Part shown: positions 1 to 55,213 of the stretch, piece after piece
Numbering within the stretch: position 1 is the first letter of the stretch
How the letters are laid out: each line of letters starts with the position of its first letter
DNA from: Methylophilaceae bacterium
GTDB lineage: Bacteria > Pseudomonadota > Gammaproteobacteria > Burkholderiales > Methylophilaceae
DNA length: 55,213 nucleotides
Direction: 5' to 3'
Assembly (NCBI GenBank): GCA_947451235.1
Contig: CANFZA010000005.1
Span: 1-55,213 of the forward strand
Translations under genes and position numbers: made by a program
The notes under the pieces: model-generated
Seen by the model: only the letters and a program-made list of their open reading frames with translations
Database searches by the model: none
Told to the model about the DNA's origin: nothing

Positions 1-6
1 AATAAC

Positions 7-35
7 TTGCAATATGTTTATAAAATAGCTATTAT
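7..35 (+). promoter_or_regulatory. sigma70-type promoter for rpsT
   Basis: TTGCAA is followed after exactly 17 bp by TATTAT, close to the sigma70 consensus, about 40 bp upstream of the rpsT start codon. Assigned by eye only. Confidence 0.55.
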
Positions 36-76
36 TATGGGCTTCGTATTTTGAATAGCTCTTAGGAAAATCACAG

Positions 77-340
77 ATGGCAAATACCGCACAAGCAAGA
101 AAACGTGCTCGTCAAGCAGTTAAGCAACGCGCACACAATGCAAGTTTGCGTTCTACTTTGCGTACAGCGATTAAAAAAATTATTAAAGCAGTAGAAGCTG
201 GCGATAAAGCAGCTGCTACAGTAGCTTACAGCGAAAACGTGAGTGTGATTGACCGTATTGCGGACAAACAAATCATTCATAAAAATAAAGCTTCACGTCA
301 TAAAAGCCGCTTAAATGCTGCAATTAAGGCTATGGCTTAA
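77..340 (+). CDS. rpsT: 30S ribosomal protein S20
   Basis: This 87-residue, very basic protein is ribosomal protein S20, a primary 16S rRNA-binding protein of the small subunit. The N-terminus [13 protein letters not shown] and the Lys/Ala-rich helical body, with the C-terminal [18 protein letters not shown] segment, are typical, and the length matches the family. The ATG lies behind an AGGAAAA ribosome binding site. It stands alone as a single-gene unit, with its own promoter upstream and a hairpin terminator downstream that it shares with the convergent purK. Ribosomal protein S20 is often autoregulated at translation, but no specific leader structure was identified here. Confidence 0.97.
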
Positions 341-370
341 CGCTAAGTTTTAATCGCAATACTTTAAATA

Positions 371-392
371 GAAGACTTAAACACAAGTCTTC
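371..392. other. small hairpin downstream of rpsT
   Basis: Perfect 8-bp inverted repeat GAAGACTT-N6-AAGTCTTC followed by TAAAAAAG. It sits between rpsT and the clearer terminator and may stabilise the rpsT mRNA 3' end. Confidence 0.45.
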
Positions 393-410
393 TAAAAAAG
401 TAGTTAATAA

Positions 411-436
411 AAAAGCCGAATTTATATTCGGCTTTT
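411..436. terminator. bidirectional rho-independent terminator between rpsT and purK
   Basis: AAAAGCCGAA-N6-TTCGGCTTTT is a perfect 10-bp stem flanked by A and T runs on both sides, so it can end transcription of rpsT on the plus strand and of purK on the minus strand. Confidence 0.85.
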
Positions 437-500
437 TTATTATTCAAATTTCACTTAAGTGCTAAGTTAACTTATCTATTTACTGGGTGGGTTACTGGGT

Positions 501-536
501 TATTTACCAGACTATTTACCAGACTATTTACCAAAC
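501..536. repeat. three 12-bp tandem repeats downstream of purK
   Basis: Three consecutive 12-bp units of the form TATTTACCAGAC, the last one with a single change (AAAC). They lie immediately 3' of the purK stop codon. One of several short tandem arrays at gene edges in this window. Confidence 0.85.
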
Positions 537-542
537 CAGCAA

Positions 543-1721
543 TCACTTGCCGATATTTAAATCTGCACGCACTTGCATCGCTTGCTTAAGCGCTTCGTCT
601 CGACTGGCGTTAATCACTGTAAAGTGACCCATCTTACGGCCTGTGCGCGCTTGCTGCTTGCCGTACAAATGCATTTTAAGTTGACCATTGCTAAATGCCT
701 GCTGCCAAGCTGGTTCAACTTGCGCTTGAGTTTCGGCATCTACTGGCCAAATATCACCGAGTATATTGACCATCACCGCAGGACTATGCTGACGGCTATT
801 ACCTAATGGCAGACCAGTCAAAACGCGCACTTGCTGTTCAAACTGGTTGGTAACGCAGGCATCAATCGTGTAATGACCAGAGTTATGCGGACGTGGCGCC
901 ATCTCATTGACTAATAACTCGCCATTACACACAAAAAACTCCACGCCCATCACACCGGTGTAATCCAGCTTTTCTGCGACCAGAATCGCTAACTTTTGCG
1001 CTTGATGATTAATGGCATCGCTACCACGAGCCGGCACAATAGAAACATCCAAGATGCCGTTCAGGTGACTATTTTCTGAGGTTGGAAAGGTAGCTACGTT
1101 CCCTTGAACATCTCTAGCCAATACAACTGACACCTCGTAATCTAGCTTAAGCATTTTCTCTAACACACATTCTTCACGCTCAAATTGCTGAAAGGCTACT
1201 TGCGCTTCATGTTGATTAACAACTCTAGCCTGACCTTTGCCATCGTAGCCAAAACGCGCTACTTTTAATATCGCTGGATAAATATCGCTATCATCGCTGG
1301 GTAAATCTTCAACCTGATTAATCACTTCATAAGGCGCAACCGGCAATCCTGCTTGCTTCAGAAAGTTTTTCTCACTCACTCTATGTTGCGCAATCGCAAC
1401 GCTATACGCACTTGGTCGAACCACGGTTGATTCAGCCAAAAATGACAAGGAATCAGCCGGTACATTTTCAAACTCAGTGGTAATTGCAGCACAGTTTTGG
1501 GCCAAATCAGCTAATGCGGCCTTATCATCAAAAGCAGCACATATATGTAAATCAGCAATTTTACCTGCAGGGCTATTCGCATCAGGGTCTAGCACCGTAA
1601 CTTGGTAACCCATTTCATGGGCTGCGATTACAAAAAATCGGCCAAGCTGACCACCACCCAGCATACCCAACATGGCTGGCGGCAAAATTACTGGATGATT
1701 TTCACTGAAACTATTATTCAT
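543..1721 (-). CDS. purK: 5-(carboxyamino)imidazole ribonucleotide synthase (PurK)
   Basis: PurK uses ATP and bicarbonate to convert AIR to N5-CAIR in cytoplasmic purine synthesis. The 392-residue product has the family N-terminus with the dinucleotide-like loop MLGMLGGGQLGR near residues 17-28, a central ATP-grasp domain (LKVARFGYDGKGQ, then FPTSENSHLNGILD) and the metal-binding VNEMAPRPHNSGHYT motif. It lies directly downstream of purE on the same strand, the usual purE-purK pair, and is the last gene before a terminator. About 12 residues precede the conserved start of the fold, so the true start could be a little further in. The upstream Shine-Dalgarno sequence is weak. Confidence 0.96.
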   Translation of the reverse strand: MNNSFSENHPVILPPAMLGMLGGGQLGRFFVIAAHEMGYQVTVLDPDANSPAGKIADLHICAAFDDKAALADLAQNCAAITTEFENVPADSLSFLAESTVVRPSAYSVAIAQHRVSEKNFLKQAGLPVAPYEVINQVEDLPSDDSDIYPAILKVARFGYDGKGQARVVNQHEAQVAFQQFEREECVLEKMLKLDYEVSVVLARDVQGNVATFPTSENSHLNGILDVSIVPARGSDAINHQAQKLAILVAEKLDYTGVMGVEFFVCNGELLVNEMAPRPHNSGHYTIDACVTNQFEQQVRVLTGLPLGNSRQHSPAVMVNILGDIWPVDAETQAQVEPAWQQAFSNGQLKMHLYGKQQARTGRKMGHFTVINASRDEALKQAMQVRADLNIGK

Positions 1722-1805
1722 ATCGTTTTAAAATTAACTTTAAAAATTTTGGATTGGCTGAAAAGTGCGATAACTGCTTGATAACTTGCTGATAAATATA
1801 GCCTA

Positions 1806-2303
1806 TTAAGGCTTATCAGCCAACACCATTAACTGCACCTTATCCGCTTGTTTAGCGCGAAACTCAGTGAGTTTTTGCGCTAATTCCGCATTATTCAACG
1901 CCAATATAGAAGCCGCAAACAAACCGGCGTTAGCCGCGCCTGCCTCACCAATAGCAAAAGTAGCCACAGGTATGCCTTTTGGCATTTGTACAATAGAAAG
2001 TAGAGAGTCTTGGCCTTGCAAATGCTTAGATGGCACGGGCACACCTAACACCGGCAAGATTGTTTTTGCCGCAACCATACCAGGTAAATGCGCAGCACCA
2101 CCGGCACCAGCAATAATCACTTGGTAACCTTTAGTTGCGGCAGTTTCTGCAAAGCTAAACATTAAATCTGGTGTACGGTGTGCTGAAACAACTTCTGCAC
2201 TATACGCAATACCAAAATCAGCAAGCATTTGCGCTGCTGCTTTCATAATTGGCCAATCGCTATCTGAGCCCATAATAATGGCGACTAATGGTTGTTTTTC
2301 CAT
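1806..2303 (-). CDS. purE: 5-(carboxyamino)imidazole ribonucleotide mutase (PurE)
   Basis: PurE, class I, rearranges N5-CAIR, the PurK product, to CAIR. The 165-residue sequence carries the hallmarks [10 protein letters not shown] near the N-terminus, SAHRTPD around residue 41 and the [10 protein letters not shown] substrate loop, and has the family length. An AGGGA ribosome binding site precedes the ATG. It lies between proB and purK, all leftward; the roughly 85-bp gap to purK could allow some separate expression. Confidence 0.97.
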
Positions 2304-2337
2304 TTACATTCCCTGTAATTTTTTATCTGGCAAAACT

Positions 2338-3456
2338 TTACAATAAGACTAAATTGTCTCTATGGATGAGTTCAGACTCTTCTACATAGCCTAATATTTT
2401 TTCAATCTGAGCACTTGGTTTACGCATAATACGCTGCGCTTCGGCAGCTGAATAATTCACCAATCCACGAGCCAGCTCTACGCCATCAGCATCACAACAA
2501 GCCACTACTTCACCACGCTCAAAGTTACCTTCAACCGCGATGACGCCGATAGGCAACAAACTTTTGCCATCTTGTTTAATTACCTTAACCGCACCAGCAT
2601 CCAGCGTTAATTTTCCGCGAAGTTGCAGGTGATCAGCCAACCATTGCTTGCGTGCAGCGGTTTTCATTTCCGTGGTTTTTAGATGCGTACCAATAACCTC
2701 ACCAGCCGCTAAACGCACCAAAACATCATGCTCACGCCCTGAAGCAATAACAGTATTGGCGCCACTCCTTGCAGCACGCTTAGCCGCTAATATTTTAGTA
2801 AGCATGCCACCTGTACCAACATCGCTACCAGCGCCGCCCGCCATTTGCTCTAAGCTTGCATCGCCAGCAGTGGCATGTTGAATAAATTTGGCATCCTTAT
2901 CTTTACGCGGATCAGCTGAATATAAACCTTGCTGATCGGTCAAAATAACTAAGGTATCCGCTTCAATCAAATTAGCCACTAATGAACCCAAAGTATCATT
3001 ATCGCCAAAGCGAATTTCATCGGTCACAACCGTGTCATTCTCGTTAATGATGGGAATCACTTTTAAATCTAACAAAGTACGCAAGGTACTGCGGGCGTTC
3101 AAATAGCGTTTTCTATCAGCTAAATCATCATGCGTAAGTAGCACTTGTGCAGTGTGTAATTGATGTTGGCTGAAGCAACTTTCATACATTTGCACTAGGC
3201 CCATTTGACCGACTGCGGCTGCGGCTTGCAGTTCATTCACAGCCGTCGGACGTTTTTTCCAGCCTAATCGTTGCATGCCTTCAGCCACCGCACCGCTTGA
3301 AACTAACACAATCTGCTTACCCTGCTGCACTAATAGTGAAATTTGCGCAGCCCATTGAGCAATAGCGGCTTGATCTAAACCATTGCCGTTATTGGTCACA
3401 AGGCTTGAGCCTACTTTAACAACGATCACTTTCGCATCAAGAAGTAAAGATTTCAT
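2338..3456 (-). CDS. proB: glutamate 5-kinase (ProB) with PUA domain
   Basis: ProB phosphorylates glutamate, the first and feedback-regulated step of proline synthesis. The 372 residues comprise an amino-acid-kinase domain ([11 protein letters not shown] at the start, the [10 protein letters not shown] segment, [18 protein letters not shown] for the substrate, GTGGMLTKI) followed by a C-terminal PUA domain from about residue 280, as in most bacterial enzymes. The partner proA is not in the window. The gene follows obgE with a 54-bp gap that contains a short tandem repeat, an order (obgE-proB) common in betaproteobacteria. Confidence 0.97.
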
Positions 3457-3480
3457 GTTGGCGCTTAAATTAAACCAAGT

Positions 3481-3510
3481 TTAAGTTTCAGAAAGTTAAG
3501 TTTCAGAAGA
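3481..3510. repeat. 15-bp tandem duplication abutting the obgE stop codon
   Basis: TTAAGTTTCAGAAAG and TTAAGTTTCAGAAGA lie head to tail, and the next 15 bases, which are the obgE 3' end, match the unit at 11 of 15 positions. The array looks copied from the end of obgE into the obgE-proB gap. Confidence 0.75.
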
Positions 3511-4683
<1,173 letters not shown>

Positions 4684-4692
4684 TTACCAAAT

Positions 4693-4722
4693 AAAAAAGC
4701 CCCATCAAAACGATGAGGCTTT
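4693..4722 (-). terminator. terminator after rplU-rpmA
   Basis: Read on the minus strand, AAAGCCTCATC and GATGGGGCTTT pair (with one G-T wobble) around a short T-rich loop, followed by a T run. It ends just before obgE, so most rplU-rpmA transcripts should stop here while some may read into obgE. Confidence 0.8.
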
Positions 4723-4739
4723 AATAAAGTCAAATTAAC

Positions 4740-5000
4740 TTAAGCTGTAACAATAATGCTTACAGTATGGCGTCTTAACGCACCTTTAATTGCAAAAGAC
4801 ACTTTACCGTGTGCTTTAGCATATAAAGTGTGGTCTTTACCCATACCAACATTTTCACCAGCGTGCATTTTTGTACCGCGCTGACGCACGATAATGCTAC
4901 CAGCGTTTACAACTGTTTCACCAAATGCTTTAACACCTAGTCGTTGTGCGTGTGAATCGCGGCCGTTACGTGAACTACCGCCTGCTTTTTTGTGTGCCAT
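4740..5000 (-). CDS. rpmA: 50S ribosomal protein L27
   Basis: L27 lies near the peptidyl-transferase centre of the large subunit. The 86-residue product begins [24 protein letters not shown], the conserved L27 start, and has the [15 protein letters not shown] core. The N-terminus begins directly with the mature AHKKA form, with no Firmicutes-type cleavable extension. It follows rplU by 48 bp and is translationally strong in appearance. Confidence 0.98.
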
Positions 5001-5048
5001 TTTTCTCTAATCCTTAAACTTGAGTAACTGTTAATTAGCGCTAGCTAA

Positions 5049-5360
5049 TTAAGCAGCGATTGTTTCAATTTTAATTTCAGTAAAACTTTGGCGATGGCCT
5101 TGTGTTTTACGGTAATGTTTACGACGACGGAATTTGAAAATCATTACTTTATCGCCACGACCATGTGAAAGCACAGTAGCTTTAACAATTGCGCCTTTAA
5201 TGATTGGTGAGCCGATTGTTGTTTTTTCACCGTCAGAAACCATTAGAATTTGATCTAGCGTAACAGTACCGCCAACTTCAACTTCAAGTTTCTCAACTTT
5301 TAATCTTTCGCCTGCAATGACGCGATATTGCTTACCACCAGTTTTGATTACTGCATACAT
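5049..5360 (-). CDS. rplU: 50S ribosomal protein L21
   Basis: L21 is a 23S rRNA-binding protein of the large subunit. The 103 residues start [14 protein letters not shown], and the C-terminal [16 protein letters not shown] basic segment is diagnostic. It is the first gene of the leftward rplU-rpmA-(obgE) unit and is preceded by a good promoter. It is divergent from ispB, the usual arrangement in many proteobacteria. Confidence 0.98.
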
Positions 5361-5397
5361 GATTGAGCCTTAAATTACGCTTTCTAAAGAACTCGGC

Positions 5398-5425
5398 ATT
5401 ATACGCACTTAATCTCGCAAAGCAA
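5398..5425 (-). promoter_or_regulatory. sigma70-type promoter for rplU-rpmA
   Basis: On the minus strand TTGCTT is followed after 16 bp by a perfect TATAAT, 38 bp upstream of the rplU start codon. Confidence 0.65.
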
Positions 5426-5502
5426 ACCATAATTGCAAGCTGATTAAAATAAGCTTGCGGCCACGGCTAATAAAGTGATTATCTCACTAAATATAATACT
5501 TA

Positions 5503-5528
5503 AATATAGCACTCGAATATAGCGCTCA
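5503..5528. repeat. 13-bp tandem duplication upstream of ispB
   Basis: AATATAGCACTCG is followed directly by AATATAGCGCTCA (11 of 13 identical), within the rplU/ispB divergent region. Confidence 0.65.
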
Positions 5529-5597
5529 AACTAATGAGATTGAATGCGCTAAATTAGGCTGTGTTAAAATAATCGCTACTCTTAAAGGTTTAATCAC

Positions 5598-6596
5598 GTG
5601 ACGGCCAGCAACATGCAATCTAGCACATCCCAAATCGAGGCAATTCAAGCATGCATTGCCAACGATATTGAAGCTGTAAATACAGTTATCCTGCACTCCT
5701 TGCACTCAGAAGTGACCTTAGTAAACCAAGTCGCGCATTACATCATTAATAGCGGCGGCAAGCGTTTACGGCCTATATTAGTGCTACTTTCTGCAGGCTT
5801 ATTTGGTGCAATAAAAGCTGAGCATCACCAATTAGCTGCTGTAGTTGAATTTATTCACACAGCGACTTTATTACATGACGACGTGGTGGATGAATCATCA
5901 AAACGCCGCGGAAAAAGTACCGCCAACGCCCTGTTTGGCAATGCTGCGAGCGTGCTTGTGGGTGATTTTGTTTATTCGCGCGCTTTTCAAATGATGGTGG
6001 CTGTACAAAACATGCGCGTGATGGAAGTGTTAAGCAATGCAACCAATGTCATTGCAGAAGGTGAAGTATTGCAATTATTGAACGTACATAACGCTGAGAT
6101 TACTGATGAAGCTTATTTACAAGTTATTCATTATAAAACGGCTAAGCTTTTTGAAGCGGCAACGCGCCTAGGGGCAATTATCAGCCAAGCTAATCCAGAA
6201 GATGAGCAGGCTCTAAGCCAATACGGCATGCATATCGGCACCGCTTTTCAGCTGATTGATGATGTATTGGATTTAAGCGGTAACGCCGCTGAAATTGGTA
6301 AAAACTTAGGGGATGATTTAGCCGAAGGTAAACCTACATTACCTTTGCTTTACGCAATGCGTAACGGCAACACAGAAGAAGAAGCAGCCATAAGACACGC
6401 CATTGAGCACGGCGGGCTAGATGACTTACCTGCCGTTCTTAGCGCTGTAGAGCGAACCGGAGCGCTGCAGCACGTGCGCAAAATAGCTGAAAAAGAATGT
6501 GAGGCTGCTAGCAGAGCAATCGCGCATTTTGCAGACTCGCCTTACAAGCAAGCAATGCTTACTTTGGCGCAATTTTCAGTAACTAGAAGCTTCTAA
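5598..6596 (+). CDS. ispB: octaprenyl/polyprenyl diphosphate synthase (IspB type)
   Basis: This trans-prenyltransferase makes the long isoprenoid side chain of ubiquinone by adding IPP to an allylic primer. The 332-residue sequence has the family marks: GGKRLRP for the diphosphate, the first aspartate-rich motif in LLHDDVVDESSKRRG and the second in QLIDDVLDLSG, followed by GKNLGDDLAEGKPTLPLLYA. The start is GTG behind AAAGG; an ATG six codons in is the alternative. It is divergent from rplU, the usual ispB position. Product chain length cannot be read with confidence from sequence alone. Confidence 0.93.
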   Translation: MTASNMQSSTSQIEAIQACIANDIEAVNTVILHSLHSEVTLVNQVAHYIINSGGKRLRPILVLLSAGLFGAIKAEHHQLAAVVEFIHTATLLHDDVVDESSKRRGKSTANALFGNAASVLVGDFVYSRAFQMMVAVQNMRVMEVLSNATNVIAEGEVLQLLNVHNAEITDEAYLQVIHYKTAKLFEAATRLGAIISQANPEDEQALSQYGMHIGTAFQLIDDVLDLSGNAAEIGKNLGDDLAEGKPTLPLLYAMRNGNTEEEAAIRHAIEHGGLDDLPAVLSAVERTGALQHVRKIAEKECEAASRAIAHFADSPYKQAMLTLAQFSVTRSF

Positions 6597-6647
6597 AAAA
6601 GCATAGAAATATAATTAGGTTAATTTATAGCATTAAGACTTAAAGAC

Positions 6648-7019
6648 TTAGTTAAGCACTATCTTCTCACCGCTATCTGCGTGGTAATAGGTCAAATGTG
6701 CGCAATCACTAGTACCTGCAGTTAGCGAGCCATCAAAAAGAGACTTGCCTTCAACATCTACAAGTGCGTAGCCATTGTGATACAAAGTTACCTCGGCAAG
6801 TTTTGAATCCAGTTTAGAGCCTTGGCGCATGGCGAAGCTGATGCAGCTTTCTTCTTCAGCTTCAGAATAAACTTCCCAATCTCGACCGCCAGCCAGTTGC
6901 GTCAGCCATGCAGGAAGATCAACCTCAACACGGCAAATGATAGGCTCATCCCACTCAGGATGATTAAGCTCAGTGCGACTTAGCTCAAATGTGTTTTGCT
7001 GGTTAATGGTGATTGTCAT
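6648..7019 (-). CDS. hypothetical protein, 123 residues
   Basis: I do not recognise this family. The ORF is well formed, with an AAGGA ribosome binding site seven bases before the ATG. The product is acidic and soluble, with no signal peptide or membrane segment. Scattered tryptophans, aspartates and two cysteines (CRVEVDLPAWL and ESCISFAMRQ) suggest a small beta-rich domain. It is convergent with ispB and separated from pilD by about 250 bp in which no gene is apparent. It could be a lineage-restricted gene. Confidence 0.7.
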   Translation of the reverse strand: MTITINQQNTFELSRTELNHPEWDEPIICRVEVDLPAWLTQLAGGRDWEVYSEAEEESCISFAMRQGSKLDSKLAEVTLYHNGYALVDVEGKSLFDGSLTAGTSDCAHLTYYHADSGEKIVLN

Positions 7020-7265
7020 GTGTTTTCCTTCTTGCGATGTGTTGTTATTATAATGTTGATTACAATATTTCCTTTAATGTTTGTGGCGGCATATCTACAT
7101 TTCAAGTGATTGAATTTAAGTTTTCAGAAAACCGGCTTAATTTGAGTGTATTAACCCCACAAAGATTCCATCGGTTGCTACAAGTTATTAACGGTGCGAT
7201 GATGCATAAAGTTTACAAAAAACAGACTAACGAGCACAAAATAAGTTAAATTTTAAGGACCAAGC

Positions 7266-8156
7266 ATGCTTAGTGGATTTACTGATATTTCAAATATCTT
7301 GCAGCAAAATGGCGCTACTTTCATTACATTTTCAGTTATTCTAGGCTTAATGGTTGGTAGCTTTTTGAATGTAGTCATTCATCGCCTGCCTAAAATGATG
7401 GAGCTGGAATGGCAGAACAACTGCCATGAGTTGCAGGGAAAAGAATCTCCAGAAACCACTAAATACACATTAGCAAGCCCGCGCTCAGCCTGCCCAAACT
7501 GCGGCCATAAAATTAGCGCGCAAGAAAATATTCCTATCGTTAGTTACCTTGCATTGAGAGGCAAATGCAGCGGCTGTAAAGCCCCTATTAGCATGCGCTA
7601 CCCTATGATAGAAGCACTGACTGGCCTTGCGATTGGCTTGGTTAGCTGGAAATTTGGTTATACCAGCACCACTTTTTTCGCTTGGATCTTTGTTTTCGCG
7701 CTTATCGCATTGACCTTTATTGATTTCGACACACAACTATTGCCTGATGATATTACCTTGCCGCTGCTATGGCTGGGGCTCATATTTAACTTAAATACCG
7801 GCTTTACCGATATTAAATCAGCCGTTATTGGCGCCATCGCTGGCTACCTTGTTTTATGGTCTATCTACTGGCTATTTAAGCTAATCACCGGCAAAGAGGG
7901 CATGGGCTATGGTGATTTCAAATTACTAGCTGCAATCGGCGCATGGTTCGGCTGGCAAATGCTACCTACTGTCATTCTGTTATCGTCAATATTGGGGACG
8001 ATCATTGGCACAAGTTTAATCTTATTGGCAAATCGTGGCCGTGAAGAACCAATGCCGTTCGGACCATTTTTAGCAATTGCAGGCATTGCAGCATTATTTT
8101 CTGGACCGCAAGTCGCCAACACTATTGGTGACTTGATTTTCAAGCTATTTATTTAA
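7266..8156 (+). CDS. pilD: type IV prepilin peptidase / N-methyltransferase (PilD)
   Basis: PilD cleaves the leader of type IV prepilins and type II pseudopilins at the cytoplasmic face of the inner membrane and methylates the new N-terminus. Residues 1-30 hold the first membrane segment and GSFLNVVIHRLP. A cytoplasmic zinc domain with two CxxC pairs (CPNCGHK and CSGCKA) follows, then a polytopic region with the two catalytic aspartates in DFDTQLLPDD and in GYGDFKLLAA (the GxGD motif). It heads a pilD-coaE-zapD-yacG block. The pilB and pilC genes that often precede pilD are absent here. Confidence 0.95.
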   Translation: MLSGFTDISNILQQNGATFITFSVILGLMVGSFLNVVIHRLPKMMELEWQNNCHELQGKESPETTKYTLASPRSACPNCGHKISAQENIPIVSYLALRGKCSGCKAPISMRYPMIEALTGLAIGLVSWKFGYTSTTFFAWIFVFALIALTFIDFDTQLLPDDITLPLLWLGLIFNLNTGFTDIKSAVIGAIAGYLVLWSIYWLFKLITGKEGMGYGDFKLLAAIGAWFGWQMLPTVILLSSILGTIIGTSLILLANRGREEPMPFGPFLAIAGIAALFSGPQVANTIGDLIFKLFI

Positions 8157-8177
8157 CTTATCTTTCAAACATTCAGA

Positions 8178-8795
8178 ATGCTAATTATTGGATTAACAGG
8201 TGGCATAGGTTCAGGCAAAAGTGAAGCTGCTAAACAGTTTGCATTGCTAGGCGTTCCTATCGTAGATGCCGATGTGATTTCACATGAACTAACCGCCAGC
8301 GGCCAACCTATATTGGCTGAGATCCGTCGCATTTTTGGTAAAGATTTTATTACCGCTGACGGCACGCTCAATCGCCCTAAGCTTCGCGCGCATGTATTTG
8401 AAAACACCAATGAAAGACTCAAGCTAGAGGCTCTACTACACCCGGCGATACACGACCTAGCGTTGCAGCGTCTTTCTGAAAATGAAGCTAAATTACATCC
8501 CGCCTACCAGCTACTAGTGATGCCGTTATTGTTTGAAAACAATCGCTACGACGGTGTTACGCATAAAACATTAGTGATTGATTGTGATGAAGATATACAA
8601 ATCAAACGCGCGATGGCTCGCAGCAATATGACTGAAGAAGAAGTAAAAGCGATGATGGCGGCACAGGTTTCAAGAGCAACACGTCTTAAACGCGCTGATG
8701 AAGTGATTGAAAACAACGGTACGCTCACTGATTTAACTGAAAAAATTGCGGAGATTCATAAAAAGTTCATTAAAACTTGCATAGTTAGTCAATAA
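8178..8795 (+). CDS. coaE: dephospho-CoA kinase
   Basis: CoaE phosphorylates dephospho-CoA, the last step of coenzyme A synthesis. The 205-residue protein opens with the P-loop GLTGGIGSGKS, followed by the VDADVISHEL substrate segment and the LLHPAIHD and VMPLLFENNRYD motifs, ending in a helical tail. It lies 21 bp after pilD and before zapD, matching the conserved proteobacterial pilD-coaE-zapD-yacG order. Confidence 0.96.
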   Translation: MLIIGLTGGIGSGKSEAAKQFALLGVPIVDADVISHELTASGQPILAEIRRIFGKDFITADGTLNRPKLRAHVFENTNERLKLEALLHPAIHDLALQRLSENEAKLHPAYQLLVMPLLFENNRYDGVTHKTLVIDCDEDIQIKRAMARSNMTEEEVKAMMAAQVSRATRLKRADEVIENNGTLTDLTEKIAEIHKKFIKTCIVSQ

Positions 8796-8872
8796 CTTTG
8801 ATAATTCACCTCAACTTTAATTCGCACTCTAACAAATGATAAATACCGTGCTTTTAGGCTAACAATCAAATC

Positions 8873-9631
8873 ATGCCTAGCTACGACTATCCATTAAACG
8901 AACGCATACGCACATTATTGCGCGTTGAGGATTTGTTTGCCAAAGTTTTGTATCACGTAGAAGCTGGCCACGAATACAGTCACCACAGTGCGCTACTCAC
9001 ATTGCTGCAAATTTTAGATGTTGTTGACCGCGCAGAATTAAAATTAGACTTGTTGCAAGAATTAGATCGTCAAAGATCGGTAATGATCATGCTAAGAGGC
9101 AATCCTGGCATCGCAGAAATCACGCTAGAAACTATTATCAATGAAATTGATGTCACCTCTGATGCATTACGTGCCGAAACCAATAAATTTGGCCAAACAT
9201 TACGTGCAAATGAATGGCTGATGAGCATTAGACAACGTGCAGGCATTCCGGGAGGCGTATGTGAATTTGATGTGCCGTCATATCATTATTGGCTTGGACT
9301 TAGCGAAGTGAGACGTAGGCAAGATTTTGCTACGTGGCTAAAACCTCTACTGCCCATGCAACATGCGGTTGTGATTATTTTACGCATTTTACGTGGCAGC
9401 GGTGCTACCACTAAGTTACTTGCTATTAACGGTGATTTTCAACAGATGCTTGGTGGTGCAAAGCCTGCTCAAATGTTGAGAATCGAAGTCGCCGAGGATG
9501 TGGTCTGCTTTCCTGAAGTAAGCGCGAATAAATATGCAATTAACATCCGCTTCAACGTACTTGAATCCGCACAAAAACCACAAAAATATGAAGACAACGT
9601 CAACTTCACACTAACACTCTGCAACTTGTAA
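8873..9631 (+). CDS. zapD: cell division protein ZapD
   Basis: ZapD binds the C-terminal tail of FtsZ and bundles protofilaments at the division ring. The 252 residues match the YacF/ZapD family: YDYPLNERIRTLLRVEDLF at the start, a helical N-terminal domain, and a beta-rich C-terminal domain containing the GVCEFDVPSYHYWL segment and the RILRGSGATTK region. Its place between coaE and yacG is the standard one and supports the call. Confidence 0.94.
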   Translation: MPSYDYPLNERIRTLLRVEDLFAKVLYHVEAGHEYSHHSALLTLLQILDVVDRAELKLDLLQELDRQRSVMIMLRGNPGIAEITLETIINEIDVTSDALRAETNKFGQTLRANEWLMSIRQRAGIPGGVCEFDVPSYHYWLGLSEVRRRQDFATWLKPLLPMQHAVVIILRILRGSGATTKLLAINGDFQQMLGGAKPAQMLRIEVAEDVVCFPEVSANKYAINIRFNVLESAQKPQKYEDNVNFTLTLCNL

Positions 9632-9726
9632 TCATTTACACACTCAAAAAATTTAAATTACGTGTCTGGGCTGCATCAGCCTATATTACTTCAACAATCA
9701 TTTAACATTAGCTTCAATATACAACT

Positions 9727-9933
9727 ATGGTTACCACTAAAAAACGTTTAGTTCCTTGCCCTAACTGCAATAAACTATCTGAGTTTGCACCTAGCAATGC
9801 TTTTAGACCTTTTTGTAGCGAACGTTGCAAACTTATAGACTTAGGCTTGTGGGCAAGTGAGCAATACGCCATTCCAGAAACGGCTAAACCAGATGAATTT
9901 TCTGATCCATTTCCAGACCAATTGCATAATTAA
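9727..9933 (+). CDS. yacG: DNA gyrase inhibitor / zinc-binding protein YacG
   Basis: YacG is a small zinc protein that binds GyrB in E. coli. The 68-residue product has four zinc cysteines in CPNCNK and FCSERCK, followed by the [15 protein letters not shown] segment typical of the family. It is the last gene of the pilD-coaE-zapD-yacG block; the following gap holds a tandem repeat. Confidence 0.95.
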
Positions 9934-9979
9934 TAGTGCGCCTAACGTAATAAGCAGAACGCATTAAAAGTGATTAAAA

Positions 9980-10039
9980 TAACCTGAATTAACGTAACCT
10001 GAATTAACGTAACATTGATTAACGTAACTTGGATTAACA
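9980..10039. repeat. four 15-bp tandem repeats before the PCu(A)C gene
   Basis: Four head-to-tail units: two identical TAACCTGAATTAACG, then TAACATTGATTAACG and TAACTTGGATTAACA. The period is exactly 15 bp. The array overlaps the ORF-track N-terminal extension of the next gene, which is why a start inside the repeat was rejected. Confidence 0.9.
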
Positions 10040-10050
10040 TTAAAAAAATC

Positions 10051-10554
10051 ATGCAAAACTTTTTACAGCAAAAATTGTTCCGCGCTACTTTAGCGCTCCT
10101 GCTCACTATTGGCTACGTATTAACGATGCCGGCAAGCGCGGCAAGTGCCGAAAATCTAGTGTCCATAAAAGATGCTTGGGTACGCGCTACGAATCCGGGA
10201 CAAGAAGTCGGTGCAGCTTATATGACTTTTTTAAGCGCTAAAAATACTACGCTGATAAGTGTTGAGAGTGACGCAACCAAAAGTGTTGAAATACACAATA
10301 TGAGCATGGAAAATGGCGTGATGAAAATGCGCATGATGGAGTCACTACCACTAGTGGCGAACAAGCCTTATAAGCTAGCGCCGGGCGGTTTCCATTTGAT
10401 GTTATTTGACTTAAAAAAACCACTGAATATTGGCGAGCCAGTGAATTTTACGCTTACCTTTAAAAACAAAAATAAGCATCAATTCAAACAAACCATCAAA
10501 GTAATGGTGCAATCTTCCGATGAAGACTCTGCTGCCTCAAAATTACATAAGTAG
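10051..10554 (+). CDS. periplasmic copper chaperone PCu(A)C family
   Basis: PCu(A)C proteins bind Cu(I) in the periplasm and deliver it, usually to cytochrome oxidase. The start used is ATG at 10051; the ORF-track TTG start lies in tandem repeats. A signal peptide of roughly 35 residues (LALLLTIGYVLTMPASAASA) precedes the DAWVRATNPGQEVGAAYMTF core. The copper motif H(M)x10Mx21HxM is visible in EIHNMSMENGVMKMRMM and GGFHLMLFDL. The protein ends in a longer Ser/Asp/Lys tail. No SCO or oxidase gene is adjacent. Confidence 0.9.
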   Translation: MQNFLQQKLFRATLALLLTIGYVLTMPASAASAENLVSIKDAWVRATNPGQEVGAAYMTFLSAKNTTLISVESDATKSVEIHNMSMENGVMKMRMMESLPLVANKPYKLAPGGFHLMLFDLKKPLNIGEPVNFTLTFKNKNKHQFKQTIKVMVQSSDEDSAASKLHK

Positions 10555-10558
10555 CAAT

Positions 10559-10598
10559 AATCTAAGACTTTGAATCTAAGACTTTAATCTAAGACTTT
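10559..10598. repeat. three 13-14-bp tandem repeats at the end of the PCu(A)C gene
   Basis: AATCTAAGACTTTG followed by two copies of AATCTAAGACTTT, just after the stop codon and before the convergent Nudix/ThiE gene. No clear terminator was seen in this gap. Confidence 0.88.
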
Positions 10599-10610
10599 AA
10601 ATTAAAGCCC

Positions 10611-11678
10611 TTAAATCCAAGCACCGCGTTGCATAGCAATACCGTGCGCGCCATGTGATCTGGCTCTATCTATATCAGTAGTTTTCATGCCGCCAAGCGC
10701 ATAAACCGGCAAAGCATAATCTATGATTAAATCGCTAAATGCCTCCCAGCCTAAGTGTTCAGCGCCAGCATGGCTCAAGGTCGCTTGCACTGGCGACAGC
10801 ATGACATAATCCAAACCAAGCGCTACCGCATGGGCTAGCTCTTCACGATTATGACAAGAAGCGCCGCATAACAAACCTGCTGGCTTTAATTGCAATTGCA
10901 TTAAATCTCGCGAAGTTAAATGCAGTCCGGCTGACTTTAGATTTCCAAGAAAGTTAAAATCAGCAAAGTTGAAATCAGCAAGGTCTGAAACATCTGTAAG
11001 GCCGGATAAACAAGATGCTGAATTGATTAGCACTTTAGCGCCGTAGGGTGTTGCCATTGCAATCACGCGCTCAGCCAATGAAATTAGCGCTGCGTTTGAT
11101 AGCTGTTTTTCACGAATCTGAATCATCTTTAAACCGCCATCTAAAGCAACTTTTAGGCGCTCAAAAAATACAGTCTCACCTAATTCACTCACATTGCTAA
11201 TGGCATATATTTTGCCCAAATTAAGCGCATTAAAGATAGGCGAGTTGGCAGGCAACATAGGTCCAACCTGAATGCTTTCAGGATTCTGCCAACTAAGCGC
11301 TTGGCTTTCTAAGCCAGACGGCTCGCCTACCCACTCAGTGACGATGAAAAAATGTAGTTTAACGGTTTTGGCGACCGACTCTAATTTTCCAGTCGCATCA
11401 AACTTCGCCGCATAATCGAAAGAGCGCGTAAGCCAGCGGTAGCATGATATTACGCTAATACCCAACTCTTCTTGCAACTCACGGTTTAGCGCGTACTCAG
11501 GCGTTTCGCCCTCTTCTATCTTACCGCCAGGAAACTCCCAATAACCGGCCCAAGGCTTACCTACTGGTCGTTCACCCAGCAAAACAAAGCCGTCAGCACG
11601 CTGAATAACGCCAACTGCGGCATGTGTTACTTTGATTAACGGCAAATCTACGACTGAATTAGGATCTATAATCTGCAT
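10611..11678 (-). CDS. Nudix hydrolase (MutT-like) fused to a ThiE-like domain
   Basis: The N-terminal domain is an 8-oxo-dGTP-diphosphatase-like Nudix hydrolase with the box [24 protein letters not shown]. The C-terminal domain resembles thiamine-phosphate synthase (TIM barrel): MIQIREKQ, a GLHLTSRDL segment, [20 protein letters not shown] and YALGGM. This two-domain layout is known in proteobacteria, where the ThiE part is thought not to make thiamine. The ATG at 11678 is preferred; it overlaps the argJ end by 20 bp. A GTG at 11708 is the alternative. Cleansing of oxidised nucleotides is the safest role. Confidence 0.9.
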
Positions 11679-12885
11679 TAATTTTGACGTAATCGTAAGA
11701 GAAATCACAAGTCCAAACGGTGCAACTTGCGTTACCTCTGGCCAAGTCTACACGTACTAAAATTTCCGGTTCTTTCATCACCGCAGAACCTTGCTCTTCT
11801 AAATAAGCCGCCGCTCTGCCGCCATTTTCAGCGACTAATACATCGCCTAAATATAGTTTAAGTGCGTTCACATCTAATTGTTCAACACCGGCATACCCGA
11901 TCGCCGCCAAAATTCGGCCTAAATTTGGATCTGAGGCAAAAAAAGCAGTTTTAATTAAGGGTGAATGTCCAATCGCATAAGCCACTTTGCGGCACTCAGC
12001 TTCATCACGACCGCCTTCTATGCGTACCGTCATAAATTTCGTTGCGCCTTCGCCATCACGCACTATCGCTTGTGCCAATTCCACAGCCACGTCTGTCATG
12101 GCATCGCGTAACAATACAAAGTCAGCGCTTGTTTCTGATATTTCAACGTTGCCAGCTTGATTGCTTGCCATCAAAATCAAGCTGTCATTAGTCGAGGTAT
12201 CGCCATCCACAGTGATGCAATTAAATGACTGATTCACCGCATAATGAATAATGCTTTCTAGCGCAGTTTTAGTGATATTGGCATCGGTAGCAATGTAACC
12301 CAGCATGGTTGCCATGTTGGGGTGAATCATGCCAGAACCTTTGCTGATACCGGTAATGGTGACGGTTTTTCCGCTTAATTGCAGCTGGCGCGAAGTGCCT
12401 TTGGCGACAATGTCGGTCGTCATAATGGCTTCTGCAGCATTCAGCCAATTGTCTTCTTTTAAATTAGCAATAGCGGCTGGTAAGCCTGCAATCACTTTAT
12501 CTTCAGGCAAAGGCTCTAAAATAACGCCAGTCGAAAATGGTAGCACTTGGCTGGCTTGAATGTTAAGCAACTCGCCTAATGCTACACAAGTTAAGTTTGC
12601 GCGGTGCAGACCGTCTTCGCCCGTGCCGGCATTGGCACAACCAGTATTCACCAGCAAGGCGCGGATAGGTTCAACGGCAGCTAAATGGGTTTTACACAGC
12701 AGCACTGGCGCCGCACAAAATTGATTTAGGGTAAATACGCCAGCCACATGACTACCTTCGGCGAGCGTGATCACAAGCACATCTTTACGGTTAGGTTTGC
12801 GAATATGCGCCTCAGCAAAACCTAGCTTAACGCCGCTGATGGGTAAAAGCGTATTGGCGGCTGGTGCGGTTAAATTAACGGGCAT
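11659..12885 (-). CDS. argJ: bifunctional glutamate N-acetyltransferase / amino-acid N-acetyltransferase (ArgJ)
   Basis: ArgJ recycles the acetyl group from N-acetylornithine to glutamate in arginine synthesis and may also acetylate glutamate from acetyl-CoA. The 408-residue precursor self-cleaves before a threonine nucleophile, here in [16 protein letters not shown]. Other family marks are [13 protein letters not shown] and [10 protein letters not shown]. The normal C-terminus NADYRS is present. It is transcribed leftward from cysS with a 47-bp gap, and its 3' end overlaps the Nudix/ThiE gene, suggesting cotranscription. Confidence 0.96.
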
Positions 12886-12932
12886 ACGATTAATCCTTGT
12901 TTCATTTAGTTAAGTTTTTTTTGATGGTGACC

Positions 12933-14357
12933 TTAAGCGCGACGCCAAGTAGTGCCTTGCGGCGAATCTTCCAAAATAATACCAGCCTCAGCCAATAACT
13001 TGCGAATACGGTCGGCCTCAGCAAAATTTTTGCTTTGCTTCGCCTCGTTACGCTGAATAATTAATTGGTCTACATTAAGCGCTTCATCAGCGTTACTGTT
13101 TACGCTGGCTAGCCCCTGAAGATATTCATCTGGGTCACGTTGCAACAAACCTATTAGACCCGCCAAAGATTTCAGCAATGCGGCACTGGCTAACGATTTT
13201 GTTTTATTCACTTCATTGGCTAAATCAAACAATACGGCTAGCGCCTCTGGAGTATTAAAGTCGTCATCCATCGCCGCTTTAAAACTTGCTGCTTGGCTTT
13301 GTCGCCAATCAATGTCGGCCACCTCCACGACAAGTCCGCGCAAAGCGGTATACAAGCGGTTAAGCGCAGCTTTGGCATCATCTAAATGTTGGTCTGAATA
13401 GTTAAGAGGACTGCGATAATGCGCGCGTAAAATAAAGAATCGCACCACTTCTGCATCATATTGTTCTAGTACGGTACGAATGGTAAAAAAGTTACCTAAA
13501 GATTTAGACATTTTTTCATCATCAACCCGCACAAAGCCATTGTGCATCCAATAATTCACCATTTGGCAAGATTGGCCGTCATGGGTATGCGTAGACGCTA
13601 GGCTGTTGGCAGCTTCGCTTTGCGCGATTTCATTTTCATGGTGCGGAAACTGTAAATCTTGTCCGCCACCGTGAATATCAAAATGATTGCCTAATAACTG
13701 CGAGCTCATGGCCGAACATTCGATGTGCCAACCGGGGCGGCCTTTACCGTTATTAGGCCCGCCAAAAGGAGAATCCCAGCTGGGCTCATTTGGTTTTACA
13801 GACTTCCACAACACAAAATCCATAGGATCTTTTTTGTGCGTATCGACTTCTACCCGTTCGCCAGCGCGTAAATCTTCTAGAGATTTACCAGATAATTTAC
13901 CGTAACCTTCAAAGTTATTCACCGAGTAAAAAACATCGCCGTTATCGGCAACATAGGCAAACCCTTTGTCGATCAAAGCTGAAATCATGCTTATCATGCC
14001 ATCCACAAACTCAGTCGCTTTTGGCTCTAAAGTAGGTCGTATCACGCCTAATTTAGCTGAATCTTCATCCATCGCATCAATAAAACGCTGGGTTAATTGT
14101 GCAATTGTTTCGCCATTTTCATTCGCGCGTTTAATGATTTTGTCGTCAATATCGGTAATATTACGCACATAAGTCACCTCATAATCTGAAGCTCTTAGCC
14201 AGCGACTGACCATATCAAAAACCACCATTACGCGCGCATGGCCTAAGTGACAAAAGTCATAAACCGTCATACCGCACACATACATCCCGACTTTGCCGGG
14301 CACAATTGGCGTAAATACTTGCTTTTCTCGCGCTAAGGTATTGTAAATTTTCAACAT
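12933..14357 (-). CDS. cysS: cysteinyl-tRNA synthetase
   Basis: CysS charges tRNA-Cys. The 474-residue class I enzyme has the HIGH-type motif [16 protein letters not shown] as the ATP-binding signature, and zinc ligands in [18 protein letters not shown] and [13 protein letters not shown]. The C-terminal anticodon-binding helices are present and the length fits the family. It is the first gene of the leftward cysS-argJ-Nudix block; a short tandem repeat lies in the upstream gap shared with the divergent TPR gene. Confidence 0.98.
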
Positions 14358-14444
14358 AATCTGATCAGTATTTGAGGTGCAACAAGTGACAAAGGCTAAA
14401 TGTTACCTAAATAGACTTGTACTTGGGGAGTTATTGCTAAATAA

Positions 14445-14464
14445 AGTAGATTAAAGTGGATTAA
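14445..14464. repeat. 10-bp tandem duplication in the cysS/TPR divergent region
   Basis: AGTAGATTAA followed by AGTGGATTAA. The 186-bp region holds the promoters of both divergent genes, but none was assigned with confidence. Confidence 0.5.
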
Positions 14465-14543
14465 AGCTAAATGAGCTATTGGATGTTAGCTAGGCTATTG
14501 ATAGAATTGCGATTCAGCAAATCTACTTAAAAAGTATATCATA

Positions 14544-15590
14544 ATGAATAATTTTATAGCCGTGTCCACCAGTACTATTGTTAAGTTTTACATGGCTTTG
14601 CCAGCCGCCATCTTGTCAGCAAGTTTGCTTGCTTTACCAGCACAAGCCGACGAGCTTAAAGACATTTCACAAATGGCAGACCAAGGTCAAACAGTGGCAG
14701 CTATTGATAGAGTCAATACTTTCATTACAGCCAACCCAAAAAATGCACAAGCGCTGTTCATGAAGGGTGTTTTGCTGGCTGAACAAGGTCGCCGTGATGA
14801 AGCGATTAGAACTTTTACTGATGTGACAGAAAAGTTTCCAAATTTGCCTGAGCCATACAATAACTTAGCCGTACTTTACGCAGACCAAGGTCAGTTTGAT
14901 AAAGCCAGAAAAGCCCTGGAAACGGCAATAAAAACACATCCAAGCTATGCAACTGCACATGAAAACTTAGGCGATATTTATGCCCGCATGGCTTCTGAAG
15001 CTTATGACAAGGCGCTTCAACTTGATACCAGCAATTCACGCGCACAAACAAAACTTTCTTTAATCAAAGATTTGTTTGGCACAGGCAACAAAATAAACGT
15101 TGCCTCGAAAGATGCAGCTAAAGCAGAACCAGCCAAGGCCGCAACACCAGCTAAGCCTGTTGAAATTAAAAAACCAGATACAGTTAAAATTGAAGTAGCT
15201 AAAACAGAAAAAGCGCCAGAAAAAACAATCGCAGAAACACCGAAAAACAACGACGATGCTTTAACGTCTGCGGTCAACGATTGGGCGCAGGCTTGGTCGT
15301 CAAAAAATATGGATAAATACTTTGCAAGTTACGGTGCAAGTTTTGAACCCGCAAAAGGTGAAAGTCGCAAAGCATGGGAAGCACAACGTCGCGAGCGCAT
15401 TACTAGACCATCAAAAATTAGTGTAGATATTTCTAACATTAAAATTACTGCGGTAGATAGCAATAATGCAAAAGTACGATTCAAACAATCTTATCGTGCC
15501 GATGGCAAACCAATTAGCACTTCTAAAACATTGATGATGAAAAAAGATGGTAGCAACTGGTTTATTCAGCAGGAAATTGCTAGCAATTAA
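14544..15590 (+). CDS. exported TPR protein with C-terminal NTF2-like domain
   Basis: A signal peptide (about residues 1-35, ending LLALPAQADE) is followed by several tetratricopeptide repeats (LFMKGVLLAEQGRRDEAI, PYNNLAVLYADQGQFDKA, AHENLGDIYARMA) to about residue 170. Next are a Lys/Ala/Pro-rich linker of roughly 60 residues and a C-terminal domain starting SAVNDWAQAWSSKNMDKYFASY. That last domain resembles the NTF2/SnoaL-like module found on Cds6-type L,D-transpeptidases, and a diverged version ends the next gene. The likely location is the periplasm. The role is not known; an envelope scaffold partnering the L,D-transpeptidase is an inference. Confidence 0.85.
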   Translation: MNNFIAVSTSTIVKFYMALPAAILSASLLALPAQADELKDISQMADQGQTVAAIDRVNTFITANPKNAQALFMKGVLLAEQGRRDEAIRTFTDVTEKFPNLPEPYNNLAVLYADQGQFDKARKALETAIKTHPSYATAHENLGDIYARMASEAYDKALQLDTSNSRAQTKLSLIKDLFGTGNKINVASKDAAKAEPAKAATPAKPVEIKKPDTVKIEVAKTEKAPEKTIAETPKNNDDALTSAVNDWAQAWSSKNMDKYFASYGASFEPAKGESRKAWEAQRRERITRPSKISVDISNIKITAVDSNNAKVRFKQSYRADGKPISTSKTLMMKKDGSNWFIQQEIASN

Positions 15591-15719
15591 TCAATCTGCA
15601 ACTTATAAAGTAGCAACTTGAAAATTGAAGTAAAGCAGTTAGACCCATCCAGTACACTATTTAAACACTGTGTGTTGTAAGTTAATTTTAGGTGTATTTT
15701 TAGTTAGGATATTAATTTA

Positions 15720-16949
15720 GTGACGGCAGTGAACAAAGGATTAACCTATCTACTTTTAGCGGCAATGACGCTGTTGCCTTGGAATGCAACGGCTGTCAAC
15801 AAGTATAGTTTTAGCAATTTACTTTCAAAACCAAATATAAAAAGTGTTAAAGACTTAGCTGAAACGCTTTTAGTAAAAAGCTTGCTTGAAATTACTCAAG
15901 GTAAAAACAAGCAGGCACTGGCGACTATTGATCAACTTTTATTAAGTAAACCCAACTTTAAATTGGCTAACTTAGTGCGTGGTGATTTGTTAATGGCACA
16001 GGGTCAGCATTTACAAGCATTTGGTAGTGCGAACATTACCCCAAACGCCGCCGTGAACGATCTTCAAGACGAAGCTCGCGTGCGCATTGAGCGTTATTTA
16101 TCTAAGCAACAATTAGACAAGCTGCCTAACCTTTTACTGGCTCCTAACGATCAGCAAACACATGTGATGGTGGTGGACACTGACAAATCTCGCCTGTATT
16201 TATATAAAAATGAACATGGTACTTTAAGTTACATGGCCGACTATTACATTACGGTAGGTAAGAACGGTGTAGAGAAGCAATCTGAAGGCGACAAGCGTAC
16301 GCCAATTGGCGTTTATTTTGCAGGGCAGAAGCTAACTCAGCCGCTAGCAGATATTTATGGCGATGCAGCCTTCCCTCTCAACTATCCAAATGAATGGGAT
16401 AGGCAGCATGGTAAAAAAGGCTCAGGCATTTGGCTGCATGGTACACCTAGCAACACTTATAGCCGTCCACCACGCGCCAGTGATGGTTGCGTGGTTCTTA
16501 CTAATGAAGATATAAAAACACTCAGCCCCATTTTGCAGTCGGGTAAAACACCGGTGATTATCGCCAACAATCTTAAATGGCTTGATGCAGACAACTCATC
16601 CAACGAAAAGTTAGCTTTAAAAGAAGCAATAGATCGCTGGTTAAGTGATTGGAAATCTCAAGATACGGACAAATATCTTTCACATTATTCGCATGATTTT
16701 TCGAGTAATGGCATTGATTATAAGCAATGGGCTGACCACAAGATTAGCGTACAAGCATCAAAACCTAATGTCCAAATATCGCTTTCCGGCTTAAGTATGT
16801 TTGCTTACCCAGATACCGATAAGAAGTTAGTTATGGTTGATTTTATACAAGATTTCAAAAGCCCCAACTTAAGTAATAAAATGCAGAAGCGCCAATACTG
16901 GATTCAAGAAAATAATATGTGGAAAATTATTTACGAAGGCTCTGCGTAA
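15720..16949 (+). CDS. exported L,D-transpeptidase (YkuD domain) with NTF2-like tail
   Basis: YkuD enzymes cross-link peptidoglycan or attach proteins to it through a cysteine nucleophile. The 409-residue protein has an N-terminal signal (TYLLLAAMTLLPWNATA), a helical TPR-like region, then the catalytic domain from about residue 145 (VMVVDTDKSRLYLYKNE) with the catalytic HGTPSNTYSRPPRASDGCVVL segment. The tail from about residue 295 (LKEAIDRWLSDWKSQDTDKYLSHYSHDF) matches the tail of the upstream TPR protein. The start is GTG. The pair is probably one functional unit at the cell wall. Confidence 0.9.
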   Translation: MTAVNKGLTYLLLAAMTLLPWNATAVNKYSFSNLLSKPNIKSVKDLAETLLVKSLLEITQGKNKQALATIDQLLLSKPNFKLANLVRGDLLMAQGQHLQAFGSANITPNAAVNDLQDEARVRIERYLSKQQLDKLPNLLLAPNDQQTHVMVVDTDKSRLYLYKNEHGTLSYMADYYITVGKNGVEKQSEGDKRTPIGVYFAGQKLTQPLADIYGDAAFPLNYPNEWDRQHGKKGSGIWLHGTPSNTYSRPPRASDGCVVLTNEDIKTLSPILQSGKTPVIIANNLKWLDADNSSNEKLALKEAIDRWLSDWKSQDTDKYLSHYSHDFSSNGIDYKQWADHKISVQASKPNVQISLSGLSMFAYPDTDKKLVMVDFIQDFKSPNLSNKMQKRQYWIQENNMWKIIYEGSA

Positions 16950-16994
16950 GCAGACTTTCAATACAATCAGTTTGCTAACTTACAAAGGAATATT

Positions 16995-17582
16995 ATGCGT
17001 AAACTTTATACTTTATTAACAATCGCTCTGCTGAGCACGTCTGCACTTATTAGCAATAACGCTTTTGCAGCTAACCCGCAAGTTTCTTTTGAAACAAACC
17101 GTGGCGACTTTATTGTAGAACTTTACCCAGAAAAAGCGCCCAAAACCGTGGCCAATTTCTTGCAATACGTTAATTCTGGTTTCTATAAAGAGACTATTTT
17201 TCACAGAGTTATCAGTCGCTTTATGATACAAGGTGGCGGTTTCACCGCAGATATGTCAGAAAAACAAACGCGCGCCCCTATCATTAACGAAGCGGGCAAT
17301 GGCTTATTGAATGAAATAGGTACGCTGGCGATGGCAAGAACTGGTGATCCTGATTCTGCAACAGCACAGTTTTTCATCAATCTTGAGAATAACCAGTTTC
17401 TAAATTACCAAAGCCCTAGCCCAGAACTCATTGGCTATTGCGTATTTGGCCGCGTACTTAAAGGTATGGATGTAGTGCGTGAGATTGCCTCAACGCCAAC
17501 GGGCAATGCTGGTCCATATAGCGATGTGCCAAAATCACCGATTAAAATTATTCAGGTTAAATTACTGACTAAAGCTTTGTAA
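16995..17582 (+). CDS. ppiA: periplasmic peptidyl-prolyl cis-trans isomerase (cyclophilin type)
   Basis: A cyclophilin with a clear signal peptide (MRKLYTLLTIALLSTSALISNNAFA), so it acts on folding proteins in the periplasm. The core shows [15 protein letters not shown], the catalytic arginine in FHR, and AMARTGDPDSATAQFFINLENN. The 195-residue length is normal for PpiA. It follows the L,D-transpeptidase by 45 bp and precedes its cytoplasmic paralogue. Confidence 0.95.
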   Translation: MRKLYTLLTIALLSTSALISNNAFAANPQVSFETNRGDFIVELYPEKAPKTVANFLQYVNSGFYKETIFHRVISRFMIQGGGFTADMSEKQTRAPIINEAGNGLLNEIGTLAMARTGDPDSATAQFFINLENNQFLNYQSPSPELIGYCVFGRVLKGMDVVREIASTPTGNAGPYSDVPKSPIKIIQVKLLTKAL

Positions 17583-17591
17583 TTTGCACTG

Positions 17592-17625
17592 GCCTGCTTA
17601 AGTGCTTGCGCTTAAGCAATTGGCT
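17592..17625. other. strong hairpin between the two cyclophilin genes
   Basis: TGCTTAAG-N8-CTTAAGCA is a perfect 8-bp stem with an outer GCC/GGC clamp. There is no long T run, so it may be a pause, an mRNA-stability element or a weak terminator after ppiA. Confidence 0.55.
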
Positions 17626-17676
17626 AATTTATTTGTGTTACCAGATTTCATTTTCATTATTTATTAAGGATTTTTT

Positions 17677-18168
17677 GTGGTTAAACTACTTACAAACTTT
17701 GGCGAGATTACTTTAGAACTAGATGCTGAAAAAGCACCGATTACTACGGCTAACTTTTTACAATACGTTGATAACGGGGCTTATAACGGCACCATTTTTC
17801 ACCGTGTGATTGATGGCTTTATGATTCAAGGCGGTGGTTTTGATGCTACGATGACGCAAAAAGATTCTGCGGCTGAAATTACTAATGAAGCTGATAATGG
17901 TTTGAAAAACAACAAATACACGATTGCAATGGCACGTACTTCAGCGCCTCATTCTGCTAGCAACCAGTTTTTCATCAATGCTGGTGATAACGACTTCTTA
18001 AACCACACGGCACCAACAAGCAGCGGCTGGGGCTACTGTGTTTTTGGTAAAGTAGTCGCGGGGATGGATGTTGTTGATAAAATTAGACAAGTGGCTACAG
18101 GTAACCGTAAAGGTCACCAAGATGTGCCTGTTGATAATGTTGTTATTGAAAGTGCAACGCGCGCTTAA
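17677..18168 (+). CDS. ppiB: cytoplasmic peptidyl-prolyl cis-trans isomerase (cyclophilin type)
   Basis: A 163-residue cyclophilin without signal peptide, hence cytoplasmic. It has the same core as its neighbour: [16 protein letters not shown], the [17 protein letters not shown] segment and [16 protein letters not shown]. The start is GTG directly behind a T-rich stretch with an AAGGA ribosome binding site. The ppiA-ppiB adjacency suggests a tandem duplication followed by loss or gain of the export signal; lpxH follows 69 bp downstream. Confidence 0.95.
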
Positions 18169-18237
18169 TTGCGTCATGCGATGCAGATTTATTTAACGGC
18201 AATATTAATATAGCCTAATGAATAACTTCTGCTTACT

Positions 18238-19032
18238 ATGAAAAAGGTCAGGGATAATTTAGCCTCAAGCCCAGTTAGCCCTGACGCCTTTAGTCATGTA
18301 TTATTTATTTCTGATTTACACCTGTGCGCCAGTCGGCCACACATCACCAACGCGTTTCTAGACTTTATTAAAAACACCGCAAGCAAGGCAAGTGCGCTTT
18401 ATATTTTAGGCGATTTGTTCGAGTATTGGGCTGGCGATGATGACGTAGATGCTCATCACCAAGTGATCATTACAGCCTTCAGTACACTAGCCGATAGCGG
18501 CGTAAAAATCTATTTTATGCATGGCAATCGAGATTTTTTAATCGCTGAAAAATTTTGCCACTCTGCACAAATCACTTTATTACCCGACCCGACATTAATC
18601 GATCTTTATGGCAAAAAAACGCTATTAAGTCATGGTGATGCGCTATGTACCGACGATCTAGCGTACCAAAGCTTTCGCCTGCAAGTAAGAAATACATCAT
18701 GGCAAGCTCAATTTTTAAGCCAACCACTGCAATCAAGAAAACAGCAAATAGAAGCCATCAGGCTACGCAGTGAGCAAGAGAAGTCACAAAAATCAATGTT
18801 GATTATGGATGTTAACCAAGAAGCTGTTGAGGCTTTAATAGCGGCTTATGATTATCCAGCGCTATTCATTCATGGCCATACGCATAGGCCAAATGAACAT
18901 CATACAAAAGTTAGCGGACACGATATTACGCGCTGGGTTTTAGGTGATTGGTACGAGCAAGGTAGCTATTTGATATGTAGCGAGAATGGCTGTAAGGCGA
19001 TACGTTTGCCAGAGGTTCAGGCTGGTAATTAG
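18238..19032 (+). CDS. lpxH: UDP-2,3-diacylglucosamine diphosphatase (LpxH)
   Basis: LpxH cleaves UDP-2,3-diacylglucosamine to lipid X in lipid A synthesis, at the inner face of the cytoplasmic membrane. The metallophosphoesterase motifs are all present: FISDLHLCASRP, LGDLFEYWAGDD, MHGNRDFLIAEKF, LSHGDALCTDD and IHGHTHRPNEH. The 264-residue length fits. It ends the rightward envelope block; the ppiB-lpxH order is widespread in proteobacteria. Confidence 0.96.
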   Translation: MKKVRDNLASSPVSPDAFSHVLFISDLHLCASRPHITNAFLDFIKNTASKASALYILGDLFEYWAGDDDVDAHHQVIITAFSTLADSGVKIYFMHGNRDFLIAEKFCHSAQITLLPDPTLIDLYGKKTLLSHGDALCTDDLAYQSFRLQVRNTSWQAQFLSQPLQSRKQQIEAIRLRSEQEKSQKSMLIMDVNQEAVEALIAAYDYPALFIHGHTHRPNEHHTKVSGHDITRWVLGDWYEQGSYLICSENGCKAIRLPEVQAGN

Positions 19033-19138
19033 ATCATCTGCCTCATAAATTGTATAGAATATTCAACCCTGGCTTACTAATAGAACATCCGCTCAACTTA
19101 CACTATCAAACCATACAAAAAAATAATAAAGTTTAATT

Positions 19139-19163
19139 GCAGCATCATTGCTATGCTGTTTTT
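19139..19163 (+). terminator. possible terminator after lpxH
   Basis: CAGCAT-N7-ATGCTG, a six-bp stem, followed by TTTTTC on the plus strand. The stem is short, so the assignment is tentative. Confidence 0.4.
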
Positions 19164-19189
19164 CAGTCTAAATTGAGCTTAGCGTTCAC

Positions 19190-19819
19190 TTAACTTCTTA
19201 TATTTTTAACTTCGTTGCTACGTACATCAGCAGCCAGTTTATCTAGTACACCGTTGATATATTTATGACCATCGGTACCGCCATAAAGCTTGGCAAGTTC
19301 AACGCCTTCGTTAATCACAACGCGATACGGAATACTCATATCAAACATTAGTTCACAGCCTGAAATACGTAAAATAGCATGTTCTACCGGGCTTAATTCT
19401 GAAATTTTGCGATCAATAAAATGGGTTAATTTAGCATCAAGCTCTTCAGCACGCGTTGTAACCGCCTCTAGCAAGTGCTTAAAGTAAGCCTCATCAGCTT
19501 TACTATATTCAGGATCCTCAGTCATATCGCGCAGGATAGGGCCTAATTCAGACTGATTTAACATGCCACGATAAACCGCTTTTACTGCAAGTTCACGAGA
19601 TTTTCTACGATTTTGACCGCCATTACGTTTAGCGAAGTCTCTTTTGCTCGCCGCTTTTTTGACTACGCTTTGATTACCGGCGCTTGGATTCACGTTCATT
19701 GATGCATCAGCCTTAATCTCGCCTGCTACCAAACTAGTAAGGCCTTCGCTAGGCAGTTGCTTACCAGCCTCTTCACTGGCTAAACCATTTTCAGCTTCTG
19801 GCTGAGTCGGATCTATCAT
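19190..19819 (-). CDS. nusB: transcription antitermination protein NusB
   Basis: NusB joins NusE (S10) on boxA RNA to promote antitermination of rRNA operons. The recognisable domain begins near residue 72 ([19 protein letters not shown]) and contains [29 protein letters not shown] and [30 protein letters not shown]. The N-terminal 70 residues are a low-complexity Glu/Ala/Ser/Lys extension not present in most NusB proteins; no internal start is clearly better. The ATG overlaps the ribH stop codon (ATGA), implying translational coupling. Confidence 0.94.
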
Positions 19820-20265
19820 AGCGATCTAACCAAATTTGCCATTTCAATCGCAACTTGCGCTGCTTCAGCACCTTTGATGTGCATGCGTGCAAGTGCCTGA
19901 TCATCATCTTCAGTCGTCAACACTGCATTGGCCACTGGCACACCAGTGTTAAATTGCACTTCAGAAATTCCGCGTGCAGATTCGTTAGAAACCACTTCAA
20001 AATGGTAAGTTTCACCACGGATAATTGCGCCCAAAGCAATCAGCGCATCAAACTTTTCGCTCAATGCCATGTGTTGCAAAATCAAAGGTGTTTCTAGCGC
20101 ACCAGGCACTGTAACGATAGTGATGTCATCACTAGCAACACCTAATTTAAGCAACTCACTTTTACATGCACTTAATAAGCCATCACCAATATCGCTATTA
20201 AATCTTGAAAGGACAACGCCGATTTGCATGCCATTTCCGTCTAAATTCTTTTCTATTTCTCTCAC
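19816..20265 (-). CDS. ribH: 6,7-dimethyl-8-ribityllumazine synthase
   Basis: RibH condenses a pyrimidinedione with dihydroxybutanone phosphate in the penultimate step of riboflavin synthesis and forms large oligomers. The 149 residues include [43 protein letters not shown] and [13 protein letters not shown], all family signatures. It is translationally coupled to nusB downstream (ATGA overlap). Other rib genes are not in the window, and no FMN riboswitch was seen in the 80-bp upstream gap. Confidence 0.97.
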
Positions 20266-20344
20266 GTTACGTCCTTAATCACTATTGCAAATACATAAAA
20301 GCGTATTTTACCGCATAACGCGCGCATGATTTAGTAAAAATAGT

Positions 20345-22021
20345 TTATACGAATAATCCCCATGCTTTTTGTACTGTGCTCCATATACCATAACTGATTG
20401 GAATAAGCACTAAAGCCCAAGCCAGTACCACCAGCACTGGTTTAGTGGCTGTTGTAAAATCGCTACTTGTAGCACTAGAAGCGCTATTATTTGCAGCTGT
20501 TTTTTCATGCGCTAGCTGGCGCTCAGCGGCAAGTTCTGCATCTGTCATGTAAAACTTTTCTGCGACCGGCTTAACCAGTAGATTTGCAACAAAACCAACC
20601 ACTAACAAACCTGCCAACACCAAGAAAATAGGCGCATAAATTTGATCGTAAGGGACTTTAGCTTCAAAGCGCGTATCGTGCAGATAATTGACCACGACCG
20701 GCCCGACGATACCTGCTGTAGACCAAGCAGTAAGTAAGCGCCCGTGAATCGCACCGACGAATTGCGTACCGAACATATCAGCTAAATAGGCCGGAATTGT
20801 GGCGAAACCTCCGCCATACATGGAAGCAATCACACAGAAAGCACCCACAAATAGGGCTAGAGATTTTAATCCAGCGGCGTAAGTGGCTGCGCAATACATG
20901 ATGGCACCCAAAATAAAGAAAATATAATAAGTACGTTTGCGGCCTAATTTATCAGACGAGGTTGCCCATGCGAAACGACCAAAAATATTAAATAGTGAGA
21001 TTAGCCCAACAAAACCAGCACCGACGGCAGCCACTGTTTTAGTTAAGGCTTCATCTTGTTTGATTGCAGCAAAACCAACATCAGCTTGGCCAATTAACGC
21101 ACCACCAAAGGTTTCTTGCAACATCGGTGCAGCCGCACCAATAATGCCAATGCCGGCAGATACATTCATACATAAGACTAGCCACAATAACCAAAATTGT
21201 GGTGTTTTATGGGCGTTTTTAAGATGCACATGCTTAGATGAAATCATGGCATTATTTTGCGTGGCTGGTTGCGTCCAATTTTCAGGCTTCCAACCTGTAG
21301 GCGGCACGCGGTAGCTTAAAGAGCCCCACAGCATGAACACGAAGTAAATTGCGGCTAAGACGACAAATGTTTGCCATACACCCACTTGAGTCGGCGTAGC
21401 AAAATAGCCCATTAATTTAGTCGCTAATGGTGAACCTATCATCGCTCCACCACCAAACCCCATAATCGCCATACCTGTTGCCATGCCGCGGCGGTCTGGA
21501 AACCACTTAATCAGTGTAGAAACCGGTGAAATGTAACCTAAACCCAAACCAATACCGCCTATAACACCGCTACCTAGCCACATTAACCATAGCTGATGCG
21601 CGTACACGCCATAAGCAGAAATAAGTAATCCGCCGCACCACAACAGCATAGAAACAAAACCTGCCTTGCGTGGCCCTTCTCTTTCTAACCAACCACCCCA
21701 AACAGCCGCTGAACAGCCTAACAAGACAAAAAATAAAGTAAACATCCAACCCAAATCAAATTGCGTCCAATTGCAATCGGTGGCAAATAAAGCTTTAGCT
21801 GTGCCCGCTAATTTTTCAGATAAATTACTCGCGCCAGCAGCACAAGTCGCTAGCGCTTTACCATCGGCACCCGTTAACGCATTTCCTAGCGGTTTCCAAA
21901 AAACACTGAAGCCATAAGCCATACCAATAGACAAATGCACGGCCAAAGCAGCTGGCGGTACTAACCAACGATTAAATCCAGCATTAGCGATGGTGTTTTC
22001 TTTAGATAAAAAGCTTGCCAT
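20345..22021 (-). CDS. OFA-family MFS transporter (oxalate/formate antiporter-like)
   Basis: A 558-residue inner-membrane transporter of the major facilitator superfamily. Family clues are the N-terminal MAYGFSVFWKPL region, GGIGLGLGYISPVSTLIKWFPDRRGMATGMAIMGFGGGAMIG and the GRFAWATSSDKLGRKRTY cytoplasmic loop. After the 12-helix core there is a hydrophilic Ala/Ser/Thr linker and one more hydrophobic segment (LVVLAWALVLIPISYGIW), a C-terminal extra helix. A large loop after the first helix has two cysteines. Substrate is unknown; formate or another small carboxylate would suit a methylotroph. An SD (GAAAGG) precedes the ATG. Confidence 0.85.
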   Translation of the reverse strand: MASFLSKENTIANAGFNRWLVPPAALAVHLSIGMAYGFSVFWKPLGNALTGADGKALATCAAGASNLSEKLAGTAKALFATDCNWTQFDLGWMFTLFFVLLGCSAAVWGGWLEREGPRKAGFVSMLLWCGGLLISAYGVYAHQLWLMWLGSGVIGGIGLGLGYISPVSTLIKWFPDRRGMATGMAIMGFGGGAMIGSPLATKLMGYFATPTQVGVWQTFVVLAAIYFVFMLWGSLSYRVPPTGWKPENWTQPATQNNAMISSKHVHLKNAHKTPQFWLLWLVLCMNVSAGIGIIGAAAPMLQETFGGALIGQADVGFAAIKQDEALTKTVAAVGAGFVGLISLFNIFGRFAWATSSDKLGRKRTYYIFFILGAIMYCAATYAAGLKSLALFVGAFCVIASMYGGGFATIPAYLADMFGTQFVGAIHGRLLTAWSTAGIVGPVVVNYLHDTRFEAKVPYDQIYAPIFLVLAGLLVVGFVANLLVKPVAEKFYMTDAELAAERQLAHEKTAANNSASSATSSDFTTATKPVLVVLAWALVLIPISYGIWSTVQKAWGLFV

Positions 22022-22124
22022 ACAAGGCCTTTCAAGTAATTATTAAATAAGATTTTTACAATTAATTTGTATAATGTAACAAATCGTAACAAATGGCAAT
22101 TTACTTATTGACTCGTTTAGAATT

Positions 22125-22152
22125 TGTCATGAATATGTCATATTAAGGTCAT
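22125..22152 (+). promoter_or_regulatory. Pho box upstream of phoB
   Basis: TGTCAT (22125), TGTCAT (22136) and GGTCAT (22147) occur in direct orientation with exact 11-bp spacing, the spacing of PhoB half-sites. It lies 88 bp before the phoB start, consistent with autoregulation of phoBR. Confidence 0.75.
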
Positions 22153-22239
22153 AAACTAAATCCGGTCAAAAATCATGTTTAACCTAAAATTCATAAAAAT
22201 TTCAAAGGTTTAGCATCCAGCTTAACAAGGATAAAAAAT

Positions 22240-22932
22240 ATGCCTGCTAATATATTAGTTGTTGAAGATGAACCAGCAATACAAGAGCTACTTGCACTCA
22301 ATATCACTCAAGCTGGGCACAATGCTATGCGTGCCTTAAGCGTAGAGATTGCAATGGATTTAATGCGCGAAACGATTCCTGATCTTATTTTATTAGATTG
22401 GATGTTGCCTGGAATGAATGGCTTAGAGTTTGCACGTAAATTAAAATCAGACTCACTCACTAAAACTATTCCTATTATCATGCTGACTGCTCGTGGCGAT
22501 GAATACGACAAAGTGCGCGGTTTAGAAGTAGGTGCAGATGACTATGTAACCAAACCGTTTAGCCCACGCGAACTCAATGCCCGCATCAAGGCTGTGTTAC
22601 GTCGCAGAGCGCCACAAATGACTGACGACCCGATTGAAGTCAATGGCTTACGCCTAGACCCCACCACACATCGCGTAACGGGTAATCAAAAAACCATAGA
22701 TTTAGGCCCGACCGAGTTCAGACTACTACATTTCTTTATGACCAATGCTGAACGTGTGCATACCCGTAGCCAGTTGTTAGACAAAGTGTGGGGTGATCGT
22801 GTGTTTGTTGAGGATCGTACGGTAGATGTGCATATTCGTCGATTACGCAACGCCCTTTCGGCTTCTGGACATGAAGATCTTATTCAAACTGTGCGTGGTG
22901 CAGGTTACCGCCTGTCATCCCAAACCAATTAA
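22240..22932 (+). CDS. phoB: phosphate-regulon response regulator PhoB
   Basis: PhoB activates the phosphate-starvation regulon after phosphorylation by PhoR. The 230 residues have a receiver domain with the phospho-acceptor aspartate in LILLDWMLPGMNG, the switch threonine in IIMLTARGDEYDKV and the lysine in DDYVTKPFSPREL, followed by an OmpR-type winged helix ending VEDRTVDVHIRRLRNAL. An AAGGA ribosome binding site precedes the ATG, phoR follows, and a Pho box lies upstream. Confidence 0.95.
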   Translation: MPANILVVEDEPAIQELLALNITQAGHNAMRALSVEIAMDLMRETIPDLILLDWMLPGMNGLEFARKLKSDSLTKTIPIIMLTARGDEYDKVRGLEVGADDYVTKPFSPRELNARIKAVLRRRAPQMTDDPIEVNGLRLDPTTHRVTGNQKTIDLGPTEFRLLHFFMTNAERVHTRSQLLDKVWGDRVFVEDRTVDVHIRRLRNALSASGHEDLIQTVRGAGYRLSSQTN

Positions 22933-23015
22933 AATTAAAATATGCGTGGTTCTAGCAATAAAAATGGATTGTATTCGCTATAATTAACTACGCAAAATTA
23001 TAGAAAATACAATCT

Positions 23016-24365
23016 GTGCTAGATATTCGTTTAAAAGCTGGTTTACTTGTTGCTGCTCTAAGCATAATTTGTGTGTTCTTATGGCTTATCAGCAGCGCCA
23101 TGACAGCATTACTTGTATTCACTTCAATCCTTATACTCTACCTCTTTAGCCATATTTTTTGGCTACACAAACTACTTTTCTGGTTCAAAAAACCTACTCT
23201 CAAAGAAATTCCAGAAGGCTCAGGAATATGGGAAGATGTTTTTGATGCGCTATTAAAATATGAGCGTAATAATAATCTAAATCAAATAAAACTAAACTCA
23301 GCTCTTGAACGCTTCAATCTCACGGCTAATGCTGTTCCTGATGGCTTGGTCATTTTAGGTAATGTAAACCAGATTGAGTGGTGTACGGCTAATGCTGAAA
23401 ATCAGCTAGGGCTTAATTTAGACACAGATAAAAACTTGCCTATCGTCAACTTAATTAGGGACAGCCATTTTATTGCTTATCTTTACAGCGAAGTTTATAC
23501 CGAGCCCCTGAAACTTAAACACTGCAGAAACTCTGATGCTACGCTTGAGATTCAAGTGATACCCCTAGCATCTAAACAAAAACTATTAATTAGTCGAGAC
23601 ATGACGCAGTTGGAAAAAGTGGATGTGATGCGTCGAGATTTTATTGCCAACGTGTCGCATGAGCTTAGAACGCCATTAACTGTAGTAGGCGGATTTTTAG
23701 AAACACTAACTGATATGGACGGCGCAGTTCCAGATAATTTAAAAAATTATTTTGGTTTGATGCAAGAGCAAACGGGGCGTATGCGTCGCATTATTGAAGA
23801 TTTACTCACACTATCCACCATAGAAAGCAGTACTGGCAACCCAAATAACAATGAAATTGATATGCATGGCTTGTTAAAATCCATACAAAAAGATGCCATT
23901 AATTTCAGCCAAGGCCTACATCAAAATGTAAAACGCGCTAAACATCATATCCGCTTAGAAGCCGACGCTAATCTCAACTTACGCGGATCACTTGAGGAGT
24001 TGCGTAGCGCCTTCACCAACTTAGTTAGCAATGCTATTCGTTATACACCTACGAGTGATGCAAACAATAGCGGTGAAATACTTATCAGCTGGTATTTACA
24101 AGATGACCAAGCCGTTTTTTCAGTGCGTGACACCGGCATAGGTATAGAAGAAAAACATATAGACAGACTTACCGAGCGCTTCTATCGAGTTGATCGCAGT
24201 AGAAGCCGTGAAACCGGCGGCACCGGTCTAGGACTATCTATTGTTAAACATATTTTAATTCGCCATCAAGCTAAACTGGAAATTACCAGTATATTAGGCA
24301 CCGGTAGCGCATTCAGTATTAAGTTTCCAAAAGCAAGAGTAGTAAAAAAACAGGTGGGCGTTTAA
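23016..24365 (+). CDS. phoR: phosphate-regulon sensor kinase PhoR
   Basis: PhoR is the membrane histidine kinase partner of PhoB. The 449 residues start with two adjacent membrane helices (VAALSIICVFLWLISSAMTALLVFTSILILYLF), then a PhoR linker and PAS-like domain (to about residue 195), a HisKA domain with the phospho-histidine in NVSHELRTPLTVVGGF, and an ATPase domain with N, G1 and G2 boxes (NLVSNAIRYTP, VRDTGIGIEE, GGTGLGLSIVK). The start is GTG. There is no large periplasmic loop, typical of PhoR. The 83-bp gap from phoB fits one operon. Confidence 0.94.
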   Translation: MLDIRLKAGLLVAALSIICVFLWLISSAMTALLVFTSILILYLFSHIFWLHKLLFWFKKPTLKEIPEGSGIWEDVFDALLKYERNNNLNQIKLNSALERFNLTANAVPDGLVILGNVNQIEWCTANAENQLGLNLDTDKNLPIVNLIRDSHFIAYLYSEVYTEPLKLKHCRNSDATLEIQVIPLASKQKLLISRDMTQLEKVDVMRRDFIANVSHELRTPLTVVGGFLETLTDMDGAVPDNLKNYFGLMQEQTGRMRRIIEDLLTLSTIESSTGNPNNNEIDMHGLLKSIQKDAINFSQGLHQNVKRAKHHIRLEADANLNLRGSLEELRSAFTNLVSNAIRYTPTSDANNSGEILISWYLQDDQAVFSVRDTGIGIEEKHIDRLTERFYRVDRSRSRETGGTGLGLSIVKHILIRHQAKLEITSILGTGSAFSIKFPKARVVKKQVGV

Positions 24366-25109
24366 GTGGCGTACGCTCTTAAAAGCTCGGTTAGTTTTTT
24401 CTTGCTTTTAACACTGTCATCGTGTGCAAGCACAAACCTTACTACAGTTGATTCAAACGCAAAAAAACCAGTCCCTGCACGTCAGGATCGTAGCTCGATG
24501 GGGCAACTGGTGAAGACAGATTTTGACCGACTGGCCGACGTAGAAATACGTGAAAATACAGAAAGTTTACGCGCACTAATGCTTAAACTTTACAAACGTA
24601 ACCCGCGCGAATTACAAAAAAGCACCCCAGATAGTCCTGAAAAAATGGTGGCATGGGTAATAGATGGCGAATCACAGCATCATTACAAATTCAGCGAAAT
24701 TAATAACCTACAAGGGACTGAAGCTATTTTCTTAGCCTTTAAAAGCGACTATAAAGGCGACCGCGTTTTGCCTTTTATTGTTGGCATTCAAACCATGTTG
24801 ATAAAGGCGCATGGCGGAAAATCGGACTTTTACTTTACCGATAACATAGACCCACAATCTATGTATAACGTCGCTAGAAATATTGAAATAGCAGCATGGA
24901 AACTATCGAACGCTAGAGACGAGCTTGGTGTACTTTATCTACTGACTAATGAAAGCAATGACAAAGATAAGAACTTATCATTTGAGCGTGAGTTTGGAAA
25001 AATGATAGGACGCACAGATTTGTACGCCATTGGTTTAGCAGAAAAATCGCAGCGATTCATTTCACGCGTGATGCAAAACATCACAACTGCGCTATTTTTA
25101 CCTTTTTAG
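24366..25109 (+). CDS. predicted lipoprotein, 247 residues, unknown function
   Basis: The N-terminus is a lipoprotein signal with the lipobox TLSSCAS (cysteine near residue 20). The mature part is a soluble domain with the region WVIDGESQHHYKFSEINNLQGTEAIFLAF and a hydrophobic helix-rich middle. I do not know its function. Its GTG start codon follows the phoR stop directly with no spacer, so it is translated with phoBR and likely shares the Pho-box promoter; a phosphate-linked envelope role is an inference. A 14-bp tandem duplication spans its stop codon. Confidence 0.8.
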   Translation: MAYALKSSVSFFLLLTLSSCASTNLTTVDSNAKKPVPARQDRSSMGQLVKTDFDRLADVEIRENTESLRALMLKLYKRNPRELQKSTPDSPEKMVAWVIDGESQHHYKFSEINNLQGTEAIFLAFKSDYKGDRVLPFIVGIQTMLIKAHGGKSDFYFTDNIDPQSMYNVARNIEIAAWKLSNARDELGVLYLLTNESNDKDKNLSFEREFGKMIGRTDLYAIGLAEKSQRFISRVMQNITTALFLPF

Positions 25110-25124
25110 ATTTACCTTTTAGGC
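25097..25124. repeat. 14-bp tandem duplication across the lipoprotein stop codon
   Basis: TTTACCTTTTTAGA is followed directly by TTTACCTTTTAGGC; the first copy contains the TAG stop of the lipoprotein gene. The rest of the 84-bp gap to the convergent dehydrogenase holds an imperfect hairpin around 25138-25159. Confidence 0.75.
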
Positions 25125-25193
25125 TTGCCCTTGCATCAGAAGCTATTTTAATAGCCTCTAATACAAGTTCAGCATCTACATTGTGTAAAAAAA

Positions 25194-28100
25194 CTACAAC
25201 AACACCTTCTCAATACCACCATTATTGACACGTTCTACATATTCTTGCATCCAGTTATCGCCAAGAATATGCTTCGCCATTTCAACCACAATATAATCCG
25301 CCTCTATGCCAGTATCTTCACCATAGCGCGCTAATCCTTGCAGACAACTTGGACATGAAGTCAAAATTTTCACTTTTTCTTCAGGCGCACCAACTGTTAA
25401 TCCCATTTTACCCATGCCTTTTTCTAACTCTTCTTGCTTACGCATTTTTACTTGCGTAGCAATATCAGGCCTAGCAACGGCAAAAGTACCGCTTTCACCA
25501 CAACAACGGTCATTCAGTTGCACATCCTGCCCCATCAACTTATTCGTCACTTCCATAGGCTTATAGGTTTTCATTGGGCTGTGGCAAGGGTCGTGATACA
25601 TATATTTCGTACCAGTAATGCCTTTCAACTTCATGTCTTTTTCCATTAGATATTCGTGAATATCTAACAGACGGCAGCCTGGGAATATCTTTTCAAACTC
25701 GTATTTCTGCAGCTGATCCATACACGTGCCGCAAGACACAATGACGGTTTTAATATCCAAGTAATTAAGCGTATTTGCCACACGATGAAATAACACGCGA
25801 TTATCAGTGGTAATTTCTTGGCCTTTATCGTGATTCCCACTAGCTGTTTGCGGATAACCACAACACAAATAACCAGGCGGCAATACGGTAATCGCACCGA
25901 CTTCATACAACATAGCTTGCGTGGCTAAACCAACGTTTGAAAATAAACGCTCTGAGCCACAACCTGGGAAGTAAAACACCGCTTCTGAATCTTCAGTCAC
26001 TTTTTGCGGATTACGAATGACAGGAATCATGCTGCTATCTTCTATGCCCAACAAGGCGCGTGAAGTTTTAGTCGGCATTTTTTTCGGCATAGGGCGATTA
26101 ATAAAATGGACGATTTGCGCTTTGATTTCAGGCTTACCAACCGTCGCTGGCGGCCTGATTTTATCTTTTAACAAACCAAATTTTTTAGCCAAGGCATGCG
26201 CAAAATTTTGTGCTTTATAGCCAAAACCTATCATCACTGTACGCAATAATTTAATCGTCGCCGGATCTTTAGCATTTAAGAACGCCATACCCGCAGCCGT
26301 ACCAGGATTAAACTTCTTCTTGCCCTGCTCACGTAAAAAGTTACGCATCGCCACTGAAACTTCACCAAAATCAATGTCTACCGGGCATGGATTTAAACAT
26401 TTATGGCAAACCGTACAATGGTCAGCCACATCGTTAAACTCGTCAAAATGCTTAATGGAAATGCCTCGGCGTGTTTTTTCTTCGTACAAAAACGCTTCAA
26501 TAAGCAGCGAAGTGCCTAAAATTTTATTACGCGGGCTATACAGTAAATTAGCGCGTGGCACATGCGTGGTACACACTGGTTTACATTTACCGCAACGTAA
26601 ACAATCACTAATAGAATCGGCGATCTCGCCAATGGCAGACTGCTCCATAATGATAGATTCTTGCTCAAGTAGGCCAAAGCTTGGCGTATAAGCATTTTTG
26701 AGGCCAGAACCGGCTAGTAATTTACCTTTGTTAAAGTGCCCATTTGGGTCCACTTTGTTTTTGTATTTGGTAAAAGCTTCTATGGTCTCTTTTTCCAAAA
26801 ACTCCATTTTGGTAATACCAATACCATGTTCGCCAGAAATAACGCCATCTAAACCTTTAGCCAACGCCATGACGCGGGCAACCGCTTCATGCGCTGCACC
26901 CATCATCTGGTAATCATCAGAATTCACCGGAATATTAGTGTGTACGTTGCCGTCACCAGCATGCATGTGCAAGGCAATGAATACCCGACCTTTAAGTACC
27001 GCTTTATGAATTTCATCCGCACGGTTTAAGATTTTTTGGTATTCACGACCGGCAAAAATTTCTGCCATTGGGCGTTTAAGCTCACGCTTCCAAGAGATGC
27101 GTAAATCGTAAGATTGCACAGCGCGGAATACGTTTTCATATTGGCTCAAGCTACTTGCAACTTCACCCAAGATTGACACTGGCGCATCAAGATTATTTAA
27201 AATCAAGCTCCAACGCGCACGCAGTTCGCCAATTAATTGCAACGCCATGCCCTGCTTGCTTTTCACCATTTCAGCGTCGGCATTGCCATCTTCATCGGCT
27301 TGCAAGGGTAAATCGCCTTGCATAAATTCTTGCATGGCATCTAGCAAATTAAGCTTATTCTTAATTGAAAGTTCAATGTTAATGCGCTCGATGCCGTCAG
27401 AATAATCACCCAAACGTGGCAATGGAATCACCACATCCTCGTTGATTTTAAAGGCGTTCGTATGTTTTGCAATGGCAGCCGTACGGGCGCGATCTAACCA
27501 GAATTTTTTACGCGCTTCAGCAGAAACGGCAATAAAACCTTCGCCATTACGTGCATTACATAGGCGCACAATATGTGAGGCGGCCTCGCCTACGGCGTTT
27601 TCATCATCAGAAGCAATATCTGCAATCAATACCATTTTTGGGCGTTGCTGGCGTGCCGCTTTAGTGGCGTAACCAACCGCTTTAATGTAACGCTCGTCCA
27701 TGTGCTCTAGACCAGCCATCAGCACTAGCGGATCTTTTTTAGCAGTAGCATCAAGATAATCTTTAATCTCAACAATCGCTGGCACCGCATGCGATACATT
27801 GCCAAAGAACTCCAAAGCAACAGTACGCACATGCTTAGGCATGCGATGCAAAATGAAAGTGGCGCTAGTAATTAAACCATCGCAACCTTCTTTTTGTATG
27901 CCGGGTAAACCTGATAAAAATTTATCAGTCACGTCTTTACCTAAACCCACTTTACGGAAACTAGGGCCGGCGATTTCTAAAATCTCAGGTTCAGCCAACA
28001 AAGTTTTCATGTCTTCCGCATAGCGGCTAACTTTAAACCGCGCCATTGCGATATCGTGTATTTTGCCTAAATTATGATCCAAACGCTCGACTTCTAGCCA

Positions 28101-29063
28101 TTCAGCGTCTGGCGTCACCATGCGCCATGAGGCTAGGTTATCTAAAGCGGTACCCCAAAGCACTGCTTTTTTGCCGCCGGCATTCATAGAAACATTACCG
28201 CCAATACAGCTCGCATCGGCACTGGTTGGATCGCAAGCGAATTCTAATCCGGCATCGCTAGCGGCTTCCATTGCACGACGGGTAACCACACCAGCGCCAC
28301 ATTCAATAGTGGCTACTTGGCGCGAAACACCCGGCAAAGTGCGCATCTGCACGCCAGTATGTTGATCTAATTTCTCAGTGTTAATTACCGCTGACATTGG
28401 CGTTAGCGGAATTGCACCACCGGTATAACCAGTACCGCCGCCCCTAGGAATGACAGTAAGCCCTAACTCAATACAGGCGCGTACTAAAGCTGCGATTTCT
28501 TTTTCTGTATCAGGCGTTAGCACGACAAACGGATATTCAACACGCCAGTCAGTCGCATCTGTGACGTGAGAAACACGTGCTAAACCATCAAACTGCACGT
28601 TATCTTTACGGGTAATTTTGGTTAATTTGGCTAAAGCTTTTTTGCGTAGATTAGCGGTTTTCTTAAAATCTTCTTCAAACTGCAATACCGCTTGACGACC
28701 AGCTACCACCAATTTCAAAACTTTGGCATTAGCCGCGCTACGTTCTTCAATGGCAGCAATACGGTGCTGTAGAGCATCGACCAAGGCCTTGCGGCGTTTA
28801 GGATTTTCAAGCAAGTCATCTTGCAAGTATGGGTTACGCGTCACGACCCACAAATCACCCAGCACTTCAAACAGCATGCGCGCAGAGCGACCTGTTTTAC
28901 GTTCGCCACGTAATTCATTTAATACATCCCAAATCTCTTCACCAAGAAACCTAATGACGATTTCGCGGTCAGAGAATGACGTGTAGTTATAAGGGATTTC
29001 GCGCAAGCGCGAAGCTGGCTGAGGCTCAGCATTTAGAATATTGCTAGGTAGGGGTGCGTTCAT
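25194..29063 (-). CDS. giant FAD-linked oxidase / iron-sulfur dehydrogenase (DUF3683-type)
   Basis: A 1289-residue fused redox enzyme. An N-terminal DUF3683-like part (about 1-170) is followed by a PCMH-type FAD domain ([34 protein letters not shown]), an FAD-oxidase C-terminal domain ([28 protein letters not shown]), two [4Fe-4S] motifs ([11 protein letters not shown] and [11 protein letters not shown]) and two CCG domains ([21 protein letters not shown]). Together this equals a D-lactate/glycolate dehydrogenase flavoprotein plus its GlpC/GlcF-like Fe-S subunit in one chain. The likely reaction is oxidation of a 2-hydroxy acid with electrons to the quinone pool. The substrate cannot be read here. 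It stands alone. Confidence 0.88.
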
Positions 29064-29271
29064 TTAATTGTGATAATAGCTTAGCTATAAAGTTCGATTA
29101 TAACATGCTGAAGTCTTGCAAATAAGCGTAAGCGTTTCATGGTTATTTAACGCTCATCAGCATATTAAGTGGCTTTTAATTTTAACGGCTAAAATCGCAT
29201 TCATAAGCACTTTTTAGTCACTCTGAAAGTATTTTCTTGGTCTAATCAAATGAAAACTATAAACTAGCGAT

Positions 29272-29787
29272 ATGAATAATTTATTAAAAAAATCCTTATT
29301 GCCAGCCATCATTATTGTTTTGCTCGCTTTTTTAGGATTTAAATTAAGCAATAAATCTGCCGCGCCTGATGTGACATTTACCACTATAGAAGGCCGAAAA
29401 ATAGCGATGGCCGATTTAAAAGGCAAAGTCGTTTTAGTCAACTTTTGGGCAACCGATTGCCCGGGATGTGTAAAAGAAATGCCTGACTTAGTAAACGCTT
29501 ACAATCAACATCATAAAAATGGCTTTGAAGTGATTGCTGTGGCCATGCCTTATGATCCACCTGCGCAAGTGCTTAATTATACAAAACAAAAAGCATTGCC
29601 GTTTCCTGTCATGCATGATGGATTATCAGAAGTCACCGAAAAATTTGGCGGCATTAACCTTACCCCGACCACTTATATTTTTGATAAAAACGGCCATTTA
29701 TTACGCCGCACTATCGGTAATATAGATTTCAATGATTTAAATTTAATACTCAATAAAGAATTAAATAACAAAAAGGTAGATTTATAA
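29272..29787 (+). CDS. TlpA-like membrane-anchored thioredoxin
   Basis: A thiol-disulfide oxidoreductase of the TlpA/ResA class anchored by an N-terminal helix (residues 7-25) with the thioredoxin fold in the periplasm. The active site is WATDCPGCVKEMP (CPGC, residues 63-66), and the cis-proline region is in GINLTPTTYIFDKNGHLL. The 171 residues match the family. It is one base apart from hemJ, so the two are cotranscribed. A role in keeping haem-protein or copper-site thiols reduced fits the family, but the partner is unknown. Confidence 0.9.
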   Translation: MNNLLKKSLLPAIIIVLLAFLGFKLSNKSAAPDVTFTTIEGRKIAMADLKGKVVLVNFWATDCPGCVKEMPDLVNAYNQHHKNGFEVIAVAMPYDPPAQVLNYTKQKALPFPVMHDGLSEVTEKFGGINLTPTTYIFDKNGHLLRRTIGNIDFNDLNLILNKELNNKKVDL

Positions 29788-29788
29788 A

Positions 29789-30199
29789 ATGTTGTGGATA
29801 AAAGCGTTTCATATTATTTTTGTAACCAGTTGGTTTGCCGGCCTGTTTTATTTGCCAAGACTGTTTGTTAATCATGCAATGGTGTCCGATAGCGCAACTT
29901 CAGATCGCCTAAAACTAATGGAGCTGAAGTTATTCAGATTTATGCTTCCACTGGCATTTTTAGCCATAGGCTTTGGTTTTTGGCTGTGGTTGGGTTATGG
30001 CGTTGCTGGCCACTGGATGCACGCAAAATTAACGCTGGTTGCCATTTTGGTCGCGTATCACTTTTATTGCGGAAAACTGCTGAATGATTTCAAACAGGAT
30101 AAAAACAAACACAGCCACGTGTGGTACCGCTGGTTTAATGAACTGCCAGTCATCGTGCTTTGCTTGATAGTCATACTGGTTGAAGTACAACCGTTTTAA
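29789..30199 (+). CDS. hemJ: protoporphyrinogen IX oxidase HemJ
   Basis: HemJ is an integral membrane enzyme that oxidises protoporphyrinogen IX in haem synthesis, the form used by most Gram-negatives that lack HemG and HemY. The 136-residue protein has four hydrophobic segments and the family signature at its start, WIKAFHIIFVTSWFAGLFYLPRLFVNH, with the conserved histidine. The C-terminal RWFNELPVIVL segment also fits. It starts one base after the tlpA-like stop codon. Confidence 0.93.
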   Translation: MLWIKAFHIIFVTSWFAGLFYLPRLFVNHAMVSDSATSDRLKLMELKLFRFMLPLAFLAIGFGFWLWLGYGVAGHWMHAKLTLVAILVAYHFYCGKLLNDFKQDKNKHSHVWYRWFNELPVIVLCLIVILVEVQPF

Positions 30200-30228
30200 A
30201 TTTTAGATTGGGCTAAATAGTTTTAATA

Positions 30229-31002
30229 ATGGATATTTTCAATTCTCAATGGCTGCTTAATATGCTGACCAAATCTAGCAAAACGCCTGAAGGACGGATA
30301 CTAAGTTTATTTGACATTTTAGGCGACTGGCTAGAAGCGCCAAATGTGCTGCTAGATATTAACAAAGACATCAACCCTAGCCAGCAACTGGTCACTTTTT
30401 TCACCGCACAAGCCAAAGCCTGCGGGGCTGAAAATCCATCAATGTTAGCTGAGCACGTTGTACTGATCGCCAAAAATGCTACGCAACAAGAAATTAATCA
30501 GCCCGGCTGCAATAGCTTGATACATGCAAAAAAAGCAGCCCATGCGCTGATATTGGCGCAAACACAAAAAGAATGGTTCTTTTCTGGCATTACAATATCT
30601 AAACGCGTTAGTTACTCAATCGCCGCCAGCATTTTTGTAGTCACAATTGCCGCTGCAATATTGCTGCCGAACCTGCTTAAAAATAGCCGATTACAAACAA
30701 CTATCGCCGGCAAAAATATCGTGAAAGATAAAGCAACATTAGCGCTTGCGCCACAACAAGCAAATACAAGCATTACAGCGCGTGACGCAGCCGCCATGTA
30801 TGCAAAATTCGAACAAATGCGCAATGGCACATGTCAGTTTCCTGAAGTTATTCAAATCCCGGATAAAGACAAAGCGGTTTACCTAGTCAATGTTGTGGGC
30901 GGAAAGCTACCAACTGATCTGCATGATTTAGCCATTGCGAATAGCTATTTAGAAAAAGTACGTTGCAACTTCACGCCCATGCTCATGGCGCATTCAAAAT
31001 AA
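30229..31002 (+). CDS. single-span membrane protein with TetR-C-like N-terminal region
   Basis: A 257-residue protein with one membrane helix (about residues 128-150), a cytoplasmic N-terminal part and a C-terminal part predicted outside, which holds two cysteines (GTCQFPEV and VRCNFTP). The N-terminal part (residues 20-112) looks by eye like a TetR effector-binding domain without its DNA-binding part: compare ILSLFDILGDWLEAPN with LLKLFEFIEEWVTSPN and AKKAAHALI with AKKASKILI of the TetR gene 1 kb downstream. I know no named family with this layout, so the function is unassigned. It follows hemJ by 29 bp. Confidence 0.75.
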   Translation: MDIFNSQWLLNMLTKSSKTPEGRILSLFDILGDWLEAPNVLLDINKDINPSQQLVTFFTAQAKACGAENPSMLAEHVVLIAKNATQQEINQPGCNSLIHAKKAAHALILAQTQKEWFFSGITISKRVSYSIAASIFVVTIAAAILLPNLLKNSRLQTTIAGKNIVKDKATLALAPQQANTSITARDAAAMYAKFEQMRNGTCQFPEVIQIPDKDKAVYLVNVVGGKLPTDLHDLAIANSYLEKVRCNFTPMLMAHSK

Positions 31003-31036
31003 TCTAAACACTTATTAAAATCTCTAATCCATAAAA

Positions 31037-31064
31037 AATGCCCACAATAAATATTGTGGGCATT
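31037..31064. terminator. terminator between the membrane protein and SRPBCC gene
   Basis: Perfect 12-bp stem AATGCCCACAAT-N4-ATTGTGGGCATT. A T run follows on the minus strand (end of the SRPBCC gene); it may also stop the plus-strand hemJ unit. Confidence 0.8.
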
Positions 31065-31157
31065 CATTAAAATAGTAGCTTGTGCATAAATTCAGCCAAA
31101 CGCAATATTTAAGCGCTGGCTAAATACTTTATTCAGCATCACTACTTAATCAAGAGA

Positions 31158-31661
31158 TTACTCTGATATTTTTTTCAAGTTACTTAAACCGCCATCATAA
31201 ACACCGCCAATAGTATCTGACGCTGTTTTTTCATCAGCAGGTGCTTTTGGCAAAAAGCTACCTTCCCAAACAACTACAGATTTATCTGCACCGTTGCTGT
31301 ACACATGCAATGTTGAAGCGTAAGCCGTTACTGGTAAAACACTATCAGTAATGATGTAACTCATCGTTTTATTGTTTGCATTATAAGCCGTTAACTGTTC
31401 ATTAATCTTGCCGCCATCTTGTAGCGTCAATGAGCGTTTAGCGCCTTTTTTACCATCTTTACCAGCAGTAATTTCAGTTTTAGCAACGGCTGGGTGCCAG
31501 GCACCCAAGTCTGAAAATTTAGAAATCTTATCCCATACTTTTGCCGCAGGTGCGTTTATGTTCACTGATTTAATGACATAAAGTGAGGCTGACTCGGCGG
31601 CATTTGCTTCAGCAGCAAAACCAAAAGCTAATAAAGACAATGCAACTAACAATTTACTCAT
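31158..31661 (-). CDS. exported SRPBCC (START-like) protein
   Basis: A polyketide-cyclase/SRPBCC-fold protein with a signal peptide (LVALSLLAFGFAAEANA). The mature chain has VIKSVNINAPAAKVWDKISKFSDLGAWHPAV, the start of the hydrophobic-cavity fold, then KRSLTLQDGGKINEQLTAYN and a C-terminal helix. Exported members of this fold usually bind or carry small hydrophobic ligands; the ligand is unknown here. It is divergent from the TetR gene across a palindromic operator with a second half-site just before its start codon, so TetR control is likely. Confidence 0.85.
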   Translation of the reverse strand: MSKLLVALSLLAFGFAAEANAAESASLYVIKSVNINAPAAKVWDKISKFSDLGAWHPAVAKTEITAGKDGKKGAKRSLTLQDGGKINEQLTAYNANNKTMSYIITDSVLPVTAYASTLHVYSNGADKSVVVWEGSFLPKAPADEKTASDTIGGVYDGGLSNLKKISE

Positions 31662-31792
31662 TATAAATCTCCTAAAATAGACAATTCAGTATATATAAAT
31701 AACAACATAGTATTGCTGCAAAAAAACCAATAATCCTCTTTACATTCAACAAACAAGAATTATTTATTTGCAACATTTGAATAATGTTAACG

Positions 31793-31816
31793 TATATATA
31801 CAGGTCTGTATATATA
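31793..31816. promoter_or_regulatory. palindromic operator, probable TetR binding site
   Basis: TATATATACAG-GT-CTGTATATATA is a perfect 11+2+11 inverted repeat in the SRPBCC/TetR intergenic region, 56 bp upstream of the tetR-type ATG. A partial copy, CAGTATATATA, lies near 31687-31697 next to the SRPBCC start codon. Confidence 0.75.
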
Positions 31817-31872
31817 TTTTTTTTAAAATTTAGTATAGAATCAAATCAAGTGTTAAATTGGTAAGAATTGTT

Positions 31873-32436
31873 ATGTCCACGTTAAAAAGTAAAATATTGG
31901 TGGTAGCAACAGACTTGTTCCAAACAAGAGGCATCAACTCGACTGGCGTTGACACGATTGTTGCGGTAGCAGGCACCACTAAAATGACGCTTTATAAGTA
32001 TTTCACTAGCAAAGAAAATTTAATTCTTGAAGTTCTCAAAAAAGGTCATGAAGACTTTCAAAGCTGGCTAAGCGAAAAATTAAATACCAACGCAAAAAAA
32101 CCTAGCGAAAAATTACTTAAACTATTTGAGTTTATTGAAGAGTGGGTAACGTCCCCCAACTTTCGCGGCATGGGCTTTATCAAAGCTTCAGCAGAATTCC
32201 CTAATGAAGAAAGTCCTGTTCATCAACTCTCTTCAGAACAATCTCGGGAATTTAAGCAATATATTTGTAGCCTAGCTACTGAAGCAAACATTAAAGATGC
32301 TGAAGGCTTAGCTTTGCAACTTTCATTATTATTTGAAGGTGCCGTGCAAGCAGAGCAAATGAAGCGTGGCTCTGGCGCCATGAAGTATGCAAAAAAAGCC
32401 TCAAAAATATTAATTGATGGCGCACTGGCAGATTAA
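31873..32436 (+). CDS. TetR/AcrR family regulator
   Basis: A repressor-type regulator. The ATG at 31873 is preferred over the TTG five codons upstream. The N-terminal helix-turn-helix is in SKILVVATDLFQTRGINSTGVDTIVAVAGTTKMTLYKYFTSKENLI, and the all-helical ligand domain follows (LLKLFEFIEEWVTSPNFRGMGFIKASAEFPNEESPVHQL). That second domain is of the type seen in LmrA/YxaF-like regulators. It likely represses itself and the divergent SRPBCC gene through the palindrome between them. The ligand is unknown. Confidence 0.92.
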   Translation: MSTLKSKILVVATDLFQTRGINSTGVDTIVAVAGTTKMTLYKYFTSKENLILEVLKKGHEDFQSWLSEKLNTNAKKPSEKLLKLFEFIEEWVTSPNFRGMGFIKASAEFPNEESPVHQLSSEQSREFKQYICSLATEANIKDAEGLALQLSLLFEGAVQAEQMKRGSGAMKYAKKASKILIDGALAD

Positions 32437-32546
32437 CTCTAAATTCCAGAATGTTTTAGGCGCAAAAAATGTAAGCACATATTAAGTTGCTTGCTTGTAG
32501 TAGGCATTAAATAAGATAATGTTTTTTTAAAATTATCTTACTTATC

Positions 32547-33503
32547 ATGAATACACTCATCTGCGGTTCACTCGCCTTCGACACCATTATGGTGTTTCAA
32601 GACCAATTCAAAAATCACATTTTGCCAGACAAGATTCACGCACTTAGCGTGGCGTTTTACGTGCCAGAAATGCGCCGTGAATTTGGCGGTACCGCCGGCA
32701 ACATTGCTTATAATTTGCAATTGCTCGATGGCAATCCACTCATTATGGCAACAGTAGGTGATGACTTCTCTACTTATACGCAGTGGTTAAATAGCCATAA
32801 ACTTAACACCTCGCATATTAAAACGATTCCTAACAGCTTTACCGCACAAGCGTTTATCACCACAGATATGGATGATAATCAAATTACGGCGTTTCATCCG
32901 GGTGCGATGATAGAGTCTCACCAAAATAGCGTAAATGACGCGCAAGATGTAACGTTGGCGATCATTGCGCCTGATGGTCGCGACGGCATGTTCCAGCACG
33001 CACGTGAATGCTTTGAAGCCGGCATTCCATTTTTATTCGATCCAGGCCAAGGCTTGCCAATGTTTAATGGCGAAGAGCTTTTACAATTCATTGAAATGGC
33101 AGATTACTTAGCTGTAAACGATTATGAATCGCAAATTATTCAGGATAAAACAGGCTTATCTTTAGATGAGTTGGCGCTGAAAGTAAAAGCGCTTATCGTG
33201 ACGCTAGGTGGTGCCGGCTCAAACATCTATGCAGATGGTCAACGTTTTGATATTCCGTGCGTTAAGGCCATGAGCATTGTTGATCCTACGGGTTGCGGCG
33301 ATGCATATCGTGCTGGCTTAATGTATGGCATGGCAAAAGGTTGGGATTGGCCAACCTGCGGTAGATTGGCATCAACTATGGGCGCGATTAAAATTGAAAG
33401 TCGCGGCGGGCAAAACCACAAGCCAACACGTGCGGAAATTGAAGCGATTTACGCCCAAGCATTAGTGAATGAAACCGCTATTGCTGAACAAGGTCTTAGT
33501 TAG
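32547..33503 (+). CDS. PfkB-family carbohydrate/nucleoside kinase
   Basis: A ribokinase-superfamily sugar kinase of 318 residues. The substrate loop is in REFGGTAGNIAYNLQLLDG, and the ATP and catalytic-base signature is VDPTGCGDAYRAGLMYG. The N-terminal LICGSLAFDTIMVF and the beta-strand lid region suggest the adenosine-kinase-like subgroup, but the substrate is not certain. The gene stands alone between the TetR gene and a glycine-zipper lipoprotein; no pathway neighbour helps. Confidence 0.88.
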   Translation: MNTLICGSLAFDTIMVFQDQFKNHILPDKIHALSVAFYVPEMRREFGGTAGNIAYNLQLLDGNPLIMATVGDDFSTYTQWLNSHKLNTSHIKTIPNSFTAQAFITTDMDDNQITAFHPGAMIESHQNSVNDAQDVTLAIIAPDGRDGMFQHARECFEAGIPFLFDPGQGLPMFNGEELLQFIEMADYLAVNDYESQIIQDKTGLSLDELALKVKALIVTLGGAGSNIYADGQRFDIPCVKAMSIVDPTGCGDAYRAGLMYGMAKGWDWPTCGRLASTMGAIKIESRGGQNHKPTRAEIEAIYAQALVNETAIAEQGLS

Positions 33504-33576
33504 CATAGGCAAAGCAAAAGCCATATTTGAATCTATTTAAACAGATTTTTAAGTATTTAATTTAAGGGAGTGCTGT

Positions 33577-34029
33577 ATGAAAAAAACACAATTATTAGCC
33601 ATTGGCCTATTAAGTTTAATGTTAGGCGCATGCGCAAGCTCAAACTCCGGTGCCGTTTACAGTCGTGATGATGCACGTAAAGTGCAAACTGTTAGAACGG
33701 GTGTTGTTGAAAGCGTGCGTCAAGTAAAATTAGAAGGCACTAAATCACCTATTGGCACCATCGCAGGCGGTGCTATTGGTGGCGTTGCTGGCGGTTCTAT
33801 TGGACATGGCGGCGGCAGTACAATCGGTGCAATCATCGGTGCGGTAGCAGGCGGCCTTGCTGGCTCGGCCATAGAAGAAGGCGTTACGCGTAAAGATGCT
33901 TTAGAAATTACCGTAAAAATAGACGGCGGCGCTTTAGTGGCCATTGTTCAAGAAGCTGACGAGCAGTTTAGAGCTGGTGACAAAGTACGCCTGATTGAGA
34001 ATGGCGGAACAACGCGAGTTTCTCATTAG
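33577..34029 (+). CDS. glycine-zipper outer-membrane lipoprotein (SlyB/Pcp-like)
   Basis: A 150-residue lipoprotein with the lipobox LMLGACASS and a glycine-zipper 2TM domain (GTIAGGAIGGVAGGSIGHGGGSTIGAIIGAVAGGLAGSAIEEG), as in SlyB and PCP lipoproteins of the outer membrane. After the zipper, a short beta-rich region (LEITVKIDGGALVAIVQEADEQFRAGDKVRLI) resembles the family C-terminus. A GGGAG ribosome binding site precedes the ATG. SlyB-like proteins help stabilise the outer membrane, and PhoPQ control in E. coli is known, but nothing here shows it. Confidence 0.92.
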   Translation: MKKTQLLAIGLLSLMLGACASSNSGAVYSRDDARKVQTVRTGVVESVRQVKLEGTKSPIGTIAGGAIGGVAGGSIGHGGGSTIGAIIGAVAGGLAGSAIEEGVTRKDALEITVKIDGGALVAIVQEADEQFRAGDKVRLIENGGTTRVSH

Positions 34030-34080
34030 CGATAGAAGTTTACAAAAACCATCATCAACCTTCATTTGGTTGATAAAACC

Positions 34081-34122
34081 AAGCTGGAATCACACGATTA
34101 CCTTGTGTGATTCCAGCTTTTC
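34081..34122 (+). terminator. terminator after the glycine-zipper lipoprotein gene
   Basis: Perfect 15-bp stem AAGCTGGAATCACAC-N9-GTGTGATTCCAGCTT followed by TTTC. The stem is strong though the T tract is short. Confidence 0.75.
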
Positions 34123-34135
34123 AAATTGATGTGAC

Positions 34136-34163
34136 TGTAAAAAAATAGTCACATTACTGTCAT
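34136..34163 (+). promoter_or_regulatory. probable Pho box upstream of olsB-olsA
   Basis: TGTAAA (34136), AGTCAC (34147) and TGTCAT (34158) are direct half-sites spaced exactly 11 bp apart, each matching TGTMAY at five or six positions. The last ends 53 bp before the olsB start codon. Confidence 0.6.
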
Positions 34164-34216
34164 CATTTGTTAACCTCAATTAATTAAAGTCTCCTTAATC
34201 TTAAAGGAGAAATTTC

Positions 34217-35005
34217 ATGGTTGGTAAAGATTTCACTGTACTTGAAAATACAAATGAACAGAGCCGTAAGCAAATTGAGTTGCAACAATCTCTGCAAAGA
34301 AGACTTTGCATTAGCCTTGCACGCACTCAGGCAGAAATTGAAGAAGCACAACGCTTGCGTTACAAAGTGTTCGCAGAAGAAATGGGCGCACAAGTATCTG
34401 GTACTGATGGCCTAGATGTTGACGGTTTTGATCAATTTTGTGACCATTTGATTGTACGTGATAGTGAAACTAACCAAGTAATCGGTACTTACCGTATTCT
34501 AAGCCCAGAAAAAGCCAATGAAGCTGGTGGTTATTATTCTGCTGGCGAATTTGATTTAAGCCGCTTAGCACATTTATTTGATCGCACCGTAGAGGTTGGT
34601 CGTGCCTGTGTACACCAAAACTATCGCAACGGCGGCACTATCACTATGCTATGGGCTGGCCTTGCTAAATACATGAAACTTAACAATTACGAGTACATGA
34701 TAGGCTGCGGTAGCCTGAGTATGTCTGACGGTGGACACGCTGCAGCTAGCTTGTATCAAAAACTACAAGACGATTACTTATCACCGATTGAATATCGCGT
34801 ATTTGCGCGTAATCCATTGCCAATCAAATCATTACGCACTGACATGCAAGTGGCTTGCCCACCATTAATTAAAGGCTATTTACGCCTTGGTGCTTATATT
34901 TGTGGTGAACCAGCATGGGATCCCTATTTCAACACAGCCGATATGCTGGTAATGTTACCTTTATCTAGAATCAACCCAAGATATGCTGCACACTTTTTAA
35001 AATAA
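34217..35005 (+). CDS. olsB: L-ornithine N(alpha)-acyltransferase OlsB
   Basis: OlsB adds a 3-hydroxyacyl chain from acyl-ACP to ornithine, forming lyso-ornithine lipid. The 262-residue GNAT-fold protein has RLRYKVFAEEMGAQ, the DHLIVRDSETNQVIGTYRIL strand, VEVGRACVHQNYRNGGTITMLWAGLAKYM and the C-terminal GEPAWDPYFNTADMLVMLPL segment, typical of OlsB/COG3176 rather than of acylhomoserine-lactone synthases, which share the fold. An AAAGGAGA ribosome binding site precedes the ATG. It is followed by olsA and preceded by a probable Pho box, so phosphate control is likely. Confidence 0.88.
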   Translation: MVGKDFTVLENTNEQSRKQIELQQSLQRRLCISLARTQAEIEEAQRLRYKVFAEEMGAQVSGTDGLDVDGFDQFCDHLIVRDSETNQVIGTYRILSPEKANEAGGYYSAGEFDLSRLAHLFDRTVEVGRACVHQNYRNGGTITMLWAGLAKYMKLNNYEYMIGCGSLSMSDGGHAAASLYQKLQDDYLSPIEYRVFARNPLPIKSLRTDMQVACPPLIKGYLRLGAYICGEPAWDPYFNTADMLVMLPLSRINPRYAAHFLK

Positions 35006-35033
35006 GAGGCTTGCGACTCATCGCTCAATTACT

Positions 35034-35879
35034 TTGCAATCATTAAATATAAACGACATTAATACTGACTTAATTCTTACCGGTAAAATTACACGTTATT
35101 TTAGAATTGGTCGGGTAGCATCACACACACTAGCAGGGGTAATTATTGCATCCACAATATTACCTCTGGCTAGCAAACCACTAAAAAGATGCATCATCAA
35201 ATGGTGGAGTACGCGCTTATTAGCGGCATTCAATATTCGAGTTATTTCTCATGGCCATATTCCACAAGCAAAAGACCGATTAAAAACCACAATGTTTGTG
35301 GCTAATCATATCTCTTGGACCGACGTGCATGCGCTTAATAGCTTAATCGCGTTAAGATTTGTAGCAAAGTCTGAAATAAGAAGTTGGCCAGTGATTGGCT
35401 TTTTAACGTATAAAGCCAACGCCCTTTTTATAGATCGCGCCAAGCGTCAAGATGCTGGACGCATTGTGAATACGGCTGCGCATAGCTTGAAATCTGGTGA
35501 TAATTTATGCTTTTTCCCAGAAGGCACCACCACAGATGGCACCGAAATAAAGCGTTTTAAGAGTAGCCTAATTCAAGCTGCCATAGAAACAAATGCCACG
35601 ATTAGACCGGTTGCAATTCGCTACCCAATGCCTAATGGTAGCGCCAACATTAGGCTTGCATATGCCGGAGAAACAACCATGCTGGAATCAATGCGGCAAA
35701 TATTGTCGCAAAAAAATCCAGTGGTTGAACTGTTCTTTTTAGCACCGATTATTGTTGAAGAACTAGCAGAACAAGATAAAGATCGTAGATCTCTTACACA
35801 TAGCGTTGAATATTTGATTCGGCACACATTGGACCTACATTTTCAGCCTATTATAGACAGCACCGTTAAAGCCAATTAA
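35034..35879 (+). CDS. olsA: 1-acyl-glycerol-3-phosphate / lyso-ornithine lipid acyltransferase
   Basis: An acyltransferase of the PlsC superfamily, with the catalytic HX4D motif in VANHISWTDVHAL and the acceptor-site motif in CFFPEGTTTDGTEIKRF. An N-terminal hydrophobic stretch (TLAGVIIASTILPLASKP) probably anchors it to the membrane. Right after olsB it is best read as OlsA, which completes ornithine lipid by a second acylation; a PlsC-like role is possible. The start is uncertain: TTG at 35034 has no clear ribosome binding site and there is no in-frame ATG nearby. Confidence 0.85.
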   Translation: MQSLNINDINTDLILTGKITRYFRIGRVASHTLAGVIIASTILPLASKPLKRCIIKWWSTRLLAAFNIRVISHGHIPQAKDRLKTTMFVANHISWTDVHALNSLIALRFVAKSEIRSWPVIGFLTYKANALFIDRAKRQDAGRIVNTAAHSLKSGDNLCFFPEGTTTDGTEIKRFKSSLIQAAIETNATIRPVAIRYPMPNGSANIRLAYAGETTMLESMRQILSQKNPVVELFFLAPIIVEELAEQDKDRRSLTHSVEYLIRHTLDLHFQPIIDSTVKAN

Positions 35880-35890
35880 ATTGTTAAAAT

Positions 35891-36712
35891 TTATCTGCTA
35901 GGTTTATCCAGTGGATTAAAAGCGACTTGCGTAATTTCTTTGGTATGAATGTTCATCGCAGTTAACTGCCCGCCCCATAGGCAACCGGTATCTAAAGAAT
36001 ACACATTATTTCGGTGCTGTAATCCCAACGCAGACCAATGACCAAAGATGACTTCCGAAGTTTGCGTCGCTCTAGTTGGCACATCAAACCAAGGCATATA
36101 TCCGCTAGGAATATCTTGCAACTCGCCTTTAAAAGAAAACTCCATTTCACCTTGCTCGGTACACACGCGTAACCGAGTCATGGCGTTAGTGATTAAACGT
36201 AACCTATCGAAACCGGCTAGGTGCTCAGACCACAGGCTGGGCTGATTACCGTACATTTGAGATAAAAACTCTAGATACTTATCACCTTGCAGTGCAACTT
36301 CAACCTCAGAAGCACAAGCCATCGCTTGCTCAGCCGTCCATTGCGGTAACAAACCAGCATGTACCATTAAAAAGTTATCTTGCTGCACTATTAAACGCTG
36401 ATGACGCAACCAATCAAGCAAAACACCTCTATCTTCCGCCGCCAGCAAAGCGTCCAAAGTATCGCCCCTGTGCGCTTTAACAAAGCCATGCGCCACAATC
36501 AAAGCATGCAAATCGTGATTACCCAGCACAACTTGCAGGCTAGATTGATGCTGATAACACCAACGCAATACCTCTAAGGAGCCGCTTCCACGGTTAATTA
36601 AATCGCCCACTAACCAAAGCTGATCTAATTCTGGATCAAACTGAATACGCGTTAACAATGCCTGAAAAGCATGATAACAACCTTGAATATCACCAATCGC
36701 GTAAATTGCCAT
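35891..36712 (-). CDS. apaH: symmetrical bis(5'-nucleosyl)-tetraphosphatase ApaH
   Basis: ApaH splits Ap4A into two ADP and also removes Np4 caps from RNA. The 273-residue metallophosphatase has AIGDIQGCYHAFQALL, LVGDLINRGSGSLEVLRW, VVLGNHDLHAL and FGHWSALGLQHRNNVYSLDTGCLWGGQLTAM, the full set of family motifs. It is convergent with olsA (11 bp apart) and downstream of the cytochrome gene, with a terminator between them. Confidence 0.95.
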   Translation of the reverse strand: MAIYAIGDIQGCYHAFQALLTRIQFDPELDQLWLVGDLINRGSGSLEVLRWCYQHQSSLQVVLGNHDLHALIVAHGFVKAHRGDTLDALLAAEDRGVLLDWLRHQRLIVQQDNFLMVHAGLLPQWTAEQAMACASEVEVALQGDKYLEFLSQMYGNQPSLWSEHLAGFDRLRLITNAMTRLRVCTEQGEMEFSFKGELQDIPSGYMPWFDVPTRATQTSEVIFGHWSALGLQHRNNVYSLDTGCLWGGQLTAMNIHTKEITQVAFNPLDKPSR

Positions 36713-36727
36713 TTAATCCTTATCCAT

Positions 36728-36758
36728 AAAAAAAGCCACTTAATGCTAAGCGGCTTTT
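36728..36758. terminator. terminator between the cytochrome c gene and apaH
   Basis: AAAAAGCC and GGCTTTTT pair with a 10-bp stem containing one mismatch around ATGC; T runs exist on both strands. The minus-strand reading ends the cytochrome gene. Confidence 0.7.
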
Positions 36759-36853
36759 TCATTTTATTAAGTTGTTTAAAGTCTAGCGTACAACTTAAAT
36801 GCTAATCAAAAAACGTCACTAACCTTCATTACCATTACATAATTAAAGCTAGA

Positions 36854-37348
36854 TTAAGTTTTTGGCTTAAAGCTTGCACCACCTGCATTAGCCATTTCAG
36901 CTACAGCATTAGCAATCTCGCCATCTGTTAAAGCAGGATTACCACCTTTAGCAGGCATGCTACGAATACCGTTAATCGCATGACTAATCAAAGTGTCGTA
37001 ACCTTGCGCAATACGTGGCTTCCAAGCGTCTTTATCGCCGATTTTTGGCGCATTCATTAAGCCTGCAGCGTGACACATAGCACACACGGCCTGAACTACT
37101 TCAGCACCACTTTTATCTGCGTGAGGCCCAGCATCAGCAACAGCAACTTCAACAGTAGCTACTGGTTTAATATTGGCTTCAACTTGCGCAACGGCAGCAG
37201 CAGGCTCAGCCACTGCAGGTGCGCCTATCACACCGAAAGTCTTTGCTATTAACGCAATAACTAAGGTAAACGCTAAAATACTACCTGGAATAACAAGAAT
37301 TAATTGCCAAAATGTCGAGCCTTTGTATTCATTATCTTTAATACTCAT
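36854..37348 (-). CDS. membrane-anchored monohaem cytochrome c (c5/c555-like)
   Basis: A 164-residue class I cytochrome. From the preferred ATG at 37348, preceded by GGGGA, a membrane helix (residues 14-38) is followed by an Ala/Val/Pro/Glu-rich spacer and a haem domain with the CAMCH site (residues 89-93) and the likely axial methionine in IRSMPAKGG (Met131). The usual C-terminal helix DGEIANAVAEMANAG is present. It belongs to the cytochrome c5/CccA-like group and presumably carries electrons on the periplasmic side. The ORF-track start 18 codons upstream lacks support. Confidence 0.9.
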   Translation of the reverse strand: MSIKDNEYKGSTFWQLILVIPGSILAFTLVIALIAKTFGVIGAPAVAEPAAAVAQVEANIKPVATVEVAVADAGPHADKSGAEVVQAVCAMCHAAGLMNAPKIGDKDAWKPRIAQGYDTLISHAINGIRSMPAKGGNPALTDGEIANAVAEMANAGGASFKPKT

Positions 37349-37474
37349 TACAGTAAATCCCCATAAACAGTTTGATATAAATCTATTATACCTATACTTC
37401 AAGTTAAGGCAAAAATCTTAGATACAGGTATAAAGGCATTAGATGCAACACTTTGCTATAATGCACCGGTTATT

Positions 37475-37551
37475 GCGCTCGTAGCTCAGCTGGATAGAGT
37501 GTCGGCTTCCGAAGCCGAAGGTCACAGGTTCGACTCCTGTCGGGCGCACCA
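37475..37551 (+). tRNA. tRNA-Arg(CCG)
   Basis: A full cloverleaf of 77 bases can be drawn. The acceptor stem is GCGCTCG with CGGGCGC (one G-U pair), the D arm contains AGCTCAGCTGGATAGAGT, and the anticodon arm is TCGGC-TTCCGAA-GCCGA, giving anticodon CCG. The T arm is ACAGG-TTCGACT-CCTGT. The CCA end is encoded. The reverse-strand ORF 37470..37670 is the well-known false protein created by such tRNA genes. Confidence 0.97.
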
Positions 37552-37726
37552 ATAGATATTGCCTTCCGGCGATAGTACTTACTAACCAACTTCCTCATGG
37601 CCCATATTTGGCCCATTCTCAGCCCAAATTTGGCCCATAAAACTAAATTCTTTCCTAATTTAATTGCCAATGACTTTTAGTCTACTGGCCCATCTTTAAA
37701 AAACACTTCTCAGACTTCACGACCAA

Positions 37727-37885
37727 TCAATCTTTTAATACTCCTACCAGTTCGTCTGGCACGTACTCAATGAGGTGCTCTACCTTGCAGTCAAAATACT
37801 TACACAATTTATCTAGATTGTCGGTTACGGTGCTATAGCCTCGATGATTTAACATTCTTGACAATGTAATTCTATTAATCCCACT
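37727..37885 (-). pseudogene. truncated Cro/C1-type (XRE) regulator
   Basis: The minus strand encodes SGINRITLSRML followed by TVTDNLDKLCKYFDCKVEHLIEYVPDE and a stop codon, which matches the second half of small phage-type HTH regulators (the TLDKLCxYFxCxVxDLxEYVP signature). About the first 25 residues of the fold are missing, with no suitable start and a stop codon in frame upstream (near 37940). It is too short for the ORF track. Such genes are common on integrated elements beside tRNA genes. Confidence 0.65.
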
Positions 37886-38040
37886 TAAGCATATAAACCC
37901 CTTAATACGATGTGAATATAACTTTAGGTTAAGTAATAATTATATCCAAGAACAGGATTACTTCGAACAAACATGAAGTCCAATAATCATTGCATTAGAT
38001 ACTGTTAATTTAATTCAGTACGATGATTTTTTTGAATTCA

Positions 38041-38075
38041 AGCCGCTAAGCGGACGCTCTGTCCTCTAACTAAAT
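38041..38075 (-). pseudogene. possible tRNA-like fragment
   Basis: The minus strand carries GGACAGAGCGTCCGC followed by TTAGCGG, resembling the D-arm to anticodon-stem part of an arginine-type tRNA with a shortened anticodon loop. The acceptor and T arms are not recognisable. It may be coincidence. Confidence 0.3.
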
Positions 38076-38131
38076 GAAGTAATAGTGTGAATTTATTTTA
38101 TTTGCGTAGACTTAAAAGTTTAGCACCTTGC

Positions 38132-39064
38132 CTAAGTGGCTATTTGAGGTGTTTTAAACATTGAATTTAGTATCCCCTCGCCTTTGTTAACGATGAACTG
38201 ACGGAAAGCTTCTGTCGCTTGCGTTGCATCACGATTTTTCGGTAAAACTATGAACCAAGTGCGAATGATGGGCGTGTTTTCAATATCAAGCACTACAATT
38301 TGCTTGTTAGCAAGCTCATTACCGATTGTATGCAAAGAAACCAAGGACACTCCCAAGTCGGCCACCACAGCTTGCTTGATAGTCTCGTTCCCAGACATTT
38401 CCATGCTCATTTTCAAGGTGAGGCCTTGCTCTGCGATATATTTTTCCATGATGTAGCGGGTTCCGGAGCCCATTTCTCTGCAAATTAAATCTATCTGAGT
38501 TAATGTATCTGGAGGCAAGTTGGGCTTGCCTGCCAACCTATGCAATGGGCTAGCAATAAATACGTGAGGGTGACTGGCAAAAGCTTCTGTGTCTACATTG
38601 ATACGCTTGGGAGGTTTACCCATAATGGCAATATCAATCTCACCTTCACGCAACAACTCGATAAGTGCTTCTCTGTTTTTGACAACCACCTTAATTTGAA
38701 CGTTAGGGTATTCTTTTTTAAATTGAACCAGCATTTCCGGTAAAAAATATCTAGTTGTACTTACAAGACCAATTTTAAGTATCCCTATTTCCGTTCCTCG
38801 TAAATTTTCCATCACAGATCTGGCTTCATTCAAAGTATTAATAACTCTGTTGGCATAAAGTAAAAAGTGCTCGCCCGCTGAAGATAGAACTATTTTTTTA
38901 TTTTCACGATTGAAAAGGCTGACGCCTATATCGCCTTCCATTTCTTTAATTTGCAAAGAAACAGCAGAGCCGGTGATATTTAATTCTGCTGCCGCTTTAG
39001 AAAAACTCTGACATTTAGCGGCGCTGAGAAATATTCTGATTTGTCGAAGTGTGAGATTTCGCAT
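38132..39064 (-). CDS. LysR-type regulator, CbbR-like
   Basis: A 310-residue LysR regulator: helix-turn-helix in LRQIRIFLSAAKCQSFSKAAAELNITGSAVSLQIKEMEGDIGVSLFNRENK, then the two-lobed effector domain (LKIGLVSTTRYFLPEMLVQFKKEYPNVQIKVVVKNREALIELLREGEIDIAIMGKPPKR). That second stretch is close to the CbbR/CfxR group, which senses sugar phosphates or NADPH and activates Calvin-cycle operons. It is divergent from the fbp-fba-tpiA operon, the usual CbbR position. No RuBisCO gene is nearby, so the exact effector and regulon are inferred only. Confidence 0.9.
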   Translation of the reverse strand: MRNLTLRQIRIFLSAAKCQSFSKAAAELNITGSAVSLQIKEMEGDIGVSLFNRENKKIVLSSAGEHFLLYANRVINTLNEARSVMENLRGTEIGILKIGLVSTTRYFLPEMLVQFKKEYPNVQIKVVVKNREALIELLREGEIDIAIMGKPPKRINVDTEAFASHPHVFIASPLHRLAGKPNLPPDTLTQIDLICREMGSGTRYIMEKYIAEQGLTLKMSMEMSGNETIKQAVVADLGVSLVSLHTIGNELANKQIVVLDIENTPIIRTWFIVLPKNRDATQATEAFRQFIVNKGEGILNSMFKTPQIAT

Positions 39065-39142
39065 AAGTAAAACTTAAGGTATACCAAAGAATTAGTCAAT
39101 TTACTTAAATCGATGCCTATTCTATATTAGCCATCAGGTGCT

Positions 39143-39161
39143 TAGTTTGTTTTTTAAACTA
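39143..39161. promoter_or_regulatory. inverted repeat between the LysR gene and fbp, probable LysR site
   Basis: TAGTTT-N7-AAACTA is a perfect 6-bp inverted repeat in the 131-bp divergent region, about 35 bp before the fbp start. Position and size suit a LysR-family operator. Confidence 0.5.
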
Positions 39162-39195
39162 TTCCAGATCAATTATCTATAGAAGGTGTAGCTTG

Positions 39196-40293
39196 ATGAA
39201 GTCATTGATTAGCAATTCAGCCCAGATTAAAACAACATTAACTCAATATTTAACTCTGGTATCTGGTGACTACTTATACGGTGAATCTATTACCAGCCTA
39301 TTGTTAACTATTGCTGAATGCACTAAAAAAATTGCAGCCCTAGCCTCTAAAGGTAATTTAGATACAGCAGTTGGTAATTTTGGGGCTACTAACGTACAAG
39401 GTGAAGTTCAGATAAATTTAGATGTGGTGAGCAACGAGACATTTATTACAAGCTTAGAAAAAACTGGCTTGGTGAGCGGTTTGGTTTCCGAAGAACTGGA
39501 TGATCCATATTTGATAAAAGTAGCTGGTGATGGTGGTGAATTTTTAGTTGTTTTTGATCCCTTGGACGGCTCTTCTAATGTTGATGTAAATGTATCGGTA
39601 GGCTCAATTTTTTCAATCTATAAAGATAATAAAGATAATAAAGATGATTCAGCATCTTTAAATTTCCTACAATCTGGCAATGCTCAACTGGCTGCCGGTT
39701 ATGCCTTATATGGCCCTTGTACGATGCTGGTCATCACCATCGGCAGTGGTGTTCAAGGGTTTACCTTAGATACTGAAACACAGGAGTTTGTATTAAGCCA
39801 CGCCGACATTAGGATTCCTGAAACCACATCTGATTTTTCCATCAACGCAAGCAATGAGCGCCATTGGGAGGCTCCAATACAAAGGTATGTTGATGGCTGT
39901 AAGGCAGGTCGCACTGGTTGCAGAGGGCAGGATTTCAATATGCGTTGGGTAGCTAGCATGGTGGCTGATGTGCATCGAGTTCTAATGCGCGGCGGCGTTT
40001 ACTTATATCCGCATGACAACAAACTGCCTGCCAGAGCCGGTCGCCTCCGTTTGCTTTATGAAGCAAATCCTATGAGTTTTATTGTAGAGCAAGCTGGCGG
40101 CAAAAGCACAACAGGCCGCAAGAGGGTTTTAGACATTAAGCCTGATGAAATTCATCAACGTGTGCCAGTCATTATGGGGTCGCGTCTTGAAGTGAATTTA
40201 ATAGAGTCATATCACACTGAATTTGATGCAACGCATGCAGAAGTAAAAAATTCATCCTCATTAGATCAAACCCAACTTACTCAGAGCAGTTAA
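39196..40293 (+). CDS. fbp: fructose-1,6-bisphosphatase class I
   Basis: FBPase hydrolyses fructose 1,6-bisphosphate; related CbbF enzymes also accept sedoheptulose 1,7-bisphosphate. The 365 residues have the metal site VFDPLDGSSNVDVNVSVGSIFSIY, GVQGFTLD, the RYVDGC and RWVASMVADVHRVLMRGGVYLYP segments and the sugar-binding ARAGRLRLLYEANPMSFIVEQAGG. The ATG at 39196 follows AAGG; the track TTG is one codon earlier. A short Lys/Asp/Asn repeat (KDNKDNKDD) is inserted after GSIFSIYK. It is first in the fbp-fba-tpiA operon. Confidence 0.95.
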   Translation: MKSLISNSAQIKTTLTQYLTLVSGDYLYGESITSLLLTIAECTKKIAALASKGNLDTAVGNFGATNVQGEVQINLDVVSNETFITSLEKTGLVSGLVSEELDDPYLIKVAGDGGEFLVVFDPLDGSSNVDVNVSVGSIFSIYKDNKDNKDDSASLNFLQSGNAQLAAGYALYGPCTMLVITIGSGVQGFTLDTETQEFVLSHADIRIPETTSDFSINASNERHWEAPIQRYVDGCKAGRTGCRGQDFNMRWVASMVADVHRVLMRGGVYLYPHDNKLPARAGRLRLLYEANPMSFIVEQAGGKSTTGRKRVLDIKPDEIHQRVPVIMGSRLEVNLIESYHTEFDATHAEVKNSSSLDQTQLTQSS

Positions 40294-40305
40294 CTAAGGA
40301 ACAAT

Positions 40306-41370
40306 ATGGCGCTTATTTCTTTAAGGCAATTATTAGATCATGCGGCTGAATATAGCTACGGACTGCCAGCCTTTAACATTAACAACATGGAACAAATACA
40401 CGCCATTCTTCAGGCTGCTGATGAAGCTGATAGCCCAGTAATTTTACAGGCTTCAGCAGGGGCAAGAGAGTATGCAGGCGAAGCATTTTTACGAAAAATG
40501 ATTGAAGCCGCTATTGAGCAGTATCCGCATATACCAATATGCATGCATCAGGATCATGGGGCATCACCTGCAATTTGCCAGAATGCAATAAGTAGTGGAT
40601 TCTCAAGCGTGATGATGGACGGGTCTTTGCAGGCGGACGCAAAAACGCCGGCATCTAATACTTATAACATTGATGTCACAAGGCGCGTTGTAGAAATGGC
40701 TCACGCAGTGGGTGTTTCTGTAGAAGGTGAGTTGGGTTGCTTAGGGTCGTTGGAAACTGGTCAGGCTGGGGATGAAGATGGCAGTGGTGCAGCAGGGATG
40801 TTAAACGAATCGCAAATGCTAACAGACCCAAATGAGGCTGCTGAATTTGTCAAAGCAACACAAGTTGATGCCCTTGCTATTGCAATTGGGACGAGTCATG
40901 GTGCCTATAAATTCAGCCGCCCACCCACGGGAGACATCTTGGCAATTGATAGAATTAAATCTATCCACCAACGCATACCCAACACCCATCTCGTGCTACA
41001 TGGTTCGTCTAGCGTATCGCAAGAGGCTTTAGAGATGATTAGAAACCATGGTGGAAAGATTAAAGAGACTTACGGGGTACCAGTTTCAGAGATTATTGAA
41101 GGCATTAAAAACGGGGTGCGAAAAGTGAATATTGATACTGATATTCGCCTGGCAATGACAGCCGCTATAAGAAAAAAAATGTTTGAGAATCCTGAAGAAT
41201 TTGATCCTCGGGTATTTTTAAAGATGGCTATTTCGGCAGCACAGCAAGTTTGTAAAGAGCGTTTTGATGCTTTTGGCAGCGCGGGTCGTGCTAGCAAAAT
41301 AAAACCTATCGCTTTGAATACTATGGCATTTAGATACAGCAACGGTGAGTTAAATTCTGTTGTTTATTAA
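40306..41370 (+). CDS. fba: class II fructose-bisphosphate aldolase, Calvin-cycle subtype
   Basis: A zinc-dependent aldolase that joins or splits fructose 1,6-bisphosphate (and, in the CbbA group, sedoheptulose 1,7-bisphosphate). The 354 residues show [27 protein letters not shown] with zinc histidines, [37 protein letters not shown] and the C-terminal [22 protein letters not shown], typical of CbbA-type aldolases. It follows fbp by 12 bp and precedes tpiA by 24 bp, so the three are cotranscribed. Confidence 0.96.
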
Positions 41371-41394
41371 CTGTAAAATAAAGGATATCAATTA

Positions 41395-42162
41395 ATGCGA
41401 CGTAAGCTAGTTGTAGGCAACTGGAAGTTAAATGGCAGCCTAAGCGAAAATAAACTGCTGATAGCCAGCTTGCTAGTGCGTTTAAATAATATACGCACAG
41501 CTGACTTTGCAATATGCGTTCCATATACATACCTCTTTCAAGCTCAGGCATTGCTGACTGGCACCAATATTTTTTGGGGAGCGCAAAATGTTAGTCAGTT
41601 TAAAGATGGTGCTTACACTTCTTCAATTTCAGCAAACATGATTGCTGATTTCGACTGTAATTTTGCAATTATTGGGCATTCTGAGCGCAGGGCATTAAGT
41701 AATGAAAGTAATCAAAAGGCAGCGAAAAGATTTGCAAGAGTAGTTAATGCAGGCATTACACCTATTTATTGTGTCGGCGAAACCTCTCAAGAACGAGCAG
41801 AAGGCCTAGCAGAAAATGTGGTGAAGAACCAAATTCTGGCAATTACATATGGCCTAGATGATTCAACATTCGAACGTGCAAAGCAAGTCGACATGGTAAT
41901 TGCCTATGAACCGGTATGGGCTATTGGCAATGGCCAAACCGCCAGTCCAGAACAGGCGCAAGATATGCATGCCTTTATTCGCGATTTAATTGCAAAAATA
42001 GATGCTGACTTTTCCAAAAGAGTGAGAATTATTTATGGGGGTAGCGTTACCCAAGAGAATGCTTTGGCATTATTTTCAATGCCAGATATTGATGGTGGCT
42101 TAATCGGTCGCGGCTCATTAATAGCGGAAGAATTTAGTCAAATATGCCTTCTTGCAAGTTAG
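41395..42162 (+). CDS. tpiA: triose-phosphate isomerase
   Basis: TIM interconverts dihydroxyacetone phosphate and glyceraldehyde 3-phosphate. The 255 residues have the catalytic lysine in VGNWKLNGS, the histidine in AIIGHSERRAL and the glutamate in VIAYEPVWAIGNGQTASPEQAQ (loop 6), plus IIYGGSVTQENA at the phosphate site. One difference from most members is NGQ rather than TGK in the hinge. As third gene of the operon it closes the fbp-fba-tpiA set; a second chromosomal tpiA is expected elsewhere in such a genome. Confidence 0.96.
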   Translation: MRRKLVVGNWKLNGSLSENKLLIASLLVRLNNIRTADFAICVPYTYLFQAQALLTGTNIFWGAQNVSQFKDGAYTSSISANMIADFDCNFAIIGHSERRALSNESNQKAAKRFARVVNAGITPIYCVGETSQERAEGLAENVVKNQILAITYGLDDSTFERAKQVDMVIAYEPVWAIGNGQTASPEQAQDMHAFIRDLIAKIDADFSKRVRIIYGGSVTQENALALFSMPDIDGGLIGRGSLIAEEFSQICLLAS

Positions 42163-42225
42163 CCGCCTTATTTATCGCACAGGCTATTGAAACAATTGGT
42201 GAGTGGTTTGGAACTTGAAAACAAG

Positions 42226-42960
42226 ATGACTTCGGTAAATAATTTCAACCACAATAGCATTGCAGATGCTTTAACGCAGAATGGCTTTGTATTGGTAGAT
42301 CCGGAAATGTTTTCAGAAGTAGTGGACTCAAGCCTACATGAACTCAACCAACTTAAGATGTATTGGCATCATTTACCATTAGATCCATATCTAAAAGATA
42401 GAGGTAATTATCGCCACCGGCGACATGCTAGCTACACCATCAGTAATAATAAAATCACAACTGCCCCCTACCGCGCTCATTGGCAGTCATTAGAGAACAA
42501 CCAGCTAAATGGGGGTATTCAACGGTGGTATGATTCCCCCGAACCCAACCTTACAGTTCGCACATCTTGGCAAAATATTTTATTAGGAATAACTAAGCTA
42601 TTGAATTTAGTAAACCCTGCTACGGCCAAATGGTTTGTGGAGGCCCATCAATTTCGCATTAACACACTTAGCGGAACTGGGCTTCCTACCCCTGAAGGTG
42701 TGCATCGAGATGGGGCTGATTTTGTGGGTATTATTTTAGTAGACCGAGAACAAATTCAAGGGGGAGAATCCAGAATTCTTTATGCAGATGGATCGATGTG
42801 CCTAGCTAAAACACTAACCAGCTCTTGGACTTTATTGATGATTGATGACACGCGCATGCTGCATGAAACCACTGCAATCACATCAAATTCTTCAAGTGGT
42901 TACAGGGATACACTAGTACTGACTTTCCATAAGAGTGGATTTCAAGAGCCAAAATATTAA
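42226..42960 (+). CDS. 2OG-Fe(II) dioxygenase, amino-acid-hydroxylase-like
   Basis: The sequence PTPEGVHRDGADFVGIILVDREQIQGGESRIL with the later MLHETTAI segment matches the 2OG-Fe dioxygenase group that includes Bacillus L-isoleucine 4-hydroxylase (PF10014). HRD supplies two iron ligands and the second histidine lies in MLHET. The substrate is unknown but free amino acids are the known substrates of the group. The ATG at 42226 is chosen; the TTG at 42187 (13 codons upstream) is the alternative. The gap to tpiA is short, so it may be the last gene of that operon. Confidence 0.85.
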   Translation: MTSVNNFNHNSIADALTQNGFVLVDPEMFSEVVDSSLHELNQLKMYWHHLPLDPYLKDRGNYRHRRHASYTISNNKITTAPYRAHWQSLENNQLNGGIQRWYDSPEPNLTVRTSWQNILLGITKLLNLVNPATAKWFVEAHQFRINTLSGTGLPTPEGVHRDGADFVGIILVDREQIQGGESRILYADGSMCLAKTLTSSWTLLMIDDTRMLHETTAITSNSSSGYRDTLVLTFHKSGFQEPKY

Positions 42961-43063
42961 TGGCTCAATTTATAAGGAATTGGCGTTCACACATTAAAAT
43001 TTTTACAACAGCAGCCTAATTCTAAATAACTTTAGTTTGACCTTCACGTCAAACTAAGCATTT

Positions 43064-45697
43064 CTAAGCAATTCTAAGCGCAGCTTCAAACTCATCAATT
43101 GGCATGGGTTTACCAAACAAATATCCTTGGTAATGCAGGCAACCATTATTTAAAAGTAGCTGCTGTTGCTCAATCGTTTCTACGCCTTCAGCAATAACAT
43201 CTAAGTGCAGAGACTGAGCCATAGCAATAATGGTGTATACAATGGCTTGATCATTGTTATCAGTTCCAATATCTCTCACAAATGATTGGTCTATTTTCAG
43301 CTGAGTCAGCGGCAAGCTTTTAAGATATTGCAATGATGAATAGCCTGTTCCAAAATCATCTAAAGAGAAATGTATTCCTATATTTTTCAAGGCATTCATT
43401 GTGGCAATGGTGTCTTCTATATTGTTCAGCAGCATACTTTCAGTGAGTTCAAACTTAAGCATCATTGGGGCTATCGCATGGCGTAGCACCGCAGCCTGCA
43501 CTAGCGCCACAAAATTAGATTGATAGAATTGTTTAGCACTAACGTTGATTGATATTGTGAGATCACGAGTGAGCGGGTCTTGTTCCCATTGTTTAAGCTG
43601 AGCGCAGGCGGTCTCTAGCACCCACAGTCCAATGGGTAGAATAAGGCATGTATCTTCGGCCAACGGGATAAAATGAACAGGGGGAATTAAGCCGCGCTCT
43701 GGGTGTACCCAGCGAATCAAAGCCTCGGCGCCTAATGGACGCTCGGAAATACCGACCTGAACTTGGTAATACAGATGAAATTGCTGCTGATCAAGCGCTT
43801 TACGTAGCTCACGCTCTAGGTCTACCCGGGCATCAATGGTTTGTTGCATGTTTGGGTCGAAGAATCGCAGCATATTCCGGCCTGCTTTTTTAGCCTGATA
43901 CATGGCGATATCTGCATGCTTAAGCAAATCTTCTTTAGACTGCTCATGACTACTAAAGAGGGTGACACCGATGCTAGGTGTGCTGTGGTATTCGTGTGTA
44001 GCCAACTTATAAGGCTGATTAAGTGCTGCGAGAATTTTTTCACCAATCACTTCTGCCTGTGCAGCGGCCTCATGCGCTGATTCACTCAGATCTTCTAGCA
44101 TGATAACGTATTCATCACCACCTAAGCGTGCCACTGTATCGCCCTCACGGACTACATTAGTTAAGCGTTCAGCCACTTGCTGCAACAACAGATCCCCAAC
44201 ATCATGGCCTAGGCTGTCGTTTAGCGTTTTAAAATGATCAAGATCAAGGAAGAGTATCGCGCCATCTCTGCCACTACGGGTACTAGAGGCTAAAGCTTGA
44301 TTCAATCTGTCTATTAATAGCCGTCGATTAGGCAAACTAGTGAGAGTGTCGTAAAAAGCTAACTGTTGAATTTCATCGCCAGCTTGCTTGCGTTCTGTAA
44401 TATCGTGCGCAATGCCCAGCACGCCTAGCAGGTTTCCTTCTTTATCCCGCAGTGAGGTTTTAGTCGTTTCAAATAAGCCGCGATAACCATTGTCAGCGAA
44501 AGTTAGCCACTCTTCATTGAAGTTAGGTTTTTGTGTGAGCATCGCCATTCTGTCGTTCTCTCTAAAAGAATCGGCCAGCGTTTTGTCGACAAAATCGTAA
44601 TCCGTTTTGCCGATCACATTTTGCTCTGTTGTACCACAAAATCGTTCGAACATATGGTTACAAGACATGTAAACGCCTTCTGCATCTTTTAGCCAGATGA
44701 GGTCAGGAATAGCATTTACCAATGAGATCAGTTGAGTTTCACTCTTTTGCAGCCTAAGCGCATTTTGTTTAACTTCTTCAACATAAGTGGTCATTGCCAT
44801 GCCCACTGTTGATATGATTAGCATGTAAGACCAGTAATTAAATAGTTCAGCTCTGGCAATGTCGTGCGAAAAAAATCCGACCCCATGATATGCGCCAAAT
44901 AGCCCTTGTATTGCGATCATCAGCACCACCAATGTGACCCATTGAGCTTTTAAGCGTATCGCAATCCAGGCAACAAAAAGAAACATAACGTAACCTTTTG
45001 GTGTGTCACTAAAATATTGGTGGAACCAGTCTAGAAAAACAATTTGACCAAATATAAAGGTTGCGACTACCAGTAACGCCCCTTCCAATATCCGTATATT
45101 CGAAAATCGCTTCTGATGCATTTTCTGCGGGGATTTAACTTGGTGCCACGCTAAGATTAATGTAGTGATTATTACGACACCTAATGTATCGCCCATCCAC
45201 CAATGCAGTACGTTCTGTAAATAATTCTCAGGGGTGATGAACCCAGAAAGCAATAAAGATAACGGCCCAACAATGCCTCCGAATAAGCTTGCAACGCCAC
45301 CACCCAGTACAATTAAGTGTAAATAATTTGGTAGTGAATCTAAATATGAGGTTGATTTTTTGTCACGGGTGAGTAGCCAAAACCCTAAAAGAGGCTCTAC
45401 GACATTCACCAGAGTGATTCCACCAATGGCCCATAGAGAGTCATCTAACAATACGTTAAGAATCAGAGAGCCGAGGAATATTCCCCAAATGTAACGCTTT
45501 CCGCCAATCAGGAGTGCTGCAAGCGCTAACCCACTTGGTGGCCAAATAATACTTACGATTCCGTTGCCACTGAATGTGAGTTGAAATATCATCCCCAATA
45601 ACAGGTAGAGCGTGGCGACAACTAGCTGCTTGAACAATGCACTAAAAGTGCTCGAAAAACTAAAGTTCACTGCAGGAAAAAGTGTGGTGGCGTTCAT
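43064..45697 (-). CDS. MASE1-PAS-GGDEF-EAL membrane protein
   Basis: A cyclic-di-GMP enzyme of 877 residues. A polytopic MASE1 sensor domain fills about residues 1-310 (SIIWPPSGLALAALLIGGKRYIWGIFLGS), then a PAS domain (LVNAIPDLIWLKDAEGVYMSCN), a GGDEF domain whose motif reads GGDEY with an intact RxxD inhibitory site just before it, and an EAL domain with EALIRW, NVSAKQF, ELTESMLL, DDFGTGYSSL and IAEGVET. The EAL part looks active; the cyclase may be active despite the F to Y change. It stands alone, convergent with the dioxygenase. Confidence 0.93.
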   Translation of the reverse strand: MNATTLFPAVNFSFSSTFSALFKQLVVATLYLLLGMIFQLTFSGNGIVSIIWPPSGLALAALLIGGKRYIWGIFLGSLILNVLLDDSLWAIGGITLVNVVEPLLGFWLLTRDKKSTSYLDSLPNYLHLIVLGGGVASLFGGIVGPLSLLLSGFITPENYLQNVLHWWMGDTLGVVIITTLILAWHQVKSPQKMHQKRFSNIRILEGALLVVATFIFGQIVFLDWFHQYFSDTPKGYVMFLFVAWIAIRLKAQWVTLVVLMIAIQGLFGAYHGVGFFSHDIARAELFNYWSYMLIISTVGMAMTTYVEEVKQNALRLQKSETQLISLVNAIPDLIWLKDAEGVYMSCNHMFERFCGTTEQNVIGKTDYDFVDKTLADSFRENDRMAMLTQKPNFNEEWLTFADNGYRGLFETTKTSLRDKEGNLLGVLGIAHDITERKQAGDEIQQLAFYDTLTSLPNRRLLIDRLNQALASSTRSGRDGAILFLDLDHFKTLNDSLGHDVGDLLLQQVAERLTNVVREGDTVARLGGDEYVIMLEDLSESAHEAAAQAEVIGEKILAALNQPYKLATHEYHSTPSIGVTLFSSHEQSKEDLLKHADIAMYQAKKAGRNMLRFFDPNMQQTIDARVDLERELRKALDQQQFHLYYQVQVGISERPLGAEALIRWVHPERGLIPPVHFIPLAEDTCLILPIGLWVLETACAQLKQWEQDPLTRDLTISINVSAKQFYQSNFVALVQAAVLRHAIAPMMLKFELTESMLLNNIEDTIATMNALKNIGIHFSLDDFGTGYSSLQYLKSLPLTQLKIDQSFVRDIGTDNNDQAIVYTIIAMAQSLHLDVIAEGVETIEQQQLLLNNGCLHYQGYLFGKPMPIDEFEAALRIA

Positions 45698-45846
45698 ATT
45701 TACTAGCTTGACTAAAAAACGCTGGCTGAGCGACTCTCAACTATCGGTTGATTTGAATATACACCTAAATCCTAGTCGCTATTATTTATTTCGTTGCATC
45801 TCGTCAAATGAATGTTATCAACATCGTCGTATTGATGTGATTTTTC

Positions 45847-47406
45847 TTAAACAGCATTGATATGATTAAGTAAGTATTGAGCGCGTGCTTGCACCTCAAC
45901 TTTATCAGCCTCACTAAATCGATCTACATTCTTAGTCATCAATGCGGTACGTGGGTTACGGCTAAACGTGTCGTAATGCTTAATTAAAAAATGCCAGTAA
46001 AGCGTGGTCGTTGGGCAGGCAGTGTCACCTGTTTTCAGTTCTGGCTTGTATTTGCAATCACTGCAATAGTTACTCATGCGTTTAATATACGCACCACTAG
46101 CCACATAAGGTTTACTGGTAAAGCGCCCGCCATTGGCATACAAAGCCATACCAGCAACATTGGGTAGCTCTACCCACTCTACGGCATCTACATACACAGC
46201 TAAATACCAAGCTTCAACTTCACGTGGATTTAGCTCAGCCAAAACGCCAAACATACCTGTAACCATCAGGCGTTGAATATGGTGAGCATAACCTTGCTGC
46301 ATGGTGTCATTAATCGTTTGCTTCATGCAGTTCATATCAGTCTCGCCAGTCCAATACCAACTTGGCAATGCTCGCATATGGTTGTAATGATTGGCCTCGC
46401 CCAACTGTGGCATATCAAGCCAATATACACCGCGTATAAACTCGCGCCAGCCTAGTATTTGCCGAATAAACCCTTCTACACTAGCAAGCGGCAATTGATG
46501 TTGATGATAGGCTGCAACCGCTGCCGCAATGACTTCTCGCGGATTTAACAGCTTTAAATTAAGCGAAGTAGAAAGCAAAGAATGCCACAAATATGGGCTT
46601 TGGCGACTATCGGCTGATTGCCACATGGCGTCTTGATGATCGCCAAAACCGATCAACTTGTGCTCGATAAAGTCAGCCAAAAACTTAAGTGCAGCGGCGC
46701 GCGTAACTGGCCAAATAAAGTTGCTTAAATTGCCGGGGTGATTTTTAAAATGTTTCTCAACAGTATCGATAACCGCTTGGGTAAGTTTATCAATACTCAC
46801 TTGTGGCGCTGAGGGTGAATTTTGCGGCCCAGCTTTGCCAAAGGTTTTGCGGTTCTCAGCATCATAATTCCAAGCACCGCCTACTGGCTCATTACCCTGC
46901 ATCAACACGTCATATTTCTGGCGCATTTTTCGGTAAAAAAACTCCATGCGTAATTGCTTGCTTGCTTTTGCCCAATGTATAAAATCGGCTTTTGAACACA
47001 TAAAATGTGTGTCATCTCGCACCACTAACTGCGTATTAAATTCTTTACATAGCGCAATTAAATCTTGCTCTAACTGATATTCACCGGGCTCGCAAATAAT
47101 GACTTTTTGCGGCTTTAAGATGGAGATTTGTTCTGCCCAAGCGGCTTTAAGTGTTTCAAAACCATGTTCGCCTAACTTTAAATAACTACCCTTTAAGCCG
47201 TTTGAATATTGGCTGGAAAACACATCGTAGAAATGACGCATGGCAGATAAAAAAAGCACAATACGCGCTTTATGGCTCCAAACCTTTGTTGCTTCATGAC
47301 TCACTTCCGCCATAAAAATAGCATCTTGCGCAGCGTCAAAACCATCTAATGCTGGGTTATCGAGATTTAATTGGTCGCCCAAAATTAAAATAAGATTTCT
47401 TGTCAT
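45847..47406 (-). CDS. Fe-S bacterial photolyase/cryptochrome (PhrB/CryB group)
   Basis: A 519-residue member of the photolyase-related COG3046 family, which includes the (6-4) photolyase PhrB of Agrobacterium with FAD, a lumazine antenna and a [4Fe-4S] cluster. It has RNLILILGDQLNLDNPAL at the start, the FAD region (VEGFIRQILGWREFIRGVYWLDMP), HHIQRLMVTGMFGVLAELNP and the cluster cysteines in MSNYCSDCKYKPELKTGDTACPTTTLYWHF. It repairs UV damage or senses light; sequence alone cannot choose. It is upstream of the c-di-GMP gene in the same direction but 149 bp apart. Confidence 0.93.
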   Translation of the reverse strand: MTRNLILILGDQLNLDNPALDGFDAAQDAIFMAEVSHEATKVWSHKARIVLFLSAMRHFYDVFSSQYSNGLKGSYLKLGEHGFETLKAAWAEQISILKPQKVIICEPGEYQLEQDLIALCKEFNTQLVVRDDTHFMCSKADFIHWAKASKQLRMEFFYRKMRQKYDVLMQGNEPVGGAWNYDAENRKTFGKAGPQNSPSAPQVSIDKLTQAVIDTVEKHFKNHPGNLSNFIWPVTRAAALKFLADFIEHKLIGFGDHQDAMWQSADSRQSPYLWHSLLSTSLNLKLLNPREVIAAAVAAYHQHQLPLASVEGFIRQILGWREFIRGVYWLDMPQLGEANHYNHMRALPSWYWTGETDMNCMKQTINDTMQQGYAHHIQRLMVTGMFGVLAELNPREVEAWYLAVYVDAVEWVELPNVAGMALYANGGRFTSKPYVASGAYIKRMSNYCSDCKYKPELKTGDTACPTTTLYWHFLIKHYDTFSRNPRTALMTKNVDRFSEADKVEVQARAQYLLNHINAV

Positions 47407-47519
47407 GCGTCAGTGTTGGCTTAGTTATAAACGTGAGATTATTTGAGGGTTTTGGGTCATTTGGCAGCTTTGCGACATGGCTCTGACCAGGATTCTATTG
47501 CATCCTAAAATTCACTGAC

Positions 47520-47996
47520 TTACTCAGCAACCACTTGGCCGCCTTTGTAAATGGTGGTTGATTTTACACTGCCATCTTTAGCCCAAGCAGACTCAACGCC
47601 ATCTTTCTTACCAAGTATAAAGTGAGCTTCTACCCTTTTTTGGCCGCTTTCGTACCACTGTATAAATACGCCATGTTCTTGCCCTGCTTGGTAATGCGCT
47701 TCTAACTTAAGCTGACCGTTTTCATACCATTGATTCCAAACGCCATCCTCTTTATCATTGACATAATTAGTTTGAATCTGCTTGTTACCGCGGGGGTAAT
47801 AAAAAATTTCCAGCCCTTCTTTTTTGCCTTTTTTGATGTTTACTTCGTATTTTGTTTTGCCATCAGAAAACTTCTCTTCGTATTTTCCCGTAAAAGCTTT
47901 ATCAAAAAAAGTTTGCGCACTAACCATGTTACTCATTGCCAGGTAGTTGATTGCAAATAACATGATTACAAATAATTTTAAAATGAGTTTTTTCAT
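47520..47996 (-). CDS. secreted YwqK/MORN-variant repeat protein
   Basis: A 158-residue protein from the ATG at 47996 (the track start 20 codons upstream is less likely). A signal peptide (MKKLILKLFVIMLFAINYLA) precedes about five beta-hairpin repeats of the form GKKEGLEIFYYPRGN, KEDGVWNQWYENGQ, QEHGVFIQWYESGQ and KKDGVESAWAKDGS. Such repeats are in the family annotated YwqK-like antitoxin/MORN variant, whose true roles are mostly unknown. No toxin gene is adjacent, so antitoxin function is not supported here. Confidence 0.85.
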   Translation of the reverse strand: MKKLILKLFVIMLFAINYLAMSNMVSAQTFFDKAFTGKYEEKFSDGKTKYEVNIKKGKKEGLEIFYYPRGNKQIQTNYVNDKEDGVWNQWYENGQLKLEAHYQAGQEHGVFIQWYESGQKRVEAHFILGKKDGVESAWAKDGSVKSTTIYKGGQVVAE

Positions 47997-48144
47997 AATA
48001 TTAAGTACTAAATTGAACATGTCTGATATCAAACAATGTTGAAATGTTCCCGTCAATACTGAATATAGTCTGGTAAACAGTACTTAATACTATTTTTATA
48101 GCATGTCTGCAGACCGTAAGATCTGGCTTTCGTTACCCATTACT

Positions 48145-50697
48145 TCATGCTAATTGTTTCTGCTCATTCACTGATTCAAATGGGTTACTTAGCATATTGA
48201 GTAGATATTTAATATCTATCGATTGAATTAGAAGCTTGCCATTATTGGCTTTAATTATTTGTTTGATCAACACACCATCACTAGTAACGGCAAGCGGCGT
48301 CATCGTCACTTGGCTCAAACCAAACTGTGCCACAGAATGCAACGCCCCTACGAGCAGGCCTATTTTGTGGTGACCATATTCGATAACAATGACTTGGCTA
48401 TTGCTATCCACTACAGAAACCTCACCACTCAATAAAAAGCCAAGATCAAACACCCAAGCATAGTTCTTATTATCGGTTTCATGTTGTATTGCCAATATAC
48501 CAACGCGCTCAGAACGGCTACCGATGGAAACTGAAGAAATTTCTGATGCTGATAGTGCTTCCAGCACATACTCAGCCTCGATTGCAAACAATCCTCCATC
48601 AATAAAAAAGGTAGCGAATTCAGGATCACCTGATTTAATCGGTGCGGCTTCAATAATTGAGGCCGAGTTATTACCTGAACTTGCCCGCTCTCTAACCTCG
48701 CCAAAAGAATCGTAGACCACTGCGATAATATCTTCCTTGTATCCATCGTTAACTTTGAATTCTCGATAACCGTAAGAAGCGCTGCACCCAAGTATTGAAT
48801 AATGCCCATCATGTATCACAATTCTAGAGGCACTTTTACCACTGGGTAACGCAAGTAAATCTGCACCAATATCCAATGAAGTGCCTACTGGACGGGTTGG
48901 GTCTGTGCTAGCAATAATATGGCCTTGCCTGTCGATATATAAGGCTTGAATAGATTCTTTTTCGGCTATGCCGCCCTGCAGCATAGCCAATAATTCAGAC
49001 GCTGAATCGAAGACAATGCCAATACCACCAACCACAGCATCACTACCTGGCGCCATAATGGCCGCATGGTAAATGTAGGTTGGCGCATTGTCATACAGAG
49101 CATCGACCTCAAACGGAGACACATAATATTGCTGCTCGGTTCGTAAAGACAGCACTCGCGCTAATGTCGTTTCGTCTATTTTTGTACCAACGATAGAATC
49201 GTCGCCATTCATTGAATTGGTACTGGCAATGATGCAGCCAGATTTGTCATAGACAAAAATACGGGTATAAACCGTATAAAGCTCATTGATATACGCCAGA
49301 ATCTCGGTAATCTTGGCAACAGTTGTGCTGTCAATAATCTGAGAAGCAAGCGCTACTCTTAATTCAGGCGTCACCGCCCACCAACGACAATCGTCAGAGC
49401 GTTCGTATAGATTACGGTCTAGTAAATCTACTAATAGATGTGATAAAAATTCGGAATCTTGTAATCTCGAGGCCAGTACGGTTTCATAGAGATCATTAAT
49501 GGATTGCGCGAATAACTCATTGCTTCGAGTGCCAGTCTCGCTAATCTGATCTAAAATAGTTTTTAGTTTCAACAATTCACCACTTTGCCCAGCAGTCATC
49601 ACTTGGCCATTCCAAACCACTCGTCTGATGGTGGATGCCGCAGTCATCACTTCAAAAAGTGGTGGGCAAAAAGATTGAGCATGTGACAGCAAGCCTTCTG
49701 CTACCGTTGAGTCTAAAGATTTTAATGCATTGCTTTCTTTGCCAGTAAAAGCGATTTCCACTGGAATCATCACTTGGCCTTGCCAGCCCAAAGGTCCCAG
49801 ATAACCTTGGTAACCATCTGCAATAAACGTACGGATTAAATACTCACGTCCACCGTACATTTTCAAATTTGATTGACCATCGCAATTTACCGGCACTGTT
49901 GCGCCTACTGGAACCCAACGTAAATCGCTAGTCTCGATGACGCGGTTGTTACCATCTAACAAAAGCATGACAGAACGTCCAGAAGAGTCACCATGCGACT
50001 TAAATATACCGGCCATTTCCTCAACAAAATTGAAGCACAGGCACAACACGCCAATCACTTCGCCAGTGTCCTGATGCAACATACGTTTTGAATAAATCAG
50101 CGCCTTATCTTTACTCGGCCGTAGATCTGAAGCTCGATAAGTTTCTACATATTGATCAGAGGCTAAGGTTTCAGCAATAAGAGGGTCTAAGCTTCCTTCA
50201 ATCGGGGTTTCTTCATTAATTTGCACCAAAACGTTGCCATCTACGTCTAGTAAAATAATTTCATCGTATACCGTATATTTTCTTCTGTAGGCGTGCAAAC
50301 GTGCTCGAATACTATCTTCGCTGCCGGATAAGCCTGCAACAAAGGCACATAACTCTTTATCGGTAGCTAAAAAACCTACGTCAGCGGTACGCTCATAAAG
50401 ATTACGCACTAAAATATCGATTACATACTGCGCTTTAGTGCCTATTTCATTCAATACGGTGGCTACTTTTTCTTGCACTAAACTCAGTACAAGCTCTTTT
50501 TCTAGCCGATTAAAGCCTTCTCGTGTTGCGGCCATCGTAGGTAGAATGCTTTTAGCTTCAACAGGACAATTCATCTTGGCAGAGGATTCAATAATGCGCC
50601 ACATCAGGTTGAGTTCATGCAAAGATTGCTCGCATCGAATAACATCTCTCATGTAAGGGAGAAAATTATCAATCTGAACTGAAGTTATTTGACTCAT
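48145..50697 (-). CDS. duplicated Cache-like sensor protein with C-terminal CheW domain
   Basis: From the preferred ATG at 50697 (GGAT upstream; 42 codons shorter than the track ORF), the 850-residue product has no evident membrane helix. Two related sensor modules occur: LVRNLYERTADVGFLATDKELCAF with KYTVYDEIILLDVDGNVLVQIN, and LLDRNLYERSDDCRWWAVTPELRVAL with LYTVYTRIFVYDKSGCIIASTN. The last roughly 150 residues are a CheW domain (FATFFIDGGLFAIEAEYVLEAL, VIVIEYGHHKIGLLVGALHSV). It likely couples a cytoplasmic signal to a CheA kinase. No che gene is adjacent. Confidence 0.85.
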   Translation of the reverse strand: MSQITSVQIDNFLPYMRDVIRCEQSLHELNLMWRIIESSAKMNCPVEAKSILPTMAATREGFNRLEKELVLSLVQEKVATVLNEIGTKAQYVIDILVRNLYERTADVGFLATDKELCAFVAGLSGSEDSIRARLHAYRRKYTVYDEIILLDVDGNVLVQINEETPIEGSLDPLIAETLASDQYVETYRASDLRPSKDKALIYSKRMLHQDTGEVIGVLCLCFNFVEEMAGIFKSHGDSSGRSVMLLLDGNNRVIETSDLRWVPVGATVPVNCDGQSNLKMYGGREYLIRTFIADGYQGYLGPLGWQGQVMIPVEIAFTGKESNALKSLDSTVAEGLLSHAQSFCPPLFEVMTAASTIRRVVWNGQVMTAGQSGELLKLKTILDQISETGTRSNELFAQSINDLYETVLASRLQDSEFLSHLLVDLLDRNLYERSDDCRWWAVTPELRVALASQIIDSTTVAKITEILAYINELYTVYTRIFVYDKSGCIIASTNSMNGDDSIVGTKIDETTLARVLSLRTEQQYYVSPFEVDALYDNAPTYIYHAAIMAPGSDAVVGGIGIVFDSASELLAMLQGGIAEKESIQALYIDRQGHIIASTDPTRPVGTSLDIGADLLALPSGKSASRIVIHDGHYSILGCSASYGYREFKVNDGYKEDIIAVVYDSFGEVRERASSGNNSASIIEAAPIKSGDPEFATFFIDGGLFAIEAEYVLEALSASEISSVSIGSRSERVGILAIQHETDNKNYAWVFDLGFLLSGEVSVVDSNSQVIVIEYGHHKIGLLVGALHSVAQFGLSQVTMTPLAVTSDGVLIKQIIKANNGKLLIQSIDIKYLLNMLSNPFESVNEQKQLA

Positions 50698-50824
50698 ACA
50701 TTTATCCGTTAAATTATTATCATCGTCAATAATGACCGACCTTATAAATTTATAGGTAAGCAAAATGTAAGCCATCTTAAAAATAACGTTAATGAAAGTA
50801 ATGAGTGGCGGTTTACTCATCAAT

Positions 50825-51011
50825 CGAATGCATTAGCGGCTTATTTTTGGTGCATTCGCGCTTACGAGCACTTTAAAAGTGCATCACACAAAACGGCTTA
50901 CTTTACCATTGCATGGGCTTACTTTAGCAGCAAATATTAATAGCTAAAAGTTACGGTAATGAGCCTTAATTAATCCAGTCACCTTAATTGAGATGCCCAC
51001 TTAATTGAGAT
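50825..51011. repeat. cluster of short repeats between the CheW-domain gene and terC
   Basis: This 240-bp gap holds an inverted repeat CGAATGCA-N18-TGCATTCG, a hairpin GCACTT-TAA-AAGTGC, a direct repeat GGCTTACTTTA at 50895 and 50916, and CTTAATTGAGAT at 50983 and 51000 (17-bp period). No gene was found. Confidence 0.65.
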
Positions 51012-51065
51012 ATTCACCTAATTCCACCCAATAATGACAACATCTCCATGGTGACTTTTAAATAA

Positions 51066-52040
51066 CTAACTTCCGCCAAGCGTAGCTTTTTTTCGGCTGG
51101 CTTTTAAGCTTAATAATATGCTGATGCCCAGTATTGAAATCACGACGCCAAGTGACACCGCAACAGGAATTTTAAACCATTCTACAATCAACATTTTTGT
51201 GCCGACAAACATGAGGACAACCGCTAAACCATATTTAAGTAAATGAAAGCGGTCAGCCATATCTGCTAACAAAAAGTATAATGCGCGCAAACCTAGAATT
51301 GCGAAGATGTTTGAAGTAAACACGATGAATGGGTCGCTAGTGATAGCAAAAATAGCGGGAATGCTATCCATGGCAAAAATTACGTCTGAGAACTCGACCA
51401 GCACTAACACTAAAAACATGGGTGTAAACCAGCGCACGCCATTCTTAACTATCCAAAATTTATCGCCGTGATAAGTCTCTGTGATGCGTACATGAGCGCG
51501 CAACCAACGTAGCAAAGGATTCTGAGTTAAATCTGGCTCATGGTCAGCAAATACAAACATCTTGATGCCCGTAATAAGTAAAAATGCGCCGAAAACATAG
51601 AGTACCCAGTGAAACTCTGCAATCAACCATGCACCAAGTAATATCATTAATGCACGTAATACAATTGCACCTAATACGCCATATACCAGCACACGTTTTT
51701 GATATTCAATCGGCACTGCGAAGTAAGAAAAAAGCATCACGAAGACAAATATATTATCAATTGCCAAGGTTTTTTCTAGTAAATATCCCGTGAAATACTC
51801 CATAGCCTTAGTATCGGCTATGGCACGTCCAGCGGTGTGATCTAACCAACCCCACAAAGCGCCGCCAAAGAGGATCGCCAAAAAAAACCACACTAGCGAC
51901 CAGCTTAATGCTTCGCGCGCGCCCACTTTTTGTGCGCCATGGCGGCCTAATAAAAACATGTCAATCGCGAGCATGGCTAAAACAAACAAGCCAAAGCCTA
52001 ACCACATCCACCACGTAGCAATTGATTGCATTTCACCCAT
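51066..52040 (-). CDS. TerC/Alx-family membrane protein
   Basis: A polytopic inner-membrane protein with the TerC signatures TLAIDNIFVFVMLFSYFAVP and LVEFSDVIFAMDSIPAIFAITSDPFIVFTSNIFAILGLRALYFLLADM, including the conserved acidic residues within membrane segments. The family takes part in metal homeostasis (Alx and MntP-like Mn export, tellurite resistance). The ATG at 52040 with GGA eight bases upstream is preferred over the TTG four codons earlier. The 324 residues fit Alx-like length. No riboswitch-like leader was recognised upstream. Confidence 0.93.
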   Translation of the reverse strand: MGEMQSIATWWMWLGFGLFVLAMLAIDMFLLGRHGAQKVGAREALSWSLVWFFLAILFGGALWGWLDHTAGRAIADTKAMEYFTGYLLEKTLAIDNIFVFVMLFSYFAVPIEYQKRVLVYGVLGAIVLRALMILLGAWLIAEFHWVLYVFGAFLLITGIKMFVFADHEPDLTQNPLLRWLRAHVRITETYHGDKFWIVKNGVRWFTPMFLVLVLVEFSDVIFAMDSIPAIFAITSDPFIVFTSNIFAILGLRALYFLLADMADRFHLLKYGLAVVLMFVGTKMLIVEWFKIPVAVSLGVVISILGISILLSLKASRKKATLGGS

Positions 52041-52164
52041 ATTTATTTCCAATCATTTTTTTAAATCATCGCTTAATGTTAATTCACATTTTGTGTGCTT
52101 GAAGCATGGTTAGTCTTAATCTAATTGTAAGTGCATTCCACTGACTTATATCTCACGTCATTAG

Positions 52165-52698
52165 TCACTTAGATTTGGCGCCATGATTTCCACTAGCAAT
52201 ACGGTCCATCAACGCAAACATCACACCTGAAAACACCAGCGTTAAATGAATGCCCACTAGCCAAGCAAGTTGAGTATTACCGTTGGGCTCTGCCAAAACT
52301 TCTTTTACATTGATAAAGTATTTAAGAAGTTCGATTCCAGAAATAGCAACGATGGAGCCAATGAGTTTAATTTTTAAATCAGAAAATCCAACATGGCCCA
52401 TCCATTCCGGACGGTCTTCATTGTCTCCCGTATCAATTTTTGAGACGAAGTTTTCATAGCCGGCAAAAATGATAATCAGCAATAAATTTGCAACCAGCGT
52501 AATGTCTACAAGCGTAAGAATTCCCAGCAAGGCAGCACCAGCATCATCAGAAAATACGGTAGGGATTAATGCAAAAAATGCTTTGCCAAACTTAACCAAT
52601 AACAGAGCAATACCTGCAATCAGGCCTATGTAAAAAGGGACTAACAGCCAGCGGCTGTTAAACATAAAGTGCTCTAAAAATAATTCAATGCGTTTCAT
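52165..52698 (-). CDS. YqhA/UPF0114 family membrane protein
   Basis: A 177-residue protein with four hydrophobic segments and the family start FLEHFMFNSRWLLVPFYIGLIAGIALLLVKF, then DITLVANLLLIIIFAGYENFVSKID, GHVGFSDLKIKLIGSIVAISGIELLKYF and a C-terminal helix. The family is called YqhA or UPF0114; its function is unknown. It lies 15 bp after htpX on the same strand, so cotranscription with this membrane protease is likely. Confidence 0.93.
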   Translation of the reverse strand: MKRIELFLEHFMFNSRWLLVPFYIGLIAGIALLLVKFGKAFFALIPTVFSDDAGAALLGILTLVDITLVANLLLIIIFAGYENFVSKIDTGDNEDRPEWMGHVGFSDLKIKLIGSIVAISGIELLKYFINVKEVLAEPNGNTQLAWLVGIHLTLVFSGVMFALMDRIASGNHGAKSK

Positions 52699-52713
52699 TT
52701 TTTATCTCAATAT

Positions 52714-53592
52714 TTATGAATTACTGCGTAATGCCGCAATGCGCTCTTCTAAACTCGGGTGCGTGGTAAATAGTTTTTTTAAGCCACTCGCCCCACCTCC
52801 AGAAATACCAGAAGCCGCCATTTGTTTGGGTAAAACTGAAGGTTCATGCTCAGCTTGCAAACGCTCCAATGCCGCAATCATCTTTTTACTACTCGACAAT
52901 TTTGCCGCGCCTGCATCTGCACGAAATTCTCGTTGGCGTGAGAACCACATCACGATGATAGAGGCTAAGACTCCCAACATCAATTCAGCGATAATCATGG
53001 TGATAAAAAATGCTGGACCTGTGCCTTTTTCAGTTTTAAAAATAAGCTTATCGACCGCATAACCAATCACACGTGAGAGGAACATGACAAAGGTATTCAC
53101 TACGCCTTGAATCAGCGTGAGCGTGACCATGTCGCCATTAGCAATATGTGACACCTCATGCGCCAATACCGCTTCGGCTTCATCTTTACTCATTTTATTG
53201 AGCAAACCAGTAGATACCGCTACTAGTGAGCTGTTTTTAGTCATGCCAGTTGCAAAGGCATTAACTTCAGGGGAATCAAAAATTGCCACTTCTGGCATTT
53301 TAATGCCGACCATATCCGCCTGAATACGTACTGTTTTAATCAGCCAAATTTCTGTTGGCGTCTTAGCTTCTACAATGACTACCGCCCCGGACATGCGTTT
53401 GGCCGACCACTTTGAAATCGCTAATGAAATAAATGCACCACCAAAACCCATAATGGCAGCAAAGGCGAGTAGGTTTTTAAGGTCTAGCCCGTTAGCATTC
53501 AAATAAGGCTCTACGCCTAATAAGCGCATGGTGACTGAAAGCACCAGCATAATGGCAATGTTGGTGGCTAAAAAATAAAAAATGCGTTTCAT
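52714..53592 (-). CDS. htpX: membrane metalloprotease HtpX
   Basis: HtpX degrades misfolded membrane proteins alongside FtsH. The 292-residue protein has N-terminal helices, the zinc motif AVLAHEVSHIANGDMVTL (HEVSH), two more helices after it (AFFITMIIAELMLGVLASIIVMWFSRQREFRADAGAAKL, with the third ligand glutamate) and the C-terminal LFTTHPSLEERIAALR motif. An AAGGA ribosome binding site precedes the ATG. No heat-shock or Cpx-type promoter was identified in the 286-bp upstream gap. Confidence 0.96.
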   Translation of the reverse strand: MKRIFYFLATNIAIMLVLSVTMRLLGVEPYLNANGLDLKNLLAFAAIMGFGGAFISLAISKWSAKRMSGAVVIVEAKTPTEIWLIKTVRIQADMVGIKMPEVAIFDSPEVNAFATGMTKNSSLVAVSTGLLNKMSKDEAEAVLAHEVSHIANGDMVTLTLIQGVVNTFVMFLSRVIGYAVDKLIFKTEKGTGPAFFITMIIAELMLGVLASIIVMWFSRQREFRADAGAAKLSSSKKMIAALERLQAEHEPSVLPKQMAASGISGGGASGLKKLFTTHPSLEERIAALRSNS

Positions 53593-53878
53593 ATAATTTC
53601 CTTAAAAATTTCCAGAGCGTTCTAATCTTATCCTAGTGAACATGTCACTGTCGACGAATAAGGGTACGTCATTGAATGAGGCTGGTTCATGGCTAATACA
53701 GTATTAAACACCGCTTCAAAGAATAGTTAATTACAAGTATTGAGATCAATAAAGAATTGATGGTTTTACTCTTAAATTTTTACATTAGTAGTATTAGCCG
53801 TCAATTTATGTTTAATCTTGCTCATCTCAAAAACTTGCAGTGCTATTTTTATGGCTAGTTGTACGGTGAGTCTTACGG

Positions 53879-54223
53879 CTAGTCTTCTGCTACTGGCAAT
53901 ATCACTGTTTCATGCGAAAACTCGCGCGCCCGTTCTAAACGCCTGATTAAAGTACGCGCGCAACGGTCACTTGCACGGTCAATCGCCACATAAAGGTCAG
54001 TTTCAGTATCTTCAATCACAATATCGTTGTGGCCCGCCAAACTTAAGTCAATTTGGCAACGCTTGTCTACGCCACCTCGAGGACCATTAATGTCTGCTAA
54101 CCGCACTTGAACCCGTGTGATGGATTGGTCATTTCTGTTAAGCGCAAACTCCATTCGGCGTTTTGTGTAATCGCGTATGCCATCAGTGAGTGAAAAACCA
54201 TTGGTTTGAATATCAAGTTGCAT
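53879..54223 (-). CDS. hpf: ribosome hibernation-promoting factor / RaiA family
   Basis: A short-form hibernation factor of 114 residues from the ATG at 54223, which is preceded by AAGGAG (the track start is 20 codons too early). It has MQLDIQTNGFSLTDGIRDYTKRRMEFALNR, the RVQVRLADINGPRGGVDKRCQIDLSLAG strands and a helix DLYVAIDRASDRCARTLIRRLER, all typical. Such proteins bind idle 30S subunits and promote 70S or 100S storage forms. Its divergent partner is a LysR regulator with paired LysR boxes between them, suggesting this LysR controls hpf. Confidence 0.9.
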   Translation of the reverse strand: MQLDIQTNGFSLTDGIRDYTKRRMEFALNRNDQSITRVQVRLADINGPRGGVDKRCQIDLSLAGHNDIVIEDTETDLYVAIDRASDRCARTLIRRLERAREFSHETVILPVAED

Positions 54224-54274
54224 CTTTTTCTCCTTGCTGTTGAATATGTGATCAACTTTACGCTTAGAATATAC

Positions 54275-54320
54275 ATCTAACAATTAGATAAATATTGACT
54301 AATACATCTAATTTTTAGAT
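54275..54320. promoter_or_regulatory. paired LysR boxes between hpf and the LysR gene
   Basis: ATCTAA-N3-TTAGAT occurs twice, at 54275-54289 and 54306-54320, centres 31 bp apart (three helical turns). Each contains the T-N11-A core. The second is extended to AATACATCTAA-TTT-TTAGATGTATT. Confidence 0.75.
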
Positions 54321-54345
54321 GTATTTTATATAGGAGAGGCGTTTG

Positions 54346-55213
54346 ATGAACTTAAATTCAAATAACTTAAATTCACATCGCTTAAATTCAAAGAATTTAA
54401 ATTTTAAGCACTTGCGATATTTTTGGATGGTGGGCAAGACTGGAAGTATTGTCCGCGCGAGTGAGCAACTGCATTTATCTCCGCAATCGATCAGCGTTCA
54501 ATTAGGTGATTTAGAGAACAGTCTTGGCGTGCAGCTTTTTCGCAAAGTTGGTCGTGGCCTTGAACTGACTGATATGGGGCGTAGAGTTTTTAGCTATGCG
54601 GATGAGATATTCTCAATTGGCAATGAATTGCTGGAGCTTACACAACATCAGCAAGGCAGAAAAAGTATTCCGTTTCGCATCGGTATCACCGATTCCGTAC
54701 CAAAATCAGTCGCCTATCGAGTAATAGAGCCTGTGTTATTCATGGATGAATCCATTCGATTAATATGCAGAGAGGGCAAATTGGCAGATTTATTGTCAGA
54801 AATGTCGGTTAATCAACTTGATTTGGTTATTGCTGATCGCCCTATGCCCAGCAATTTAAATGTCCGCGCCTATAATCATTTATTGGGTGAAAGTAAATTG
54901 GCGATTTTTGCCGCTAAAAGCTTAATTGAAAAGTATGCGGATAAATCTTTCCCAAAAATTTTGCACAATGCACCATTTCTAATGCCAGGTGAAGACTTTT
55001 CTTTTCAGAAAAAACTACTTACATGGATGGAATCCAAGCAAATTTACCCAAATATCGTTGGTGAGTTTGATGACAGCGCATTACTTAAGTCTTTTGGTCA
55101 GGCTGGGGCAGGATTTTTCGCAGGATCAGATGCCATTACAGCCTATGTATGTCAACAATATCAAGTTGAAAAAATAGGGCTAATAGATAGTATTAGTGAG
55201 CAACTTTATGCGA
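54346..55213 (+). CDS. LysR-family regulator, NhaR-like (partial, runs off the window)
   Basis: An open frame of 289 codons to the window end, not in the ORF track. The HTH region reads HLRYFWMVGKTGSIVRASEQLHLSPQSISVQLGDLENSLGVQLFRKVGR, close to NhaR, the LysR activator that answers Na+ and also acts on non-transport genes. An AGGAG ribosome binding site precedes the ATG. The first 20 residues are four five-residue repeats (NLNSN, NLNSH, RLNSK, NLNFK) from 15-bp DNA repeats, so the native start was probably near the last. The stop lies beyond the window. Confidence 0.9.
   Translation, partial: MNLNSNNLNSHRLNSKNLNFKHLRYFWMVGKTGSIVRASEQLHLSPQSISVQLGDLENSLGVQLFRKVGRGLELTDMGRRVFSYADEIFSIGNELLELTQHQQGRKSIPFRIGITDSVPKSVAYRVIEPVLFMDESIRLICREGKLADLLSEMSVNQLDLVIADRPMPSNLNVRAYNHLLGESKLAIFAAKSLIEKYADKSFPKILHNAPFLMPGEDFSFQKKLLTWMESKQIYPNIVGEFDDSALLKSFGQAGAGFFAGSDAITAYVCQQYQVEKIGLIDSISEQLYA
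54349..54408. repeat. four 15-bp tandem repeats inside the LysR gene start
   Basis: Four head-to-tail units AACTTAAATTCAAAT, AACTTAAATTCACAT, CGCTTAAATTCAAAG and AATTTAAATTTTAAG. The period keeps the reading frame and adds about 15 residues to the protein N-terminus. Confidence 0.9.

Follow-up and report, generated by a model that had tools for sequence, protein, structure and literature searches.

Does phosphate limitation switch on a pair of genes resembling olsB and olsA in this methylotroph, and would a phosphorus-free lipid be the outcome? The window, by which we mean the whole stretch of 55,213 nucleotides that we analysed, is contig 5 of a 2.54-Mb genome that is 91% complete and belongs to a Methylotenera-like member of the Methylophilaceae, with Methylotenera sp. 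as its nearest named relatives. In a profile search, the best models for the olsB product were two OlsB equivalogs, named for Brucella and Rhodobacter (186 and 173 bits, E values of 9e-55 and 1e-50, against cut-offs of 320 and 350), while the olsA product reached 130 and 121 bits with the OlsA models, also below cut-off. As the two products stay below the NCBIfam cut-offs for OlsB and OlsA, the head group of the predicted lipid is not certain. Both OL and LL aminolipids are reported to be olsB-dependent (PMC11828411), and amino acids besides ornithine may serve as OlsB substrates. Among solved structures, OlsB showed a weak similarity to LasI. The two genes lie 28 bp apart and probably form an operon (Table 1). 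A perfect hairpin upstream of them is the probable terminator of the preceding gene, and because it would end the upstream transcript, the Pho promoter described below is the likely start of olsBA.

Table 1. Features of the window and of the phospholipase locus elsewhere in the genome (feature, position, strand, basis)
phoB Pho box with -10 (TAAACT, 22152)	22114-22157	+	best site of the window
phoB, response regulator	22240-22932	+	TIGR02154, 349 bits (cut-off 296)
phoR, sensor kinase	23016-24365	+	TIGR02966, 396 bits (cut-off 334)
Perfect hairpin, 15 bp, loop of 9, 3' of preceding gene	34081-34119	+	direct reading
olsB Pho box, half-sites TGTAAA / AGTCAC / TGTCAT / GTTAAC	34136-34174	+	reading, matrix, conservation
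olsB -10 hexamer TAAAGT	34185-34190	+	exactly 10 bp past last half-site
Ribosome-binding site AAAGGAG before olsB	34203-34209	+	by eye
olsB-like amino-acid N-acyltransferase (Acetyltransf_5)	34217-35005	+	profile search, two OlsB equivalogs best
olsA-like lyso-lipid O-acyltransferase	35034-35879	+	best models OlsA
Glycosyltransferase (GT4)	L322:41-1363, contig C110	-	NCBIfam best model
PF00882 zinc phospholipase C	L322:1478-2347, contig C110	+	domain match

The olsB promoter (34136-34190) reads TGTAAAAAAAT AGTCACATTAC TGTCATCATTT GTTAAC CTCAATTAAT TAAAGT, and its half-sites start at 34136, 34147, 34158 and 34169, that is, in exact 11-bp steps. The preliminary description had counted three TGTMAY-like half-sites; these three and their spacing stand, the third ending 53 bp before the ATG of olsB (34217), but the count must be raised to four, as GTTAAC at 34169 had been missed. 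Only the third (TGTCAT) is a perfect TGTMAY. The first, TGTAAA, is weaker than the TGTCAA of the relatives, and the fourth, also weaker, is kept in them. No -35 hexamer was recognisable in the olsB promoter of the window. In 78 of 80 olsB promoters, the window's included, a TAnnnT -10 lies exactly 10 bp past a half-site of the array; in the relatives it is as a rule TAAAGT, TAACAT or TAATAT, preceded by three or four half-sites depending on the genus. The same 10-bp spacing is found at the phoB promoter in 30 of 30 genomes, all of which keep the phoB box, and at the pstS promoter of our own genome. A bound PhoB dimer replaces the -35 contact in the accepted mechanism of PhoB action, and the fixed distance between half-site and -10 fits this mechanism. 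We also observed a perfect inverted repeat, TGTGACT-N10-AGTCACA (window 34130-34153), that overlaps the first half-sites and is not evident in the promoters of the relatives.

From the array, its spacing and conservation, the regulator genes and the gene content, we infer PhoB binding, induction and the lipid product, and we consider it very likely that 34136-34190 serves an olsB-olsA operon as a promoter activated by PhoB, and that this operon would supply a phosphorus-free lipid under phosphate limitation. On this model, PhoR would phosphorylate PhoB when phosphate is limiting, and PhoB dimers would occupy the half-sites repeated every 11 bp before olsB; the last of these, 10 bp before the -10, would stand in for the -35 element and recruit RNA polymerase. 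OlsB would then attach an acyl chain to an amino acid, either ornithine or one like it, and OlsA would attach the second chain, giving a lipid free of phosphorus and sparing phosphate. The box could also be real and PhoB merely add to an expression of olsBA that is for the most part constitutive, as it is in Burkholderia sensu stricto; Pho boxes are reported before olsB even where ornithine lipids are produced all the time (PMC7814305), yet an olsB promoter lacking a recognisable -35, with its -10 tied to the array, suggests dependence on an activator, and we regard constitutive expression as unlikely.

The proposed PhoB-activated promoter of olsBA has counterparts elsewhere in the genome. Within the window, as the preliminary description had it, phoB and phoR lie together with a Pho box of their own, and both genes score over the curated cut-offs; the 247-aa open reading frame directly 3' of phoR (window 24366-25109) had no match in Pfam or NCBIfam. 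We searched the 2.54-Mb genome with a composite pattern made of two half-sites, 10 bp and TAnnnT. Perfect matches were obtained for phoB and pstS only; a match with one mismatch precedes a Na/Pi symporter locus, and matches with two mismatches precede olsB, phoU, ppk and a GT4 glycosyltransferase gene. At two mismatches the pattern gave 56 matches against 44 for the reversed control and is by itself not specific, and such matches are named here only where gene and position fit. The perfect composite promoter of pstSCAB, 44 bp before pstS (L242:1390-1433), sits directly behind the gene of a PitA-type phosphate transporter. A composite promoter with a perfect TATAAT precedes the genes of a further protein and a Na/Pi symporter (L325:147-2417). 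Jointly with the promoter reading, and with the same high confidence, we place olsBA in a wider predicted Pho regulon comprising phoBR, pstSCAB, phoU, ppk and the Na/Pi symporter, together with a zinc phospholipase C and its glycosyltransferase; the promoter rule of half-sites, 10 bp and -10 yields a list of candidate Pho genes.

Binding to tandem half-sites is common to regulators of the OmpR family, the relatives that we checked carry further genes of this family, and a different member could occupy the array and make olsBA respond to another stress. We find this very improbable, because our half-site matrix was built from phoB and pstS promoters only, taken from other genomes with olsB and our own genome excluded, and because the remaining composite promoters that are suitably placed belong to phosphate genes.

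Scanned with this matrix for PhoB sites, the window had phoB and olsB as its top two places: over about 110,000 positions the phoB box scored 27.7, the olsB box 15.9 and the next independent place 10.1. About 5% of random 55-kb windows hold a site that scores like the olsB box, and the motif alone, in a blind 55-kb scan, cannot prove the olsB site. It is its position and conservation that make it significant. A triple as good as the olsB box is expected 1.7e-4 times per 200 bp. In 78 of 79 related olsB loci, spanning Methylotenera to Methylophilus, Methylovorus and Methylobacillus, the box outscored every other place of the locus, both strands included; its median score was 19.0, versus 8.3 for the strongest competing site of each locus. 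Scores were low (7-8) in two Methylobacillus loci. The preliminary description had named a lack of conserved spaced half-sites in relatives as part of what would refute its reading; the half-sites are conserved, and the array, its conservation and the phoBR genes in the window together support, from sequence, the lipid-remodelling response that it had proposed. A chance resemblance of AT-rich intergenic DNA to a Pho box, for which the frequency of such scores in blind scans might speak, is extremely improbable given this conservation and the low expectation at this very place. In a simpler scan of the whole genome for three half-sites, phoB was best (one mismatch) and five places had two mismatches, among which olsB was the sole one seen before a phosphate-related or lipid gene. 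None of the other four is followed by a fitting gene, and a match before the ATP synthase genes (contig C29), together with several intragenic matches, was set aside as likely chance.

Among the relatives, two small-genome genera (about 1.3 Mb) carry olsB 3' of a gene for a PlcP-like metallophosphoesterase, with ppx nearby and, in one case, ppk too. Most of them have lost the box at olsB or have a weak one there, but a box precedes the plcP-like gene: triples before plcP score 21-22 in one genus and doubles 10-17 in the other, against a 99th percentile of 9.3-9.4 in the shuffle control. The idea that these relatives lack phoB was dropped, as a model search found a PhoB-like regulator in every one of 12 genomes, with six scoring slightly below the curated cut-off. 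Four of these loci (L260, L261, L262 and L263) combine the plcP-olsB pair with a divergent olsA and a neighbouring ppx, and in one of them ppk and a gene resembling dgkA lie there as well; in G006 (L261), a stop or a change of frame breaks the plcP-like gene.

The more interesting result than the olsB box is the pair formed by the phospholipase C and the glycosyltransferase. In our genome the two genes are divergent, with Pho boxes between them. The best NCBIfam model for the glycosyltransferase is an alpha-monoglucosyldiacylglycerol synthase (130 bits versus a cut-off of 400), and the PF00882 domain of the predicted phospholipase scores 68 bits (gathering score 26.8). Relatives with longer contigs carry the pair next to pstSCAB or close to it; for our genome, where it stands on contig C110 and pst on contig C128, we infer this linkage. 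The zinc enzyme has a likely signal peptide ending in ANA, followed by a Trp, the predicted mature N-terminus. A set of residues (W, H, D, H, H, D, H, H, E) is near-invariant in 21 Methylophilaceae zinc enzymes and without exception in a set of 26 sequences, all but one (25) from other Burkholderiales families; it matches the zinc-ligand pattern of Bacillus cereus PLC. Solved structures offered nothing relevant for the zinc phospholipase. A Pho-box array precedes the zinc enzyme gene in 42 of 44 Methylophilaceae promoters, with CAnnnT or TAnnnT 10 bp past it in 39, and outside the family the array is found in 22 of 25 loci and a related glycosyltransferase adjoins in 19 of the 25. In many genomes (L322:1447-1489 and relatives), only some 6-8 bases separate the end of the -10 of the phospholipase promoter from the ATG, so its mRNA may be leaderless. 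Predicted export, the Pho box and the pairing with a glycosyltransferase suggest that the zinc enzyme acts on the cell's own membrane, and the two proteins could convert phospholipids into sugar lipids. We found no PF00882 enzyme linked to PhoB-driven remodelling in the open literature, and the gene pair is apparently undescribed so far.

Does this enzyme take the place of PlcP? A homology search of our genome gave no PlcP at E <= 1e-15. Across 187 Methylophilaceae genomes, PlcP-like proteins, identified by resemblance to a query that is itself PlcP-like and not a characterised reference, were detected in 24, compared with 116 that have the zinc enzyme; just one of 52 Methylotenera genomes has a PlcP-like protein. 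Among the 144 genomes carrying the glycosyltransferase, the zinc enzyme stands alone in 112 and PlcP in 22, one has both and nine have neither (Fisher p about 1e-17, a value inflated by kinship). The same glycosyltransferase adjoins plcP in several PlcP genera (G035, G036, G037, G046, G049). Since the two phospholipases are hardly ever found together and each can have the same glycosyltransferase as its partner, the zinc enzyme appears to replace PlcP in lipid remodelling. The glycosyltransferase tree needs four changes of partner type, at least three of them forced by well-supported branches, and both types are found within one genus (G036 and G037 versus G038), a pattern that we read as repeated non-homologous replacement between PlcP and the zinc enzyme. 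With moderate confidence we propose that most Methylophilaceae, and probably other Burkholderiales families too, use an exported, PhoB-controlled PF00882 enzyme instead of the unrelated PlcP. This enzyme would free diacylglycerol from the cell's own phospholipids, and the glycosyltransferase would turn the diacylglycerol into a glycolipid, alongside the ornithine lipids of olsBA.

Methylophilaceae are common in lakes, where phosphorus often limits. If our proposal is true, they swap phospholipids for ornithine lipids and glycolipids when phosphorus is low, and surveys that use PlcP as the marker of lipid remodelling overlook most of them, and perhaps other Burkholderiales, because a different phospholipase is in use.

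A PhoB-type olsB promoter is already known elsewhere. In Burkholderia sensu lato, a Pho box before olsB was predicted in 21 of 43 genomes, and in 43 of 43 with a refined matrix (PMC7814305); in Acinetobacter, a Pho box is likewise predicted before olsB, and the aminolipid needs phoR (PMC11828411). Tandem half-sites in 11-bp steps and a phosphate-responsive regulator are common to these systems and ours. Here the lineage, one of methylotrophs, is new, and an array of three to four half-sites is locked to the -10; moreover, olsA follows olsB at 28 bp, whereas the olsA of A. baumannii lacks a Pho box and shows no induction (PMC11828411). In the open papers searched we found no report of ols genes in Methylophilaceae or Methylotenera, and to that extent the earlier statement that such a remodelling response was undescribed for this lineage holds. 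Remodelling as such had been hinted at by plcP transcripts assigned to Methylotenera in Lake Washington (PMC9239053). Under phosphate stress, PlcP and glycolipids have been described in marine bacteria as well as in methanotrophs (PMC4796936, PMC8528852, PMC9239053). With the PlcP-Agt remodelling of SAR11, other marine bacteria, Pseudomonas and methanotrophs, our pair shares a predicted phospholipase beside a glycosyltransferase that resembles the glycolipid type, and a probable tie to phosphate starvation, and some Methylophilaceae genera do have a PlcP-like protein with the same glycosyltransferase; most, our genome included, have no detectable PlcP and instead an export-type PF00882 enzyme. 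Compared with the bacterial PF00882 phospholipases C, the domain, the N-terminal Trp and the pattern of His, Asp and Glu ligands are kept, but here the enzyme belongs to a Gram-negative methylotroph, is predicted to be exported, and comes with a Pho box and a glycosyltransferase partner.
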